A stretch of 64,000 bases of DNA from Comamonadaceae bacterium (GTDB taxonomy: Bacteria; Pseudomonadota; Gammaproteobacteria; Burkholderiales; Burkholderiaceae_C), in NCBI GenBank assembly GCA_947372865.1, contig CANBVJ010000002.1, forward strand, positions 1 to 64,000. Reading direction: 5' to 3'. How positions within the stretch are numbered: the first letter of the stretch is position 1; every line of letters begins with the position of its first letter. This document shows, in pieces, positions 1 through 64,000 of this stretch. Position numbers and translations under genes: made by a program. The notes below the pieces were generated by a model. The model was not told the DNA's origin. It saw nothing but the letters and a program-made list of their open reading frames with translations, and made no database searches.

Positions 1-116
1 CAAATGGCCATGCGAGCGGCTTGCTTTTCGCCGCGCGCGGTGAGCGAACGCTCCATGTCGTTGCATCCTTCTTGCCACTCTTGCGCTTCGGCGTGCCGCC
101 ACAAAATCAAGTCCAT
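1..116 (-). CDS. sixA: Phosphohistidine phosphatase SixA, 5' part only
   Basis: This CDS is cut by the left window edge and is absent from the ORF track as a minus-strand gene. Reading the complement from the ATG at 116 gives MDLILWRHAEAQEWQE and about 38 codons. The N-terminal RHAEA is the phospho-accepting RHG-type motif of the histidine phosphatase superfamily, and MDLILWRHAEAE is typical of SixA, which removes phosphate from phosphohistidine on Hpt domains. It starts 5 bp after the ppk1 stop, so the two are probably cotranscribed. The plus-strand ORF at 4-219 is its shadow. The family call is firm; the substrate is inferred and the remainder of the protein is unseen. Confidence 0.8.
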   Translation of the reverse strand, partial: MDLILWRHAEAQEWQEGCNDMERSLTARGEKQAARMAI

Positions 117-121
117 GCTTG

Positions 122-2257
122 CTAGCCCGCGGTGGTACTGCGTGGGGAAGTGGCTACACCGTGCAATGCCATCAAAGCCTCTTGGGCGCCGTGCACTTCG
201 GCGCTGCCATCGGCATTGACGCGCTGGTAATGGCCGTTGGCTTGCAGGCTCCAGGCGTCTTTGGTGTCGCACAAATAGGCGGTCAGGCATTCGTCCACTA
301 TGCGTTGTCGAATGCGCGCATCGGTCACTGGCCAGGCAATTTCTACCCGGCGCAGCATGTTGCGGTTCATCCAGTCGGCACTGGACAAATACAGCTCGTC
401 CTCTTGGCCAATGCGAAAGTAAAACACCCGTGAATGCTCCAGCATGCGGCCAATCACCGAGCGCACGCGGATGTTGTCGGTCCAGCCCGGCACTTGCGCG
501 GGCAGCATACAAGCGCCGCGCACGATCAGGTCGATCTGCACACCTTGCTGCCCTGCTTTGATGAGGGCGTGCATCAAAGCCTCGTCGGTAAGCGCATTCA
601 TTTTGACGACGATGCGGGTGTCTTTTTGCAGCGCTGCCGCCTGAGCGACTTGCTCAATTTTTTCGATCAAACGGCGGTGCAAATAAAAGGGCGCCACCCA
701 CAGGCGCTGCATGCGCGGCAGCTTGATTTGGCTGGCCACATTCAAAAACACATTGTCGATGTCAGCGGTGAGTGCCGGGTCGGCCGTGAGGTAGCTAAAG
801 TCGGTATAGAGTTTGGCGGTGCGCGGGTTGTAGTTGCCGGTAGACAAGTGGGCATAGCGTTTGAGTGAGCGGCCTTCGCGCCGCGTGACCAGTAGCATTT
901 TGGCGTGCGTTTTCAAGCCAACAATGCCGTAGACCACCTGCGCGCCAATCGACTCCAACATCTCGGCCCAGTTGATATTGGCCTCTTCGTCAAAGCGGGC
1001 CTTGAGCTCCACCACGACCGTCACCTCTTTGCCCTTGCGCACTGCTTCGCGCAGCAAGTCCATCATCGTGGAGTCGGTGCCGGCGCGGTAAATTGTCTGT
1101 TTGATGGCCAGCACGTCAGGGTCGTTGACGGCGGCTCGCAAAAAAGCCAGCACGCCATCAAAGCTTTCATACGGCTGGTGGAAAACGACGTCGCTATGTT
1201 TAAGCTGCTCAAAGACATTGACTGCCAGGTCCATCTGCCGGGGAAAGCAGGGTTTGTAAGGTGCAAAGCACAAGTCCGGGCGGTCCAGCAGGTCAATCAT
1301 CTGCGTCAGGCGCACCAGGTTGACCGGACCGGAAACGCGAAACAAGGATAGCTCGGGCAAATCAAACTGCTTGAGCAAAAAGTGCGAAAGGTGTTCCGAG
1401 CAACCCGACGACACTTCCAGGCGTACCGCCTCGCCGTAGTGGCGGTGCACCAGGCCCTGGCGCAACGCGGTGCGCAGGTTTTGCACATCGTCCTCGTCCA
1501 CCGCCAGGTCCGAGTGGCGTGTGACGCGGAACTGCGAAAACTGCCCGACCGTGCGACCCAAAAAAAGTTCGTTCAAGTGCGCGCGTATCACGCTGGTCAG
1601 GGCCACGAACACCGCTTTGCCACCCGCGAGTTTGTCAGGCAAGCGGATGATGCGCGGCAACACGCGCGGCACCTTAACGATGGCGATTTCATTGCTGCGG
1701 CCAAAAGCGTCGTGGCCGCCCAGGCGCACGATAAAGTTCAGCGCCTTGTTAGCCACCTGCGGAAACGGATGCGCCGGATCCAGCCCGACCGGGATAAGGA
1801 GCGGGCGCACTTCGCGCAGGAAATACTGCTTGACCCACAGGCGCTGCGCCGCATTGCGGTCACCGTGCGAGATGATCCTGACGCCGTTTTGCTCCAGCGC
1901 AGGCAACAAGGACTCGTTGTACAGCGCATATTGGCGATGCACCAGTTGGTGCAAGGCCACTGACAGGCGCTGGAAGGATTCAACCGTATAGGTACCGTCC
2001 CGGTCGTCGGCGCGCTTGGCCGTGAGGTGGGGCTCGGCGCGCACTTCAAAGAACTCATCCAGATTCGACGAGACGATGCACAAGTAGCGCAAGCGCTCGA
2101 GCACCGGAACGTCAGGGCGCGCTGCCCAACTGAACACCCGCTCGTTAAACGCCACCAGGCTGTGGTCGCGGTCCAGCAGATGGCTGCGCCCGGCGTCGTG
2201 AAAGGCCTTGGACGTCGTCCAATGCGACACGCTGTCTGAAGAACCATGAACCGTCAT
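122..2257 (-). CDS. ppk1: Polyphosphate kinase 1
   Basis: Reversibly polymerises the gamma-phosphate of ATP into inorganic polyphosphate, at the membrane. About 711 residues, normal for PPK1. The N-terminal domain has SSNLDEFFEVR. The two phospholipase-D-like catalytic domains follow: the autophosphorylated histidine lies in GLKTHAKMLLV (about residue 451) and the second conserved histidine in LEHSRVFYF (about 607), with VRGACMLPAQVPG between. The track start at 2266 is a GTG; the ATG at 2257 is preferred, though neither has a strong Shine-Dalgarno. The gene is upstream of sixA and downstream of an acyltransferase gene on the same strand, 187 bp away, so it may have its own promoter. No ppx is visible in the window. 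Confidence 0.95.
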   Translation of the reverse strand: MTVHGSSDSVSHWTTSKAFHDAGRSHLLDRDHSLVAFNERVFSWAARPDVPVLERLRYLCIVSSNLDEFFEVRAEPHLTAKRADDRDGTYTVESFQRLSVALHQLVHRQYALYNESLLPALEQNGVRIISHGDRNAAQRLWVKQYFLREVRPLLIPVGLDPAHPFPQVANKALNFIVRLGGHDAFGRSNEIAIVKVPRVLPRIIRLPDKLAGGKAVFVALTSVIRAHLNELFLGRTVGQFSQFRVTRHSDLAVDEDDVQNLRTALRQGLVHRHYGEAVRLEVSSGCSEHLSHFLLKQFDLPELSLFRVSGPVNLVRLTQMIDLLDRPDLCFAPYKPCFPRQMDLAVNVFEQLKHSDVVFHQPYESFDGVLAFLRAAVNDPDVLAIKQTIYRAGTDSTMMDLLREAVRKGKEVTVVVELKARFDEEANINWAEMLESIGAQVVYGIVGLKTHAKMLLVTRREGRSLKRYAHLSTGNYNPRTAKLYTDFSYLTADPALTADIDNVFLNVASQIKLPRMQRLWVAPFYLHRRLIEKIEQVAQAAALQKDTRIVVKMNALTDEALMHALIKAGQQGVQIDLIVRGACMLPAQVPGWTDNIRVRSVIGRMLEHSRVFYFRIGQEDELYLSSADWMNRNMLRRVEIAWPVTDARIRQRIVDECLTAYLCDTKDAWSLQANGHYQRVNADGSAEVHGAQEALMALHGVATSPRSTTAG

Positions 2258-2444
2258 GAAACCCACTTTCGAACACTATTGCAAGCCGTCCACTGTAAGC
2301 CGCCAAGCCTTGGCACGACCACACAAGCATCAAAGAACATTGAAATAAAAACTAAAACTTTTGCTTAACTGCGCAGCTCCTCTGCAGGCGGCCAGGCCAA
2401 CGCCAGAACGCGTGTCGCCGCAGACCCATCCTTGGCGCACGCAG

Positions 2445-3281
2445 TCAGGTACCGAGAAAATGCTTTCGGTAGCGTGCAGGCATGTCAGCCAGACGCATCA
2501 TCATAGGCAGGTCGGCTGAGTTGAAATCGGGATCCCAGGCCGGAGCGCCGAGAACTTTGGCACCCAGGCGCAAATAGCCCTTGATCAAGGCCGGCGGCTC
2601 CACAGCGAGATTCAGGTCCAGGCGATCTAAAGGCAAGGGCAAGCGCGGGCGCACCTGGTGTTCAATCGGGGCCAAATGTGTGGCCTGCAACTGGTGCCAG
2701 ATGCTGGCGGCGGCGTCACCGCACACCATGCCCTTGTGCAACATAGGAATGCTGGCGCAGCCGATCATGGTATCGAGTTGGTTGCGTGCCATGAACTCGG
2801 CCAAGGCGCTCCACAAGGCCAGGATCACGCCGCCATGGCGGTGGTCGGGATGCACACAACTGCGGCCCAGCTCAACCATGCGTTCACGCAGGCTGCGCAG
2901 CCGGGTCAGGTCAAACTCGGTGTCGCTGTAGGTGCTGCCCACGCGTTTTGCCTGCACCGGCGTGAGCACGCGGTAGGTGCCTATCACCTGCGCGGTGGCG
3001 CTGTCGCGCACCAGCAGGTGCTCGCAGTAGTTATCAAACAAGTCAATGTCGTGGCCGGGCAGCGGCGAGTTCAGACGCGCGCCCATTTCTCCGGCGAACA
3101 CCTCGTAGCGCAGTCGCTGCGCGGCGCGCACTTCGTCTTGGTGGCGCGCCCAGGACACGGTAATGCCACCTGGCGCTGGCCGTGCTGGCCGAGCCGTAAC
3201 ACCTGCAAGCGTAATCGGCATGTGCGACGCGATCCGCTCTTGTGCGACTCCAAAACTGCGCGATTGGCCCGAATATTCCAT
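2445..3281 (-). CDS. olsB: GNAT-family N-acyltransferase, OlsB-like
   Basis: 278 residues with the acyl-ACP-dependent GNAT fold of OlsB-type proteins: RLRYEVFAGEMGA near residue 56, ELGRSCVHPDHRHGG near 137 and a late MLHKGM segment. OlsB adds a 3-hydroxyacyl chain to ornithine, the first step of ornithine lipid synthesis; the same fold is often labelled putative hemolysin. The ATG at 3281 has GGAG six bases upstream, which supports this start over the internal Met at 3221. No OlsA (PlsC-type O-acyltransferase) gene is adjacent, so the ornithine-lipid role is inferred from family only. The gene is divergent from the Nudix gene. Confidence 0.7.
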   Translation of the reverse strand: MEYSGQSRSFGVAQERIASHMPITLAGVTARPARPAPGGITVSWARHQDEVRAAQRLRYEVFAGEMGARLNSPLPGHDIDLFDNYCEHLLVRDSATAQVIGTYRVLTPVQAKRVGSTYSDTEFDLTRLRSLRERMVELGRSCVHPDHRHGGVILALWSALAEFMARNQLDTMIGCASIPMLHKGMVCGDAAASIWHQLQATHLAPIEHQVRPRLPLPLDRLDLNLAVEPPALIKGYLRLGAKVLGAPAWDPDFNSADLPMMMRLADMPARYRKHFLGT

Positions 3282-3496
3282 ACATCACTCCATCCATGCA
3301 GCAGCGCTGCGATAGTCTGGAAGTGTGCAAAATCACCATGACAAAAATAAGTCTGAATGGTGAAAAATTTTTTAAATTCCGCTGCACTGCGCTTGATTCG
3401 CGCGTCACGGTGCTGACGGCTACTCTGACTATCATGCAGCTCGGCGCGTTCCTAAATTTCCTGCCTGCGCCATGAGCACACCCGTCCTTGATTGAA

Positions 3497-4366
3497 ATGC
3501 CCCTGACCATTCCCGCCGCGCAAGTCCGTGCATTTGCGGCCGCACTCGCAGCCCCAGAACGTCTCGCCCTGGAAACGCTTTGGGGGAACGCGCGGCAAAA
3601 ACCGCCCGTGGACTGCGTCACGCTGCGCTGCGGCGCGCAAATACTCGGGCAGCTGTCACCCGACCACGCCCGTGCACTTGCGGCGGTGCTGCCTCACTGC
3701 GTTTTTCAAGAGGGCGCGCTACTGTGGGACGCCGCACATGAAAGCCCCGTGCGCCGCAGCGCACAACTACAGGCCGCGCTGCAGCGTTTGCGCGACCAAG
3801 GCCACGTCCAAGGCTGGCGAGACGAAGCGTTTTGCTTTTGGCCAGGGGCCGACGCCAGCCCGGATGCGCAGCAAGCCGCCTTCCTGCAGATGGAGCGCGC
3901 AGGTTTTCGGTTTTTGGGGATGATGAACCACGCGGTGCACATCAACGGCTTCACATCCGACGGACGCATGTGGTGCGGCCAACGCAGTGCCAGCAAGGCC
4001 ACCGATCCGGGAATGTGGGACAACGTCACGGCCGGAGGCTTGGCTGCGAACGAGACCTTGGCCAGTTGCGCCCAGCGCGAGCTGTGGGAAGAAGCGGGTT
4101 ACCACTTACAGGGGCCAGAACAACTGGTCCCGGTCGGTCGGGTGCGCATCTCCCGCGCCACGCCCACCGGCTGGCATGACGAAATGCTGCATGTTTTTAA
4201 CCTGGCATTGCCCGCCGACTTTGTGCCCTGCAACCAGGACGGGGAGGTACAGTCCTTCGCCTGCCTGTCGGCGCCCGAAGTGATGGCGCGACTCTCCGCA
4301 GGGCAATTTACGGCAGACGCCGCCTTGGCCTTTGCACAAGGCGTCTTTCCCGCAAATCCTCCATGA
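3497..4366 (+). CDS. Nudix hydrolase with N-terminal DUF4743 domain
   Basis: About 289 residues. The C-terminal half holds a complete Nudix box, GGLAANETLASCAQRELW followed by EEAGY (about 180-202), matching GX5EX7REUXEEXG. The N-terminal half matches the DUF4743 region (also found fused to thiamin pyrophosphokinase in fungi, Tnr3), for example FRFLGMMNHAVHINGF. Family members cleave nucleoside-diphosphate-linked or thiamin-diphosphate-like compounds; the substrate here is unknown. The track start at 3488 is TTG; the ATG three codons later is more likely. The stop overlaps the next start (ATGA), so it is translationally coupled to the transporter gene. Confidence 0.8.
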   Translation: MPLTIPAAQVRAFAAALAAPERLALETLWGNARQKPPVDCVTLRCGAQILGQLSPDHARALAAVLPHCVFQEGALLWDAAHESPVRRSAQLQAALQRLRDQGHVQGWRDEAFCFWPGADASPDAQQAAFLQMERAGFRFLGMMNHAVHINGFTSDGRMWCGQRSASKATDPGMWDNVTAGGLAANETLASCAQRELWEEAGYHLQGPEQLVPVGRVRISRATPTGWHDEMLHVFNLALPADFVPCNQDGEVQSFACLSAPEVMARLSAGQFTADAALAFAQGVFPANPP

Positions 4367-5388
4367 ACGCATCCAAACAAACCATTCCCGGCGACACCTA
4401 TGGCGCCGACCAGCACGGCTTGATCTGCGGCTTTGTATTCGGGCCCGATGGCGTTGGGCACACCCTGGGTACTGAGCAGGCCTTGCAGTGGCTGGCGCTG
4501 CCTGCGCAGCAGAGCGGCTTTGTCTGGCTGCATTTCAACCTGGCCCAGGTCAATGCCGAAAAGTGGCTGCGCCAGCACCTGGCCTTATCTGACGTTTTTT
4601 ATGAAACCCTGCGCGAGGCCTCGCGCTCGACCCGGGTGGAGCTCGATGACGGCACGCTGGTGGCCGTGGTCAACGATGTCCATTACGACTTTTCCTTCGA
4701 GCCCTCCGATATTTCCACGTTGTGGCTGTCGGTGAGCGAAAAGCTGATCGTCACCGCCCGCATGCAGCCGCTGCGCTCGGTGGACCGCCTGCGCGACGCC
4801 GTGCGCCGGGGCGCGCCCATCGCCTCATCGGTGGCGCTGCTGGTGCATCTGATGCACGACCAAGGCGACGTGCTGGCCAATATCGTGCGTGAAATCACCA
4901 CCCGCATCGACACCATTGAGGACAAGCTGCTGGCCGGCCGGCTGGAAACCAAACGCGCCGACCTGGGCGTGTCGCGCCGCCTGCTGGTACGGTTGCAGCG
5001 CCTGCTCGCGCCCGAGCCCGCCGCCCTGTTTCGCCTGCTCAAAAAACCCCCAGCATGGATCAGCGAGGCGGATATCGAAGACCTGCACCAATCGTCTGAA
5101 GAGTTCAACGTGGCGCTCAGCGACATGGCGGCCCTGCAAGAACGCATCAAGCTGCTGCAAGAAGAAATTGCCGGGCGTGTGGCCGAGGCCAATAACCGCA
5201 GCCTGTTTGTGCTGACGGTGGTTACTGTGATGGCGCTGCCCATCAACATCATCGCCGGCCTTTTGGGTATGAACGTGGGCGGCATTCCGCTGGCCGATCA
5301 CCCGGCGGGCTTTTGGATCGTGGTGGCGGTGATCGTCAGCTTTACCGCCGTGGCGGCCTGGATCGTATTCCGCAAGGACCGGGACTAG
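4363..5388 (+). CDS. zntB: CorA/ZntB-family metal transporter
   Basis: 341 residues with the family layout: a soluble alpha/beta N-terminal funnel, a long helix (about 160-280) and two C-terminal membrane spans, LFVLTVVTVMALPINIIAGL and the helix starting GFWIVVAVIV. The pore signature GMN is present as LLGMNVGG, followed by a short loop. It has the compact ZntB-like form; ZntB moves Zn2+ and CorA moves Mg2+ or Co2+, and sequence alone does not settle the ion. It overlaps the Nudix gene by 4 bp. The plus strand has no clear terminator after it; the hairpin downstream has its T-run on the opposite strand. Confidence 0.8.
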   Translation: MNASKQTIPGDTYGADQHGLICGFVFGPDGVGHTLGTEQALQWLALPAQQSGFVWLHFNLAQVNAEKWLRQHLALSDVFYETLREASRSTRVELDDGTLVAVVNDVHYDFSFEPSDISTLWLSVSEKLIVTARMQPLRSVDRLRDAVRRGAPIASSVALLVHLMHDQGDVLANIVREITTRIDTIEDKLLAGRLETKRADLGVSRRLLVRLQRLLAPEPAALFRLLKKPPAWISEADIEDLHQSSEEFNVALSDMAALQERIKLLQEEIAGRVAEANNRSLFVLTVVTVMALPINIIAGLLGMNVGGIPLADHPAGFWIVVAVIVSFTAVAAWIVFRKDRD

Positions 5389-5395
5389 CGCGGGC

Positions 5396-5432
5396 AAAAA
5401 AAAGGCCGCTGGCACCCATGGGCGCCAGCGGC
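5396..5432 (-). terminator. Intrinsic terminator of the metallophosphoesterase gene
   Basis: A perfect 9-bp stem (GCCGCTGGC/GCCAGCGGC) with an 11-nt loop, followed on the minus strand by eight T residues. It lies 17 bp beyond the stop of the minus-strand phosphoesterase gene and just after the stop of the plus-strand transporter gene. Confidence 0.85.
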
Positions 5433-5449
5433 TCGGTGCCAGTGCCGGC

Positions 5450-6460
5450 TTAGGGCTGGCGAACGATCACCGGCTGGATAGTAAACACCTGGTCTGAGGC
5501 AGCATCCACCGTCACGCGCACCCAATGCAAGCTGGGGCTGCCAAAGGTTTGCAGGCGGGTGAAGTTGGGCAGCAGCTTGGTAGGGCTGTACAAGGGCTTG
5601 TCCATCTTGAAGAAGTGCGTGTCACCGTGCACAAACAAGACCTGGCCTTTGAACTGCTCGGTTTGCGCCGTCAGCTTGGACATGAAATTGCGAAACCCGC
5701 TGAAGGCCGGGTCCAGGCTTTCGTTCACTTCTTCGGTCTCGGGCCAGTCAAAGCCGGGGTCGCCTTGGGTGACCACCACAATGCCAGCGGCTTTTTGGGC
5801 CTTGGCGGCTTCGAATGAGGCCACCATCCAGCCCACGTTGGCCGTATCGCGTTCCAGGTATTCCGCATTGGCCGCGTCGCACTGGGCGTTGTCGCGGGCG
5901 CTCTTGCTTTTGCATTCCTTTTCGGTCATCACCACGTTGTTGTTGCTGCCGGGCTGGTTGATGCCGACAAACACCACGCCACCATGGCTAAAGCGCGTGT
6001 TTTCCACAAACTTCTCGCCCAGCTTGCCCTGGTGCTCCAAGGGCAATGTGGTCTGGCCCAGGCTGTTGGCGGTGGGAAACATCACCTTGCGGATGTGCGC
6101 CAGTCGCTCCAGCGTATCAAAGCCACCGTTATTGCTGCGGTGGCAATCGGTCCACTCGTTGTCGCCGGGCACATAAACCACGGGCTTGACCAGCGTGTTG
6201 AACATTTTGAGCGCGTCGGTATAAACCTCATCGGTGCATTTGGAGCTACCGTCCTTGATGTCACCGTCGTACAGCGAAAACAAGATGTCCGACTGGTTGA
6301 TGCTTTGCAACACAGCGGGCAACTTGGGGTCGTCGCCCGCTTTTTTGTAGGGCATATCACCCCACAGGCCAAAACTAAAGGGCTTGGCCGTTTGCGCAGC
6401 ACAGGGGCCCGCTAGCAGAGCCAAGGACACCAAAGACAAAGCGGCAATCCGAACGAACAT
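5450..6460 (-). CDS. Secreted calcineurin-like metallophosphoesterase
   Basis: About 336 residues with an N-terminal signal peptide (hydrophobic LSLVSLALLAGPCAAQ, cleavage after Ala). Metal-binding motifs of the calcineurin-type phosphoesterase fold are visible in order: GLWGDMPY, SLYDGDIKDG, VPGDNEWTDC and a late HGDTHFF, giving the usual Asp, Asp, Asn and His ligands. Several cysteines (SSKC, DCHR, KECK, QCDA) suit a periplasmic disulfide-bonded enzyme. The track start at 6472 is TTG; the ATG at 6460 has GGAG seven bases upstream and is preferred. The substrate is unknown. Its divergent partner is a porin, with Pho-box-like repeats between, which suggests phosphate acquisition (inference). 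Confidence 0.75.
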   Translation of the reverse strand: MFVRIAALSLVSLALLAGPCAAQTAKPFSFGLWGDMPYKKAGDDPKLPAVLQSINQSDILFSLYDGDIKDGSSKCTDEVYTDALKMFNTLVKPVVYVPGDNEWTDCHRSNNGGFDTLERLAHIRKVMFPTANSLGQTTLPLEHQGKLGEKFVENTRFSHGGVVFVGINQPGSNNNVVMTEKECKSKSARDNAQCDAANAEYLERDTANVGWMVASFEAAKAQKAAGIVVVTQGDPGFDWPETEEVNESLDPAFSGFRNFMSKLTAQTEQFKGQVLFVHGDTHFFKMDKPLYSPTKLLPNFTRLQTFGSPSLHWVRVTVDAASDQVFTIQPVIVRQP

Positions 6461-6506
6461 AAATAGCTCCAAGAGTGAAAAGACCGCTCAACGCTAAACC
6501 CCCTTT

Positions 6507-6524
6507 GTGACCGCGTGATGACCC
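6507..6524 (-). promoter_or_regulatory. Possible PhoB box upstream of the metallophosphoesterase
   Basis: On the minus strand GGGTCATCACGCGGTCAC contains two GTCA cores exactly 11 bp apart, as in the Pho box layout (two CTGTCAT units with a 4-bp gap). Each unit matches about five of seven positions. It is about 47 bp upstream of the proposed ATG. Binding is inferred. Confidence 0.35.
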
Positions 6525-6572
6525 AGACGTTGGTGCAACACAAACCGTTCCATTGCCGCAACAGCGTAAAAG

Positions 6573-6603
6573 CTTCACGAAAAATTCACGGGATCGTCAC
6601 CCA
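6573..6603 (+). promoter_or_regulatory. Three 11-bp-spaced TCAC repeats upstream of the porin
   Basis: TCAC occurs at 6575, 6586 and 6597, an exact 11-bp period on one face of the helix (TTCAC, TTCAC, GTCAC). This resembles an extended PhoB site. It ends about 90 bp upstream of the porin ATG. The flanking thymine-guanine positions match the Pho consensus poorly in two of the three units, so another repeat-binding response regulator is possible. Confidence 0.35.
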
Positions 6604-6691
6604 AAAATTCAACACTAGGCGCTGTCGATTCAAAACTTTTATGTTTTTTTGAATTTTGGCAATACGTTTTAACCCTTAGAAAGTCTGATCC

Positions 6692-7888
6692 ATGAAATTT
6701 ATCGCACGCAAATCCCTGTTGGCCGTCGCCGCAGGCATGACCTTGGCTTCTACCGCCTTCGCGCAAACCGCTCCTTCGGTGACCTTGTACGGTCGCATGG
6801 ACCTGGCCGTTGAGAGCGCAAACGACGGCGCATTGACCCGCACCATGCTGCAAAACTATGCATCGCGCTTTGGCATCAAGGGCGACCGCAGCTTCGGCGG
6901 CGACCTAACCGGCATTTTCCAAGTGGAAACAGCGTTTTCTCCTGAAGATGGCAAGAACCAAAACGTTTCTACCGCTACGACTGGCACCAACGCCGGCATC
7001 ACCGGCGGCTCAGCTCCCTCCGGCGGCGGCAGCATCACTGGAACTCCTTCGACCCAGTCAGTGGTCACCAAAGTCGGCACCACCACCGGTTACCTTGCCA
7101 GTCGCAATACATTTGTTGGTTTGAAGAGTCTTTCCAAGGGAACCATTCTTTTTGGAAACTATGACACACCATTGAAGTCATTGGATGGCGCAGGCCTTGC
7201 ATCCACCTTGTGGGCTGAAGGCGACGCCATGGAAGTAATCATCCATGGCAAGGGTACTAAAACGGCCGGCTCCAACTTTGACAATGTACACACCCGTCAA
7301 AACAACAATCTGGTCTACATCAGCCCCAAATTTGCGGATATCGTGGTGAAGGCCTCTTACTCGCCTGACGAAGCGCAAACCACCACTACCAACCAGCCTC
7401 TTTACAGCCTGTCTGCCGAATGGGATAACGGCACTTACAACTTCGGCCTTGCAACCCAAAAGAAAGATGTGTCTGACCAAGCGTTTGGCATGAGTGCAAC
7501 TAAAGTCACCATGGGCGCCAAAATGGGTGATTTCACCGCAGGCTTGGCATTCAGCACTCTAGACAACAACGCTGCAGCGTCTGCCAACGCACGCAAGACC
7601 AACAACTCCTTGGTGGTTTTGGGTTACACCATGGGCGCTACCGTGTTCAAGTTCAACTACGGCATGTCCGGCGAGTCGGCGGCCAATGCCAAAGACGATC
7701 TGACCATGACTTCGGTTGAAGTGGGCTACGCACTGGACAAGCAGACCACGCTGTACACCAATTACGCGCAGATCATGAACAACAGCAACGCCAAGGGTAC
7801 GTTTACTGCTGCTGATAACTTCCCAGCAGTTGGTGTGGCCGGCAACGACCCCACCGCCCTGTCTTTCGGTATTCGCTACAACTTCTGA
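6692..7888 (+). CDS. General outer-membrane porin, Omp32/OmpC-like of Burkholderiales
   Basis: 398 residues, a typical length. The signal peptide spans residues 1-24 (LLAVAAGMTLASTAFA, then QTAPSVTLYG). The mature start VTLYGRMDLAVE, alternating strand pattern, SRFGIKGDRSFGGDLTGIFQ segment and C-terminal FGIRYNF with terminal Phe are those of 16-stranded trimeric porins. An unusually Gly/Ser/Thr-rich stretch (GITGGSAPSGGGSITG, about 107-122) sits in a predicted extracellular loop. Two tandem terminators follow, consistent with strong expression. The upstream 11-bp repeats suggest control by a response regulator, possibly PhoB; the selectivity is unknown. Confidence 0.92.
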   Translation: MKFIARKSLLAVAAGMTLASTAFAQTAPSVTLYGRMDLAVESANDGALTRTMLQNYASRFGIKGDRSFGGDLTGIFQVETAFSPEDGKNQNVSTATTGTNAGITGGSAPSGGGSITGTPSTQSVVTKVGTTTGYLASRNTFVGLKSLSKGTILFGNYDTPLKSLDGAGLASTLWAEGDAMEVIIHGKGTKTAGSNFDNVHTRQNNNLVYISPKFADIVVKASYSPDEAQTTTTNQPLYSLSAEWDNGTYNFGLATQKKDVSDQAFGMSATKVTMGAKMGDFTAGLAFSTLDNNAAASANARKTNNSLVVLGYTMGATVFKFNYGMSGESAANAKDDLTMTSVEVGYALDKQTTLYTNYAQIMNNSNAKGTFTAADNFPAVGVAGNDPTALSFGIRYNF

Positions 7889-7913
7889 TAGCGGCCGACT
7901 AGGTCGGGACAAA

Positions 7914-7949
7914 GCGGCCTCTGTTACCAGAGGCCGCCCAGGTTTTTTT
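7914..7949 (+). terminator. First intrinsic terminator of the porin gene
   Basis: A 9-bp GC-rich stem (GCGGCCTCT/AGAGGCCGC) with a 6-nt loop, followed by CCAGG and seven T residues. It lies 26 bp after the porin stop. Confidence 0.85.
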
Positions 7950-7965
7950 CATTTTCCAGAGTTTT

Positions 7966-7996
7966 ACGGCCGCCTTCACAGGCGGCCGTTTTTTTT
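7966..7996 (+). terminator. Second, tandem terminator of the porin gene
   Basis: A 9-bp stem (ACGGCCGCC/GGCGGCCGT) with a 6-nt loop runs straight into eight T residues. A tandem pair protects the convergent GNAT gene from porin read-through. Confidence 0.9.
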
Positions 7997-8058
7997 GGTT
8001 TGGCAACTCCAAAACCATGCAAACCAAGGTTCGCCCGCGCAAGCACGCTAAACGGCGA

Positions 8059-8562
8059 TCAGTCCAGCCACTTCTGCAAAAACTGCGCGCTACCCGCCGC
8101 CGGGTCGAGCTGGTATTGGGCAAAGCCCAGGCGCGTATACAGGCGCAGCGCTCCCAGATTCCCAGACAAGACCTCCAAGGTCAGCTTGCAAGCACCGCGC
8201 TCCTGCGCAATGGCTTGCACCATAGTAAACATGCGCTCGGCCACGCGCTGACCCCGGTAGGCCGGCAATACCACCACGTCGTGCACATTGACCAGTGGCT
8301 TGCAGGCAAAGGTGGAGAAACCCTCAATGCAGTTGATCAGCCCCAGCGGCTGCGTCTCGTCCTCGCCCGCAAAGGCCAGCACGCTAAACGCTTGCGAGCG
8401 TGCGGCCAAACAGGCGACCAGGTTTTGTTTGGCAAAGTCGCTCAGCGGCTCAGCCCCACCCATCGGGTCTTGCGCATAGGCGTCCAGCAATTCGACCAAC
8501 ACCTGGGCGTGGCGCGGATTGGCGTAGTCGGCGCGGCAGACATGCAGCATTTGGCGACTCAT
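8059..8562 (-). CDS. GNAT-family N-acetyltransferase
   Basis: About 167 residues with the GNAT acetyl-CoA fold: [20 protein letters not shown] carries the (R/Q)GxGxA-like P-loop, and [20 protein letters not shown] is the C-terminal NxxAxxLYxxxGF motif. The acceptor is unknown. The track start at 8592 runs into glmM; the ATG at 8562 overlaps the glmM TGA by 4 bp (ATGA), fixing the start and indicating translational coupling to glmM. It is last in the folP-glmM-GNAT series and faces the porin terminators. Confidence 0.8.
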
Positions 8563-9887
8563 TGCAGCGTGTCCGCAATACGTTGCGCGCAACGAAGGGC
8601 TTGCGCCGGGTCACGCGCCTCCACCATCACGCGCACCAGGGGCTCGGTGCCGCTGGCCCGGATCAGCACGCGGCCGCTTTGCCCCAACTCTTGTTCCACC
8701 GCCAGCGTTTGCTCCTTCATCGCCGCATTGGTCTGCCAATCCATGCACGGGCGCAGACGCACATTGAGCAGGGTTTGCGGAAACAGCGTCACGCCTGCCA
8801 GCAAGTCGGCCATGCTTTTGCCCGCTCGCACGCAGGCCTGCAACACCTGCAGCGCAGAAATCAGGCCGTCACCGGTGGTGTGTTTGTCCAGCGCCAGCAG
8901 ATGGCCCGAGCCTTCGCCGCCCAAAATCCAGCCGCGCGCCTCCATGGCCTCCAGCACATAGCGGTCTCCCACCTTGGCGCGCACCAGATCCACGCCTCTG
9001 GCTTTAAGCGCCAGCTCAATGGCCATGTTCGTCATCAGGGTGCCCACTACGCCCGGCAGCGCCTCACCCCGGCCCAGGCGCTCGTCGGCCATCAGATAAA
9101 GCAGCTCGTCGCCGTTGTACAGGCGGCCTTGGGCGTCCACCATTTGTAGGCGGTCCGCGTCGCCGTCCAGCGCCACGCCAAAGTCGGCCTTGTGCTCTTT
9201 GACCGCAGCCACCAGCGCTTCGGGGTGGGTGGCGCCCACCAAGTGGTTGATATTCAGGCCGTCAGGCGCGCAGCCAATCGCGATGACGTCGGCGCCCAAC
9301 TCATGGAAGACCTTGGGCGCAATCTGGTAGGCCGCGCCATGGGCGGCGTCCACCACGATTTTCCGGCCCTTGAGCGTCAGGTCGTTGGCAAAAGTGCTTT
9401 TGCAAAACTCAATGTAGCGCCCAGCGGCGTCGTCCAAACGGCGCGCCTTACCCAAACCAGCGGACTGCGCCCATTGCGGCGCAAGCTTGAGCGCCGCCTC
9501 CACCTCCAGTTCCCAGGCTTCGGACAATTTGGTGCCCTGGGCACTGAAAAACTTGATGCCATTGTCCTCAAACGCGTTGTGGCTGGCGCTGATCACCACG
9601 CCCAAAGACGCACGCTGCGCCCGTGTTAAGTAGGCCACGCCCGGCGTGGGCAAGGGCCCGAGTAAGACCACGTCCACACCGGCCGAGTTGAAGCCGCTTT
9701 CCAGCGCGCTTTCGAGCATATAGCCCGAAATGCGCGTGTCCTTGCCGATCAGCACCACAGGGCGCGCCTCGGTTTTGCGCAGCACCTGCCCCACAGCGTG
9801 TGCCAGGCGCAGCACAAAATCGGGCGTAATAGGCGCCTGGCCTACGGTGCCGCGGATGCCGTCGGTTCCAAAATATTCGCGTTTCAT
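8559..9887 (-). CDS. glmM: Phosphoglucosamine mutase
   Basis: Converts glucosamine-6-phosphate to glucosamine-1-phosphate for UDP-GlcNAc, feeding peptidoglycan and lipid A. 442 residues, the usual length. The phosphoserine loop is [18 protein letters not shown] with catalytic Ser102; the metal loop is [12 protein letters not shown] (about 245) and the sugar-specificity loop GGEGSGHLL. The C-terminal phosphate-binding loop is [14 protein letters not shown]. The order ftsH-folP-glmM is conserved in proteobacteria. It is 17 bp from folP and overlaps the GNAT gene. Confidence 0.97.
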
Positions 9888-9904
9888 AAGCCTGTCTTCC
9901 CTTG

Positions 9905-10762
9905 TTAGTTTTTCATTGCGGCCTGCGTTGCCGACAACACGCGCAAGGCCTGTACCGTGGCGTGCACATCGTGCACCCGCACAATGCGCGCGCCGTTTTG
10001 CACCGCAAGCGTCGCCGCTACCGCACTGGCCACGACCCGGTCGTCCGCCGCCGCGCCTGTCACCGCGCCCAAGGACGATTTGCGCGACCAGCCAGCCAGC
10101 AGCGCAAAGCCGGGCGCTAGCAACTCGTGTTGGCGCGCCAGCAGGCTAAAGTTCTGGGCCACCGTCTTGCCAAAACCAATACCCGGATCAATGCAAATGC
10201 GCGCTGCGTCCACGCCCTGCGCCACCAAGGCCTGCGCCGCCTGCGCCAAAAATTCGCGCACCGGCGCCACGATGTCGCCCTCCATAGGCGACACCTGCAT
10301 GGTTTGCGGATTGCCGTGCATGTGCATCAGGCACACGCCGCAGCGGGGGTGTTGCGCCACCACTTGCGCGCCTGTGCGGCCGTTCGCCGTATCAAGCCAG
10401 CGCAGCGCCCAAATGTCGTTGATGATGTCCGCACCCATGTCGAGCGCCGCCTGCATCACGCCGGGCTTGTACGTGTCTATGGAAATGGGAACGCCTAACG
10501 TGACCGCCTCGCGCAGCACCGGGAGCAGCCGCTCCAGCTCTTGCGCCTGTGACAAAGGCTGCGCCCCCGGGCGGGTAGATTCGGCGCCCAGGTCCAAAAT
10601 GTCGGCGCCTTGGGCGATCAGTGTCTCGCAATGCGCCAGGGCGGCGCGGGTGCTGGCGTGCTGGCCACCGTCGGAAAACGAATCAGGCGTGACGTTGACG
10701 ATGCCCATTACCTGCGCGCGCGCCAGGTTAATCCGGGTTCGGCTGGTTTGCCAATGGGGCAT
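9905..10762 (-). CDS. folP: Dihydropteroate synthase
   Basis: Joins 6-hydroxymethyl-dihydropterin diphosphate and p-aminobenzoate to dihydropteroate in folate synthesis; the sulfonamide target. 285 residues. The N-terminal signature is [14 protein letters not shown], the second [15 protein letters not shown]; pterin-site segments include NDIWAL and the late GWSRKSSLG, with a C-terminal [12 protein letters not shown]. It lies between ftsH (65 bp upstream, with a hairpin) and glmM (17 bp downstream). Confidence 0.96.
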
Positions 10763-10791
10763 GGTGCGAGCCCTGGGGAAAAGGAATGATT

Positions 10792-10816
10792 GGGGCGCCT
10801 GTTCGCAAGGCGCCCC
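10792..10816 (-). terminator. GC-rich hairpin after ftsH
   Basis: A perfect 8-bp inverted repeat GGGGCGCC/GGCGCCCC with a 9-nt loop, about 12 bp beyond the ftsH stop on the minus strand. The following sequence is only weakly T-rich (AATCATTCCTTTT), so it may attenuate rather than stop transcription into folP. Confidence 0.5.
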
Positions 10817-10827
10817 GGCCGGGGCCT

Positions 10828-12747
10828 TTAGGCGGCCGTCGCAGCCGGCTCGGGCGTGACGGTAGCCGTTGGGGTGCCACCATCGCCAGAACCAGCGCTG
10901 GGCACCCGTGGCGACCAGTCTTTGGGGGGACGCGGCTCTTTACCGGCCATGATGTCGTCGAGCTGGTCGCTGTCGATGGTTTCCCATTCCAGCAACGCCT
11001 TGGCCATGGCGTGGATCTTGTCCTGGTTCTGTTCAATGAGGGTGCGCGCCTGCAGGTACTGCTGGTCGATGATGCGACGCACCTCCGAGTCCACCTTTTG
11101 CATGGTCTGCTCGCTCATGGTGGTGGTTTTGGTCACCGAGCGGCCCAAGAACACTTCACCCTCGTTTTCTGCGTACACCATGGGGCCCAGCGCATCGGTC
11201 ATGCCGTAGCGGGTCACCATGTCGCGGGCAATCGAGGTGGCGCGCTCAAAGTCGTTGCTGGCACCCGTGGTCATTTGCTTCATAAACACTTCTTCGGCAA
11301 TGCGTCCGCCAAACAGCATGCTGATCTGGTTGAGCATGTATTCGCTGTCGTAAGAATAGCGGTCTTGCGCGGGCAGGCTCATGGTCACGCCCAGAGCGCG
11401 GCCACGGGGGATGATGGTGACCTTGTGCACCGGATCGCACTTGGGCAGCAGCTTGCCGATCAGGGCGTGGCCAGACTCGTGGTATGCCGTGTTGCGGCGC
11501 TCGCCTTCGGGCATGACCATGCTCTTGCGCTCAGGGCCCATCAAAATCTTGTCCTTGGCCTTCTCGAAGTCCTGCATCTCCACCAGACGGGCATTGCGAC
11601 GCGCAGCCATCAAGGCAGCTTCGTTGCACAGGTTGGCCAAGTCCGCGCCAGACATGCCAGGGGTTCCACGGGCAATCACGCCAGGGTTCACGTCTTGGGC
11701 CACCGGCACCTTGCGCATGTGCACATTCAGGATTTGTTCGCGGCCCCGGATGTCGGGCAGCGTCACATAAACCTGACGGTCAAAGCGGCCTGGGCGCAAA
11801 AGGGCAGCGTCCAAAATATCGGGGCGGTTGGTGGCAGCCACCACGATCACGCCAACATTGGTCTCGAAGCCGTCCATCTCCACCAACATCTGGTTGAGGG
11901 TTTGCTCGCGTTCGTCGTTACCACCGCCCAAACCGGCGCCACGCTGGCGACCCACGGCGTCAATTTCGTCAATAAAGATGATGCAAGGCGCGTTCTTTTT
12001 GGCGTTGTCAAACATGTCGCGCACGCGAGACGCGCCCACGCCAACAAACATTTCCACAAAGTCGGAACCCGAAATGCTGAAAAACGGCACTTTGGCTTCG
12101 CCTGCAATCGACTTGGCGAGCAGGGTTTTGCCGGTTCCCGGCGGGCCTACCAGCAGCAAACCGCGCGGAATGCGACCGCCCAGTTTTTGAAATTTGGTCG
12201 GATCTTTCAGAAAGTCAACGACTTCCTTGACTTCTTCTTTGGCCTCGTCGCAACCCGCCACGTCAGCAAACGTTACGGTATTGGTGTTTTCGTCCAGCAA
12301 ACGGGCCTTGCTCTTACCAAAGCTAAATGCTCCGCCCTTGCCGCCACCCTGCATCTGGCGCATGAAATACACCCACACGCCGATCAACAGCAGCATGGGG
12401 CCCCAGCTCACCAGCAGGGTCATGAGCAAAGAGCCTTCTTCACGGGGTTTGACGTCAAATTTCACACCGTTAGAGATCAGGTCGCCCACCAAACCGCGGT
12501 CCAGGTAGGTGGCGGTGGTTTTGATGCGGCGCTCGTCGGTGGTCAGCGCGATGATTTCGGTACCGCCCTGGCCTTCCTGGATCACGGCGCTCTTGATGTG
12601 TTTGTTGCGAACTTCTTCGAGGAAATCGGAGTAGCCCAAGGTGGTGGCGTTGGCGCCGCTGTGCGAGTCAAACTGCTTGAAAACGGTAAAAAGTACCAAG
12701 CCAATGACCAGCCAGACTGCAATTTTTGAGAACCACTGATTGTTCAA
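10828..12747 (-). CDS. ftsH: ATP-dependent zinc metalloprotease FtsH
   Basis: Membrane-anchored AAA+ protease that degrades misfolded membrane proteins and short-lived regulators (LpxC and sigma-32 in E. coli). 639 residues. Membrane span 1 is near residues 8-24 and span 2 near 108-128, with a periplasmic domain between. Walker A is GPPGTGKT (201-208), Walker [12 protein letters not shown], the SRH region [20 protein letters not shown] and the zinc motif HESGH. The start codon is TTG, giving [12 protein letters not shown] as in relatives, with GGAG six bases upstream. A sigma-32-like promoter lies in the 149-bp gap to rlmE. Confidence 0.97.
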
Positions 12748-12787
12748 GCGAAGCTCCAGTTAGGGCGCAAGAGAAGATACCTTGCTT

Positions 12788-12815
12788 ACATGCGCCGCAT
12801 TTTAGAGCTTTCAAG
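12788..12815 (-). promoter_or_regulatory. Sigma-32-like promoter of ftsH
   Basis: On the minus strand a perfect -35 CTTGAAA (12815-12809), a 13-bp spacer and a -10-like GCGCATGT (12795-12788; consensus CCCCATNT). It lies 41 bp upstream of the TTG start. Control by RpoH is known for ftsH in E. coli; here it is inferred from the match. Confidence 0.6.
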
Positions 12816-12896
12816 GTGCGGCGATCGACTATTTGCATTTATCAGCCACAAGAGCGCAAAGGCCATAGGACAAGGCGCACACAGCGCGCCAAAGTG

Positions 12897-13598
12897 CTAT
12901 CGCAGCCCGATACCGACCAAAAAAGTCTCGGACGAGCGGTCGCGCGAAGCCTTGGGTTTGTAAGGTTTGACGGTGTGGAAGGCCGCTTTAAAGCGCTGGA
13001 CCACGTCGTTGTAACTGCCACCGTGGAACACCTTGGCCACCAGAGCGCCCTCAGGCTTCATGTGGTTTTGGGCAAATTCGATGGCCAGCTCCACCAGGTA
13101 TTCAATGCGCGCGGCGTCGGCTGACGAGATGCCTGAGAGGTTGGGCGCCATATCCGACACCACCAGATCAGCTTGGCGACCGGCCAGCGCAGCCTCCAGT
13201 TGGGCCAGCACCTCGGCCTCGCGAAAGTCGCCCTGAATGAAGTGCACGCCTTCAATCGGGTCCATGGCCAGCAGGTCCAGGCCGATGATGGTGCCGTTGA
13301 GGTCGCCCACGGCGGCACCCTGGGGCGACATGCGCCGGCGCAAATACTGGCTCCAGGCGCCTGGCGTGCAACCCAAGTCCACCACCAGTTGGCCGGGCTT
13401 GACCAGCCCGAAGACCTCGTCAATTTCCTTGAGCTTGTAGGCGGCACGTGCCCGGTAGCCTTCGCGCGACGCGAGTTTGACGTAGGGGTCGTTGATATGG
13501 TCGTGCAACCAGGCCTTGTTGACCTTTTTTCCCTTGATAGACGGCTTGGGTGAGCCAGCGGCCGCAGCGGGACTGGGCGCAGAGGGAGTTTTTTTCAT
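12897..13598 (-). CDS. rlmE: 23S rRNA (uridine-2552-2'-O)-methyltransferase RlmE
   Basis: Methylates the 2'-O of U2552 in the ribosomal A loop during late 50S assembly. 233 residues: after a 30-residue Ala/Pro-rich basic tail, [20 protein letters not shown] carries the first catalytic Lys; [15 protein letters not shown] is the SAM-binding motif; [13 protein letters not shown] holds the catalytic Asp; VAKVFHGG holds the second Lys. The track start at 13856 reads through yhbY antisense; the ATG at 13598 gives a normal protein. It is upstream of ftsH, as in many proteobacteria, and divergent from yhbY with an 18-bp gap. Confidence 0.95.
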
Positions 13599-13616
13599 TG
13601 CACCGATAATACCGGT
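13599..13616. promoter_or_regulatory. 18-bp divergent spacer with overlapping -10-like elements
   Basis: The whole gap between the rlmE and yhbY start codons is TGCACCGATAATACCGGT. GATAAT on the plus strand lies 6 bp before the yhbY ATG; the overlapping minus-strand TATTAT lies 7 bp before the rlmE ATG. If these are real -10 elements both messages would be leaderless. No good -35 was found for either. Confidence 0.4.
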
Positions 13617-14099
13617 ATGCCCCAAATACAACTTACCCCCGCCCAGCGCAAAGTTCACCGCGCCGACGCGCACCACCTCGACCCCGTAGTCATGGTCGGC
13701 AACGACGGCCTGACGGCCAATGTCAAAAAAGAAGCGGACAACGCGCTTAACGCCCACGGCCTTATCAAGGTCCGCGTTTTTTCGGACGACCGTGTCGCCC
13801 GCGAAACCATGTTCCAGACCCTGGCCGACGAACTCAGCGCCGCGCCTATCCAGCACATCGGCAAGCTGCTGGTGCTGTGGCGCCCGCTACCAGACACGGT
13901 TAAAGAAAAATCGGTGGACGAGGACCGCATGGCGGGTCCGCGCGACTTCAAGGTCTTGAAATACAGCAAGCGCGCCGGTCAGCGCCCTGAAGTAAAGACC
14001 TTGCGCGTGCTGGGCAACCAGCGCCTCACAGCGGGCGGCAACGTCAAGCGGGCCAAACCGAAGCCCCAGACCAGCGTCAAAAAACGAAGCCAGACCTAA
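13617..14099 (+). CDS. yhbY: YhbY-type CRM-domain RNA-binding protein
   Basis: 160 residues. Residues 3-97 form the CRM (chloroplast RNA splicing and ribosome maturation) domain seen in E. coli YhbY, a pre-50S-associated protein: [39 protein letters not shown] and HELIKVRV-like [13 protein letters not shown]. The GxxG-like loop appears as [11 protein letters not shown] further 60 residues form a strongly basic tail ([13 protein letters not shown] ... [16 protein letters not shown]), longer than E. coli YhbY (97 residues) and probably disordered RNA-binding sequence. Being divergent from rlmE, another 50S maturation factor, fits a ribosome-assembly role. Confidence 0.9.
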
Positions 14100-14103
14100 A
14101 CCG

Positions 14104-14541
14104 CTATGCGTGCCAGCGCGCCCGGGCCACGGCCTGGCGCCTGACCAGCAACTGAAAAACGGCAACGGCGCAAAGCCATTGCAGCAAGTACATACCGCTG
14201 CCAAGGCGATGCCAAAGTTGCAGATCTTCGCGCGCCACGATGCGCGGGGCGACCACCCACTCGGCCAGCACGGCGCACAACAAGCCAATCCCGGCGAGCA
14301 AGGGAAGCCACGCAATTTTTGGCCGTTCGTGGGCAAACCCAAGGGCGTCGCGCTTTCGCAGGTTCAGCAGTAGCAAAACTGCGGCGCAGACGCAGGACAC
14401 CCAGGTTTGCGCGCTGAACAAGTGGGCCGCCATCGCGCCCGCCATCGCTGGCGTGGGCAAATGCATGAACAGCAGGGGCACCACGACAAAACCCAGCAGG
14501 CTCAAACTGGCCCACCAGGCGGCGGCAAGCCATAAGCACAT
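14104..14541 (-). CDS. DUF4149-family membrane protein
   Basis: About 145 residues with four hydrophobic segments: AAAWWASLSLLGFVVVPLL, the one around TWVSCVCAAVLLLLNL, IAWLPLLAGIGLLCAVLAEW and YLLQWLCAVAVFQLLV. The pattern and the position next to greA match the DUF4149 family of Burkholderiales, whose function is unknown. The track start at 14619 overlaps greA by 53 bp; the ATG at 14541 has AGGTGG eight bases upstream and fits better. It converges on yhbY with a 4-bp gap. Confidence 0.7.
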   Translation of the reverse strand: MCLWLAAAWWASLSLLGFVVVPLLFMHLPTPAMAGAMAAHLFSAQTWVSCVCAAVLLLLNLRKRDALGFAHERPKIAWLPLLAGIGLLCAVLAEWVVAPRIVAREDLQLWHRLGSGMYLLQWLCAVAVFQLLVRRQAVARARWHA

Positions 14542-14566
14542 TTGAGCTGCCACCTGGCTGCGGCGA

Positions 14567-15043
14567 TCAGACGTAGCGAACCGCCACGATTTCGTAGGCC
14601 TTGTCGCCACCGGGCGCAATCACCACGGCGGTGTCGCCCTCTTCCTTGCCGATCAGGGCCCGGGCAATGGGCGAGCTGATGTTGATCAATCCTAGTTTGA
14701 GATCCGCCTCGTCTTCACCCACGATTTGGTAGGTCACGCGTTCGCCGGTTTCTTCCTCTTCCAGATCCACCGTGGTACCAAACACGATGCGCCCGCCGGC
14801 GTCGAGCGTCTGCGGATCGATGATTTGCGCGGCAGAAAGTTTGCCTTCCACCTCCTGGATACGGCCTTCGATAAAGCCCTGGCGGTCTTTGGCGGCGTCG
14901 TATTCGGCGTTTTCGCTCAGGTCACCCTGGGCACGGGCCTCAGAAATGGCGTTGATCACCCACGGACGCTCCACGGTCTTGAGCTTGTGCAGCTCGGCTT
15001 TGAGGATCTCGGCGCCGCGCTTGGTCAGGGGGATGGTGGCCAT
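14567..15043 (-). CDS. greA: Transcription elongation factor GreA
   Basis: Rescues backtracked RNA polymerase by stimulating cleavage of the nascent transcript. 158 residues, the standard length. The N-terminal coiled coil ([18 protein letters not shown] ... [19 protein letters not shown]) carries the conserved acidic tip D/E residues at the turn ([10 protein letters not shown]); the C-terminal FKBP-like domain includes [16 protein letters not shown]. The ATG at 15043 replaces the over-extended track start. Downstream of carB, as is usual in Burkholderiales, with a hairpin between. Confidence 0.97.
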
Positions 15044-15071
15044 AGGAAAAAGAGGTAAACGGGGAATCAAT

Positions 15072-15116
15072 AAAACAGCGCGGGACAGCACCGCGCGCTA
15101 GCGCTGCACTGTCCCG
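15072..15116 (-). terminator. Hairpin with T-rich tail between carB and greA
   Basis: On the minus strand an outer 8-bp stem CGGGACAG/CTGTCCCG encloses an inner GCGC-rich pairing and is followed by CGCTGTTTTATTG. It is 17 bp after the carB stop. It probably separates carB from greA, at least in part. Confidence 0.5.
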
Positions 15117-15132
15117 GCATGGAAGCTGCGGA

Positions 15133-18100
15133 TTATGCCAACAGTTGTGCGTGCATTTCCTGCACCGAGATCACGCCCAGGTCATCGAGGTATTTCATGC
15201 CCTCCACCGCCGCTTCCGCGCCGGCGATGGTGGTAAACGTGGTTACCCGGGCCAGCAGCGCTGAGGTGCGGATATGGCGCGAATCGGCAATGGCGTTACG
15301 CCGCTCTTCCACGGTGTTGACCACCAGCGACACTTCGTTGTTCTTGATCATGTCCACAATGTGCGGCCGGCCTTCGGTGACCTTGTTCACCGTGCGGCAG
15401 GCCACGCCTGCGCTGGTGATGGCCAGGGCCGTGCCCTTGGTGGCCAGCAGCTCAAAGCCCATCGCCGCGAGTTTGCGTGCCACTTCCACGGCGCGCGCCT
15501 TGTCGCTTTGCTTGACCGAAATAAAGGCCCGGCCCGAGCGCGGCAGCTTGGTGCCCGCGCCGAGCTGCGACTTGACAAAGGCCTCGCCAAAGGTTTTTCC
15601 CACGCCCATCACTTCGCCGGTGGACTTCATCTCGGGGCCGAGAATCGTGTCCACGCCGGGGAATTTGACGAAGGGGAACACGGCTTCCTTGACGCTGAAA
15701 TACGGCGGCGTCACCTCTTTGGTCACGCCTTGCTGCGCCAGGGTTTGCCCGACCATGCAGCGCGCCGCCACTTTGGCCAGTTGCACGCCGGTGGCCTTGC
15801 TGACGAAAGGCACGGTGCGGCTGGCGCGGGGATTGACTTCGAGCACATAAATCACGTCTTTGCCGTCCACGTTCTGGATCGCAAACTGCACGTTCATCAG
15901 GCCGACCACGTGCAGCGCGTGCGCCATGGCCGCCGTCTGGCGTTTGATCTCGGTCACCGTTGCGGCGCCCAGGCTATAGGGCGGCAGCGAACACGCCGAG
16001 TCGCCGCTGTGCACGCCGGCTTGTTCAATGTGTTCCATCACGCCGCCAATCCAAGTGGCGCCAGTGGCGTCACGGATGCAGTCCACGTCGCACTCAATGG
16101 CGTCGTTCAAAAAGCGGTCCAGCAGCACGGGTGAATCGTGGCTCACCTTGACGGCTTCGCGCATATAGCGCTCTAGGTCGCGCTGCTCGTGCACGATTTC
16201 CATGGCGCGGCCACCAAGCACGTAGCTGGGGCGCACCACCAGTGGATAGCCCAGAGCGGCGGCTTTTTCCAGCGCTTCGGGCTCGGTGCGGGCGGTGGCG
16301 TTGGGCGGCTGGCGCAGTTCCAGCGCATGCAGCAGCTTTTGGAAGCGCTCGCGGTCTTCGGCTGCGTCAATCATGTCCGGGCTGGTGCCGATGATGGGCA
16401 CGCCGTTGGCTTCCAAATCCAGCGCAAGCTTCAAGGGCGTTTGGCCGCCGTATTGCACGATCACGCCGACCGGTTTTTCCTTGTCCACGATTTCCAGCAC
16501 GTCTTCCAGGGTGAGCGGCTCAAAGTAGAGGCGGTCTGAGGTGTCGTAGTCGGTGGACACGGTCTCGGGGTTGCAGTTGACCATGATGGTCTCGTACCCG
16601 TCTTCGCGCATGGCCAGCGCGGCGTGCACGCAGCAGTAGTCAAACTCGATGCCCTGGCCAATGCGGTTGGGGCCGCCTCCAAGCACCATGATTTTCTTGT
16701 TGTTGGTGGGCGCGGCTTCGCACTCGGCGCCTTGCGCCTCGTAGGTCGAATACATATAGGCGGTGTGCGTGCCAAATTCGGCCGCGCAGGTGTCCACGCG
16801 CTTGTAGACCGGTCGCACACCCAGGGCGATGCGCTTGTTGCGCACGGCGGTGTCGGTGGTTTTGAACTGGCGCGCCAGGCGGCGGTCCGAAAAGCCTTTT
16901 TGCTTGAGCGCGCGCAGCGTGGGCGCACCCATGGCGTCCAGCGCCGAACCGGTAGCGGGTTGCGGCAAGCCTTCAATTTCCAACTCAATCTTGACGATTT
17001 GCTCGATTTGCACCAAAAACCAGGGGTCGATCTTGGTCAAGGCAAACACCTCGTCCACGCTCATGCCCTGGGCAAAGGCGTCGCCCACGTACCAAATGCG
17101 CTCAGGGCCGGGTTCGCCCAGCTCTTTTTCCAGCACTTCGCGGTCTTGCGTCTTTTCGTTCATGCCGTCCACGCCCACTTCCAGGCCGCGCAGGGCTTTC
17201 TGGAAGGACTCCTGGAAGGTGCGGCCCATGGCCATCACCTCGCCCACCGACTTCATCTGGGTGGTGAGGCGGCTGTCGGCGGCGGGGAATTTCTCAAACG
17301 CAAAACGCGGGATTTTGGTGACCACGTAGTCGATGCTGGGCTCAAAACTGGCAGGTGTTGCGCCGCCGGTAATGTCGTTGCGCAGCTCGTCAAGCGTAAA
17401 GCCGACCGCCAGCTTGGCGGCAATTTTGGCAATCGGAAAACCCGTGGCCTTGGACGCCAGCGCCGAGGAGCGCGAAACGCGCGGGTTCATCTCGATCACC
17501 ACCATGCGGCCGTCCACCGGGTTGATGGAGAACTGCACGTTCGAGCCACCCGTGTCCACGCCGATTTCGCGCAGCACGGCCAGAGAAGCGTTGCGCAGAA
17601 TCTGGTATTCCTTGTCGGTCAGCGTCTGGGCGGGGGCCACGGTGATGGAGTCGCCGGTATGCACGCCCATGGGGTCCAGGTTTTCAATCGAGCAGACGAT
17701 GATGCAGTTGTCCGCCTTGTCGCGCACCACTTCCATCTCGTACTCTTTCCAACCCAAGAGCGACTCTTCAATCAGCAACTCATTGGTGGGCGAGGCTTCC
17801 AGGCCACGTTTGCAAATCGTCTCGAACTCTTCCGAGTTGTAGGCGATGCCGCCGCCGGTGCCGCCCAGGGTGAAACTGGGGCGGATGACGGTGGGGAAAC
17901 CCAGCGTCTTTTGCACAGCCCAGGCCTCATCCATGCTGTGGGCGATACCTGATCGCGCCGAACCCAGACCGATTTTGGTCATCGCGTCCTTGAACTTGAG
18001 CCGGTCTTCGGCCTTGTCAATCGCTTCGGGCGTGGCGCCAATGAGTTCAACCTTGTACTTTTCGAGCACGCCGTTGTGCCACAGGTCGAGCGCGCAGTTC

Positions 18101-18387
18101 AGCGCGGTCTGGCCGCCCATGGTGGGCAAAATCGCGTCAGGCTTTTCCTTGGCGATGATTTTCTCCACCGTCTGCCAGGTGATGGGCTCAATGTAGGTCA
18201 CGTCCGCCGTGTCCGGGTCGGTCATGATGGTGGCAGGGTTGCTATTGATCAGAATGACTTTGTAGCCCTCTTCGCGCAGCGCCTTACAGGCCTGCACGCC
18301 GGAATAATCAAACTCACAGGCCTGGCCGATGATGATGGGCCCGGCGCCGATGATCAGAATGCTTTTGATGTCGCTGCGTTTTGGCAT
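15133..18387 (-). CDS. carB: Carbamoyl-phosphate synthase large subunit
   Basis: Makes carbamoyl phosphate from bicarbonate, ATP and ammonia delivered by CarA, for pyrimidines and arginine. 1084 residues. Two homologous ATP-grasp halves are visible: the N half starts [20 protein letters not shown] and contains [13 protein letters not shown]; the C half starts near residue 570 with [18 protein letters not shown] and contains the [13 protein letters not shown] loop. The C-terminal allosteric MGS-like domain carries [19 protein letters not shown]. Downstream of carA and a LysE-type gene. Confidence 0.98.
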
Positions 18388-18473
18388 GTTCTCTGCTGCT
18401 CTCTACTTTTTTTTGGCCGCGCACCGGGCGCCGCCGCTGTTACTACTAAAACCGAAGGTAATTGCCCAATGGC

Positions 18474-19130
18474 TCAGGCCAGACTGGCATTGGCCAGCTT
18501 GACCCCAAACCAGACAAACACCGCGCCCACGGCGCTGGACAAACTGGCCGACAACTTATGGCGCGAGCGAAAGCCTTGCGCCAGGCGTGCGCCGGCAAAA
18601 ATCAGAACCGACAAATACAAGGCGCTAAAGCCCATGACGATGGCGCTCAAAATCAAAAAAGGCACGACCGGCGTCTCGTAGGCCGGGTCAATGAACTGCA
18701 CAAAAAACGAAAGCAAAAACAATATCGCCTTCGGGTTGAGCAAACTCACCAAGAGTGCGCGTTTGAACGGCTGCGCCATGTGCGCGGGAATCTCGGGCTC
18801 GGCCTGCGCGGGCAAATCCGCACTGCGCCATTTTTTGAGGGCCGCCAGCAGCAATTGCACGCCGACCCAGCTCAGGTAAGCGGCGCCCGCGTACTTCACC
18901 ACCATGAACAGCGCAGGCGTGGTGCGCAGCAAACCGGCGGCGCCCAATCCCACCAGCGCCAGCAGCACCGTGTCACCCAGGAACACGCCCAAGGCCCCCT
19001 GAAAACCCGCCTTGACGCCGCGCACTGTGGCCACCGACAAGATGAACAGCGAATTGGGGCCAGGCAGCAAGATGATGCCAAAGGCGCCAATCACATAGGT
19101 CCACAGGTCGGTCACGCCATAAAAACTCAT
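18474..19130 (-). CDS. LysE/RhtB-family amino-acid exporter
   Basis: 218 residues with about six membrane helices and the family N-terminal signature [18 protein letters not shown] and the later [21 protein letters not shown]. Closest in style to LeuE-type proteins; the exported amino acid is not evident. The ATG overlaps the carA TGA by 4 bp, so it is translationally coupled and sits between carA and carB. This placement is common in Comamonadaceae and suggests co-regulation with arginine/pyrimidine supply rather than a catalytic link. Confidence 0.88.
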
Positions 19131-20293
19131 GCCCGCGACTCCATCTCCCGGATAAAGCGGTCAAACAAGTAGCCAATATCGTGCGGGCCGGGCGAGGCTT
19201 CCGGGTGGCCCTGGAAGCAAAAGGCCGGCTTGTCCGTGCGCTCCAGCCCTTGCAGCGTGCCGTCAAACAGGCTGATATGGGTGGCGCGCAAATGGGCGGG
19301 CAAGCTTTTTTCGTCCACCGCAAAACCGTGGTTCTGGCTGGTGATGCTGACGCGCCCAGTTCCTAAGTCTTTGACCGGATGGTTGGCGCCGTGGTGGCCA
19401 AATTTCATCTTGAAGGTCTTGGCGCCAGACGCCAGCGCCATGATCTGGTGGCCCAGGCAAATGCCAAACACCGGCACGCCGGACTCGATCAACGTGGCTG
19501 CAGCGGAAATAGCGTAGTCGCAAGGCTCGGGGTCGCCGGGGCCGTTGCTCAGAAAAATACCGTTGGGCTGGAGTTTTTGCACCTCGGCGGCCGGCGTTTG
19601 CGCAGGCACCACGGTTACCTTGCAACCGCGCTCGCTGAGCATGCGCAAAATATTCTTTTTGACGCCAAAGTCGTAGGCCACCACGTGGAACCTGGGCGCG
19701 GTTTGCTGGCCGTAGCCTTGTCCCAAGGTCCATTCGGACTCGGTCCAGGCATAGCTCTTGTCCGCGCTGACCACACGGGCCAAATCCAGGCCGGCCATGG
19801 AGGGTGCGCCTTTGGCGGCAGCCACGGCTTGCGCAATCAGGGCGTCCGTCACGGTTTGGTCTGCGGCAAGTGCCCAGATGCAACCGTTTTGCGCGCCCTG
19901 TTCGCGCAGTTGGCGCGTCAGTTGGCGGGTGTCGATGTTGGCAATGGCCACGGTACCGTGGTTTTGCAAATAGGCGCTGAGCGTCTGGGTGCTGCGAAAG
20001 TTCGACGCCACCAACGGCAGGTCTTTGATCACCAGACCGGCGGCATGCACCGCGTCAGACTCGACGTCTTCCGGGTTGGTGCCGTAGTTGCCGATGTGGG
20101 GATAGGTCAGCGTAACGATCTGCTGGCAATAGCTGGGGTCGGTCAGGATTTCTTGGTAGCCGGTCATGGAGGTGTTAAACACCACTTCGCCGACGGTGGA
20201 GCCTGTCGCCCCGATGGAATTGCCAAGGTAGACCGTGCCGTCTGCGAGCGCCAAAATAGCGGGGGGGGTATTACCCTGAAGAGACAAAAGCAC
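19127..20293 (-). CDS. carA: Carbamoyl-phosphate synthase small (glutaminase) subunit
   Basis: Hydrolyses glutamine and channels ammonia to CarB. About 388 residues. The N-terminal domain has [18 protein letters not shown] and [11 protein letters not shown]. The class I glutaminase domain has the nucleophile in [13 protein letters not shown] and the His-Glu pair in [13 protein letters not shown]. The track start at 20326 is less likely than the GTG at 20293, which has GGAG seven bases upstream and gives [19 protein letters not shown], matching known N termini. An 8-C run lies in codons near 8-10. Downstream are lysE and carB. Confidence 0.96.
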
Positions 20294-20321
20294 TGGGTTC
20301 TCCGAATGGGTTACGGGTACG

Positions 20322-20391
20322 CCCAAGCGCGCTCAAGAGTCCATCTTGGCTGCTTTTATTCGAAGGGGATTGGGCTTTTCGAGCGCTTGGG
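20322..20391 (-). promoter_or_regulatory. Possible structured leader of carA
   Basis: An inverted repeat brackets the carA 5' region: CCCAAGCGCGCTC (20322-20334) can pair with GAGCGCTTGGG (20381-20391) as 11 bp with a 2-nt bulge and a 46-nt loop. It ends about 30 bp upstream of the GTG. It is a candidate attenuator or stem in the leader, with no known family match. Confidence 0.3.
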
Positions 20392-20416
20392 CGGGCTGGT
20401 TTATGGAAAGCCTACC

Positions 20417-20422
20417 ATTGTA
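20417..20422 (-). promoter_or_regulatory. Candidate -10 element of carA
   Basis: The minus strand reads GGGTTACAATGGTAGG; TACAAT is a good -10 hexamer. The expected transcript would start near 20410 and have a leader of roughly 117 nt. The -35 region falls in the end of the upstream methyltransferase gene and is weak. Confidence 0.4.
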
Positions 20423-20442
20423 ACCCAGCGACTTTTTCGCCT

Positions 20443-21213
20443 TCAGCGCGCGCCAATGCTGCTTGCGTGCAGGCAAATGGCGGCGGCGGCGGCCACGTTG
20501 AGCGACTCTTCACCCCCGGGCTGGCCGATGCGCACATGCACCTGGGCGCGCGCCAGCAAACCCGGGCGCACGCCCTGCCCTTCGTGCCCGAGCGCCCATG
20601 CGCAGGGAAAAGGCAGGCGCAAGTCCTGAATCAAGCTACCTTGGTGCGAGCTAGTGACCACCAGTGGCACTTGCAAAACGTCCAGCGCAGGCTCTTGCAC
20701 GCCTTCAAACAGCGCCAAGCCAAAATGCGCGCCCATGCCCGCGCGCAGCACTTTGGGCGACCACAGGGCGGCCGTTTCCTGCAGCGCAATCACCTGCTTA
20801 AAGCCAAAGGCGGCGGCGCTTCGCAAAATCGAGCCCACATTGCCCGCATCCTGCACCCGGTCCAAAATGACCGTGGGTGCGTGCGGATCGATTTCAGCAT
20901 GGGGCGGCAAATCCAATACAAAACCCAGCTTGGCCGGTGACTCCAGCCCGCTGATCTCGGAAAACAGCGCGTCAGGCACCACCACGTTTTTGGCCGCTGC
21001 GCTACCAAACTGCGCGGCCGCCTGCGACCAGCAGGATTCGGCAAACACCGCGATCGTTGGCTGCAAGCCGCGCAACAAGGCGGCGCTGCACAAATGGTCG
21101 CCCTCCACCCAGAAGCGTCCGGTCTTGCGGTAGGCGGTGTTGCCCTGGGCCAGTTTGCGCAGCTCTTTGAGCAGCGGGTTGTCGCGCGAGGCGATGGGGT
21201 GCATGGAAATCAT
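20443..21213 (-). CDS. TrmH/SpoU-family RNA 2'-O-methyltransferase
   Basis: About 256 residues. The N-terminal substrate-binding domain ([29 protein letters not shown]) resembles RlmB/TsnR proteins. The SPOUT knot motifs are in order: motif 1 [16 protein letters not shown], motif 2 [10 protein letters not shown], motif 3 [17 protein letters not shown]. It methylates a ribose in rRNA or tRNA; the exact site cannot be told. The ATG at 21213 overlaps the rnhB TGA (ATGA), which sets the start and places it last in the lpx-rnhB series. The track start at 21261 overlaps rnhB and is rejected. Confidence 0.88.
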
Positions 21214-21806
21214 CGCAATAAGTCGGTGACCGGCCTGAAGGTCCGGCGGTGTTGGGGGCAAGGCCCGTGCAGGCGTAGCGCAGCCAAATGGTCGGCGGTG
21301 CCGTAGCCCTTGTGCTGGTCAAAACCGTAGTGGGGGAATTGCTGGTGGTATTCCAGGCACCAGCGGTCGCGGGTCACCTTGGCCAAAATAGACGCGGCCG
21401 AGATGGCCGGCACCTTGTCGTCGCCTTTAACAATCGCCTCTGCCCGAATATCGAGCACCGGCAGGCGGTTGCCGTCCACCAGCACCAGTTTGGGCGGCAG
21501 GCGCAGGCCCATCACCGCGCGGCGCATGGCTAAGAGTGTAGCTTGCAGAATATTGAGCTCGTCAATCTCTTCCACGCTGGCCTGGGCAATCGAACAGCAC
21601 AAGGCTTTGGCGCGAATTTCGTCAAACAAGGCCTCGCGCCTTCGGGCGCTGAGCTTTTTGGAATCCGCCAGACCTTGAATCGGCCGCAACTCGTCCAGAA
21701 TGACCGCTGCAGCCACCACGGGGCCAGCCAGCGGCCCGCGACCGGCCTCATCCACGCCAGCGACCAGGCCCGAGACTTCCCAAACCAGCTCCGCTTGCTG
21801 CGGCAT
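21210..21806 (-). CDS. rnhB: Ribonuclease HII
   Basis: Cleaves RNA in RNA-DNA hybrids and single ribonucleotides in DNA. 198 residues. The catalytic DEDD set begins with [19 protein letters not shown]; further motifs are [36 protein letters not shown] and [18 protein letters not shown]. The track start at 22013 overlaps lpxB; the ATG at 21806, 7 bp after the lpxB stop, gives the normal N terminus. The lpxB-rnhB order is conserved in proteobacteria. Confidence 0.96.
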
Positions 21807-21813
21807 CAAGGGC

Positions 21814-23007
21814 TTAGGCACCGAGCACGCTCGCAATCGCCTGGGTTGCCAGCGCGGCGGTGTCGCGGCGCAACAAGTCGTGGAGCGCCGTAAAGCGCGC
21901 CTCCAGCGCCTGGATTTTTTCGGGTTGCTGGTGTTTGGCGTCCAGCCAGTCCACAACGGCTGCCGCCAGCGCGCTGGCCGTGGCGGCGTCTTGCAGCAGT
22001 TCGGGCACCACAAACTCTTGGCACAGGATGTTGGGCAATCCCACCCAGGGCTGCAGTTTTTTGCGCCGCATGATGCGCCAAGACCAGGCGCCCATGCGGT
22101 AGGCGATCACCATCGGGCGCTTGAACAGCGCGGCCTCTAGCGTGGCGGTGCCACTGGCAATGAGCGTGGCGTCGCAAGCGGCCAGCACCGTGTGCGACTG
22201 GCCGACCACGATCTGGATCTGCCAGCCCAGGCCGCTGGCGCGCGCTGCTGCCTCAATCTGTGCCTGTAAACCCGGCACGGCGGGCACCACAAACTTGACG
22301 CCGGGGCGCAGCGCATGGATGCGCCCTGCCGCCTCAAAAAACCGCAAGGCCAAATGCCGCACCTCGGATTTGCGGCTGCCCGGCAGGATGGCGACCACAT
22401 CGTCGTCGGGCGCCAAACCCAGCGCCTGGCGCGCCGCTGCCCGGTCTGGCACCACCGGAATCACCTGCGCCAGCGGATGGCCGACATAGGTGGCCGCAAT
22501 ACCGTGCTGGGCCAGCAGCGCCGGCTCAAACGGAAAAATGCACAGCACATGGTCCACGCTGCGGCGAATCACTTCGAGCCGTTCCGGGCGCCATGCCCAC
22601 ACCGAGGGGCAAACAAAATGCACCGTCTTGACGCCTTGGCGGCGCAGGTTTTCTTCGAGCTGCAGATTGAAGTCCGGCGCGTCCACGCCAATGAACAAGC
22701 GGGGCTTTTCATTGGTCAGGCGCTTGAGGAGTTGCTTGCGGATGCCGACAATTTCGCGGTAGCGCAACAGTACGTCCCAGCCAAAGCCGTGTACCGACAA
22801 TTTGTGATGCGGCCACCAGGCCTGAAATCCCTGGGCGGCCATACGCGGCCCGCCAATGCCTGCGGCCACCAAAGCGGGCCAGCGTGCGCGCAGCGCCTGC
22901 AGCAGCAGGCCCGCCAGCAAATCACCCGAGGCTTCTCCGGCCACCATGGCCAAAGACCACGGTGTCTGGGCGTCAGTCGCCGGTATTGATGCTGGCGCTG
23001 GGGTCAC
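21814..23007 (-). CDS. lpxB: Lipid-A-disaccharide synthase
   Basis: Condenses UDP-2,3-diacylglucosamine with 2,3-diacylglucosamine-1-phosphate to lipid A disaccharide at the inner membrane. 397 residues. Motifs of the GT19 family: [71 protein letters not shown] and [12 protein letters not shown]. It starts at a GTG whose bases overlap the lpxA TGA (GTGA), a usual coupling; no earlier ATG exists in frame. Confidence 0.96.
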
Positions 23008-23798
23008 CGCACAATGCCGCGCTGGGGCGAGGCGTGGCGCAAAAACTCCACCATCATTGCCACGTCGGGCGCAGTGTCAGGGCGGGACTCGGCCAGTCCA
23101 GCGATCTGAGACTGCGCGCGCTCCAGCGTCAGGTCTTCGCGGTACAGGGCTTTGTGCATGGCTTTGACGCCGGCAATGCGCTCGGGGGAAAAGCCGCGGC
23201 GGCGCAGGCCCTCGTAGTTCATGGAACGCGCCGCCGCCGGTTGACCCTGGCACATCACAAACGGGGGCAAGTCGGCAAACAAGAGCGAGCACATCGCCGT
23301 CATGCTGTGCGCGCCTAAGCGCACAAACTGGTGCACCACGGTAAAGCCGCCCAAAATCACCCAGTCGCCCACCACCACGTGACCGGCGAGCTGGGAGTTG
23401 TTGGCAAAAATCGTGTGGTTGCCGACCTGGCAGTCGTGCGCCAGGTGGACGTAGGCCATGATCCAGTTGTCGTTGCCCACGCGGGTGACGCACAGGTCGC
23501 CAGGCGAACCGATGTTGAAGGTGCAAAACTCGCGGATGGTGTTGCGGTCGCCAATGATGAGCTCGCAGGGCTCACCCGCGTACTTCTTGTCCTGCGGAAC
23601 CGCACCCAGCGAGTTGAACTGAAAAATGCGGTTGTCCGCCCCAATGGTGGTGTGGCCTTCGATGACGCAATGTGCACCGATGGTGGTGCCCTGGCCCACT
23701 TTCACGTGTGGGCCAATCACGGTGTACGGGCCCACGGTGACCGACGGGTGCAGTTGGGCGCCCGGCTCAATAATTGCGGTGGGGTGAATCGCCGCCAT
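23004..23798 (-). CDS. lpxA: UDP-N-acetylglucosamine acyltransferase LpxA
   Basis: First step of lipid A synthesis: 3-O-acylation of UDP-GlcNAc with a 3-hydroxyacyl-ACP. 264 residues. The N-terminal two thirds form the left-handed parallel beta helix of hexapeptide repeats ([20 protein letters not shown] ... [14 protein letters not shown]). The catalytic histidine is in [13 protein letters not shown]. The C-terminal helical bundle includes [23 protein letters not shown]. Between fabZ (2 bp) and lpxB (4-bp overlap). Confidence 0.97.
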
Positions 23799-23800
23799 CT

Positions 23801-24250
23801 TCAGGCCTTGGGGTCAATCGCGCGCATGGCGCAGGTCAGTTCGGCTTCGACGGCAGTTTCACCCGCCACGCTGGCGCGGGCCTTGAACTTGAAGATGCCC
23901 GCCTTCATGCGCAGCAACTCCACTTCCAAAATCAGTTGGTCGCCGGGCTCCACCGGGCGCTTGAAGCGGGCGCCATCGATACCAGCAAAGTAGTACACCG
24001 TCTCGTCATTGGGCGAGGTGTTGAGCGCGTCAAACGCCAGCAAGGCGGCGGCTTGCGCCAAGGCTTCAAGCATCAGCACGCCAGGCATCACCGGGCGGTG
24101 CGGGAAATGACCTTCAAAAAAAGGCTCGTTCATGGTGACGTTTTTCAGCGCCGTGATGGTCTTGCCCTTGTCCAGCTCCAGCACCCGGTCCACCAGCAAA
24201 AAGGGGTAGCGGTGCGGCAGCTGTTTGAGGATTTGGTGGATATTCATCAT
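23801..24250 (-). CDS. fabZ: (3R)-hydroxyacyl-ACP dehydratase FabZ
   Basis: Dehydrates 3-hydroxyacyl-ACP in fatty acid synthesis; it competes with LpxA and LpxD for the same substrates. About 149 residues with a hot-dog fold: [17 protein letters not shown] at the start, the catalytic His in [18 protein letters not shown] and the Glu in [14 protein letters not shown]. The track extends it to 24850 by reading lpxD in another frame. The ATG at 24250 overlaps the lpxD TGA (ATGATG; the second ATG at 24247 is equally possible). Confidence 0.96.
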
Positions 24251-25254
24251 GGTTGGGGTTCGCTTTCTAGTTTTTTGATGCGGTCGCGCAGGCTGTGCAA
24301 CTGCTTGACGGTGGCGGCATTGCGCTCCCAGGCGGCGTTGTCGTCCAGCGGAAAAAAGCCAGTGTAATGGCCCGCTTTTTTGATCGACTTGCTCACCACG
24401 GTGGCCGCCGAGATGTGCACGTGGTCGGCGATCTGCAGGTGGCCCAGCACCACCGCGCCGCCACCAATCGTGCACTGCGCACCGATGGTGGCGCTGCCAG
24501 CAATACCGGCGCAACCGGCAACCGCCGTGTTGCGGCCAATGCGCACGTTGTGCCCGACCTGAATCAGGTTGTCGAGTTTGACGCCGTCTTCGATCACCGT
24601 GTCTTGCAAGGCACCGCGGTCGATGCAGGTGTTGGCACCAATCTCTACGTCGTCGCCAATGCGCACAGCGCCTAGCTGTTCGATCTTTTCCCAGCGGTCG
24701 CCGTCGGGCGCAAAGCCAAAGCCGTCGGCGCCAATGACCACGCCGCTGTGCACGAGGCAACGCGCGCCCACCACGCAATCTTCGCCCACGGTGACGCGCG
24801 CGCGCAGCTCGGAGCCCGCGCCAATCTGGGCACCACGCTCGATGACGCACAAGGCGCCAATGCGGGCGGTTGGATGAACGAATGCCTCAGCATCCACCAC
24901 GGCGGAAGGGTGAATTGCGACAGCGCCGTGAACAGGACGCGCAGCACGCAAAGTGGCACGCCAGAGTTGCGTCAGGCGAGCGAAGTACAAATAGGGCTGG
25001 TCGGTGACGATGCAGCTGCCCCGAAGCGAGGCGGCCTCTAGCAGCGCAGGGCCGACGATGACGCAGGCTGCGCGCGAGCCCGCGAGCTGCTGCTGGTAGC
25101 GCGGGTTGCTGACGAAGCTGATTTGTCGCGCAGTGGCCGTCTCCAGAGGCGCCAAGCCCGTGATGCGCTGGTCGCCGTTCCCATGTAATTCGCCGCCCAG
25201 CGCGGCGACGATGGCGGCAAGCCTTAGTTCAGACACACCGGCGCCAACATGCAC
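24247..25254 (-). CDS. lpxD: UDP-3-O-(3-hydroxyacyl)glucosamine N-acyltransferase LpxD
   Basis: Third lipid A step: N-acylation of UDP-3-O-acylglucosamine. Up to 335 residues. The N-terminal uridine-binding domain ([20 protein letters not shown]) precedes the hexapeptide beta helix with the catalytic His region [20 protein letters not shown] and [21 protein letters not shown] short C-terminal helix follows ([12 protein letters not shown]). The start at 25254 is a GTG 2 bp from the ompH stop; a second GTG at 25236 ([15 protein letters not shown]) matches homologous N termini better and may be the true one. Confidence 0.95.
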
Positions 25255-25256
25255 GC

Positions 25257-25769
25257 TTACTTGACGGCGGCCGAATTGAGAATTTTCAGTACTTTTTCGG
25301 TGATGTCATGCTTGGCGCTGCTGTAAACCACCTCCTGGATAACCAGGTCGTACTTTTCGTCTTCCGCCACTTTTTTGACGGCTTTGTTGGCTTTGTCCAG
25401 CACTTGTTGCAGCTCTTCGTTGCGGCGACCGTTCAGGTCTTCCTGGTATTCACGCTGCTTGCGTTGGAAATCGCGGTTGAGTTCGGCACCCTCTTTTTGG
25501 CGGCTAGCGCGTTGCGATTCGGTCATGGTGGGCGCGTCGCGTTCGAATTTTTCACTGAAATTTTTCAGCGCAGCCTGCAAATCAGCCAGTTCTTTTCCAC
25601 GTTTGGAAAACTCCTGCTCAAGCTTGGCCTGCGCCGCCTTGGCAATCACCGACTCGGTGGTGATGCGCTGGGTGTTGATGTAGCCAATTTTGGAATCCTG
25701 GGCCATCACGCCGGCACTCAAAGAGGCCAGCAACACGGCGACAGACGCCAGCTTGTGTGAGAGTTTCAT
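25257..25769 (-). CDS. skp: OmpH/Skp-family periplasmic chaperone
   Basis: Holds unfolded outer-membrane proteins on the way to BamA. 170 residues with a signal peptide ([17 protein letters not shown], then [13 protein letters not shown]) and a long charged coiled-coil arm rich in Lys, Glu and Gln (about residues 40-130), as in the jellyfish-shaped Skp trimer. Its ATG shares the last A of the bamA TAA (TAATG). Order bamA-ompH-lpxD is conserved. Confidence 0.93.
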
Positions 25770-28066
25770 TAGAAAGAGGTTCCAATTTGAAATTGCAGTG
25801 ACTGCATTTTATCGCCATCGAACTTGGTGATGGGGCGCGCCACCGCAAGGCGCAGCGGCCCCACGGGGGAAATCCAGCTAATGCCGACGCCAAACGAGGA
25901 GCGCAGGTCGCCAAGCTGTATCGCCTCGTCGGCGCCGTAGATGCCGCCCGCGTCGACAAACCCGTACATGCGCAGCGTGCGGTCATTACCGCCACCGGGC
26001 AAGGGCGAGAGCACCTCGGCGTTGAACGTCAGCTTCTTGGCGCCACCCGTCGAGACGGCGCCCTGGGCGCGCTGGGTGCCGGTGGTCAGGCTGCCCTGCT
26101 CAAAACCGCGCACCGAACCCAAGCCGCCGGAATAGTAGTTCTTGAAGAGTGGATAGGCCTTGTCGGTCGTGGCAGCGCCCACCGAGAGTTCGCCGTTCAG
26201 GGCCAAGGTAACTTTCTTGCTCAGCGGAAAATACTGTTGCAACTGCGTGGTAGCGCGGGCGTACAGCAGCTCGCCAGCGATGCTCCACTCCCCGTTGGCC
26301 CGCAACAAGCGCCCGGAACTGGGAACCAATCCGCTGTCGCGGGTGTCACGCGCCCAGCCCACCGTCAAGGGAACAGCATTGGACGTGTAGCCAAACTGGT
26401 CGGCAAAGTCGCTGTAGGCCGTGGGCAGCAAGGTGCCGGGCACGATGGTGGTCCGGTCTGCACCAACACCAAAGTAGACGGTGTCGGTTTCGGTAAACGG
26501 AACCCCAAAGCGCACGCTCGCACCCATGGTTTCCAAAGAGTAGCTGTTCAGGTCCACATAGGGCTTGGTGGTGCGCTGGTAAACGTCGATGGTGCGCGAC
26601 ACGCCGTCATCGGTGAAATACGGGTTGGTGGTGTTGAACACCACGGTGCGGTTCAATTTGCTGGTGTTGAGCTCCACGCCCAGCGAATTACCCGAACCAA
26701 AAGCGTTGTCCTGCTTGAAGCCGAGTTGCAGGCCCAATCCATCGGCACTTGACACGCCAGCACCCAGACTCAGGCTACCCGTGGGTTTTTCTGCCACGGT
26801 CACGGTCAAATCCACCTGATCGGGGAATCCCGCCACCTCTTGGGTGTCGATGGCCACGTCTTTGAAATACCCCAGACGGTCCACCCGGTTGCGCGACTGG
26901 CGGATCTTGTCGCCGTCGTACCAGGCGGCTTCCAACTGGCGAAACTCGCGACGGATCACCTCGTCGCGCGTGCGGTCATTACCCGCCACGTTGATGCGGC
27001 GCACATAGACGCGGCGCGACGGATCGGCGCGCAGCGTCACTTCCACCCGGTTGGTCTTGCGGTCCAGGCTGGTAACAGGCTCCACTTGCGCAAAGGCAAA
27101 ACCGAAGTTGGCATAAAAATCAGTGAATGCCTTGGTAGTTTGGGCTACTTCGTTGGCGTTGTAGGGCTCGCCCACCTGAATGGCAACGAGCGACTGGAAC
27201 TCAGCCTCTTTGTCCAAAAAGTTGCCCGCCAGCTTGACTTTGGAGACGACAAAGCGCTCGCCCTCGGTCACGTTGATGGTGATGCTGATGTCTTGCTTGT
27301 TGGGCGAAATCACAACCTGGGTTGAGTCAACGGCAAACTCAAGGTAGCCGCGCGACAAGTAGTAGGAGCGCAGAGTCTCCACATCGGCGTTGAGCTTGCT
27401 GCGCACATAGCGGTCCGACTTGGTGTACCAGCTCAACCAGCCGCCGGAGTCCGAGTCAAACAGGCCCAAGAGCGCGTTTTCAGAAAAAGCCTTGTTGCCG
27501 ACGATGCGAATACTTTTGATCTTGGCCGTGTCGCCCTCGCTTACGGCAAAGCTCAGGTTCACCCGGTTGCGCTCGATGGGGGTGACGGTGGTGACGACCT
27601 CTGCGGCATACATGCTGCGGTTGATGTACTGGCGCTTGAGTTCCTGCTCAGCCTTGTCGGCCAAGGCCTTGTCAAACGGACGGCCATCGGCCAGACCAAT
27701 GTCCTTGAGCGCCTTGACCAGCACGTCCTTGTCAAATTCTTTGGTGCCGGTAAAGCTCACTTCGGCCACGGTGGGGCGTTCTTGCACTACGACGATCAGC
27801 ACCTTGTCCTGCACATCAATGCGCACATCGTTGAACAAACCCAGACCAAACAGGGCGCGAATCGAAGCACCAGCCTTGTCGTCGCTATAGGTATCGCCAA
27901 TGCGCACCGGAATGGAGCCAAACACGGTGCCGGCTTCGACCCGCTGCAGGCCTTCGACACGGATGTCTTCCACTGTGAAAGGCGTCACCGCCCAGGCAGC
28001 GTGCGCTAGCGAAAAGGCCAGGACGGCGGCAATCAGACGGAAAAAGTGCATAAACGCGAGGGGCAT
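25769..28066 (-). CDS. bamA: Outer-membrane protein assembly factor BamA
   Basis: Central Omp85 protein that folds beta barrels into the outer membrane. About 765 residues: signal peptide (FFRLIAAVLAFSLAHAAWA), five POTRA repeats (first FTVEDIRVEGLQRVEAGTVF), then a 16-strand barrel with the RGFEQGSL lid-loop motif (VRGFEQGS) and a C-terminal aromatic residue (QFQIGTSF). The track start at 28147 overlaps dxr; ATG 28066 (MPLAFMHFF) or 28051 (MHFFRL) is more likely. Only 77 bp separate it from dxr, where rseP is normally found. Confidence 0.96.
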   Translation of the reverse strand: MPLAFMHFFRLIAAVLAFSLAHAAWAVTPFTVEDIRVEGLQRVEAGTVFGSIPVRIGDTYSDDKAGASIRALFGLGLFNDVRIDVQDKVLIVVVQERPTVAEVSFTGTKEFDKDVLVKALKDIGLADGRPFDKALADKAEQELKRQYINRSMYAAEVVTTVTPIERNRVNLSFAVSEGDTAKIKSIRIVGNKAFSENALLGLFDSDSGGWLSWYTKSDRYVRSKLNADVETLRSYYLSRGYLEFAVDSTQVVISPNKQDISITINVTEGERFVVSKVKLAGNFLDKEAEFQSLVAIQVGEPYNANEVAQTTKAFTDFYANFGFAFAQVEPVTSLDRKTNRVEVTLRADPSRRVYVRRINVAGNDRTRDEVIRREFRQLEAAWYDGDKIRQSRNRVDRLGYFKDVAIDTQEVAGFPDQVDLTVTVAEKPTGSLSLGAGVSSADGLGLQLGFKQDNAFGSGNSLGVELNTSKLNRTVVFNTTNPYFTDDGVSRTIDVYQRTTKPYVDLNSYSLETMGASVRFGVPFTETDTVYFGVGADRTTIVPGTLLPTAYSDFADQFGYTSNAVPLTVGWARDTRDSGLVPSSGRLLRANGEWSIAGELLYARATTQLQQYFPLSKKVTLALNGELSVGAATTDKAYPLFKNYYSGGLGSVRGFEQGSLTTGTQRAQGAVSTGGAKKLTFNAEVLSPLPGGGNDRTLRMYGFVDAGGIYGADEAIQLGDLRSSFGVGISWISPVGPLRLAVARPITKFDGDKMQSLQFQIGTSF

Positions 28067-28143
28067 GGTGAAAACTCGATTGACAAGGCGCAAATTCAAA
28101 ATCAGCTGTGGTGCCCAAGACTGGCGTTTGGCAGCGAGCGCCA

Positions 28144-29352
28144 TCATAACGAGGATGGGGACAGACGTTGCACCAGGGCTTGCGCAAGCCTGCGGGCTTG
28201 GCTGTCGACCGCCAGCAGATCCGCCAGCGATCCTGGTGCGTCAGGAAGGTAGCCTGCCAGGCATTCGGTGTTGACGGCATGAATCTGGTCAAAACGGATG
28301 CGGCGGTCCAAAAATGCGGCCACGGCCACTTCGTTGGCAGCATTTAACACTGCGGTGGTACCGGGCGGCGCAGCCAAAACGTCCCAGGCGAGTTGCAAGC
28401 CAGGAAAGCGCGTAGCGTGGCCCTGCGTGGCAATGGGCTCAAAACTGAGCGCCGCCATGGAGGAAAAGTCCAGAGCGCTGGCGCCGCTGGTGCGCCGCGT
28501 GGGCCAGGACAGGCCGTAGCCGATGGGCCCGCGCATATCGGGCGTGCCCAGTTGCGCCACCACCGAGTGGTCCACGAACTGCACCATGGAATGCACCACG
28601 CTTTGCGGGTGGATGATGACTTCAATCGCCGACGGCGCCACGCCAAACAGAAACTTGGCTTCAATCACCTCCAGGGCCTTGTTCATCATGGTGGCCGAAT
28701 CGACAGAAATCTTGCGGCCCATGACCCAATTCGGGTGGGCGCAAGCTTCTTCCGGGCTGATGGAGGCAAAAGTGGCGGGGTCGCGGGTGCGGAACGGGCC
28801 GCCGGATGCGGTCAGGATGATTTTGTGGATCACTTCGGGCCAGCTGTCCGGGTCTTCGGGCAGCGACTGGAAGATGGCTGAGTGTTCGCTGTCAATAGGC
28901 AGCAAGGTGGCCCCACCCCGGCGCATCGCATCCATGAAAAACGCCCCACCCACCACCAGCGCCTCTTTGTTGGCTAGCAACAAACGCTTGCCCGCCAGCG
29001 CAGCCGCAATGCACGAGGCCAGCCCAGCGGCGCCCACAATCGCGGCCATCACGGTAGTGACTTCTTCGTGCGCCGCAACCCATTCCAGTGCCGAAGCGCC
29101 CCAAAGCACTTCGGTGGGCAAACCCAGTTCGGTCAGCGTGCGTTTGAGCTCGCGCCCGTGCCATTCGCTCACCATCACCGCAAAACGGGGGCGAAACTGC
29201 ACGCACTGCGCGGTCATCAATTCGAGTTTGCTGTGGGCGCTGAGCGCGAACACCTCGTACCGCTCCGGGTGGCGCTGCATGACGTCCAAGGTATTGACGC
29301 CAATGGAGCCCGTTGAGCCCAGCACGCTAACGCGTTGGATGGCAGAGTTCAT
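28144..29352 (-). CDS. dxr: 1-deoxy-D-xylulose 5-phosphate reductoisomerase
   Basis: Second step of the MEP isoprenoid pathway, making MEP with NADPH; the fosmidomycin target. 402 residues. NADPH-binding GSTGSIGVNTLDVMQRHP at the N terminus; LLANKEALVVGG; metal and substrate residues in LPIDSEHSAIFQ; the flexible loop TASGGPFRTRD followed by HPNWVMGRKISVDSATMMNK. The C-terminal domain is complete (NAANEVAVAAFLDRRIRF). The ATG at 29352 is 13 bp after the cdsA stop. It feeds isoprenoid precursors that the hpn genes in this window also use. Confidence 0.97.
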   Translation of the reverse strand: MNSAIQRVSVLGSTGSIGVNTLDVMQRHPERYEVFALSAHSKLELMTAQCVQFRPRFAVMVSEWHGRELKRTLTELGLPTEVLWGASALEWVAAHEEVTTVMAAIVGAAGLASCIAAALAGKRLLLANKEALVVGGAFFMDAMRRGGATLLPIDSEHSAIFQSLPEDPDSWPEVIHKIILTASGGPFRTRDPATFASISPEEACAHPNWVMGRKISVDSATMMNKALEVIEAKFLFGVAPSAIEVIIHPQSVVHSMVQFVDHSVVAQLGTPDMRGPIGYGLSWPTRRTSGASALDFSSMAALSFEPIATQGHATRFPGLQLAWDVLAAPPGTTAVLNAANEVAVAAFLDRRIRFDQIHAVNTECLAGYLPDAPGSLADLLAVDSQARRLAQALVQRLSPSSL

Positions 29353-29365
29353 GGTGATATCTGGC

Positions 29366-30211
29366 CTACAAGGTGCACAACAACATGGCCAGGGGCAAGA
29401 CGGGCAAGAGCGCGTCAATGCGGTCCAGCACGCCACCATGGCCCGGCAGCAAGACGCCGCTGTCTTTGACGCCTGCGGCGCGTTTGAACAAAGACTCCAG
29501 CAAGTCGCCCACCACGCCCATGGTGGTCAGGAAAATCACCGAAACTGTCAAAAACAAAGGATTCACACTAACCAGGCGGCTGTACAAACTTCCCCCCGGC
29601 GTAACACCAGCCACGTCAAGCGCGCGCCAGGCAAAGGCCATGCACAACACGCCCACCATGGCGCCTGCCACGCCTTCCCAGGTTTTGCCCGGGCTGATGC
29701 TGGGCGCTAGCTTTTGCCTGAAAAACCGCCCGCCCAGGGCCCGACCGGAGAAATAAGCAGCTACGTCAGCCACCCACACCAGCAACAAGACCGAAAACAG
29801 AAAATCAATGCCCACCAGCCGCGCCTGCACCAAGGCCAACCAGGCCGCGCACAACAGCGCCACGCCGCCAAGCCAGCGCAAAAACAGGGGCTGGGGTAAC
29901 CACACAGCCACCCCGGCACGCAAGAGCCACAGTGCCAGCCCTACCCAGGCCGCGCCCGCCAGAAACCACACCCACGGCAAGGCGCTTGCCGCCAGGCCAC
30001 TCACCCAGAGCGCGCCGCACAGACCCGCGCACAGTGCGGCAGTGGCCAAAGAAGCCGCAGCCGCAAGTCCGTTCAGACGCGCCCACTCCCAGCCGCCCGC
30101 GCCCATGAGGAGCACAGTCAGAACAACAAAACCCAGGGGATTGGTGGCCAGCACCGCCGGCACCAGCAAGGCCAGCAGGACGATGGCCGTCAGAATTCTT
30201 TGCTTAAGCAT
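29366..30211 (-). CDS. cdsA: Phosphatidate cytidylyltransferase
   Basis: Makes CDP-diacylglycerol from phosphatidate and CTP for all phospholipids. 281 residues with about eight membrane helices. The family signature is in the second half: LAPSISPGKTWEGVAGAM, then GDLLESLFKRAAGVKDSG and LPGHGGVLDRIDALLPVLP. The ATG at 30211 gives MLKQRILTAIVLLALL; the track start at 30244 is an upstream extension. Only 83 bp separate it from frr, where uppS would be expected. Confidence 0.95.
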   Translation of the reverse strand: MLKQRILTAIVLLALLVPAVLATNPLGFVVLTVLLMGAGGWEWARLNGLAAAASLATAALCAGLCGALWVSGLAASALPWVWFLAGAAWVGLALWLLRAGVAVWLPQPLFLRWLGGVALLCAAWLALVQARLVGIDFLFSVLLLVWVADVAAYFSGRALGGRFFRQKLAPSISPGKTWEGVAGAMVGVLCMAFAWRALDVAGVTPGGSLYSRLVSVNPLFLTVSVIFLTTMGVVGDLLESLFKRAAGVKDSGVLLPGHGGVLDRIDALLPVLPLAMLLCTL

Positions 30212-30294
30212 GGCGTGCATGCGGCCCGCACAGGGCGGGATCAAGCGAATACAACAGGAAAATAAAGGCGTGAGACATAGCGGAGCAAAGGCCG

Positions 30295-30855
30295 CTAGAC
30301 CGCCATGATGTCCTGCTCTTTGGCCGCCACCAGACGGTCGACTTCAACGATGTAGCGGTCGGTTAGCTTCTGGATGTCGGCCTCGGAGCGCTTTTGCTCG
30401 TCTTCGGACACCAGCTTTTCTTTTTCGAGCTTTTTGACGGCTTCATTGGCATCACGGCGCAGGCTGCGAACCGCCACTTTGGCGCCCTCGCCTTCGCTGC
30501 GCACCACCTTGGTCAGCTCGCGGCGGCGCTCTTCGGTCATCACCGGCATGGGCACGCGGATCAGGTCGCCCATGCTCGACGGATTGAGGCCCAGATCGCT
30601 CTCCCGAATGGCTTTTTCAATCTTGGCGCCCATGTTTTTTTCCCAGGGCTGGATGCCCACGGTGCGCGAATCAATCAGCGACAAATTGGCCACCTGGCTC
30701 AGGGGCACCATGGAGCCGTAGTAGTCCACGTGCACGTTGTCGAGCAATGCGGGGTTGGCACGTCCGGTGCGGACTTTGCCCAGATTGTTCTTGAAGGCGG
30801 CGATGGACTGCTCCATCTTGCCTTCGACGTTGTTTCTGATTTCTTGGATAGCCAT
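30295..30855 (-). CDS. frr: Ribosome recycling factor
   Basis: Splits post-termination ribosomes together with EF-G. 186 residues. Domain I forms the three-helix bundle ([20 protein letters not shown]) and domain II contains [20 protein letters not shown]; the C-terminal helix has [21 protein letters not shown] lies eight bases before the ATG at 30855, which is preferred over the GTG at 30864 used in the track. 18 bp downstream of pyrH. Confidence 0.97.
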
Positions 30856-30873
30856 GGCATTCACTCCAAATGG

Positions 30874-31596
30874 TCAAACATGCACCAAGGTGCCTTCGTC
30901 TTCGCCCATCACCACCCGCTTGAGGGCGCCGTGCTTGAAGATTGAGAACACCTTGATCGGCAACTTCTGGTCGCGGCACAGCGCAAAGGCCGCCGCATCC
31001 ATGATGCCCAGATTTTGCTGCATCGCACTGTCAAAAGTCAGCGAGGTGTAGCGCTTCGCGGTCGGAACCTTCTTGGGGTCGGCGTCGTAGACACCGTCCA
31101 CCTTGGTGGCCTTGAGCACAATTTCCGCCCCGATTTCCGCGCCGCGCAAAGCAGCAGCGGTGTCGGTGGTGAAAAACGGGTTGCCGGTGCCGGCCGCAAA
31201 AATAACGACTTTGCCTTCTTCAAGGTACTGCAAGGCCTTGGGCCGCACATAGGGTTCGACCACCTGCTCAATGGCGATAGCCGACATCACGCGTGCGGTC
31301 AGACCGGCCTTGTTCATGGTGTCACCCAGCGCAAGGGCGTTCATCACCGTGGCGAGCATGCCCATGTAGTCGGCGGTGGCGCGGTCCATGCCGACCGATC
31401 CGCCAGCCACCCCGCGAAAAATATTGCCCCCGCCAATGACCACCGCCACCTCAACACCCAGGCGGGTGATTTCGGCAATCTCGTCCACCATGCGCACGAT
31501 GGTGTCGCGGTTGATACCAAACTGGTCATCCCCCATCAAGGCCTCACCCGACAGCTTCAACAAAATTCGACTGTAGGCGGGCTTGGCAGTGGTCAT
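30874..31596 (-). CDS. pyrH: UMP kinase
   Basis: Phosphorylates UMP to UDP, regulated by GTP and UTP. 240 residues of the amino-acid-kinase fold: [52 protein letters not shown] and [15 protein letters not shown]. The ATG at 31596 ([10 protein letters not shown]) has GGAA upstream; the track adds 16 residues. Sits between tsf and frr as in most proteobacteria. Confidence 0.97.
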
Positions 31597-31623
31597 AAGG
31601 GGTTCCATCGAATATTTAAGAGG

Positions 31624-31669
31624 TCCGGGCGCCAGGAGCGGCACCCGGAGGGCGCGTCTTGCAACGCGC
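31624..31669 (-). terminator. Two adjacent hairpins between tsf and pyrH
   Basis: After the tsf stop the minus strand has GCGCGT/ACGCGC and then TCCGGGTGCC/GGCGCCCGGA (10 bp with one T-G wobble). No T-run follows, so it may be an RNA stability element or a partial terminator within the operon. Confidence 0.4.
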
Positions 31670-31674
31670 AGGGC

Positions 31675-32595
31675 TTAGCCAGCCTTGGCAGCGGCGATCT
31701 GGGCAGCCACTTCGGCCGCGAAGTCGTCGACCTTCTTCTCAATGCCCTCGCCCACCACGTACAAGGTAAAACCGTGCACTTTGGTGGCTTTTTCCTTGAG
31801 CATCTGCTCTACGGTCTGCTTGTCGTTCTTGACAAAAGACTGGTTGAACAAAGACACCTCTTTGAGGTATTTCTGCACGCCGCCTTCGATGCGCTTGGTC
31901 ACGATTTCTGGCGATTGCACAGGCTTGCCTGCGGCCACGGCCACTGCGGCGTCCTCGGCTGCCTTGGCGGCTGCTACCGAACGCTCGCGCGCCACCAATT
32001 CGGCGGGCACTTCGGCGCTGGACAAAGAAACGGGCTTCATGGCGGCCACGTGCATGGCCACATCTTTGGCGGCAACTTCGTCGCCCTCAAACTTCACCAG
32101 CACGCCAATGCGCGTGCCGTGCAAGTAAGACGCCACTTTGGCGCCCGAGCTGCAGCGTTTGAAGCGGCGGAACGTCATGTTTTCGCCGATTTTGCCGATC
32201 AGTCCCTTGCGCACGTCTTCGAGCGTAGGACCAAAACCATCTTGCGTGTAGGGCAGCGCGCCCAAGGCGGCGACGTCGGCGGGGTTGTGTTGTGCCACCA
32301 ACGTGGCTGCGGCGTTGGCCAGGCCCAAGAAACTGTCGTTCTTGGTGACAAAGTCGGTCTCGCAGTTGACTTCGAGCATGGCGCTAGCAGCGTCGGCGCT
32401 GGCGATGGTGATCACGCCTTCGGCGGTCACGCGAGCGGCGGCTTTGCCGGCCTTGCTGCCGAGCTTGACGCGCAACAACTCTTCAGCCTTGACCATGTCG
32501 CCTTCGGCTTCGGTCAGTGCTTTTTTGCATTCCATCATGGGGGCGTCGGTCTTGCCGCGTAATTCGGCGACCATGCTTGCGGTGATTACAGCCAT
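31675..32595 (-). CDS. tsf: Translation elongation factor Ts
   Basis: Nucleotide exchange factor of EF-Tu. 306 residues. The N-terminal UBA-like domain has the motif [19 protein letters not shown]; the core has [19 protein letters not shown], the classic CETDFV signature that inserts near the EF-Tu switch. The C terminus contains [16 protein letters not shown] terminator or attenuator hairpin separates it from rpsB, as known in E. coli. Confidence 0.97.
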
Positions 32596-32636
32596 TTTTC
32601 AGTACTCCGTATCAGTTCAAGTGAACAATAAAAATT

Positions 32637-32665
32637 AAAAAAAAGGGGCTAGCAAGCCCCCTTTT
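32637..32665 (-). terminator. Terminator/attenuator between rpsB and tsf
   Basis: A 6- to 7-bp stem GGGGCT/AGCCCC with a 4-nt loop; on the minus strand it is followed by eight T residues. A T-run on the other side makes it potentially bidirectional. It lies 17-45 bp after the rpsB stop, so it probably reduces tsf and pyrH expression relative to rpsB. Confidence 0.8.
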
Positions 32666-32681
32666 GAGGCAAAAACGGGGC

Positions 32682-33431
32682 TTAGGCAGCCGCGTCAACC
32701 TCAACGAATTCGTCTTCACCTTGGTCAACCACGGCCTTGACCAGATCGTCCACGGCATTGGCGCGGCCTTCAAGCACGGCGTCAGCGATGCCGCGTGCGT
32801 ACAAGGTGACAGCCTTGGACGAGTCGTCATTGCCAGGAATCACATAGTCGATACCTTCGGGCGAGTGGTTGGAGTCCACCACACCGATCAAGGGAATGCC
32901 CAGCTTGCGGGCTTCGGCGATGGCAATCTTGTGGTAACCCACGTCGATCACGAAAATCGCGTCAGGCAAGGTAACCATGTCCTGGATGCCGCCGATGTCT
33001 TTTTCGAGCTTGGCCAGTTCGCGGGCGAACATCAGTTGCTCTTTCTTGCTCATGGCGTCCAATCCGGCTTCTTGCTGGATCTTCATGTCCTTGAGGCGTT
33101 TGATCGATGTTTTGACCGTCTTAAAGTTGGTCAGCATGCCGCCGAGCCAACGCTGGTCCACAAAAGGCACGCCAGCGCGCTGGGCTTCTGCTGCAACGGT
33201 TTCGCGCGCTTGGCGCTTGGTGCCGACCATCAAAATGGTGCCGCGCTTGGCCGAGAGTTGACGCACAAACTTGGCTGCGTCCTGGAACATCGGCAACGAT
33301 TTTTCCAGATTGATAATGTGAATTTTGTTGCGGTGGCCGAAGATGAACGGTGCCATCTTGGGGTTCCAGAAGCGGGTTTGGTGTCCAAAATGGACGCCGG
33401 CTTCCAACATTTCGCGCATAGTTACTGACAT
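32682..33431 (-). CDS. rpsB: 30S ribosomal protein S2
   Basis: Small-subunit protein S2. 249 residues: [20 protein letters not shown] at the start, [51 protein letters not shown] and the Asp/His-rich region [19 protein letters not shown]. The track start at 33566 lies in the leader; the ATG at 33431 has GGAG nine bases upstream. The leader of about 160 nt could house the S2 autoregulatory element known in other proteobacteria; I could not fold it reliably. Confidence 0.98.
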
Positions 33432-33593
33432 ATGAATACTCCGAAGGTTAGGTCTTAAAGCCGTTCCGCTTATTCCCGGCCCGGCTTGTGCGGATCGGAG
33501 AACACCTTGGTGGGAACGGTTTGCGAATGAATTGCCGAAAACGCTGCAGCGCAACGAGACCAGCAAAGCCAGTCAAGTTTACACCAGAACTTA

Positions 33594-33627
33594 CCCTCTG
33601 AGGTCCGGACAGCCGGACCTCAGAGGG
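33594..33627. terminator. Perfect 15-bp stem-loop between clpA and rpsB
   Basis: CCCTCTGAGGTCCGG pairs perfectly with CCGGACCTCAGAGGG around a 4-nt loop. It is 11 bp beyond the clpA stop (minus strand). There is no T-run on either side. Most likely it marks the 3' end of the clpS-clpA message, as a terminator assisted by other factors or as a stabilising stem. Confidence 0.6.
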
Positions 33628-33637
33628 CGTAAAGGCC

Positions 33638-35959
33638 TTAGCCTGCCGTCGTTTCCTCTGGCTTGGCGCGGCCTTCGCGCTTGGGCAAGGGTTGGATATC
33701 GAGCAGCACTTCGGTCTTGGACTCGTCCTTGTCGTCCAGATCCACTGTCAGGCGCCCACCGTCGGTCAGGCGGCCAAACAGCAGCTCGTCGGCCAGGGCG
33801 CGGCGAATCGTGTCCTGAATCAGGCGCTGCATGGGGCGCGCGCCCATGAGGGGATCGAAACCTTTTTTCGCCAGGTGCTTGCGCAGCTTGTCGGTAAAGG
33901 TGACGTCCACTTTCTTCTCGGCGAGCTGGGTTTCGAGCTGGAGCAGGAATTTGTCCACCACGCGCAGAATCACGTTTTCGTCCAGCGCCTTGAAGCCGAC
34001 GATGGCGTCCAGGCGGTTGCGGAACTCGGGGGTGAACAGGCGCTTGATGTCCACCATTTCGTCGCCCGACTCGCGCGGGTTGGTAAAGCCAATGGTGGCC
34101 TTGTTCATGGTTTCTGCGCCCGCATTGGTCGTCATGATCAGGATGACGTTGCGGAAATCAGCCTTGCGTCCGTTGTTGTCGGTGAGGGTGCCATGGTCCA
34201 TCACCTGCAAAAGCACGTTGAAGATGTCCGGATGCGCTTTTTCGATTTCGTCAAGCAGCAGCACGCAATGCGGCTTTTTGGTGACCGCCTCGGTCAACAG
34301 ACCACCCTGGTCAAAGCCCACGTAGCCCGGAGGCGCACCAATCAGGCGGCTCACCGCGTGGCGCTCCATGTACTCAGACATGTCAAAGCGAATCAGGTCA
34401 ATGCCCATGATGTAGGCCAACTGCTTGGCCGCTTCGGTCTTGCCCACGCCAGTGGGGCCGCTAAACAGGAATGCGCCGATGGGTTTGTCGCCCTTGCCCA
34501 GGCCGGAGCGCGCCATCTTGACCGCCGAGGCCAAAATGTCGAGCGCCTTGTCTTGGCCATAGACCACGCTCTTGAGGTCGCGGTCCAGCGTTTTGAGCTT
34601 GCCCCGATCGTCCTGAGAGACATTGGCTGGGGGAATGCGCGCGATTTTGGCCACAATTTCCTCGACCTCGGTCTTGGAAATGGTCTTTTTACGCTTGTTG
34701 GGCGGCAAGATTTGCTGCGCGGCGCCCGCTTCGTCAATCACGTCAATCGCCTTGTCAGGCAGGTGGCGGTCGTTGATGTACTTGGCGCTCAGTTCGGCGG
34801 CGGCCTGCAAGGCAGCCAAGGCGTATTTCACCTTGTGGTGCTCTTCAAAGCGCGACTTCAAACCTTTGAGAATTTCCACGGTTTGCTCAACGGTGGGCTC
34901 AAGCACGTCGATTTTCTGGAAACGGCGCGACAGCGCGGCATCTTTTTCGAAAATACTGCGGTATTCGGTGAAAGTGGTCGCGCCAATGCACTTGAGTTGG
35001 CCCGAGCTCAGGCTGGGCTTGAGCAAGTTGGACGCGTCCAGCGTGCCGCCCGAAGCCGAGCCAGCACCGATGAGGGTGTGGATTTCGTCGATGAACAGCA
35101 CGGCGTTGGGTCGGTCTTTAAGCGCCTTGAGCACGCCCTTGAGGCGCTGCTCAAAGTCGCCCCGGTATTTCGTTCCGGCCAGCAATGCGCCCATGTCCAG
35201 GGAATAGACCACGGCTTCTGCCAGCACTTCGGGTACGTCTTTCTGGGAAATGCGCCAGGCCAAGCCCTCGGCGATCGCGGTTTTCCCGACGCCGGCTTCT
35301 CCGACCAGCAAGGGATTGTTCTTGCGGCGGCGGCACAGGGTCTGAATCACGCGTTCGACTTCGTGCTCACGACCGATGAGCGGGTCAATTTTTCCGTCTT
35401 TGGCGAGCTGGTTCAGGTTTTGCGTGAACTGCTCCAAGGGCGACGCCTTCTCGTTCTTTTCGTTGCTGGCTTCTTCGCCCTCGGCGGCACCTTCACCCGC
35501 CTTGGGCAGCTCTGGCGGCTCGTTTTTCTTGATGCCGTGGGCAATAAAGTTGACAACGTCCAAACGGGTTACGCCCTGCTGGTGCAAGTAATACACGGCG
35601 TGCGAGTCTTTTTCGCCAAAGATCGCGACCAGCACATTGCTCCCCATGACTTCTTTTTTGCCGCTGCCGGTGGACTGCACGTGCATGATGGCGCGCTGTA
35701 TCACGCGCTGAAATCCGAGCGTGGGCTGGGTGTCCACTTCGTCCACACCTGCGACTTGCGGCGTGTTGTCCTTGATGAAATGCGTCAGCGACTTGCGCAG
35801 GTCGTCCAGATTGGCCGAACACGCGCGCAGCACTTCGGCCGCGCTGGGGTTGTCCAACAAGGCCAACAACAAATGCTCAACCGTGATGAACTCATGGCGC
35901 TGCTGACGGGCCTCAACAAAGGCCATATGCAGACTCACTTCTAACTCTTGGGCGATCAT
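33638..35959 (-). CDS. clpA: ATP-dependent Clp protease ATP-binding subunit ClpA
   Basis: Unfoldase that feeds substrates, including N-degron proteins delivered by ClpS, to ClpP. 773 residues. N domain with two Clp_N repeats (1-140), an acidic linker ([18 protein letters not shown]), AAA+ domain D1 with Walker [16 protein letters not shown] (about 220), and D2 with [15 protein letters not shown] (about 500) plus [18 protein letters not shown]. No ClpB-type middle domain, and IGL-like loop for ClpP docking is not certain. 83 bp downstream of clpS. A long antisense ORF (33692-35944) is a codon shadow. Confidence 0.97.
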
Positions 35960-36042
35960 GGCTTTTCCTTTATCTCAAACAAATGTCAGATGCCGCCCGA
36001 TATGGGTCCTGCAACTCCTAAGCGCTATATGGCGTCATCGCC

Positions 36043-36405
36043 TCAAAAACCAACCGGCTCACTCACACATTGCAAGGGATGGCCAGCGCGGCGCGCCGCG
36101 TCCAGCACCTGGTCCACTTTGGTAGCAGCCACATCCCTCGAATACACACCGCAAACCCCTTTTCCATCCAGATGGATTTTCAACATGATCTGGGTGGCAG
36201 TGTCCAGGTCCTTGGCAAAAAACTCCTGAATCACCATGACCACAAACTCCATGGGCGTGAAGTCGTCATTGAGCATCAAAACCTGGTGCATCTGCGGCGG
36301 CTGAACTTTGAGCGGCACACGCTCCAGAACCACTGTCCCACCGTCGTCACGCCGAGGAGTCGGCCGGGGAATGGATGGAGGTTTGGGTGGGGGGGATGTC
36401 GCCAT
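36043..36405 (-). CDS. clpS: ATP-dependent Clp protease adaptor ClpS
   Basis: Delivers proteins with N-terminal degrons to ClpA. 120 residues: a Pro-rich disordered N tail (about 35 residues) and the folded core with [20 protein letters not shown], where the ND pair recognises the N-degron amino group, then [28 protein letters not shown] hexamer ends only 7 bp upstream of the ATG, so the message may be leaderless. Upstream of clpA. Confidence 0.95.
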
Positions 36406-36489
36406 GATTGCTATTCTAGGGGCCGGGTGCGTGCGAAGGTCTCGCAGGGGTAATTGGTGCTATCGAAGTCATATTCAAGCACATAAAGC

Positions 36490-36529
36490 AAAAATCGCCA
36501 GCCGCAGTCAAGCAGGTCTGGCGATTTTT
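36490..36529 (-). terminator. Intrinsic terminator of the isocitrate dehydrogenase gene
   Basis: A perfect 12-bp stem AAAAATCGCCAG/CTGGCGATTTTT with a 16-nt loop; T residues end the stem on both strands. It lies about 34 bp after the minus-strand icd stop and insulates clpS. Confidence 0.85.
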
Positions 36530-36562
36530 ACCGCTCTGGGCAGCAGGCTGCCCTCAAGAGGA

Positions 36563-37816
36563 TTACATGTGGTCGATCATGACCTGGCCAAAGCCGGAGC
36601 AGCTCACTTGGGTCGCACCATCCATCAAGCGGGCGAAATCGTAGGTGACTTTCTTGCTGGCGATGGACTTCTTCATGGAGCTGATGATCAGGTCCGCCGC
36701 CTCAATCCAGCCCATGTGGCGCAGCATCATTTCAGCCGACAAGATTTCTGAACCTGGGTTGACATAGTCCTTGCCGGCATATTTGGGCGCCGTGCCGTGG
36801 GTGGCCTCAAACATGGCGATGGTGTCGCTCAGATTGGCCCCAGGGGCGATACCAATGCCGCCAACTTGCGCGGCCAGGGCGTCAGACACATAGTCGCCAT
36901 TGAGGTTGAGCGTGGCAATGACGCTGTATTCGGCGGGACGCAGCAAGATTTGCTGCAAGAACGCGTCAGCAATGCTGTCCTTGACCACGATTTCTTTACC
37001 CGTCTTGGGGTTTTTGAATTTGCACCAGGGTCCGCCGTCAATCATCTCAGCGCCAAATTCCTTTTGCGCCAAAGCGTAGGCCCAATCGCGGAAGCCGCCT
37101 TCCGTGTACTTCATGATGTTGCCCTTGTGCACGATAGTCAGGCTGGGCTTGTCGTTGTCGATGGTGTATTGCAGGGCCTTGCGCACCAAGCGCTCGGTGC
37201 CTTCGCGCGACACGGGCTTGATGCCGATGCCCGAGGTGTTGGGGAAACGGATCTTTGTGACGCCCATCTCGTCTTGCAGGAACTTGATCAGCTTCTTGGC
37301 CTTGTCGGACTCGGCTTCGAATTCGATACCGGCGTAGATGTCTTCCGAGTTTTCACGGAAGATCACCATATTGGTCTTTTGCGGCTCTTTCACCGGGCTG
37401 GGCACGCCATCAAAGTACTGGATGGGGCGCAGACAGACGTACAAGTCAAGTTCCTGGCGCAAAGCCACGTTCAAAGAACGGATGCCGCCGCCCACGGGCG
37501 TAGTCAAAGGGCCCTTGATCGACACCACGTAATCGCGAATGGCATGCAAGGTTTCTTCGGGCAACCAGACGTCGGGGCCGTACACATTGGTCGATTTCTC
37601 GCCGGCAAACACTTCCATCCAATGGATCTTGCGTTTGCCGCTATAGGCCTTGGCCACCGCAGCGTCCACCACCTTAAGCATTACAGGCGTGATGTCCAGG
37701 CCGGTACCGTCACCTTCGATGTACGGAATGATGGGCTGGTCTGGCACGTTCAGAGACAGATCGCTGTTCACAGTGATTTTTTGGCCTTCGGTAGGGACTT
37801 TGATGTGCTGGTACAT
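36563..37816 (-). CDS. icd: NADP-dependent isocitrate dehydrogenase
   Basis: Oxidatively decarboxylates isocitrate to 2-oxoglutarate in the TCA cycle. 417 residues, the homodimeric E. coli-like type. The regulatory/substrate Ser is in [34 protein letters not shown] and the metal-binding [14 protein letters not shown] and [17 protein letters not shown] are present; the NADP-binding region is [20 protein letters not shown]. The ATG at 37816 ([12 protein letters not shown]) replaces the longer track start. Confidence 0.96.
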
Positions 37817-38028
37817 GGAGCGATCTCTGTTGGATGTCGATTCTTGGAAAGTGGCGGGCAACGCTTTATTGAAGCGCTACCCCTCGGAAGAACCGATTTT
37901 AGTCCCAAACAATTACGGGATTCTGTCAAATCTGCGAGGGAGATTGGGGGGCTGAACCGCGTCTGGAGCGCAATTTTCGGCGTCGCAGTGCGGCCAACCC
38001 GACAACCACTTGGTTCACAATTGCGCCC

Positions 38029-38490
38029 ATGAAGTACCTTCGCCCTTTCGCCCTTGTATTCGCCTGCGCCGCTGCGCTGTCCGGTCCCTGTGTCGCCCAG
38101 CCCGCGCCTCAGATGAACTTGCAGCGCACCACCCTGACCCTGGGCATTCACCAAATCCAGGCGCAAGTGGCACAGACAAACGAGCAGCACGCCACAGGCC
38201 TGATGTTTCGCACCGACATGCCGCAACAAGAAGGAATGCTGTTTGTATTCAACGCGCCAAGCCAGCAGTGCTTTTGGATGAAAAACACGCTTATTCCGCT
38301 GACCGCCGCCTTTGTGGCCGACGACGGCACCATCGTGAACCTGGAAAACATGCAGCCGCAAACCACCGAATCGCACTGTTCGAGCAAACCCGTGCGCTAT
38401 GTGTTGGAGGTCAATCAGGGCTGGTTTGCAAAGAAGGGGCTCAAGGCGGGCGCCAAGTTGCTGGGCGCGCCTTTTCAGTCAGCGCAGTAA
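38029..38490 (+). CDS. DUF192-family exported protein
   Basis: 153 residues with a signal peptide (FALVFACAAALSGPCVAQ). The DUF192 core has ATGLMFRTDMPQQEGMLFVF, CFWMKNTLIPLTAAFVADDG and VRYVLEVNQGWFAKKGLKAG, the GLMFR...MLF...FWMKNT...P.D pattern of the family. Function unknown; the fold is a small beta-barrel often found in envelope proteins. Divergent from icd with a 212-bp gap that probably holds both promoters. Confidence 0.88.
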   Translation: MKYLRPFALVFACAAALSGPCVAQPAPQMNLQRTTLTLGIHQIQAQVAQTNEQHATGLMFRTDMPQQEGMLFVFNAPSQQCFWMKNTLIPLTAAFVADDGTIVNLENMQPQTTESHCSSKPVRYVLEVNQGWFAKKGLKAGAKLLGAPFQSAQ

Positions 38491-38588
38491 GCGCGCGCCC
38501 CGCATTGCGCCCAATGCTCTTTTTTCTGAAAGAGCATTGCATCCATCGTGCACTTTCGCCACGATTTCAAGCCAAAGCAAAAAAATCC

Positions 38589-38616
38589 TTGCAAAACGAA
38601 TAAAGCTGGATAAAAA
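38589..38616 (+). promoter_or_regulatory. Candidate lexA promoter
   Basis: TTGCAA (38589-38594), a 16-bp spacer and TAAAAA (38611-38616). Both LexA boxes overlap or follow this -10, the arrangement expected for autorepression. Confidence 0.5.
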
Positions 38617-38621
38617 TACAG
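38606..38621 (+). promoter_or_regulatory. LexA box 1 at lexA
   Basis: CTGGATAAAAATACAG matches the proteobacterial CTGT-N8-ACAG consensus at 7 of 8 fixed positions with an AT-rich centre. Confidence 0.7.
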
Positions 38622-38624
38622 CCA

Positions 38625-38640
38625 CTGTTTAAGATTACAG
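38625..38640 (+). promoter_or_regulatory. LexA box 2 at lexA
   Basis: CTGTTTAAGATTACAG is a perfect CTGT-N8-ACAG palindrome, 3 bp after box 1 and 43 bp before the lexA ATG. Two adjacent boxes at lexA also occur in E. coli. Confidence 0.85.
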
Positions 38641-38683
38641 TGTCGCCAGGCCTCTTGGCGGCAGCCCACACCCAGGAGCCACC

Positions 38684-39358
38684 ATGCTTGAAACCTTGAA
38701 ATTGACTGCCCGCCAGCAAGAAATCCTGACCCTGATTGAAAGCGCCATTGCGCGCACCGGTGCGCCCCCTACCCGCGCTGAAATCGCCACCGAACTCGGT
38801 TTCAAGTCCGCTAACGCTGCCGAAGAGCATCTCCAGGCCCTGGCCCGCAAGGGTGCCATTGAACTGGTCAGCGGCACTTCTCGGGGCATCCGCTTGCGCG
38901 GACAGTCCTTGCGCGACCTGCACGTATCGCGCTCCAAACAGCTTTCCTTGGGCATCCCTGGCCTGGCGCAACTGTCATTGCCCCTGATTGGCCGGGTGGC
39001 AGCAGGCTCGCCCATCCTAGCGCAAGAGCATGTCGAGCAAACCTATTACGTGGAGCACAGCCTGTTTCAACGCCAACCGGACTATCTTCTCAAGGTCAGC
39101 GGCATGTCCATGCGCGACGTGGGCATCATGGACGGCGATTTGCTGGCCGTGCAATCGACCAAAGAGGCCAAAAATGGCCAGATCATTGTGGCCCGCATAG
39201 GCGAAGAAGTAACGGTCAAGCGCTTTCGGCGCAACAAGCACCTGATTGAGCTGCACCCAGAAAACCCCGATTTCCAGGTCATTGTGGTCGAGCCTGGTGA
39301 GCCCTTCGAGATTGAGGGCCTGGCGGTCGGCCTGATTCGCAACACCATGATCATGTAA
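38684..39358 (+). CDS. lexA: LexA repressor
   Basis: SOS repressor that cleaves itself on RecA filaments. 224 residues. N-terminal winged helix ([40 protein letters not shown]). The Ala107-Gly108 cleavage site is in [13 protein letters not shown]; the catalytic dyad is Ser142 in [11 protein letters not shown] and Lys179 in VTVKRFRR, 37 residues apart as in E. coli. AGGAG precedes the ATG. Two LexA boxes lie just upstream. A small gene follows after 19 bp. Confidence 0.98.
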
Positions 39359-39377
39359 ATACATCAGGCCCATCACC

Positions 39378-39695
39378 ATGCTTCCAATGCTCTCATCCCA
39401 AACCGTTTCTGCCACCCTCTACCGCCTGGCCGACTGGTTCAAACCCGAAGGCGAACGCCCTGCACAAAAATCCGCACCGGCCGCCATTTTTCCGCTGGTT
39501 CGTACATCAAGTTCGGCCGTAGCCATTGCGCGCACCGCCCGTCCAAGCCAAACTCGCCGTCCATTGCGGGTGGTGCGGGTGGTTGATGCGGACCAAACCC
39601 GCAAAAATACCGGGCGGATCGTCATTTCTGGCTGCATGGCCGATGTCTGCGCCGAACTCGACCGCATGGTCCAAAGAGAAAGCGCGGCGGCATAG
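39378..39695 (+). CDS. Small protein linked to lexA, function unknown
   Basis: 105 residues, no signal peptide or membrane span. The N-terminal half is low-complexity Ala/Ser/Arg; the C-terminal half (about 62-100) has the better structured RPLRVVRVVDADQTRKNTGR and ISGCMADVCAELDRMV, which I recall as a conserved block in Comamonadaceae hypothetical proteins. It starts 19 bp after lexA with no visible terminator, so it is probably transcribed with lexA and thus SOS-controlled. It occupies a place where some bacteria keep a cell-division inhibitor, but I see no SulA signature. Confidence 0.6.
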   Translation: MLPMLSSQTVSATLYRLADWFKPEGERPAQKSAPAAIFPLVRTSSSAVAIARTARPSQTRRPLRVVRVVDADQTRKNTGRIVISGCMADVCAELDRMVQRESAAA

Positions 39696-39821
39696 GCCCT
39701 GGCACCAAGCAGGCCAGGCGCGTTTTGACGCCCAGGCGACAACCCGGTTTCACAGGCGGGTGCGCACCCGGTCACAATGGGCCGCATGCGATCCTTTGCC
39801 CCCCACCGATAGAGTCCAAGC

Positions 39822-40541
39822 ATGGACGAACCGATTCTCACCATCGAAGAGCGAAGCGCCATTAATTCAGGGCGCTGGTTCTCGGCGCTCTCTCCATCGC
39901 TCAAGCACGACATCCTGCGCTGTGCCTACGTCAAGCGCCACCGGGACGGCGATCTGATCGCTGCCCGCGGCGAACCACCCGAAGAATGGATCGCCTGCGC
40001 CAAAGGCGCGGTGCGCGTGAGTTCGACCTCACTCTCGGGCAAGCAAATCACTTTGACCTATGTTGAGCCGGGCATCTGGTTCGGCGATGTCAGTATTTTT
40101 GACGGCGACCGGCGCACGCATGACGCTTATGCGCACGGCGACACCACCACCTTGTGCGTGGCAAAAGCCGATTTCAAAAAAATTCTGGCCTCGCACGTCG
40201 AGCTGTATGAGGCGCTTTTGCGCCTGCATTCCCGCCGCATCCGCCAGCTCTATGGCTTGGTGGAAGACCTCAACACCCTGCCTTTGCGTGCCCGCCTGGC
40301 CAAACAGCTGTTGCATCTGGTGCGCAGCTATGGCGTGCCGTCGCTCAGCGATGGCAGCGAAGTGCGCATTGGCCTGCAGTTGGCCCAAGAGGAATTGGCC
40401 CAATTGCTTGGCGCCTCGCGCCAGCGGGTGAACCAGGAGCTCAAATCCATGGAGCGGGACAACACGATACGCATTGAGCCCGGTGGCCTGGTGGTGCGAG
40501 ACCGTGCTGCGCTGCTCAAGATTGCAGAAGCCGACATTTAG
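39822..40541 (+). CDS. Crp/Fnr-family transcription regulator
   Basis: 239 residues. N-terminal cyclic-nucleotide-binding-like barrel (GDLIAARGEPPEEWIACAKG, LTYVEPGIWFGDVSIFDGD), dimer helix (LYEALLRLHSRRIRQLYGLV) and C-terminal winged helix with RIGLQLAQEELAQLLGASRQ followed by RVNQELKSMERDNTIRIEPG. No N-terminal cysteine cluster, so not an oxygen-sensing Fnr; the effector is unknown. It is 40 bp upstream of the kinase/acyl-CoA dehydrogenase pair on the same strand and may control it. Confidence 0.9.
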   Translation: MDEPILTIEERSAINSGRWFSALSPSLKHDILRCAYVKRHRDGDLIAARGEPPEEWIACAKGAVRVSSTSLSGKQITLTYVEPGIWFGDVSIFDGDRRTHDAYAHGDTTTLCVAKADFKKILASHVELYEALLRLHSRRIRQLYGLVEDLNTLPLRARLAKQLLHLVRSYGVPSLSDGSEVRIGLQLAQEELAQLLGASRQRVNQELKSMERDNTIRIEPGGLVVRDRAALLKIAEADI

Positions 40542-40581
40542 GCACTTTTCCCATGCCATTTCCACACCCTTTGAGAAGACC

Positions 40582-41667
40582 ATGAGCGACTTTGACCATT
40601 TTGTAGGCACCCAAGCGGTTGCAGGCCAGCATGCATTTGACGTGGAGGCACTGTCTTACTGGCTCGAAAAGAACCTGGCGGGTTACGCAGGTCCCTTGAC
40701 GGTCGAGTCCTTCAAAGGCGGACAAAGCAACCCGACCTACAAGCTCATCACCCCCACGCGCAGTTATGTGATGCGGGCAAAACCCGGGCCAGTGGCAAAA
40801 CTGCTGCCTTCGGCGCACGCCATTGAGCGCGAATACGCAGTCATGCGCGGCCTGGCCGGAACCGCTGTTCCGGTGCCCGAGATGTTGGTGCTGTGCGAAG
40901 ACGAATCCGTGATTGGCCGCGCCTTCTACCTCATGGAATTTATTGCCGGGCGCATTCTTTGGGACCAAACCCTGCCGGGCATGGAGCCGTCCGAGCGCAA
41001 AGCCATTTACACCGAGATGAACCGCGTCATCTCCGCCTTGCATTTGGTGGACTTTGCAGCCCAGGGTTTGGCCAGCTACGGCCGCCCGGGCAACTATTTT
41101 GAACGCCAGATTGCCCGCTGGAGCAAGCAGTATTTGGCCTCCGTCACCCAGCCCATTCCTGAAATGGACCAGTTGATTGCCTGGCTGCCCCACCACATTC
41201 CCGACATGGCCAAGTCAGAGACGATGGTCAGCATCGTGCATGGCGACTTCCGGTTGGACAACATGATCTTTCATCCGACCGAGCCGCGCATTCTGGCGGT
41301 GCTGGACTGGGAGCTTTCCACCCTGGGCCATCCTCTGGCCGACTTTAGCTACCACGCGATGGCCTGGAATATCCCACCGGGCAGCTTTCGGGGTATCGCC
41401 GGCATTGATGTGGAGGCGCTGGGCATTCCCACCCAAGCCGAGTACATCCGAATGTACTGCGAAAACACCCAACTGGTCAGCCCTGAAGCACTCAAGATCG
41501 ACTGGAACTTTTACATGGCCTACAACATGTTTCGCATTGCCGCGATTTTGCAAGGCATTGCCAAGCGCGTCGAAGCGGGCACCGCCGCCAGCGCACAAGC
41601 CGTGAGCTCCGGCGCGGGCGCAAAACCTCTGGCGCAACTGGCCTGGAAATTCGCCCAACAAGCCTAA
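40582..41667 (+). CDS. APH-like phosphotransferase, LvaA/ACAD10-kinase type
   Basis: 361 residues of the aminoglycoside-phosphotransferase/choline-kinase fold. Nucleotide loop [19 protein letters not shown] with invariant Lys region [18 protein letters not shown], the catalytic Brenner motif [17 protein letters not shown] and metal motif [17 protein letters not shown]. Family members of this type next to an acyl-CoA dehydrogenase phosphorylate 4-hydroxyacyl-CoAs (LvaA of Pseudomonas putida; kinase domain of animal ACAD10/11). That role here is inferred from family and neighbour. The ATG at 40582 replaces the track start, which lies inside the regulator gene. 52 bp before the dehydrogenase. 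Confidence 0.85.
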
Positions 41668-41719
41668 GCCCCCCCCCTTTCCCCTCCTTCATTCACACAA
41701 CCCATCGATTGGAAACGCC

Positions 41720-42994
41720 ATGGACTTCGAATACTCAGAAAAAACCAAGTCGCTACAGGCCAAGCTTTTGGCCTTTATGGACGAGCACATCTACCCCGCA
41801 GAAGGTGCCTACCACGCCGAAATCGAGGCAAACACCGCCGCAGGCAAGCGCTGGACTCCGCTACAAACCATTGAAAAGCTCAAGGTCAAGGCGCAAGCAG
41901 CAGGTTTGTGGAACCTGTTCCTGCCCGTGGACAGCGCTGAAGCCTCTGGCTACCACGGTGCCGGTCTGACCAACCAGGAATACGCACCCCTGGCCGAAAT
42001 CATGGGCCGTGTCATGTGGTCCAGCGAAGTGTTCAATTGCTCGGCGCCAGACACCGGCAACATGGAAACCATTGCCCGCTACGGTTCTGCCGACGCCAAG
42101 GCGCGCTGGCTCAAGCCCTTGCTCGAAGGCAAGATCCGCTCCGCCTTTGCCATGACCGAGCCCGATGTCGCGTCCAGCGACGCCACCAATATCGCCACCA
42201 GCATCGAGCGCGATGGCGACGACTACGTTATCAATGGCCGCAAATGGTGGACCTCCGGCGCGGGTGACCCACGTTGCTCCATCTTCATCGTGATGGGAAA
42301 AACCGACCCAGAAGCAGCACGCCACTCGCAACAAAGCATGGTGCTGGTTCCCGCCGACACCAAAGGCATCACCATCGTGCGCCCTTTGACCGTCTTTGGA
42401 TATGACGACGCGCCCCACGGCCACATGGAAGTGCTCTTTAAAAACGTACGCGTGCCCGTGGGCAATATTTTGCTCGGCGAAGGCCGTGGCTTTGAAATCG
42501 CCCAGGGTCGCCTTGGCCCCGGACGCATCCACCATTGCATGCGCCTGATTGGCTTGGCAGAACGCGCACTGGAGCTGATGTGCAAGCGCGCTTCTTCGCG
42601 CGTTGCCTTCGGCAAACCCATTGCCGCCCAAACGGTGACACAAGAACGCATTGCCGACTCGCGCTGCAAAATTGACATGGCACGTTTGCTGACCCTCAAG
42701 GCCGCCTGGATGATGGACATGGGTGGCAACAAATACGCCAAAAACGAAATCGCAATGATCAAGGTTGTGGCGCCTACGATGGCCTGCGAGGTCATCGACT
42801 GGGCCATGCAAGTGCACGGCGGCGGTGGCATGTGCGACGATTTCCCGCTGGCTTACAGCTACACCAACGCGCGCACCTTGCGTTTTGCGGACGGCCCGGA
42901 CGAAGTACACCGCAACGCCATCGCCAAACTGGAGTTGGGCAAGTACGCCGTGAATCCTAAAGAAGTGGAAATGCCCATCACCCGGGGCTGCTAA
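41720..42994 (+). CDS. Acyl-CoA dehydrogenase, ACAD11/LvaC-like
   Basis: 424 residues. All three acyl-CoA dehydrogenase domains: N helical, middle beta ([40 protein letters not shown]) and C helical FAD-binding ([60 protein letters not shown]). WWTSGAGD and the GRIHHCMR segment are typical of the ACAD10/11-like subgroup, which removes phosphate from 4-phosphoacyl-CoA to give an enoyl-CoA. The subgroup call is from memory of the motifs and the adjacent kinase, not an alignment. Confidence 0.88.
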
Positions 42995-43005
42995 ACGAAG
43001 GATAA

Positions 43006-43032
43006 ACTGCAGCGCGCACGAGTCGCTGCAGT
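43006..43032. terminator. Inverted repeat between convergent genes
   Basis: ACTGCAGCG/CGCTGCAGT, a perfect 9-bp stem with a 9-nt loop, 11 bp after the acyl-CoA dehydrogenase stop and 14 bp before the end of the convergent gene. It lacks a T-run; a shared bidirectional terminator is plausible. Confidence 0.5.
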
Positions 43033-43046
43033 CGTCCGGGGTGAAT

Positions 43047-43679
43047 TTAGTGCAGGTGACGCGGTTTACGCCCGCCGCCATGGCCACTGCCAAAGCCACC
43101 GCCCGGTCCGCGCGGTGGCTTTCCTATTTCTAGTGAGCTCACCAAGGCGTCAAAGCGTTGCGCAAACAACTTGTCCACTTCGGCCACCACGCCGCCGAGT
43201 TCGGCGCCGTCAAAGTGGCGCTCCATCATGCTCACCACGTCTTGCACCAGCAAATCGCGCTGCACTTGCATGATTGCAGCCGGGTTGGGGCCAACAAACA
43301 GCATGACAAAGTCGTCGCGCGATTCACCCTCGGGTGCCTGCTCATCGTCGTCGTCGAAATCGGTGTCGTAGAAGGTAACTTCAATCGCAGCCCCGAGTGC
43401 GGCGAGTTCGTTAAGGTTCATGCACACCTCGTCGAGCACTTGGCGAAAATCATCATCTCCCGCCACTGTCCAGCACATCTGCAACAGGTGCTCGTCCGCC
43501 GAGAACGTGATCCCCGGCTCATCCTCGTAGGCACTTGCCGCAGCATCCGCCAGGTTACGGGCGCCGGCGTACTTCCACAAGGGTTTGAGCGCATCTTGCA
43601 GCGCATCAAAGCCAACGTCCGAACGCAAAGCAAGCTGTCCGTGGACGTGGATCTCAAAAGGTGTGTTGTAACGTGGCAT
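43047..43679 (-). CDS. DUF6806-like conserved protein with Gly/His-rich tail
   Basis: 210 residues, cytoplasmic. The N-terminal part starts MPRYNTPFEIHVHGQLALRS and has DALQDALKPLWKYAGARNL and EPGITFSADEHLLQMCWTVA; a centre with an acidic run (YDTDFDDDDEQAPEGE), a long middle helix region (QRDLLVQDVVSMMERHFDGA) and a Gly-rich tail ending GSGHGGGRKPRHLH that could bind metal or RNA. I recall it as a conserved family of Burkholderiales (DUF6806); function unknown. The ATG at 43679 is chosen over the track start. It lies upstream of the tRNA cluster end. Confidence 0.75.
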   Translation of the reverse strand: MPRYNTPFEIHVHGQLALRSDVGFDALQDALKPLWKYAGARNLADAAASAYEDEPGITFSADEHLLQMCWTVAGDDDFRQVLDEVCMNLNELAALGAAIEVTFYDTDFDDDDEQAPEGESRDDFVMLFVGPNPAAIMQVQRDLLVQDVVSMMERHFDGAELGGVVAEVDKLFAQRFDALVSSLEIGKPPRGPGGGFGSGHGGGRKPRHLH

Positions 43680-43757
43680 GGGCAACTGGTAGAACGGGGA
43701 AAGACACGTTGGGTTTGCGCCCAATGAGGCGGTTTCGCATCCAATAGTGAGTGTAGT

Positions 43758-43850
43758 TGGTGCCCGAGACCGGAATCGAACCGGTACGCCCGTTATTCAC
43801 GAAGCGGCGGATTTTAAGTCCGATGTGTCTACCTATTTCACCACTCGGGC
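43758..43850 (-). tRNA. tRNA-Leu (anticodon UAA)
   Basis: The complement reads GCCCGAGTGGTGAAATAGGT ... with anticodon loop CTTAAAA (anticodon TAA), a long variable arm and the T arm GGTTCGATTCC. The 3' CCA is encoded. Acceptor stem GCCCGAG/CTCGGGC pairs fully. 93 nt with CCA, as expected for a class II tRNA. Confidence 0.95.
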
Positions 43851-43913
43851 CCTTGGCTCTATTGTGAACCAGAACGTCTGCACATCATGGTGCGCAAATC
43901 GCCGCGATGTATA

Positions 43914-43987
43914 TGGAGGCGCGGTCCGGAGTCGAACCGGACTAACCGGATTTGCAATCCGGGGCATAACCGCTTTGCTACCGCGCC
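43914..43987 (-). tRNA. tRNA-Cys (anticodon GCA)
   Basis: The complement starts GGCGCGGTAGCAAAGCGG and has anticodon loop ATTGCAA (GCA) between CCGG stems, T arm GGTTCGACTCC and encoded CCA. Acceptor stem GGCGCGG/CCGCGCC. 74 nt. Confidence 0.95.
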
Positions 43988-44030
43988 ATTTATGACATGG
44001 AGCCCGAAAAAGAGCTCCACACCCACTAAT

Positions 44031-44058
44031 AAAAAAGGGAAGCTTTTCGCTTCCCTTT
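44031..44058 (-). terminator. Intrinsic terminator between tRNA-Gly and tRNA-Cys
   Basis: A 9-bp stem AAGGGAAGC/GCTTCCCTT with a 5-nt loop, followed on the minus strand by a T-run. It lies directly downstream of tRNA-Gly, so part of the transcripts should end before tRNA-Cys and tRNA-Leu. Confidence 0.75.
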
Positions 44059-44065
44059 CGGAATG

Positions 44066-44141
44066 TGGAGCGGGAAAAGAGTCTCGAACTCTCGACCTCA
44101 ACCTTGGCAAGGTTGCGCTCTACCAACTGAGCTATTCCCGC
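44066..44141 (-). tRNA. tRNA-Gly (anticodon GCC)
   Basis: The complement starts GCGGGAATAGCTCAGTTGGT and has anticodon loop TTGCCAA (GCC), T arm GAGTTCGAGACTC and encoded CCA. Acceptor stem GCGGGAA/TTCCCGC pairs. 76 nt. Confidence 0.95.
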
Positions 44142-44155
44142 ATTTCAAGCTATAA

Positions 44156-44161
44156 ATTATA
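44156..44161 (-). promoter_or_regulatory. -10 element of the tRNA-Gly promoter
   Basis: A perfect TATAAT on the minus strand, 15 bp upstream of the first base of tRNA-Gly. The -35 region is weak (GTGAAA at about 17 bp). Confidence 0.6.
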
Positions 44162-44221
44162 GCGACATTTTCAGTGGTTTTCACGCAATCGTTAAAAGAG
44201 TGCGCTATCCCACGCAATGCC

Positions 44222-46663
44222 TCAATGTTTAACGGCGCCCTGCACTCCCTGTGATCCATCCACGGCCGGTGCGGGCACCACCAAAACCTCGTCTTCTGGC
44301 AACGGCACGGGCTGAGACACGAGCGCGTATTCCAACACTTGGTCAATCCAGCGCACTGGAATGATTTCCAGGCCCTTTTTGACGTTGTCCGGAATCTCTT
44401 GCAAGTCCTTGGCATTCGACTCGGGAATCAGCACCGTCTTGATGCCGCCACGCAGTGCGGCCAGCAGTTTCTCCTTGAGTCCACCAATCTCGGTGATCTC
44501 GCCACGCAGAGTGATCTCACCCGTCATCGCCACGTCACCACGCACCGCAATCCCTGTCAGGGCCGACACAAAGGCAGTGGCCATGGCGGCACCTGCACTC
44601 GGACCGTCCTTGGGTGTGGCGCCATCGGGTACGTGGATATGGATGTCTTTTTTCTCAAAAAACTCGTCCTTGATGCCCAGGCGGCGGGCACGGCTGCGCA
44701 CTACGGTGCGTGCGGCCTCGACCGACTCTTTCATGACATCGCCCAAAGAACCGGTGCGGGTGATGACGCCCTTGCCGGGTATCAGGGCTGCCTCAATGGT
44801 GAGCAAATCGCCCCCCACCTCGGTCCAAGCCAGACCAACGACTTGGCCGACTTGGTTCTGGTCTTCTGCGCGGCCGAAGCTGAACTTGCGCACGCCCAGG
44901 TAGTCATTCAGGTTGTCAGCGTTCACCAAGACTCGGGGCGTCAGTTTCTTGAGCAGCAGGCCCTTGACGACCTTGCGGCAAATCTTGGACAGCTCGCGCT
45001 CCAGCGAACGCACACCCGCTTCACGGGTGTAATAGCGCACGATGTCGCGCACCGCGTCCTCAGAGACGAGCAATTCGGCGTCTTTGACGCCGTTGTTCTT
45101 CATCTGCTTGGGCAGCAAATAGGTCAGCGCGATACTGGTTTTTTCGTCTTCGGTGTAGCCGGAAAGGCGAATTACTTCCATACGGTCCAGCAGCGCGGCC
45201 GGGATCTTCATGGAGTTGGACGTAGCCACGAACATCACGTCGCTCAGATCGTAGTCAACCTCCACATAGTGGTCGCCAAACTTGTGGTTTTGCTCTGGGT
45301 CCAGCACTTCAAGAAGCGCGCTACTCGGGTCGCCCCGGAAGTCCGTGCCCAGTTTGTCGATCTCGTCGAGCAAAAACAAAGGGTTGCGCGTGCCGACCTT
45401 GCTCAGGCTTTGCAAGACCTTGCCCGGCATAGCGCCGATGTATGTGCGGCGGTGGCCACGAATTTCGGCCTCGTCGCGCATGCCACCCAGCGCCATACGC
45501 ACGTACTTGCGTCCGGTCGCCTTGGCAATCGACTGGCCCAATGATGTCTTGCCTACACCCGGAGGACCCACCAAGCACAGGATGGGCGCCTTGACCTTGT
45601 CCACGCGCTGCTGCACTGCAAGATATTCCAGAATGCGGTCCTTGACCTTGTCCAGCCCGTAGTGGTCCTGGTTGAGCACGGCTTCGGCATTACCAAGGTC
45701 GTGTTTGATTTTGGTCTTGGTCGTCCACGGCAGGCCAATCAGCACGTCCAGGTAATTGCGCACCACGGTGGCTTCTGCCGACATGGGCGACATCAGCTTG
45801 AGCTTTTTGAGTTCGGCCTCTGCCTTTTTCAGGGCTTCCTTGGGCATCTTGGCCGCTTTGATTTTTTTCTCAAGCTCCTCAATGTCAGCGCCGTCTTCGC
45901 CGTCGCCCAGTTCCTTCTGGATCGCTTTGACCTGCTCGTTCAGATAGAAGTCGCGCTGGTTTTTCTCCATCTGGCGCTTGACGCGGCCGCGGATTTTCTT
46001 GTCCACATTGAGAATGTCCACCTCACGCTCGATTTGTTCGAGCAGGTTTTCCATCCGCGCTTTGACGTCGGCCAGGCTCAACACCACCTGCTTGTTTTCC
46101 AGTTTCAGGGGCAAATGGGCGGCAATGGTGTCGGCCAGGCGACCGGCGTCGTCGATGCTGGCAATCGAGGTCAGAATTTCGGCCGGGATTTTCTTGTTGA
46201 GTTTGACGTACTGGTCAAACTGCTGCATCACCGCGCGGCGCAGGGCCTCGATTTCGCTGGTGCTGGTTTTCTCGGCCTCGCCACTCAGGGCTGCGGGCGG
46301 CTCAATCGGCGTGACCAGGGCGGTGAAATGCGATTCGCCGTCTTCAATTTTGTCGACGGTGGCGCGCTGATGGCCTTCGACCAGCACTTTGACGGTGCCG
46401 TCAGGCAGTTTGAGCATCTGCAAAATCGTGGAAACGCAACCCACCTCGAACATGTCGGTGACCAGGGGCTCATCCTTGGCCGCCGTTTTTTGCGCCACCA
46501 ACATGATGCGACGGTCGGTTTCCATGGCCGCTTCGAGCGCCTTGATGCTCTTGGGGCGACCCACAAACAGCGGTATCACCATGTGGGGAAAGACCACGAC
46601 GTCGCGCAGGGGCAACATCGGCAAATCAATCGGGCTGGCAGGCAATGGGGTGTGACCGGACAT
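44222..46663 (-). CDS. lon: Lon ATP-dependent protease
   Basis: Homo-oligomeric AAA+ serine protease for misfolded and regulatory proteins. 813 residues. N-terminal LON domain (LPMLPLRDVVVFPHMVIPLF), coiled middle region (KKIRGRVKRQMEKNQRDFYL), Walker A GPPGVGKTSLGQSIA, sensor region and a C-terminal protease domain with catalytic Ser in PKDGPSAGAAMATAF and Lys in GGIKTVLIPESNAKDL. A Pro/Val/Glu-rich C-terminal extension (SQPVPLPEDEVLVVPAPAVD) is longer than in E. coli. The ATG at 46663 replaces the track start. A sigma-32-like promoter lies 25 bp upstream. Confidence 0.97.
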   Translation of the reverse strand: MSGHTPLPASPIDLPMLPLRDVVVFPHMVIPLFVGRPKSIKALEAAMETDRRIMLVAQKTAAKDEPLVTDMFEVGCVSTILQMLKLPDGTVKVLVEGHQRATVDKIEDGESHFTALVTPIEPPAALSGEAEKTSTSEIEALRRAVMQQFDQYVKLNKKIPAEILTSIASIDDAGRLADTIAAHLPLKLENKQVVLSLADVKARMENLLEQIEREVDILNVDKKIRGRVKRQMEKNQRDFYLNEQVKAIQKELGDGEDGADIEELEKKIKAAKMPKEALKKAEAELKKLKLMSPMSAEATVVRNYLDVLIGLPWTTKTKIKHDLGNAEAVLNQDHYGLDKVKDRILEYLAVQQRVDKVKAPILCLVGPPGVGKTSLGQSIAKATGRKYVRMALGGMRDEAEIRGHRRTYIGAMPGKVLQSLSKVGTRNPLFLLDEIDKLGTDFRGDPSSALLEVLDPEQNHKFGDHYVEVDYDLSDVMFVATSNSMKIPAALLDRMEVIRLSGYTEDEKTSIALTYLLPKQMKNNGVKDAELLVSEDAVRDIVRYYTREAGVRSLERELSKICRKVVKGLLLKKLTPRVLVNADNLNDYLGVRKFSFGRAEDQNQVGQVVGLAWTEVGGDLLTIEAALIPGKGVITRTGSLGDVMKESVEAARTVVRSRARRLGIKDEFFEKKDIHIHVPDGATPKDGPSAGAAMATAFVSALTGIAVRGDVAMTGEITLRGEITEIGGLKEKLLAALRGGIKTVLIPESNAKDLQEIPDNVKKGLEIIPVRWIDQVLEYALVSQPVPLPEDEVLVVPAPAVDGSQGVQGAVKH

Positions 46664-46687
46664 AGTTAAACCTTGTGTATGTGTTCG

Positions 46688-46715
46688 ATATGGACGGGTT
46701 TTAACAAATTTCAAG
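46688..46715 (-). promoter_or_regulatory. Sigma-32-like promoter of lon
   Basis: Minus strand: perfect -35 CTTGAAA (46715-46709), 13-bp spacer, -10-like GTCCATAT (46695-46688). The spacing is identical to that upstream of ftsH. Confidence 0.65.
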
Positions 46716-46774
46716 CCAGCAAAGGCAGAAATCTAGTGCAAACCCGTTCCAGATCAGGGCCTGTGCGGCCCCGC

Positions 46775-46794
46775 CCTCGCGCCCAAGCGCGAGG
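46775..46794 (-). terminator. Hairpin directly after clpX
   Basis: CCTCGCGC/GCGCGAGG, 8 bp with a 4-nt loop, beginning 1 bp after the clpX stop. No T-run follows, so termination would need help; it may only attenuate read-through to lon. Confidence 0.5.
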
Positions 46795-46795
46795 C

Positions 46796-48061
46796 TCAGG
46801 CTTTTTTGGCGATCTCGCGGTACACCAGCAGCGGGGGGTGGTTGTCTTCAATCGTGGACGCATCCACCACCACCTTGACCACATCACTGCTGTCAGGCAG
46901 CTGGTACATGGTGTCAATCAGTGACTGCTCCAGGATGGAACGCAGGCCGCGCGCACCGGTTTTACGTGCCAGCGCACGCTTGGCAATAGCCCGTAGCGCG
47001 TCCGGACGAATCTCCAGCTCGGCGCCTTCCAGAGCAATCAGCTTGGCGTATTGCTTGACCAGCGCATTCTTGGGCTCGGTCAGAATCTGCACCATGGCGT
47101 CTTCGGTCAGCTCGGCCAGGGTGGCCACCACGGGCATGCGGCCCACGAGCTCGGGGATCAGACCAAACTTGATCAAGTCCTCGGGCTCCACGTCCTTGAA
47201 GACTTCGGTCAGGCTGCGCTGCGCCTTGCTCATCACCGTGGCACCAAAGCCGATGCCAGACGACTGGGTGCGGTTTTCGATGACTTTCTCCAGCCCCGCA
47301 AACGCGCCGCCGCAGATGAACAAGATGTTGGTGGTGTCGATCTGCACGAAATCCTGGTTCGGGTGCTTGCGCCCACCTTGGGGCGGCACGCTGGCCATGG
47401 TGCCTTCGATCAGCTTGAGCAGCGCTTGTTGCACGCCCTCGCCCGACACGTCACGGGTGATGGACGGGTTGTCCGATTTGCGTGAGATTTTGTCGATTTC
47501 GTCGATATACACAATGCCGCGCTGGGCACGCTCGACTTCGTAGTTGCAGCTTTGCAGCAGCTTGAGCACGATGTTTTCCACGTCTTCGCCCACGTAGCCG
47601 GCTTCGGTCAGGGTGGTCGCGTCGGCCATCACAAAGGGCACATCGAGCATGCGCGCCAGGGTTTGGGCCAGCAGGGTTTTGCCCGAACCGGTAGGACCGA
47701 TCAGCAAAATATTGCTTTTGGACAGCTCTACGTCGTCCTTTTTGGCTTTTTCCTGGTGGCGCAGGCGTTTGTAGTGGTTGTATACCGCCACCGCCAGGGT
47801 GCGCTTGGCCGGTTCTTGCCCAATAACGTAGTTGTCCAGGTTGGCCTTGATTTCGGAGGGCGTAGGCAGGTCGCCACGGCCTTCGCTGTCGCCAGTGATG
47901 GACGGCACTTCGTCCCGGATGATTTCGTTGCACAGGTCAATGCATTCGTCGCAGACGAACACAGACGGCCCGGCGATAAGCTTTTTAACTTCGTGCTGGC
48001 TCTTGCCGCAGAACGAGCAATACAGGTTCTTTTCGCTCGAAGCGCCTTTTTTTTCGGCCAT
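46796..48061 (-). CDS. clpX: ATP-dependent Clp protease ATP-binding subunit ClpX
   Basis: Unfoldase partner of ClpP. 421 residues. N-terminal C4 zinc finger ([15 protein letters not shown] ... VCDECIDLC), Walker [16 protein letters not shown], Walker [12 protein letters not shown], the pore loop region and the ClpP-binding IGF-like loop as SGIGFGATV. Ends with the usual Lys-Ala tail. Downstream of clpP, with an intrinsic terminator in the gap. Confidence 0.98.
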
Positions 48062-48104
48062 GGGACAAATGCCTTTTTAGGTATGAAAACCAATGATAAC
48101 CAAC

Positions 48105-48138
48105 TAAAAACGGTGTCTCCCGCTTGGAAAGACACCGT
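48105..48138 (-). terminator. Intrinsic terminator between clpP and clpX
   Basis: Stem ACGGTGTCT/AGACACCGT (9 bp) with an 11-nt loop, and a T5 run on the minus strand. It ends about 28 bp after the clpP stop, so clpX is expected to be transcribed partly from elsewhere or by read-through. Confidence 0.75.
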
Positions 48139-48165
48139 TGCTGCTCTGGGCCCGTGGCCAGAAAT

Positions 48166-48795
48166 TTACGGGCGCTTGGCGATCACCTGGTCGATGAGGC
48201 CGTATTCCTTGGCTTCGTCGGCGGACAGGTAATAGTCGCGCTCGGTGTCACGTTCGATCTTTTCCAAAGGCTGGCCGGTGCGGTCGGCCAAGATTTTGTT
48301 CAACTGCTCGCGCGTTTTCAGGATTTCGCGGGCGTGGATCTCGATCTCGGTGGCCTGGCCTTGGGTGCCGCCCAAAGGTTGGTGAATCATGACCTTGGAG
48401 TTGGGCAGCGAAAACCGCTTGCCTTTGGCACCCGCCGTCAGCAAAAACGCGCCCATGCTGGCGGCCATACCGATGCACAGGGTGGACACGTCGGGCTTGA
48501 TAAAGTTCATGGTGTCAAAAATCGCCATGCCAGCGCTCACCGAGCCGCCAGGCGAGTTGATGTAGAACGAAATGTCCTTGTCCGGATTTTCGCTTTCCAG
48601 AAACAGCAACTGCGCCACCACCAGATTGGCCGTCTGGTCATTGACCGGGCCGACCAAGAAAATCACGCGCTCTTTGAGCAGGCGCGAGTAAATGTCGTAC
48701 GAGCGCTCGCCCCGGCCCGACTGTTCGATGACCATGGGAACCATGCCCAGGGCCTGGGTTTCCAGGGCGCCTGGCATTCCATATTTCACGTTCAT
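48166..48795 (-). CDS. clpP: ATP-dependent Clp protease proteolytic subunit ClpP
   Basis: Serine peptidase of the Clp machines. 209 residues including a short propeptide. Catalytic Ser113 in [13 protein letters not shown], His138 in [10 protein letters not shown] (25 residues apart as in E. coli) and the Asp in the later [12 protein letters not shown] region. Interface motif [16 protein letters not shown] forms the oxyanion hole. The ATG at 48795 with GGAG upstream replaces the track start. Between tig and clpX. Confidence 0.98.
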
Positions 48796-48848
48796 AGGAT
48801 CTCCGAAAAAATGTAAGGGGCTGCACCAAGGGCGGGCCCACCAAACCA

Positions 48849-48876
48849 AGCTGGGGGTTGAAAACGAAACTGCAAG
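48849..48876 (-). promoter_or_regulatory. Possible sigma-32-like promoter of clpP
   Basis: Minus strand: CTTGCAG (5 of 7 to CTTGAAA), 13-bp spacer, CCCCAGCT (close to CCCCATNT), about 54 bp before the clpP ATG. Weaker than the ftsH and lon matches but with the same spacer. Confidence 0.4.
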
Positions 48877-48945
48877 CCCCGCCCTCAGTCCAAAGCCACC
48901 CAACGCCCGGCCTGCAACTGCAACGGCAGCGTCGACTTGTGGCGA

Positions 48946-50256
48946 TTAATTTTGCCCCATCAACTCGTCAAAGGAGATGGCCTTCTCAGAGACCTTCAAT
49001 TGCGACAGCACATAGGCGGTCACGTTGTTTTCAATCACGATGGACTCGACCTCGGCCATGCGGCGGTTGTCGCCGTAGTACCAACGCACCACCTCGGCGG
49101 GCTTTTCGTAGCTGGCAGCGAGCTCTTCCACGTGCGCTTTGATCTGGTCGGCGGTGGCGTGCAGGTCTTTCGTACGCACCAGTTCGGCCACTACCAGGCC
49201 CAGACGCACGCGGCGCTCGGCCTGGGCGGTGAACAATTCAGCGGGAATCGGCGCTTTGTCCGCGTCCTTGACGCCGCGCTGCTTGAGGTCGGCGCGTGCG
49301 CCTTCGATCAGGCGGTCCACTTCGGACTGCACGCTGGCCTTGGGCAAGTCGAGTTCGGCTTTGGCCACCAGCGCGTCCATGACGACTTGCTTGTTGCGTC
49401 CAAGCAAGCGGGCCTTGACTTCGCGCTGCAGGTTTTTGCGGATGTCAGCGCGCAGGCCGTCAACCGTACCGTCGGCGATGCCCAGGGCAGCAGCCAAGGC
49501 GTCGTCCACTTCAGGCAGGTGCGCGGCTTCGACCTTCTTCAAGGTCACCAGGAAGTCGGCGGTTTTGCCGGCTACGTCTTTGCCGTGGTACTCGGCGGGG
49601 AAAGCCAGGGGGAAGGTTTTGCTTTCGCCAAACTTCATGCCGCGGGTGGCTTCCTCAAATTCTTTGAGCATCTGGCCGTCGCCCAGGATGAACTGGAAGT
49701 CTTCGGCCTTGCCGCCTTCAAACGGCTCGCCGTCAATCTTGCCGGCAAAGTCCACCGTCACGCGGTCGGTGTCTTGGGCTGCGGCGTCATGGGGGCGTTG
49801 CGAGAAAGTGCGGCGCTGCTTGCGCAGAATGTCGATGGTCTTGTCGATGGCGGCATCGGTCACATCGGCGGTGACGGTTTCCACTTCAGCGCTGGCCAGG
49901 TCGCCAATCACCACTTCGGGGAACACTTCGAACACGGCGTCAAAGGCCATAAAGCCTTCGGCGGCGCCGGTGGCCTCGGTGATGCTGGGCTGGCCTGCTA
50001 CACGCAGTTTGGCTTCGTTGGCGGCGGCAGAGAAAGCTTCGCCGACCTTGTCGTTCATCACTTCGTAATGAACCGAATAGCCGTAGCGCTGGTTGACCAC
50101 GTTCATGGGCACTTTGCCGGGACGGAAACCGTCCATCTTCACCGTGCGGGCCATTTTGCGCAGGCGTGCGCTGACTTCGGACTGAACGGCCTCAACGGGC
50201 AGGTTCAGGGTAATTTTGCGTTCGAGCTTTTCCAGGGTTTCAACGATAACGGTCAT
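48946..50256 (-). CDS. tig: Trigger factor
   Basis: Ribosome-bound chaperone with peptidyl-prolyl isomerase activity. 436 residues. Ribosome-binding tail with the signature region GFRPGKVPMNVVNQRYG (about 42-58), the PPIase domain (QDTDRVTVDFAGKIDGEPFE, FPLAFPAEYHGKDVAGKTAD) and the C-terminal helical arms. AGGAG precedes the ATG. The order tRNA-Leu-tig-clpP-clpX-lon is usual for the group. Confidence 0.97.
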   Translation of the reverse strand: MTVIVETLEKLERKITLNLPVEAVQSEVSARLRKMARTVKMDGFRPGKVPMNVVNQRYGYSVHYEVMNDKVGEAFSAAANEAKLRVAGQPSITEATGAAEGFMAFDAVFEVFPEVVIGDLASAEVETVTADVTDAAIDKTIDILRKQRRTFSQRPHDAAAQDTDRVTVDFAGKIDGEPFEGGKAEDFQFILGDGQMLKEFEEATRGMKFGESKTFPLAFPAEYHGKDVAGKTADFLVTLKKVEAAHLPEVDDALAAALGIADGTVDGLRADIRKNLQREVKARLLGRNKQVVMDALVAKAELDLPKASVQSEVDRLIEGARADLKQRGVKDADKAPIPAELFTAQAERRVRLGLVVAELVRTKDLHATADQIKAHVEELAASYEKPAEVVRWYYGDNRRMAEVESIVIENNVTAYVLSQLKVSEKAISFDELMGQN

Positions 50257-50340
50257 TCAAATGCTCCTAAAGGTCAAGGGCAGCGCCCGCCGTGTGCGGC
50301 TGTGCGATGCCCAAAAAGTGGGAAATCAAGTACTCAAGGA

Positions 50341-50427
50341 TGGTGCGCGGGGCGGGACTCGAACCCGCACACTGTTGCCAGCGTCAGGACCTAAACCTGG
50401 TGCGTCTACCAATTTCGCCACCCGCGC
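50341..50427 (-). tRNA. tRNA-Leu (anticodon UAG)
   Basis: The complement starts GCGCGGGTGGCGAAATTGGT, has anticodon loop TTTAGGT (TAG), a long variable arm, T arm GGGTTCGAGTCCC and encoded CCA. Acceptor stem GCGCGGG/CCCGCGC. 87 nt. No separate promoter fits in the short space to the upstream inverted repeat. Confidence 0.95.
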
Positions 50428-50430
50428 AGT

Positions 50431-50489
50431 AAAAAATCAGGGTCTAACCTGTCCAGGCGCGCCCTGGGGCGCCGTGTCTGGGTTAGACC
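50431..50489 (-). terminator. Large inverted repeat with T-run after the RND pump gene
   Basis: GGTCTAACC (50441-50449) pairs with GGTTAGACC (50481-50489); a second GC-rich hairpin (CCAGGCGCGCCCTGG) sits in the loop. On the minus strand the outer stem is followed by CTGATTTTTTAC. It starts 12 bp after the RND stop and ends 4 bp before tRNA-Leu. Confidence 0.6.
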
Positions 50490-50500
50490 TTTGAAATCGG

Positions 50501-53500
50501 TCAGCTGACTATTTTAGCCTGCGTCGGCACAGCCTCGCGGTGTACCCGAAACCAGGCCGCGTACATGGCCGGCAGCGCCAGCAAGGTCAGCACTGTGGCC
50601 ACAATCAGGCCACCCATGATGGCCACCGCCATCGGCCCCCAGAACACCGAGCGCGACAGCGGAATCATGGCCAGCACGGCGGCAGCAGCGGTGAGCACAA
50701 TAGGGCGCAGGCGGCGCACCGCGGACTCCACAATCGCGTCCCAGGCTGGCACGCCATTGGCGCGGTCTTGCTCAATCTGGTCGATCAATATGACTGAGTT
50801 GCGCTGAATCATGCCCATGAGCGCAATCACGCCCAGCAGCGCCACAAAGCCAAACGGCCGGCCCGAAATCAGCAGCGCTGCGGCCACACCGGCAATACCC
50901 AAGGGGCCGGTCAAAAACACCAGCATGGCGCGGCTAAAACTGTGCAGTTGCAGCATCAGCAGCGTGAAGGTGATGAACAGCATGATGGGCACGCCTGCCG
51001 CAATCGAGCTGGAGCCCTTGCTGCTTTCGGCCACGGCGCCGGCCACTTCGATGCGGTAGCCCGCGTCGCTGCCGGATTTCCAGGTGGCTTCCAGGCGGTT
51101 GAGCGCGGGCAGCAACTGGGCGGTGACGGTGGCGCCTTGCAGGCCTTCCACGATGTCGCCCTGCACGGTTATCGCGTAGTCGCGGCCGTCCCGCCAAAGC
51201 ACACCGGGCTCCCAGGCGAAGCTGGGTTTGGCGATTTGCGTCAAGGGAATGGACTTGCCGCTGGCTGTGGGCAAGTAGGCGTTGCCGATGTCAGAAATGG
51301 CGTTGCGCTCGCTTAACGGGCCACGCAAGACGATGTCGATGAGCTTGTCGCCTTCGCGAAACTGCCCCACCGTGCTGCCCGAGAGCAGAATTTTGGAGGC
51401 CTGGGCGATGGACTGGCTGGTTACACCCAGTGCGCGTGCCTTGGCCTGGTCCACTTCCAGGCGCAGCACTTTGACCGGTTCGTTCCAGTTGTCGTTAACA
51501 CCGCGCATATTGGCGTTGGCGCGCAGCACGGCCTTGACCTCGTTGGCCCGCTGGCGCAGCACCTCTGGGTTCTGGCCCATCACGCGAAACTGCACCGGGT
51601 AGGCCACCGGCGGGCCGTTGGGCAAGATCTTTACGCGGGCGCGCACTTCAGGAAATTCCTGGCCCATCAGCGCTGGCAGCTTGATGCGCAATGATTCGCG
51701 CACTTTCAGGTCCTTGGGCAGGATGATGAGTTGCGACACATTGCTTTGCTGAAAGATCGAATCCAGCGGCAAATAAAAGCGCGGCACGCCCGAACCGATC
51801 CAGGTGGTGACGCTTTGCACGCCGGCCTCTTGCATCATGCGGGCCTCCACGCGTGCAGTGGTGGCCTCGTTGGCGGCAAATGACGTGCCCTCGGGGTACC
51901 ACAGCTCGAGCAAGACTTCGGGGCGGCTCGAATCCGGGAAGAACTGCTGCTGCACCTTGCCCATGCCAAAAATGCCCAACCCAAAGGTGGCCAGCATCAA
52001 CCCGATCGTGATCCAGCGGTGCAGGATGCACCAGTTCACCGCGCGGCGAAAGGCGTTGTAAAACGGCGTGTCATAGAGGGCGTTTTCGTCCTCTTCGTCC
52101 ACGGCGTGGGCCGGGGTCTTGAGCAGCAAGGTGCCTAAATAGGGCACGAAGTACACCGACACCAGCCAGCTCAGCATCAGCGCCAGCCCGGTCACACCAA
52201 AAATGGCGAAGGTGTATTCCCCGGTCACCGACTTGGCAATACCAATGGGCAAAAAGCCCACGGCGGTAATTAGCGTGCCGGTCAGCATGGGCATGGCGGT
52301 GATCTCATACGCAAAGGTGGCAGCGCGCACCTTGTCGTAGCCTTGTTCGAGCTTGCGCACCATCATTTCCACCGCAATGATGGCGTCGTCCACCAGCAGC
52401 CCCAGCGAAATGATGAGCGAGCCCAGCGAAATCTTGTGCAGGCCGATGCCCCAGTAGTACATGCCCAAAAATGTGACTGCCAGCACCAACGGAATGGTGA
52501 TACCCACCACCAGGCCCGGGCGCACATCGACGTAATAGCGCTGGAACCAGCGCTGCTTGCCCGGACGCTTGTGAAAGCCCAGGGCCACAAAACTCACCGC
52601 CAACACGATCACGATGGCTTCGACCAGCGCGCGCACAAATTCATTGACCGAGCCCGCCACGGCGGTCGGCTGGTCTTGCACTTCCACCAGGCGCAAGCCC
52701 GCAGGCAGCGCAGCGTTGATGGCCGCAGTGGACGCCTTGAGCGCTTTGCCCATGGCGATGATGTCGCCGCCCTTGCTCATGGAAATGCCCAAGCCCAGCA
52801 CCTGCTTGCCCTGGAAATGCATCTTCACCCCGGCTGGGTCAATCACCCCGCGCTTGATCTCGGCAATATCGCCCAAATGCAGCTGGCTGCCCGAGCTGCC
52901 GCGAATCGGCATGGCGCGCAGCTCTTGCACCGCCTCAAACTGACCGGCCACGCGCACTTGCACCACGTCCAGCGGCGTTTGCACCGTGCCGGCGCTCTCG
53001 ATGGCGTTTTGCTGGCCGAGTTGCGCCAGCACCTGGTTCATGTCCAGACCGAGTTGCGCCAGGCGCTTTTGCGAAATTTCGATGTAGATTTTTTCGTCCT
53101 GCACGCCAAACAGGTCCACCTTGTTCACGTCGGGCACGCGCAGCAGCTTTTGGCGCACCTCGTCGGCAGCGGTTTTGGCCTCCACGTCCGAGAAACCATC
53201 GGCCTCCAACGCGTAGATCACGCCATAGACATCGCCAAACTCGTCGTTAAAAAACGGCCCTTGCACGCCTGCGGGCAGCGTGTAGCGCATGTCGCCGAGC
53301 TTTTTGCGCACCACGTACCAAAGATTAGGCACCTCGGCGGCCTTGGTGGAATCCTTGACTTCAAAGAAGACGGTGGTCTCGCCCGGCTTGGAAAAGCTGC
53401 GGATCTTGTAGGCAAAGGGCACTTCCTGCAGCGCCCGCTCCATCTTGTCGGTGACTTGTTCGGCCATTTGCTGCGCCGTGGCGCCCGGCCAGTAAGCGCG

Positions 53501-53668
53501 CACCACCATGGCCCGAAAGGTGAAAGGCGGGTCTTCGTCCTGCCCGAGCTGGAAGTACGAGGCCATGCCCAGCACCAGCAGCACCAGCATCAGATAACGG
53601 GTCAGCGCGCTGTGTTCCAGCGCCCAGCGCGACAGGTTGAAACCCGCTTTGGGAGTGTCTTGTTTCAT
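50501..53668 (-). CDS. RND-family efflux transporter, inner-membrane subunit
   Basis: 1055 residues, 12 membrane helices with two large periplasmic loops. N-terminal helix (LTRYLMLVLLVLGMASYFQL), the proton-relay helix 4 with the adjacent acidic pair in GLLVDDAIIAVEMMVRKLE, and the second half with MQRNSVILIDQIEQDRANG. It belongs to the proton-driven AcrB/TriC-like exporters. Substrates are unknown. It follows its adaptor gene by 7 bp; no outer-membrane factor gene is adjacent, so a TolC-like protein is probably encoded elsewhere. An antisense ORF of 534 codons is a shadow. Confidence 0.94.
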   Translation of the reverse strand: MKQDTPKAGFNLSRWALEHSALTRYLMLVLLVLGMASYFQLGQDEDPPFTFRAMVVRAYWPGATAQQMAEQVTDKMERALQEVPFAYKIRSFSKPGETTVFFEVKDSTKAAEVPNLWYVVRKKLGDMRYTLPAGVQGPFFNDEFGDVYGVIYALEADGFSDVEAKTAADEVRQKLLRVPDVNKVDLFGVQDEKIYIEISQKRLAQLGLDMNQVLAQLGQQNAIESAGTVQTPLDVVQVRVAGQFEAVQELRAMPIRGSSGSQLHLGDIAEIKRGVIDPAGVKMHFQGKQVLGLGISMSKGGDIIAMGKALKASTAAINAALPAGLRLVEVQDQPTAVAGSVNEFVRALVEAIVIVLAVSFVALGFHKRPGKQRWFQRYYVDVRPGLVVGITIPLVLAVTFLGMYYWGIGLHKISLGSLIISLGLLVDDAIIAVEMMVRKLEQGYDKVRAATFAYEITAMPMLTGTLITAVGFLPIGIAKSVTGEYTFAIFGVTGLALMLSWLVSVYFVPYLGTLLLKTPAHAVDEEDENALYDTPFYNAFRRAVNWCILHRWITIGLMLATFGLGIFGMGKVQQQFFPDSSRPEVLLELWYPEGTSFAANEATTARVEARMMQEAGVQSVTTWIGSGVPRFYLPLDSIFQQSNVSQLIILPKDLKVRESLRIKLPALMGQEFPEVRARVKILPNGPPVAYPVQFRVMGQNPEVLRQRANEVKAVLRANANMRGVNDNWNEPVKVLRLEVDQAKARALGVTSQSIAQASKILLSGSTVGQFREGDKLIDIVLRGPLSERNAISDIGNAYLPTASGKSIPLTQIAKPSFAWEPGVLWRDGRDYAITVQGDIVEGLQGATVTAQLLPALNRLEATWKSGSDAGYRIEVAGAVAESSKGSSSIAAGVPIMLFITFTLLMLQLHSFSRAMLVFLTGPLGIAGVAAALLISGRPFGFVALLGVIALMGMIQRNSVILIDQIEQDRANGVPAWDAIVESAVRRLRPIVLTAAAAVLAMIPLSRSVFWGPMAVAIMGGLIVATVLTLLALPAMYAAWFRVHREAVPTQAKIVS

Positions 53669-53675
53669 GCCAGGC

Positions 53676-54806
53676 TCACTTTGCGGCCGACGCGGGGGCC
53701 AGCGCGGACGGGGCGGATGGCACCGCCTGCTCCCGGTAAATCGTCACTTTTTGGCCGGGCGAGAGCACATGCACGCCGGCCGACACCACTTCCATGCCCG
53801 GCTGCAAGCCGCTGGCCACCACCACGTCGTTGCCGTCGGCCGTGGCAATGGCAATCGGCTGCAGGCGCACCGTCATGCTGGCGCGCTCCAACACCCACAC
53901 CGCCACCGCCGTACCGTCATGCTGCAAGGCGCTGGTGGGTAATTTGATAACTGCCGGACCCGAACGGTCCAGGGCCTGCGGCAGCACCGACACCGTGGTG
54001 CCCAGGGGCAGCACATCGGCACCGGCAAGCGTCACCTTCACCACAAAAGTCCGGGTCACCGGGTCGGCGCTGGCCGACACCTCGCGCACCTTGCCCTGGT
54101 AAACAGCCGCACTGGCCCAGGCCCGCACTTCCACGGCCGAGCCCAGTTTCATCTGGCCCACTTTGTCTTCGGGCACAGAAAACACCACATCACGCGCGCC
54201 GTCCTGGGCAATGCGCACCACCGGCGTGCCGACGGCCAGCACCTGGCCGGGTTCGGCGTCCACCGACGTGACTACGCCCGCCGCGTCGGCCACCAGCGTG
54301 GCGTAGGCGCTTTGGTTGCCCTGGGCAGCGAATTGCGCCTGCGCCTGGTCCAACTGCGACTGGGCGGCCTTCAGGGCCACATCGCGCCGCTCGAGTTCGG
54401 CCGCGCTGATGAAGTTTTGGTCGCGCAAGTCTTTGTAGCGCTTGAAATCGGCCGCCGCCAAATCACGGTTGGCCACGGCCGCTGCGAGTTGGGCGCGCGC
54501 GGCGTCCACCGAAAGCTTGAAATCTTGCGCATCCAACTGCGCCAGCGCCTGGCCCGCGCTCACGTGCTGACCGGCTTCCACCATGCGGCGCAAGAGCTTG
54601 CCGCTGACCCGAAAGCCCAGGCGCGACTCGGTGCGGGGCCGCACTTCAGCGGCATATTCAGCGCCCGAACGGATGCCGTCGGCGGCCACGACCACCACCT
54701 TGACGGCCCGCACCGGCTCCTCAGGGGGTACTGGTTTGGTGCAAGCCGCCAGGGCGGCGACGGCCGCAATCAGGGCAAATCGGAAGAGAAAGGGTGATGG
54801 ATTCAT
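53676..54806 (-). CDS. RND efflux periplasmic adaptor lipoprotein
   Basis: About 376 residues. The lipoprotein signal ends in AALAACTKP, so Cys22 is probably lipidated. Domains in order: lipoyl half (RLGFRVSGKLLRRMVEAGQH), alpha hairpin coiled coil (about 90-150; NRDLAAADFKRYKDLRDQNF), second lipoyl half (VDAEPGQVLAVGTPVVRI), beta barrel and membrane-proximal domain (ALQHDGTAVAVWVLERASMT). The track extends it to 55811 across hpnC antisense; the ATG at 54806 is right. A 20-bp palindrome lies 55 bp upstream. Confidence 0.93.
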   Translation of the reverse strand: MNPSPFLFRFALIAAVAALAACTKPVPPEEPVRAVKVVVVAADGIRSGAEYAAEVRPRTESRLGFRVSGKLLRRMVEAGQHVSAGQALAQLDAQDFKLSVDAARAQLAAAVANRDLAAADFKRYKDLRDQNFISAAELERRDVALKAAQSQLDQAQAQFAAQGNQSAYATLVADAAGVVTSVDAEPGQVLAVGTPVVRIAQDGARDVVFSVPEDKVGQMKLGSAVEVRAWASAAVYQGKVREVSASADPVTRTFVVKVTLAGADVLPLGTTVSVLPQALDRSGPAVIKLPTSALQHDGTAVAVWVLERASMTVRLQPIAIATADGNDVVVASGLQPGMEVVSAGVHVLSPGQKVTIYREQAVPSAPSALAPASAAK

Positions 54807-54860
54807 AAAAGCGATGCAAACACGTTGGGAAAAGCGGGGGCGTGCTGGCATATCGGGGAA

Positions 54861-54880
54861 TAATGACCAGCGGGTTATTA
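54861..54880 (-). promoter_or_regulatory. Palindromic operator candidate upstream of the RND operon
   Basis: TAATGACC-AGCG-GGTTATTA, an 8-bp inverted repeat with one mismatch and a 4-bp centre, 55 bp before the adaptor ATG and 95 bp before hpnC. Size and symmetry fit a TetR- or MarR-type operator. No such regulator gene is in the window. Confidence 0.4.
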
Positions 54881-54974
54881 ATTTTAGCCCAGACGCAGTT
54901 TTTGCCAAATCCCCGGGCTTTTCACTTGCGGCCAACAGGGTATCGGGCCACCGCCGCCAAGGCACAATGCCGCC

Positions 54975-55874
54975 ATGCCGCTGTCCCATCCCCCTGCCCC
55001 GCCACCGCAGCCCCCGGGTCAGGCGCTCACCCCGGCCGTCGCGCCGATTAGCCATTACGAAAACTTTCCGGTGGCCTCGTGGCTGTGCCCCGCGCACCTG
55101 CGCGCGCCGATTGCCGCGATGTACCACTTTGCCCGCACCGCCGACGACCTGGCCGACGAAGGCGACGCCAGCGCCGCGCAGCGCCTGGCCGACTTGCAGG
55201 CCTACCGCGCTGCGCTGGACTTGGCTTGCGCAGGCCAGGTGACCGCAGCCGGACGCTGGGCCTGGGTGTTTGGGCCGCTGCACCAAGCCATCGCCGCCCA
55301 CCATTTGCCGCCCGAACTGTTGCACGCGCTCTTGGACGCCTTTGTGCAGGACATCGAAAAAACCCGCGACGGCACCGGCTACGCCGATGAGGCTGCGCTG
55401 CTGGACTATTGCCAGCGCTCGGCCAACCCGGTGGGGCGCTTGCTGCTGCATTTGTATGGCGTGGCGGACGCGCAGGCGCTGGCCTGGAGCGACGGCATTT
55501 GCAGCGCCCTGCAACTCATCAACTTCTGGCAAGACCCCAGCCGCGACCTGCCACGTGGGCGCTGCTACTTTGCGCAAGACGCTTGCGCCCAATGGAATGT
55601 GAGCCAGCAAGACCTGCAAGACCCGACTCAGTCGCGCCGCGCCGACGGTCTGATCGCCCAATGCGCCCACAGCGCACGCAGCCGCATGGAGCGCAGCGCC
55701 GCCCTGGTGCACCGGGTGCCCGGGCGCGCAGGGTGGGAGCTGCGCCTGGTGGTACAAGGCGGCCTGCGCATTTTGGACAAAGTAGAGGCGCTGGGTGGCC
55801 GGGTGTTGCACATGCGGCCGCGCCTACGGCCCTGGGATACACCGCTACTGATCTGGCGCGCCCTCTGGATGTGA
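54975..55874 (+). CDS. hpnC: Hydroxysqualene synthase HpnC
   Basis: Converts presqualene diphosphate to hydroxysqualene in the HpnCDE route. 299 residues of the trans-isoprenyl-diphosphate synthase fold. Asp-rich motif 1 in YHFARTADDLADEGD (about 50-64) and motif 2 in LINFWQDPSRDLPRGRCYFA. A Pro-rich N tail of about 25 residues is probably disordered. First of the hpnCDE run; 36 bp before hpnD. Confidence 0.93.
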   Translation: MPLSHPPAPPPQPPGQALTPAVAPISHYENFPVASWLCPAHLRAPIAAMYHFARTADDLADEGDASAAQRLADLQAYRAALDLACAGQVTAAGRWAWVFGPLHQAIAAHHLPPELLHALLDAFVQDIEKTRDGTGYADEAALLDYCQRSANPVGRLLLHLYGVADAQALAWSDGICSALQLINFWQDPSRDLPRGRCYFAQDACAQWNVSQQDLQDPTQSRRADGLIAQCAHSARSRMERSAALVHRVPGRAGWELRLVVQGGLRILDKVEALGGRVLHMRPRLRPWDTPLLIWRALWM

Positions 55875-55910
55875 TCTGGTGGACGAGAAGGCCTGAGCGA
55901 CAATAGGCCA

Positions 55911-56750
55911 ATGACACCGGCGCAGTACGTTGAACAAAAGGCTGCTGCCTCGGGCAGCAGTTTCTATTACGCATTCCTGTTTTTGCCTGCGCCCCGGCGT
56001 GCGGCGATCACGGCTTTTTACGCCTTTTGCCGTGAGGTGGACGACGTGGTGGACGACGCAGTGGACCTGGGCGTTGCCGCCACCAAGCTCGCATGGTGGA
56101 GCACCGAAGTGACCCAGGCCTACGCCGGGCGCCCCAGCCATCCCGTCATGCAGGCGCTCATTCCGCACACCGGCGCATATGGCATTGCCCAACACCACCT
56201 GCAAAGCGTGATTGAAGGCTGCCAAATGGACCTGGAGCAAACCCGCTACCTGGACTACCCCAACCTGCAGCGCTACTGCCACTTGGTGGCCGGCGTGGTG
56301 GGCGAAGTGGCTGCCGCCATTTTTGGCCAAACGCAGGCGCAAACCACCACCTACGCCCACACCCTGGGTCAGGCCCTGCAACTGACCAACATCATCCGCG
56401 ACGTAGGCGAAGACGCGCAGCGCGGGCGCATTTACCTGCCGGTTAACGAGTTGCAGCGTTTTGACGTCAAGGCGCACGAGATTCTCAAACGCCTGCCGTC
56501 CGAGCGTTTTCAGGCGCTGATGGCCTTTCAGGCGCAGCGCGCCCATGCCTTGTACGACGAGGCCTTTGCCCTGCTGCCTGAGGCCGACCACCGCAGCCAA
56601 AAGCCCGGCCTGATGATGGCCAGCATTTACCGCAGCCTCTTGCGCGAGATCGAAGCCCAGCGCTTTCCGGTGCTGGAGCAGCGGGTGCGCCTCACGCCTT
56701 TGCGCAAACTCTGGCTGGCCTGGAAAGTCCAGGCGCTGGGGCGGCTTTGA
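55911..56750 (+). CDS. hpnD: Presqualene diphosphate synthase HpnD
   Basis: Joins two farnesyl diphosphates to presqualene diphosphate. 279 residues. Motif 1 YAFCREVDDVVDDAVD and motif 2 LTNIIRDVGEDAQRGRIYLP are both complete; the N terminus has FYYAFLFLPAPRRAAITAFY. Related to phytoene synthase, but the hpnC and hpnE neighbours decide the call. Its TGA overlaps the hpnE start. Confidence 0.94.
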   Translation: MTPAQYVEQKAAASGSSFYYAFLFLPAPRRAAITAFYAFCREVDDVVDDAVDLGVAATKLAWWSTEVTQAYAGRPSHPVMQALIPHTGAYGIAQHHLQSVIEGCQMDLEQTRYLDYPNLQRYCHLVAGVVGEVAAAIFGQTQAQTTTYAHTLGQALQLTNIIRDVGEDAQRGRIYLPVNELQRFDVKAHEILKRLPSERFQALMAFQAQRAHALYDEAFALLPEADHRSQKPGLMMASIYRSLLREIEAQRFPVLEQRVRLTPLRKLWLAWKVQALGRL

Positions 56751-58150
56751 AAAGCAAAAAAGTCTGCGTTGTCGGCGCCGGTTGGGCCGGTCTGGCAGCA
56801 GCCGTGGGTGCCACCCAGGGCGGCCACCGGGTCACCGTGCTGGAAGCCACGCGCACCTTGGGCGGACGGGCACGCACTCTGGCGCCAGACGTGACGCACC
56901 GCCTGCCCGACGGCAGCACGCCCTCGCTGGACAACGGCCAGCACATTCTGATTGGCGGCTACCGCGAAACCTTGGAACTGATGTGCGTCGTCGGCTTGGA
57001 CCCAGCCGCCCTGCTGCTGCGCCTGCCCTTGACGCTGCAGTTTCCCGATGGCAGCGGCCTGCGCCTGCCCGACTGGCCCCAGCCCTGGAACCTGCTCGCG
57101 GGGGTGCTGGGCGCGCGCGGCTGGAGCCTGGGCGACAAATGGTCGCTGTTGGTGGCGCTTCGGCGCTGGCAGCGTGCCGACTTTCAGTGCAGCGCCGCCG
57201 CCACCGTGGCCGAACTGTGCGTGGGTGTGCGCCCGCAGGTGATGGACAGTTTTATCGAGCCCTTGTGTGTTTCGGCCCTGAACACCCCGGCGCAGCAAGC
57301 CAGCGGCCAGGTCTTTTTGACGGTGCTGTACGACACGCTCAAGCCGGTGATCCCACCCAAAGTGCCCGAAGGTGCAGCGCCGGGAACAGCCGCTGAGCGG
57401 CCCTGGGCCGGCTCGGACCTGCTGCTGCCACGCGCCGACCTCTCGGCCTTGTTTCCGCAAGCGGCCGCGCACTGGCTGCAAGCCCGAGGCGCTGCGGTGC
57501 GCCTGGGCGAGCGCGCGCCCACGCCGCGTTGGACGGCCGGCCAGTGGCACGTCGGCGACGAAGCATTTGACGCCGTGGTCTGGGCCACCGCACCCGCACA
57601 CGCGGTGCAAGCCTTGGCTGAGTACGCACCCGAGGCGCCCAAGAATCTGGCTATTTACCTGCAGCGCTGGCTGCGCCCGGCCCAAAACCTGAAATACGAG
57701 GCCATTGCCACCGTTTACGCCTACGCCGACGGGCTGGTGCTGCCCGCACCCATGCTGGCCCTGACCAGCAGCCCACAGTTGCCTGCGCAATTTGTGTTTG
57801 ACCGGGGCCAGTTGGGCGGCCCCCTCGGTTTGATGGCGTTTGTGGCAAGTGCTGCCGTCGGCACGCACGACGCTATTGAAGAACAGGTGCTGGCCCAAGC
57901 CAACAGCCAGCTCGAACACCTGCTGGGTGGCCAGCGGCTGGTGCCAGTGCAAACCGTGGTGGAAAAGCGCGCCACCCTGGCCTGCACGCCCCGGATGGCG
58001 CGCCCGCCCCAGCGCATCGCACCGGGCTTGTTGGCCTGTGGCGACTACCTGTATGCGCCCTACCCCTCTACCCTGGAAGGCGCGGTGCGCAGCGGCTTGA
58101 TGGCCGCCCTGGCGCTGGACGAGGCCGACGGCTTTTCCTGGAAGCCCTAA
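56747..58150 (+). CDS. hpnE: Hydroxysqualene dehydroxylase HpnE
   Basis: FAD-dependent amine-oxidase-like enzyme that reduces hydroxysqualene to squalene. 467 residues. N-terminal dinucleotide fold VCVVGAGWAGLAAAVGATQG with VLEATRTLGGRART; C-terminal FAD segment RIAPGLLACGDYLYAPYPST. The start is a TTG overlapping the hpnD TGA (TTGA), so it relies on translational coupling. Squalene-hopene cyclase is not in the window. Confidence 0.92.
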   Translation: MKSKKVCVVGAGWAGLAAAVGATQGGHRVTVLEATRTLGGRARTLAPDVTHRLPDGSTPSLDNGQHILIGGYRETLELMCVVGLDPAALLLRLPLTLQFPDGSGLRLPDWPQPWNLLAGVLGARGWSLGDKWSLLVALRRWQRADFQCSAAATVAELCVGVRPQVMDSFIEPLCVSALNTPAQQASGQVFLTVLYDTLKPVIPPKVPEGAAPGTAAERPWAGSDLLLPRADLSALFPQAAAHWLQARGAAVRLGERAPTPRWTAGQWHVGDEAFDAVVWATAPAHAVQALAEYAPEAPKNLAIYLQRWLRPAQNLKYEAIATVYAYADGLVLPAPMLALTSSPQLPAQFVFDRGQLGGPLGLMAFVASAAVGTHDAIEEQVLAQANSQLEHLLGGQRLVPVQTVVEKRATLACTPRMARPPQRIAPGLLACGDYLYAPYPSTLEGAVRSGLMAALALDEADGFSWKP

Positions 58151-58275
58151 CAGCTCCCAGGAGCGTCGCGCACCGGACTCCCACCGTGAACTCTCAGGGT
58201 CTTGCCCTATGTCTTACGGGGCCGAGAGCCACTAGCATCGTGCTCCTTTTCGCAATATTCCTGAAGCGCGCGACC

Positions 58276-60681
58276 ATGAAAACTTTCCTCAAACTCTTGG
58301 CCACCGCCCTTGTTGTACTACTGGCTGGCAGCGCCTGGTATCTGCACGGCAAACAACCGGTGCGCGACGGCAGTATGGACCTGCGCGGCCTGCAGCAATC
58401 CGTGACCGTGCGCTACGACGAACGCGGTGTTCCCCACATCACCGCGCAAAACGAGCCCGACCTGTACCGCGCGCTGGGCTATGTCCATGCCCAAGACCGC
58501 CTGTTCCAGATGGAAATGGTGCGCCGCCTGGCGATGGGCGAACTCGCCGAAATCCTCGGCCCCAAGCTGCTCGATACCGACCGCCTGTTTCGCACCCTGG
58601 GTATCCGCGAACACGCGCAGCGGGTTGCGCAGACCCTGGACATGGGCACACCGGCCAACCAGACCCTGGCCGCCTACCTGGACGGCATCAACCAATTCCA
58701 GGCCGGCCACCCCGCGCCGATGGAGTTTGATTTGCTGGGGATTCCCAAGCGCCCTTTCACGCCCCAAGACACGCTGGCGGTGTCTGGCTACCTGGCGTAC
58801 AGCTTTGCCGCCGCCTTCAAAACCGAGCCGGTGATGACGCTGATCCGCGACCAACTGGGGCCCAACTACCTGCGCATTTTTGACCTCGACTGGCATCCCC
58901 AAGGTGCGGTCAAAACCGCCGCGCTAGCCCAACCCAACACCAAAACCGCGCTGGGCCCAGCCGACTGGCAAAGCTTGGGTCGGCTCGCGGCGCTGAGCCA
59001 AAGCGCGCTGGAACAAGCCGGCGTGCCCGCTTTTGAGGGCAGCAACGCCTGGGTGATTGACGGTCACCACACCGCAAGCGGCAAACCCATCTTGGCGGGC
59101 GATCCGCATATTGCGTATTCGGCGCCTTCGGTCTGGTACGAGGCGCACCTGAGCAGCCCGGGTTTTGAGTTGTACGGCCACTACCAGGCGCTCAACCCGG
59201 TGGCGCTGCTCGGTCACAACGCCGAATTCGGCTGGAGCCTGACCATGTTCCAGAACGACGACATTGACCTGGTGGCCGAAAAGGTCAACCCGACCAATGC
59301 GGATGAAGTCTGGGACCACGGCACATGGGTCAAACTCACCGAGCGTTCTGAGACCATTGCCGTCAAAGGCCAGACACCTGTGGAGCTGCGCCTGCGCCGC
59401 TCGCCCCACGGCCCGCTGCTCAACGACGCCTACAAAGACACGCTGGGCACCACGCCGATTGCCATGTGGTGGGCCTTTCTGGAAACCGAAAACCCGTTGA
59501 TCGACGCCTTTTACGAACTCAACCGCGCCAACACCCGGGACAAGGCGCGTGTGGCGGCCAGCAAAATCCACGCCCCCGGCCTGAACGTGGTCTGGGCCAA
59601 TGCGCAAGGCGACATTGGCTGGTGGGCGGCGGCCAAGTTGCCTATTCGCCCCAAGGGCGTGAATCCCACTTTTATTCTGGACGCCGCCAAAGGAGAGGCA
59701 GACAAGCCCGGCTTCTACCCCTTCAAGGACAACCCGCAAGAAGAAAACCCGGCGCGCGGCTTCATCGTCTCGGCCAACCACCAGCCCGCAGGCGCGCGCG
59801 CCGTGCCGGGCTACTACAACCCCTCGGGCCGCGCCCGGCGCCTGACCGAGCTGTTACAGGCGGCCCAATCCCCAGCCGACACCGCCGCCATGCAGGCCAT
59901 GCAGCTCGACACCCAAACCGACTTTGCGCCCCAGGTGCTCAGCGGCCTGCTGCCCGTACTCGGCGAAGTCGTCACCGACCCGCAAGAGCGGGGCTTGTTG
60001 CAAACACTGCAGCAATGGGACGGCCGGTTCAGCATGGACAGTGCGGCGCCCACGCTGTTTAGCCAAATGCTGTTTGAAGTGGCGCGCGCTGCCATGGCCG
60101 ACGAGCTGGGCGAGGTTGAATTCAAAGCCATGCTGCGCACCCGCGCCTTGGACGAAGCGCTGCCCCGCCTGCTGGCCGACGCCAACTCTCCGTGGTGGGA
60201 TGTGCGCGGCACGCCTGCCGTGGAAACCCGCGCCGACACCGTCAAGGCCGCCTGGAAGGCCGCGCTGGTGCACCTGAAAAACACCTATGGCCCCGACACC
60301 CACCAATGGGTCTGGGGCAAAACCCACACCGTGACGCACAAGCACCCGCTGGGCCAGCAAAAACCACTGGACAAACTGTTTGATGTCGGCCCCCTGCCCG
60401 TGCCCGGCGGCCGCGAAGTGCCCAACAACCTGTCGGGCACCATCACAGCAGCACCTTGGGCGGTGAGCTACGGCCCGTCTACCCGGCGCGTGGTGGATTT
60501 TGCTGACGCCAGCCAAGCCTTAGGCATCAACCCGGTGGGGCAAAGCGGCGTGCTGCTGGACGCCCATTACGCCGACCAGGCCAAAGCCTTTGCGCGGGGG
60601 CAGTACATGCGCCAGTATTTGTCGGTGGGCGACGTGAGCGCCCATACCCAAAGCACGCTGCAACTGCGCGCGGTGCCTTAG
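58276..60681 (+). CDS. Penicillin-acylase-family N-terminal-nucleophile hydrolase
   Basis: 801 residues. A membrane-anchoring or signal helix (LKLLATALVVLLAGSAWYLH), an alpha chain (YDERGVPHITAQNEPDLYRA, YVHAQDRLFQMEMVRRLAMG), a linker, then the self-cleavage site EGSNAWVIDG with nucleophile Ser256, and the beta chain with GHNAEFGWSLTMFQNDDIDL. Family members cleave amide bonds, for example in penicillins or acyl-homoserine lactones; the substrate is unknown. The ATG at 58276 replaces the track start. It follows hpnE by 125 bp. Confidence 0.9.
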   Translation: MKTFLKLLATALVVLLAGSAWYLHGKQPVRDGSMDLRGLQQSVTVRYDERGVPHITAQNEPDLYRALGYVHAQDRLFQMEMVRRLAMGELAEILGPKLLDTDRLFRTLGIREHAQRVAQTLDMGTPANQTLAAYLDGINQFQAGHPAPMEFDLLGIPKRPFTPQDTLAVSGYLAYSFAAAFKTEPVMTLIRDQLGPNYLRIFDLDWHPQGAVKTAALAQPNTKTALGPADWQSLGRLAALSQSALEQAGVPAFEGSNAWVIDGHHTASGKPILAGDPHIAYSAPSVWYEAHLSSPGFELYGHYQALNPVALLGHNAEFGWSLTMFQNDDIDLVAEKVNPTNADEVWDHGTWVKLTERSETIAVKGQTPVELRLRRSPHGPLLNDAYKDTLGTTPIAMWWAFLETENPLIDAFYELNRANTRDKARVAASKIHAPGLNVVWANAQGDIGWWAAAKLPIRPKGVNPTFILDAAKGEADKPGFYPFKDNPQEENPARGFIVSANHQPAGARAVPGYYNPSGRARRLTELLQAAQSPADTAAMQAMQLDTQTDFAPQVLSGLLPVLGEVVTDPQERGLLQTLQQWDGRFSMDSAAPTLFSQMLFEVARAAMADELGEVEFKAMLRTRALDEALPRLLADANSPWWDVRGTPAVETRADTVKAAWKAALVHLKNTYGPDTHQWVWGKTHTVTHKHPLGQQKPLDKLFDVGPLPVPGGREVPNNLSGTITAAPWAVSYGPSTRRVVDFADASQALGINPVGQSGVLLDAHYADQAKAFARGQYMRQYLSVGDVSAHTQSTLQLRAVP

Positions 60682-60705
60682 GGCGCGGGGATCGGGCGGC
60701 GCGGG

Positions 60706-61407
60706 CTAGGTCGCCAGCCCCAAGGCCGCGCACAACTGCGCCATATCGGTCGTGGTCAGGTGCGGCGTGTGCGAGTGGCTCCAGACCTTGGCGTCGCGGT
60801 TCAGCCACGCGGCCTGCATACCGGCGTCCAGAGCACCCACCACGTCCAGGTGCGCGTCGTCGCCCACGTGCAGCACTTCGTCGGGCGCGCACCGCAGCGC
60901 GCGCGCCGCCGCATGAAAAATGTCAATATGCGGTTTGGCCACGCCACAGGACTGGGCGCTGACGCTGCCCACAAAATACGCACCCAGGCCGACGCGATGC
61001 ACATCGGCATTGCCGTTGGACACCGCCAGCACCGGAAAGCGCGCCGCCAGTACCGCCAGTGCGCCCAAAGCGTCCGGGTAGAGCGTGACGCGCTGGCGCT
61101 CGGCAAAAAACACCTCAAACGCGGGGTGCGCCAGGGCCGTGTCCTCGCCCGCCTGGCCCAGCGCATGGCGCAAATAAGCGCGGCGCAGGGCGCTGAAATC
61201 ATGCGCCACTTCAGGGTGGGCCAGGTTCACCGCCTTGCGCAACTGGCTGCGTGTGGCACTGCTGCTGAGCAAGGTGGACGTGGCGGGCGCGTGCTGGGCC
61301 AGCCAGTCGGCCAGCGCCTGTTCGGCACGCACGATGGTGGGCTCGACGGGCCACAGCGTGTCGTCCAGGTCCAGGGTAATGGCTTTGATTTTGGAAACAT
61401 GGAGCAT
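60706..61407 (-). CDS. HAD-superfamily hydrolase
   Basis: 233 residues with the four HAD motifs: [35 protein letters not shown] Lys in [18 protein letters not shown] and [22 protein letters not shown]. The alpha-helical cap between I and II makes it a subclass I phosphatase, similar to YigB/flavin-nucleotide phosphatases; substrate unknown. The ATG at 61407 is preferred. Divergent from hemH with a 19-bp gap. Confidence 0.85.
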
Positions 61408-61426
61408 AGGTGCGCGAGAATACCCC

Positions 61427-62518
61427 ATGCCTTTTTCCAAAGAACCCCTATTTACCCACGGCCAGACTCCCCGCACCGCCGTCTTGTATTGCAACCTGGG
61501 CACGCCTGACGCACCCACCGCAGCCGCAGTGCGCCGCTACCTGGCCGAGTTTTTGAGCGACCAGCGTGTGGTTGAAATCCCGCGTTTGCTTTGGCTGCTG
61601 ATCTTGCACGGCATCATCCTGCGCTTTCGCCCGGCCAAATCGGCGGCCAAATACGCCAGCATCTGGACGCCTGAGGGTTCGCCGCTCAAGATCGGCACCG
61701 AAAAGCAGGCCAAACTGTTGCAAGGCTGGCTGGGCGAACAAGGCGAAAAAGTCGTGGTGCGCTGGGCCATGCGCTACGGCAGCACCTCGATTGCCTCGCA
61801 GCTTGACGCGCTCAAGGCCGAAGGCGTCACCCGCGTGCTGGTGCTGCCGGCCTATCCGCAGTATTCGGCCACCACCACGGCCAGCCTGTTTGACGCGGTT
61901 TACACCTGGGCCAGCAAAATTCGCAGCATCCCCGAGCTGCGCTTTGTCAACCATTACCACGACCACCCCGCTTACATCGAGGCGCTGGCAGAGAGCGTGC
62001 GCAACTACTGGCTGGGCCAAACCCGCCCGGACGTGCTGGTGATGAGCTTTCACGGCGTACCCGAGCGCACGCTGGCCTTGGGCGACCAGTACCACTGCGA
62101 ATGCTTCAAGACCGCGCGCCTGCTGGCCGAAGCCCTGGGTTTGTCCAAGGACCAGTACAAAGTGACCTTCCAAAGCCGCCTGGGCCGCGCCAAATGGCTG
62201 GAGCCCTATACCGAGCCCACGCTGATCGCAATGGCGCAGGCGGGCGTGCAGCGGGTGGACGTGGTGTGCCCCGGCTTTACCAGCGACTGCCTGGAAACGC
62301 TGGAAGAAATCAATATGGAGGCTCGCGAAGCCTTTTTGCACGCCGGGGGCAAAGTCTTCGGCTATATCCCCTGCCTGAATCACGACCCGGCCGGCATCAC
62401 CGCCCTGGGCGCCGTGGCGCAGCAGCATCTGGCGGGCTGGAACACCCAAGAGCTGGCCGACCCGCGCCTGCTTGCCGCGTCACGCGCCGCCGCCTTGGCC
62501 TTGGGCGCCAAGCAATAA
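61427..62518 (+). CDS. hemH: Ferrochelatase
   Basis: Inserts ferrous iron into protoporphyrin IX, the last haem step. 363 residues. Signature [20 protein letters not shown] at the start; the catalytic His in [35 protein letters not shown] and the conserved Glu region [18 protein letters not shown]. The ATG at 61427 replaces the longer track ORF. 25 bp before dusC. Confidence 0.96.
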
Positions 62519-62543
62519 GGCGCACGGGCAACACAGCAGCACG

Positions 62544-63521
62544 ATGGCGATTGTTTTAGCCCCGATGGAGGGCCTGCTGGACTTTGTGCTGCGCGACATC
62601 CTGACCCGGGTGGGCGGCATTGACCGCTGTGTGTCCGAATTCATCCGCGTCACCAACACCTTGCTGCCCGAGCGCGCCTTTGTGCGCGTGGTGCCCGAGT
62701 TGCTGACCGGTGGCCGCACGCTCTCGGGCGTGCCCGTGCGGCCCCAGTTATTGGGGTCAGACCCGCATTGCCTGGCCGACAACGCAGCGCGCGTGGCGGG
62801 CCTGGGCGCTGATGGCGTGGACCTGAACTTTGGCTGCCCGGCCAAGGTCGTCAACCGCCACGGCGGTGGCGCGGCCTTGCTGGAAGACCCGGAGTTGCTG
62901 TTCCAGATCGTGTCCGCCGTGCGCCGCGCCGTGCCTGCGCACCAGGTGGTGTCGGCCAAGATGCGCTTGGGCTTTCATGACGACCGCCGGGCCGAAGAAT
63001 GCGCGCTGGCCTTGGAGGCCGGAGGCGCGGGCGAGATTGTGGTGCACGCCCGCACCCGCGCCGATGCTTACCGCCCGCCCGCCTACTGGGGCCGCATTGC
63101 AGACATTGCCGCCGTGGTGCGCACGCCACTGGTGGCCAATGGCGAGATCTGGAACGTGCAAGACGCGCAGGCCTGCCGCGCCGAGTCGGGCTGCCACACG
63201 CTGATGCTGGGGCGCGGCATCGTCAGCTACCCCGGCCTGGCGCACGCCATTGCCCAGGCTGCGGGGCAAACCGCCCCCACGCAGGTGACCGACTGGCCGG
63301 CGTTGCATCCGCACATCGCCAGCTTTTGGCAACTGGTGCGCGCCACGCTAGAGCGCCGCCAGCAGGCCGGGCGCCTCAAGCAATGGCTCAACTTTTTGCG
63401 CCGCCACTATCCGCAGGCGCAGCTTGCTTACAACGCGCTCAAGGCGGTGAACGATGTGGCGGTGATTGACGCTTGGGTGGCGGGGCTGGGTGTCGGAAAA
63501 TTGAACACAAATGCTGTATAA
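62544..63521 (+). CDS. dusC: tRNA-dihydrouridine(16) synthase DusC
   Basis: FMN-dependent reductase of U16 in tRNA. 325 residues. FMN barrel start VLAPMEGLLDFVLRDILTRV; the catalytic Cys in DLNFGCPAKVVNRHGGGA; VSAKMRLGFHD, EIVVHARTRADAYRPPAYWG and the phosphate-binding VANGEIWN and LMLGRGIVSYPGL. APMEG and the DRCVSEFIRV variant fit DusC. Its last codons overlap the LexA-box match before the methyltransferase gene. Confidence 0.95.
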   Translation: MAIVLAPMEGLLDFVLRDILTRVGGIDRCVSEFIRVTNTLLPERAFVRVVPELLTGGRTLSGVPVRPQLLGSDPHCLADNAARVAGLGADGVDLNFGCPAKVVNRHGGGAALLEDPELLFQIVSAVRRAVPAHQVVSAKMRLGFHDDRRAEECALALEAGGAGEIVVHARTRADAYRPPAYWGRIADIAAVVRTPLVANGEIWNVQDAQACRAESGCHTLMLGRGIVSYPGLAHAIAQAAGQTAPTQVTDWPALHPHIASFWQLVRATLERRQQAGRLKQWLNFLRRHYPQAQLAYNALKAVNDVAVIDAWVAGLGVGKLNTNAV

Positions 63522-63529
63522 AATAACAG
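63514..63529 (+). promoter_or_regulatory. Perfect LexA-box match before the DNA methyltransferase
   Basis: CTGTATAAAATAACAG fits CTGT-N8-ACAG at all fixed positions, with the AT-rich centre of strong boxes. It straddles the dusC stop codon and ends 46 bp before the methyltransferase ATG. By chance such a 16-mer is expected about once in 65 kb, so the match alone is not proof. Confidence 0.5.
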
Positions 63530-63538
63530 TTACTATTT

Positions 63539-63567
63539 TTGTGTAATCGCTTAGTTTTAACTACAAA
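63539..63567 (+). promoter_or_regulatory. Candidate promoter of the DNA methyltransferase gene
   Basis: TTGTGT, 17-bp spacer, TACAAA, with the ATG 8 bp further on. The spacer end and -10 contain the short palindrome TAGTT-TT-AACTA. The region is clearly more AT-rich than the rest of the window. Confidence 0.35.
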
Positions 63568-63575
63568 ATAACTTC

Positions 63576-64000
63576 ATGGCACTTCAATCAATCGAAATTT
63601 GCGCTGGCGCCGGTGGTCAGGCTTTGGGACTGGAGCAGGCCGGTTTTGAACATGCGAGTCTGGTTGAAATAGAAGCCCCCGCCTGCCAGACACTGCGCAT
63701 GAACCGGCCTAACTGGAACGTAGTGGAAGCCGATGTACACCAGTACAGCGCAGACCGCTGGAAGGGTGTCGCACTGTTTGCAGGCGGCGTACCTTGCCCG
63801 CCGTTTTCCAAGGCCGGCAAGCAGTTGGGCCACGACGATGAACGCGATCTCTTTCCCCAGGCAATCCGCCTGGTGGACGAATGTAAGCCGCAAGCCGTGA
63901 TGCTGGAAAACGTGCGTGGTTTGCTAGATCCAATGTTTGCCGACTACCGCGCCAAGATCGTGTCCGATCTGGCCAAGCTGGGCTACGTGGGCGAATGGAA
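63576..64000 (+). CDS. DNA (cytosine-5-)-methyltransferase, 5' part only
   Basis: The first 141 codons of a CDS that runs off the right edge and so is missing from the ORF track. Conserved motifs of C5 cytosine methyltransferases: motif I EICAGAGGQALGLEQAGF (SAM binding), motif IV GGVPCPPFSKAGKQ with catalytic Cys74, and motif VI LENVRG. It could be an orphan methylase or part of a restriction-modification or defence set beyond the window. It lies after the core genes, behind an AT-rich spacer, which suggests the start of an acquired region. Recognition site unknown. Confidence 0.9.
   Translation, partial: MALQSIEICAGAGGQALGLEQAGFEHASLVEIEAPACQTLRMNRPNWNVVEADVHQYSADRWKGVALFAGGVPCPPFSKAGKQLGHDDERDLFPQAIRLVDECKPQAVMLENVRGLLDPMFADYRAKIVSDLAKLGYVGEW

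Follow-up and report, generated by a model that had tools for sequence, protein, structure and literature searches.

Near the right-hand end of the 64,000-nucleotide stretch of Comamonadaceae DNA that we analyzed (the window) begins a two-gene operon that, judged by its gene families, is a type II restriction-modification (R-M) system, with a C5-cytosine methylase gene first and a predicted HNH endonuclease gene second. The operon is very probably under the control of the host repressor LexA. We regard SOS control as strongly supported because the LexA box is conserved upstream of orthologues and because it switches to the alphaproteobacterial motif in alphaproteobacterial hosts. Type II R-M systems are a known kind of element, and it is the mode of control, by LexA, that is new as far as openly searchable papers show. 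The relevant features are as follows (window coordinates unless stated otherwise).

62544..63521, + strand: tRNA-dihydrouridine synthase (dus-like) gene, left border of the inserted R-M operon (open reading frame; sister genome)
63514..63529, + strand: predicted LexA box (SOS operator) CTGTATAAAATAACAG of the R-M operon (pattern and matrix scans; conserved upstream of orthologues)
63576..64000, + strand: 5' part of the C5-cytosine methyltransferase gene, 319 aa, which runs on to contig position 64535 (open reading frame; PF00145; PADLOC MTase_II)
contig 64561-65178, beyond the window: predicted HNH restriction endonuclease gene, 205 aa (open reading frame on L005; PF01844; PADLOC REase_II)
38606..38621, + strand: LexA box 1 of lexA, CTGGATAAAAATACAG, one mismatch (matrix score 21.0)
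38625..38640, + strand: LexA box 2 of lexA, CTGTTTAAGATTACAG (pattern scan; matrix score 18.8)
38684..39358, + strand: lexA, the presumed repressor, 224 aa (TIGR00498, E=5.7e-69, above the curated cut-off)

The methylase matches the Pfam family PF00145 (DNA_methylase) over nearly its whole length (E=6.8e-68) and keeps the conserved PCPPFS, ENV and QIGNAFPPPVA motifs. An earlier note on this DNA had called it a DNA cytosine methyltransferase, which is borne out, and had missed the nuclease gene that lies past the window edge. This second gene is co-directional with the first, starts 25 nt downstream of its end, and encodes a winged-helix/HNH protein (Pfam PF01844, HNH, E=3.1e-8) whose HNH residues are conserved across 34 relatives. 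The PADLOC matches include both a type II methylase and a type II restriction enzyme. That the methylase stands alone is ruled out by the nuclease gene downstream of it. The winged-helix/HNH family, represented by L005:4562-5176 and 33 relatives that are 55-81% identical to it, occurs in Proteobacteria, Cyanobacteria, Bacteroidota, Spirochaetota and other groups. In three loci (L051, L052 and L092) the HNH frame is broken early and the methylase is intact, and L092 retains its LexA box.

The next gene after the HNH gene, on the rest of the contig (L005) and on the opposite strand, encodes a NYN-domain protein. A sister genome whose dus gene is 92% identical carries hemH, dus, NYN and FAH genes consecutively with no R-M genes among them, and its dus-NYN gap is about 400 nt; the R-M operon is therefore an insertion at that site. 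The suggestion of a phage- or defense-linked function survives in its second half, since the operon is of the type II R-M kind, and fails in its first, since the insertion is chromosomal, between dus and the NYN-domain gene. A phage or prophage location was likewise rejected, given the chromosomal neighbors hemH-dus and NYN-FAH and the empty site in the sister genome. Only 2 of 50,697 phage records contain a relative. Most plasmid-borne and viral relatives are paired with NgoMIV and lack the box, and two NaeI-paired viral contigs carry the alphaproteobacterial LexA box.

A pattern scan of the window places a perfect CTGT-N8-ACAG, CTGTATAAAATAACAG, on the plus strand at exactly the position that the earlier note had given, with 46 nt between its end and the methylase ATG at 63576, and the upstream dus frame ends 8 nt into the box. 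That note had also warned that about one chance match is expected per window, and the counts agree: the window holds two such sites against a mean of 0.72 in shuffled versions, 16 of 100 of which have two or more, and the whole 3.0-Mb genome holds 12, compared with 9 for the pattern read backwards. As evidence the bare pattern is weak, too near chance to decide, and these counts are what speaks for the box being a chance match ahead of a constitutive methylase.

A scoring matrix was made from seven other SOS boxes of the same genome, with the R-M box left out; members of the SOS regulon were identified by pattern matches, and their gene names come from reading translations, lexA alone being confirmed with a family model. 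The R-M box scores 21.9, which makes it the top LexA site of the window, above both lexA boxes, whose likeness to it the earlier note had pointed out; the next site in the 64 kb scores 10.2. Sites of the CTGT-N8-ACAG form with an AT-rich core precede lexA, imuA, dnaE2, radA and parE and also lie between glnK and comM; these boxes score from 17 to 25, and the R-M box falls within that range, between the dnaE2 box (25.1) and those of lexA. No sigma-70-like promoter was recognized at the R-M box of the Comamonadaceae genome. In at least four orthologous loci (L020, L086, L088 and L092), the box is preceded, at a distance of 3-4 nt, by a GATAAT-like element; LexA bound to the box would therefore cover the transcription start and block both genes.

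Conservation at orthologous loci, the check that the earlier note had proposed for its SOS lead, strongly supports the proposal. A search of 301 genomes of the same family yielded ten close orthologues (66-72% identity), three of which are preceded by a perfect box (at -35, -97 and -24) and others by near-boxes. Eighty more orthologues were added from public genomes, and perfect class-specific boxes were counted from -150 to -5 relative to the start, with chance expectations per locus (0.0008 for CTGT-N8-ACAG and 0.0066 for GTTC-N7-GTTC, the LexA motif of Alphaproteobacteria) drawn from the same loci outside this upstream region. Among betaproteobacterial loci, CTGT-N8-ACAG precedes 11 of the 23 HNH-paired methylases, where about 0.02 would be expected, as well as 1 of 3 NaeI-paired and 0 of 13 NgoMIV-paired ones; it is absent from all 12 gammaproteobacterial and all 20 alphaproteobacterial loci. 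The alphaproteobacterial loci instead carry GTTC-N7-GTTC in 11 of 20 cases against about 0.13 expected (NaeI-paired 7/11, HNH-paired 1/2, NgoMIV-paired 2/6, and one further locus), and this motif appears in only 1 of 39 betaproteobacterial loci. It is also the LexA motif given for Caulobacter (PMC12907096).

Because the orthologue set contains near-identical rows, we recounted after removing redundant upstream regions and without presupposing a motif, enumerating all inverted and direct 4-mer repeats with spacers of 2-14. CTGT/8/ACAG ranks first in the betaproteobacterial HNH-paired set (9 of 21) and GAAC/7/GAAC in the alphaproteobacterial set (11 of 20), and repeats that do not overlap these boxes reach 2-5 at most. 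Three NaeI-type loci found blind among 399 genomes of the phylum all carry GTTC-N7-GTTC. A chance match is thus highly improbable, with the R-M box scoring as high as the lexA boxes and a class-matched motif conserved at orthologues that comes first in an unbiased enumeration. Control by a different repressor with a similar palindrome might be entertained, since LexA is predicted as the regulator from sequence; yet the motif equals the lexA, imuA and dnaE2 boxes of the same genome and changes to the alphaproteobacterial LexA form in Alphaproteobacteria, and we give this explanation hardly any credence.

LexA control is not universal in the family. A recognizable box is missing from roughly half of the HNH-paired relatives, loci of Gallionella, Nitrosomonas and Methylobacter among them, and from nearly all NgoMIV-paired ones. 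CGAAC-N4-GTTCG is a form of the Gram-positive LexA site, and one actinomycete relative, a single case, has a perfect copy: CGAACACATGTTCG, before the NgoMIV-paired methylase of L060, in an actinomycete bin.

Three unrelated nucleases partner this methylase family, namely the HNH protein, NaeI (PF09126) and NgoMIV (PF09015). The partner in our locus is the HNH protein and belongs to neither of the other two families. Partners have changed many times across the methylase tree, with 16 changes on the best one. Loci with an HNH or NaeI partner often have SOS boxes and those with an NgoMIV partner seldom do, although after correction for descent (6 independent pairs) partner type shows no significance as an independent predictor of the box. 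Sister rows with different nucleases share the box, as in our locus (HNH) and L017 (NaeI) and again in L116 (NaeI) and L123 (NgoMIV), and the box changes at least nine times on the tree, so it has been gained or lost repeatedly. Both NaeI and NgoMIV recognize GCCGGC, and so this sequence is probably the target of the whole methylase group, as judged solely from the swapping of these two partners.

As an intended negative control, we examined nineteen distant C5 methylases from the same family of bacteria. No LexA box was present at 17 of them, and perfect boxes at the remaining two (L027 and L028), which belong to another operon type composed of an N-terminally extended methylase, a 240-248-aa protein and a Vsr gene. 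In Burkholderiales-type genomes, L220, L221, L222 and L223 have a methylase with a 55-aa N-terminal extension, a protein of 240-248 aa, a Vsr gene and upstream LexA boxes, and the methylase frame of L222 contains two TGA stops. Boxes of this second family are perfect at -40 and -48, carry one mismatch in L222, and are again perfect at -43 in L223, a relative that belongs to a different family within the class; two more distant relatives lack the box. The 240-248-aa protein matches no Pfam or PADLOC family and is probably the nuclease. By these sequence comparisons, a second methylase/putative-nuclease/Vsr family, unrelated to the first, also has LexA boxes. The sequences suggest that damage-induced control of such defense systems may be widespread.

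The Vsr mismatch nuclease in this second SOS-boxed family is one reason to ask whether our HNH protein might be a modification-dependent or repair-type nuclease, and the operon an SOS-induced methylation or repair unit. Another is that the HNH protein comes closest, among solved structures, to the HNH domain of the modification-dependent enzyme EcoKMcrA, although the match is weak (E=0.017; by Foldseek E=7.8e-4 with a low TM-score). However, cutting sites that its own operon methylates would kill the host, methylases of this family also take NaeI and NgoMIV enzymes as interchangeable partners, and PADLOC assigns the protein to REase_II. We consider this interpretation unlikely, and treat the HNH protein as the predicted restriction enzyme of the pair.

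Type II R-M systems resemble toxin-antitoxin modules and must time the production of methylase and nuclease, a problem known to be solved by C proteins, by autoregulation and by antisense RNA. In our locus, the operon promoter would be repressed by host LexA, which at the transcription start would block methylase and nuclease together. DNA damage leads to RecA-driven cleavage of LexA, and this would release both genes, such that both proteins rise. What this arrangement accomplishes is a matter on which our preference is tentative. The function that we put first, at somewhat short of even confidence, is feedback in which LexA senses self-cleavage: if methylation fell behind, the nuclease would break the chromosome, SOS induction would cleave LexA, and the methylase-first operon would stay derepressed until the genome was protected again. 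We favor this role because the methylase gene comes first and because the R-M system itself gives rise to breaks.

Close behind it we place a function that is nearly as likely, in which LexA control serves defense after damage or phage attack, with incoming phage or conjugating DNA triggering the SOS response and thereby raising the nuclease against that DNA. R-M enzymes do guard against DNA entry, and the single box ahead of both genes means that the nuclease would rise too, but a methylase-first operon would shield the replicating phage as well, and the mobile NgoMIV-type copies usually lack the box. If LexA does act as a sensor of self-cleavage, it would give restriction systems without a control protein a homeostat encoded by the host. 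That it has been recruited for this role more than once, by at least two unrelated R-M families and across hosts whose LexA motifs differ, is a speculation that we rate as possible but less likely than not. Should the SOS link prove recurrent, damage, for example by phage or antibiotics, would alter restriction, methylation patterns and barriers to gene transfer, and the SOS-box prediction is concrete and cheap to check across many strains.

Several known systems resemble parts of this arrangement. R-M systems of the NaeI/NgoMIV type (GCCGGC) use the same methylase family, whose relatives adjoin NaeI or NgoMIV enzymes, and our methylase shares 65.5% identity with one from Neisseria gonorrhoeae; our locus differs in its unrelated winged-helix/HNH nuclease and in the LexA box of its promoter. 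In type II systems controlled by C proteins, such as PvuII, transcriptional control times the methylase and nuclease. Our locus would be alike in its transcriptional timing and has no C gene between box and nuclease; its regulator would instead be host LexA, tying control to DNA damage. For LexA control of a type II R-M operon we found no precedent in openly searchable full texts. The methylase operon ydiOP of Bacillus subtilis BsuM may be listed as LexA-controlled, and if so would be such a precedent.

The nearest published cases are the SOS-inducible, unlinked vsrA of Caulobacter (PMC12907096) and SymE (PMC1891008). Caulobacter has a solitary C5 methylase, ScmA, that acts on YGCCGGCR, and its vsrA gene, which encodes a Vsr-like nuclease, has a GTTC-N7-GTTC LexA site, shows damage-raised mRNA and is unlinked to the ScmA gene (PMC12907096). 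There the unlinked vsrA is the SOS gene, whereas in our locus a single LexA box stands before both the methylase and the nuclease gene. SymE/SymR is likewise a LexA-repressed module, with an SOS-induced toxin (a MazE-like antitoxin homologue) and antisense RNA regulation (PMC1891008), but unlike our locus it is not a type II R-M operon. In the alleviation of type I restriction (EcoKI, ClpXP), self-restriction is limited when unmethylated sites appear (PMC11109961, PMC4231737); this occurs by post-translational destruction of a nuclease subunit, whereas our operon would respond by transcriptional derepression through LexA.

Among the other SOS boxes of the genome, radA and a topoisomerase IV parE-like gene each have a perfect one directly upstream (G000 C33:20835 and C19:20499). 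The perfect box between glnK and comM, CTGTACAAATAAACAG, is present at two overlapping contig ends (G000 C29:38815-38830 and C47:26834-26849), and would bring a natural-transformation helicase or a PII gene under SOS control.
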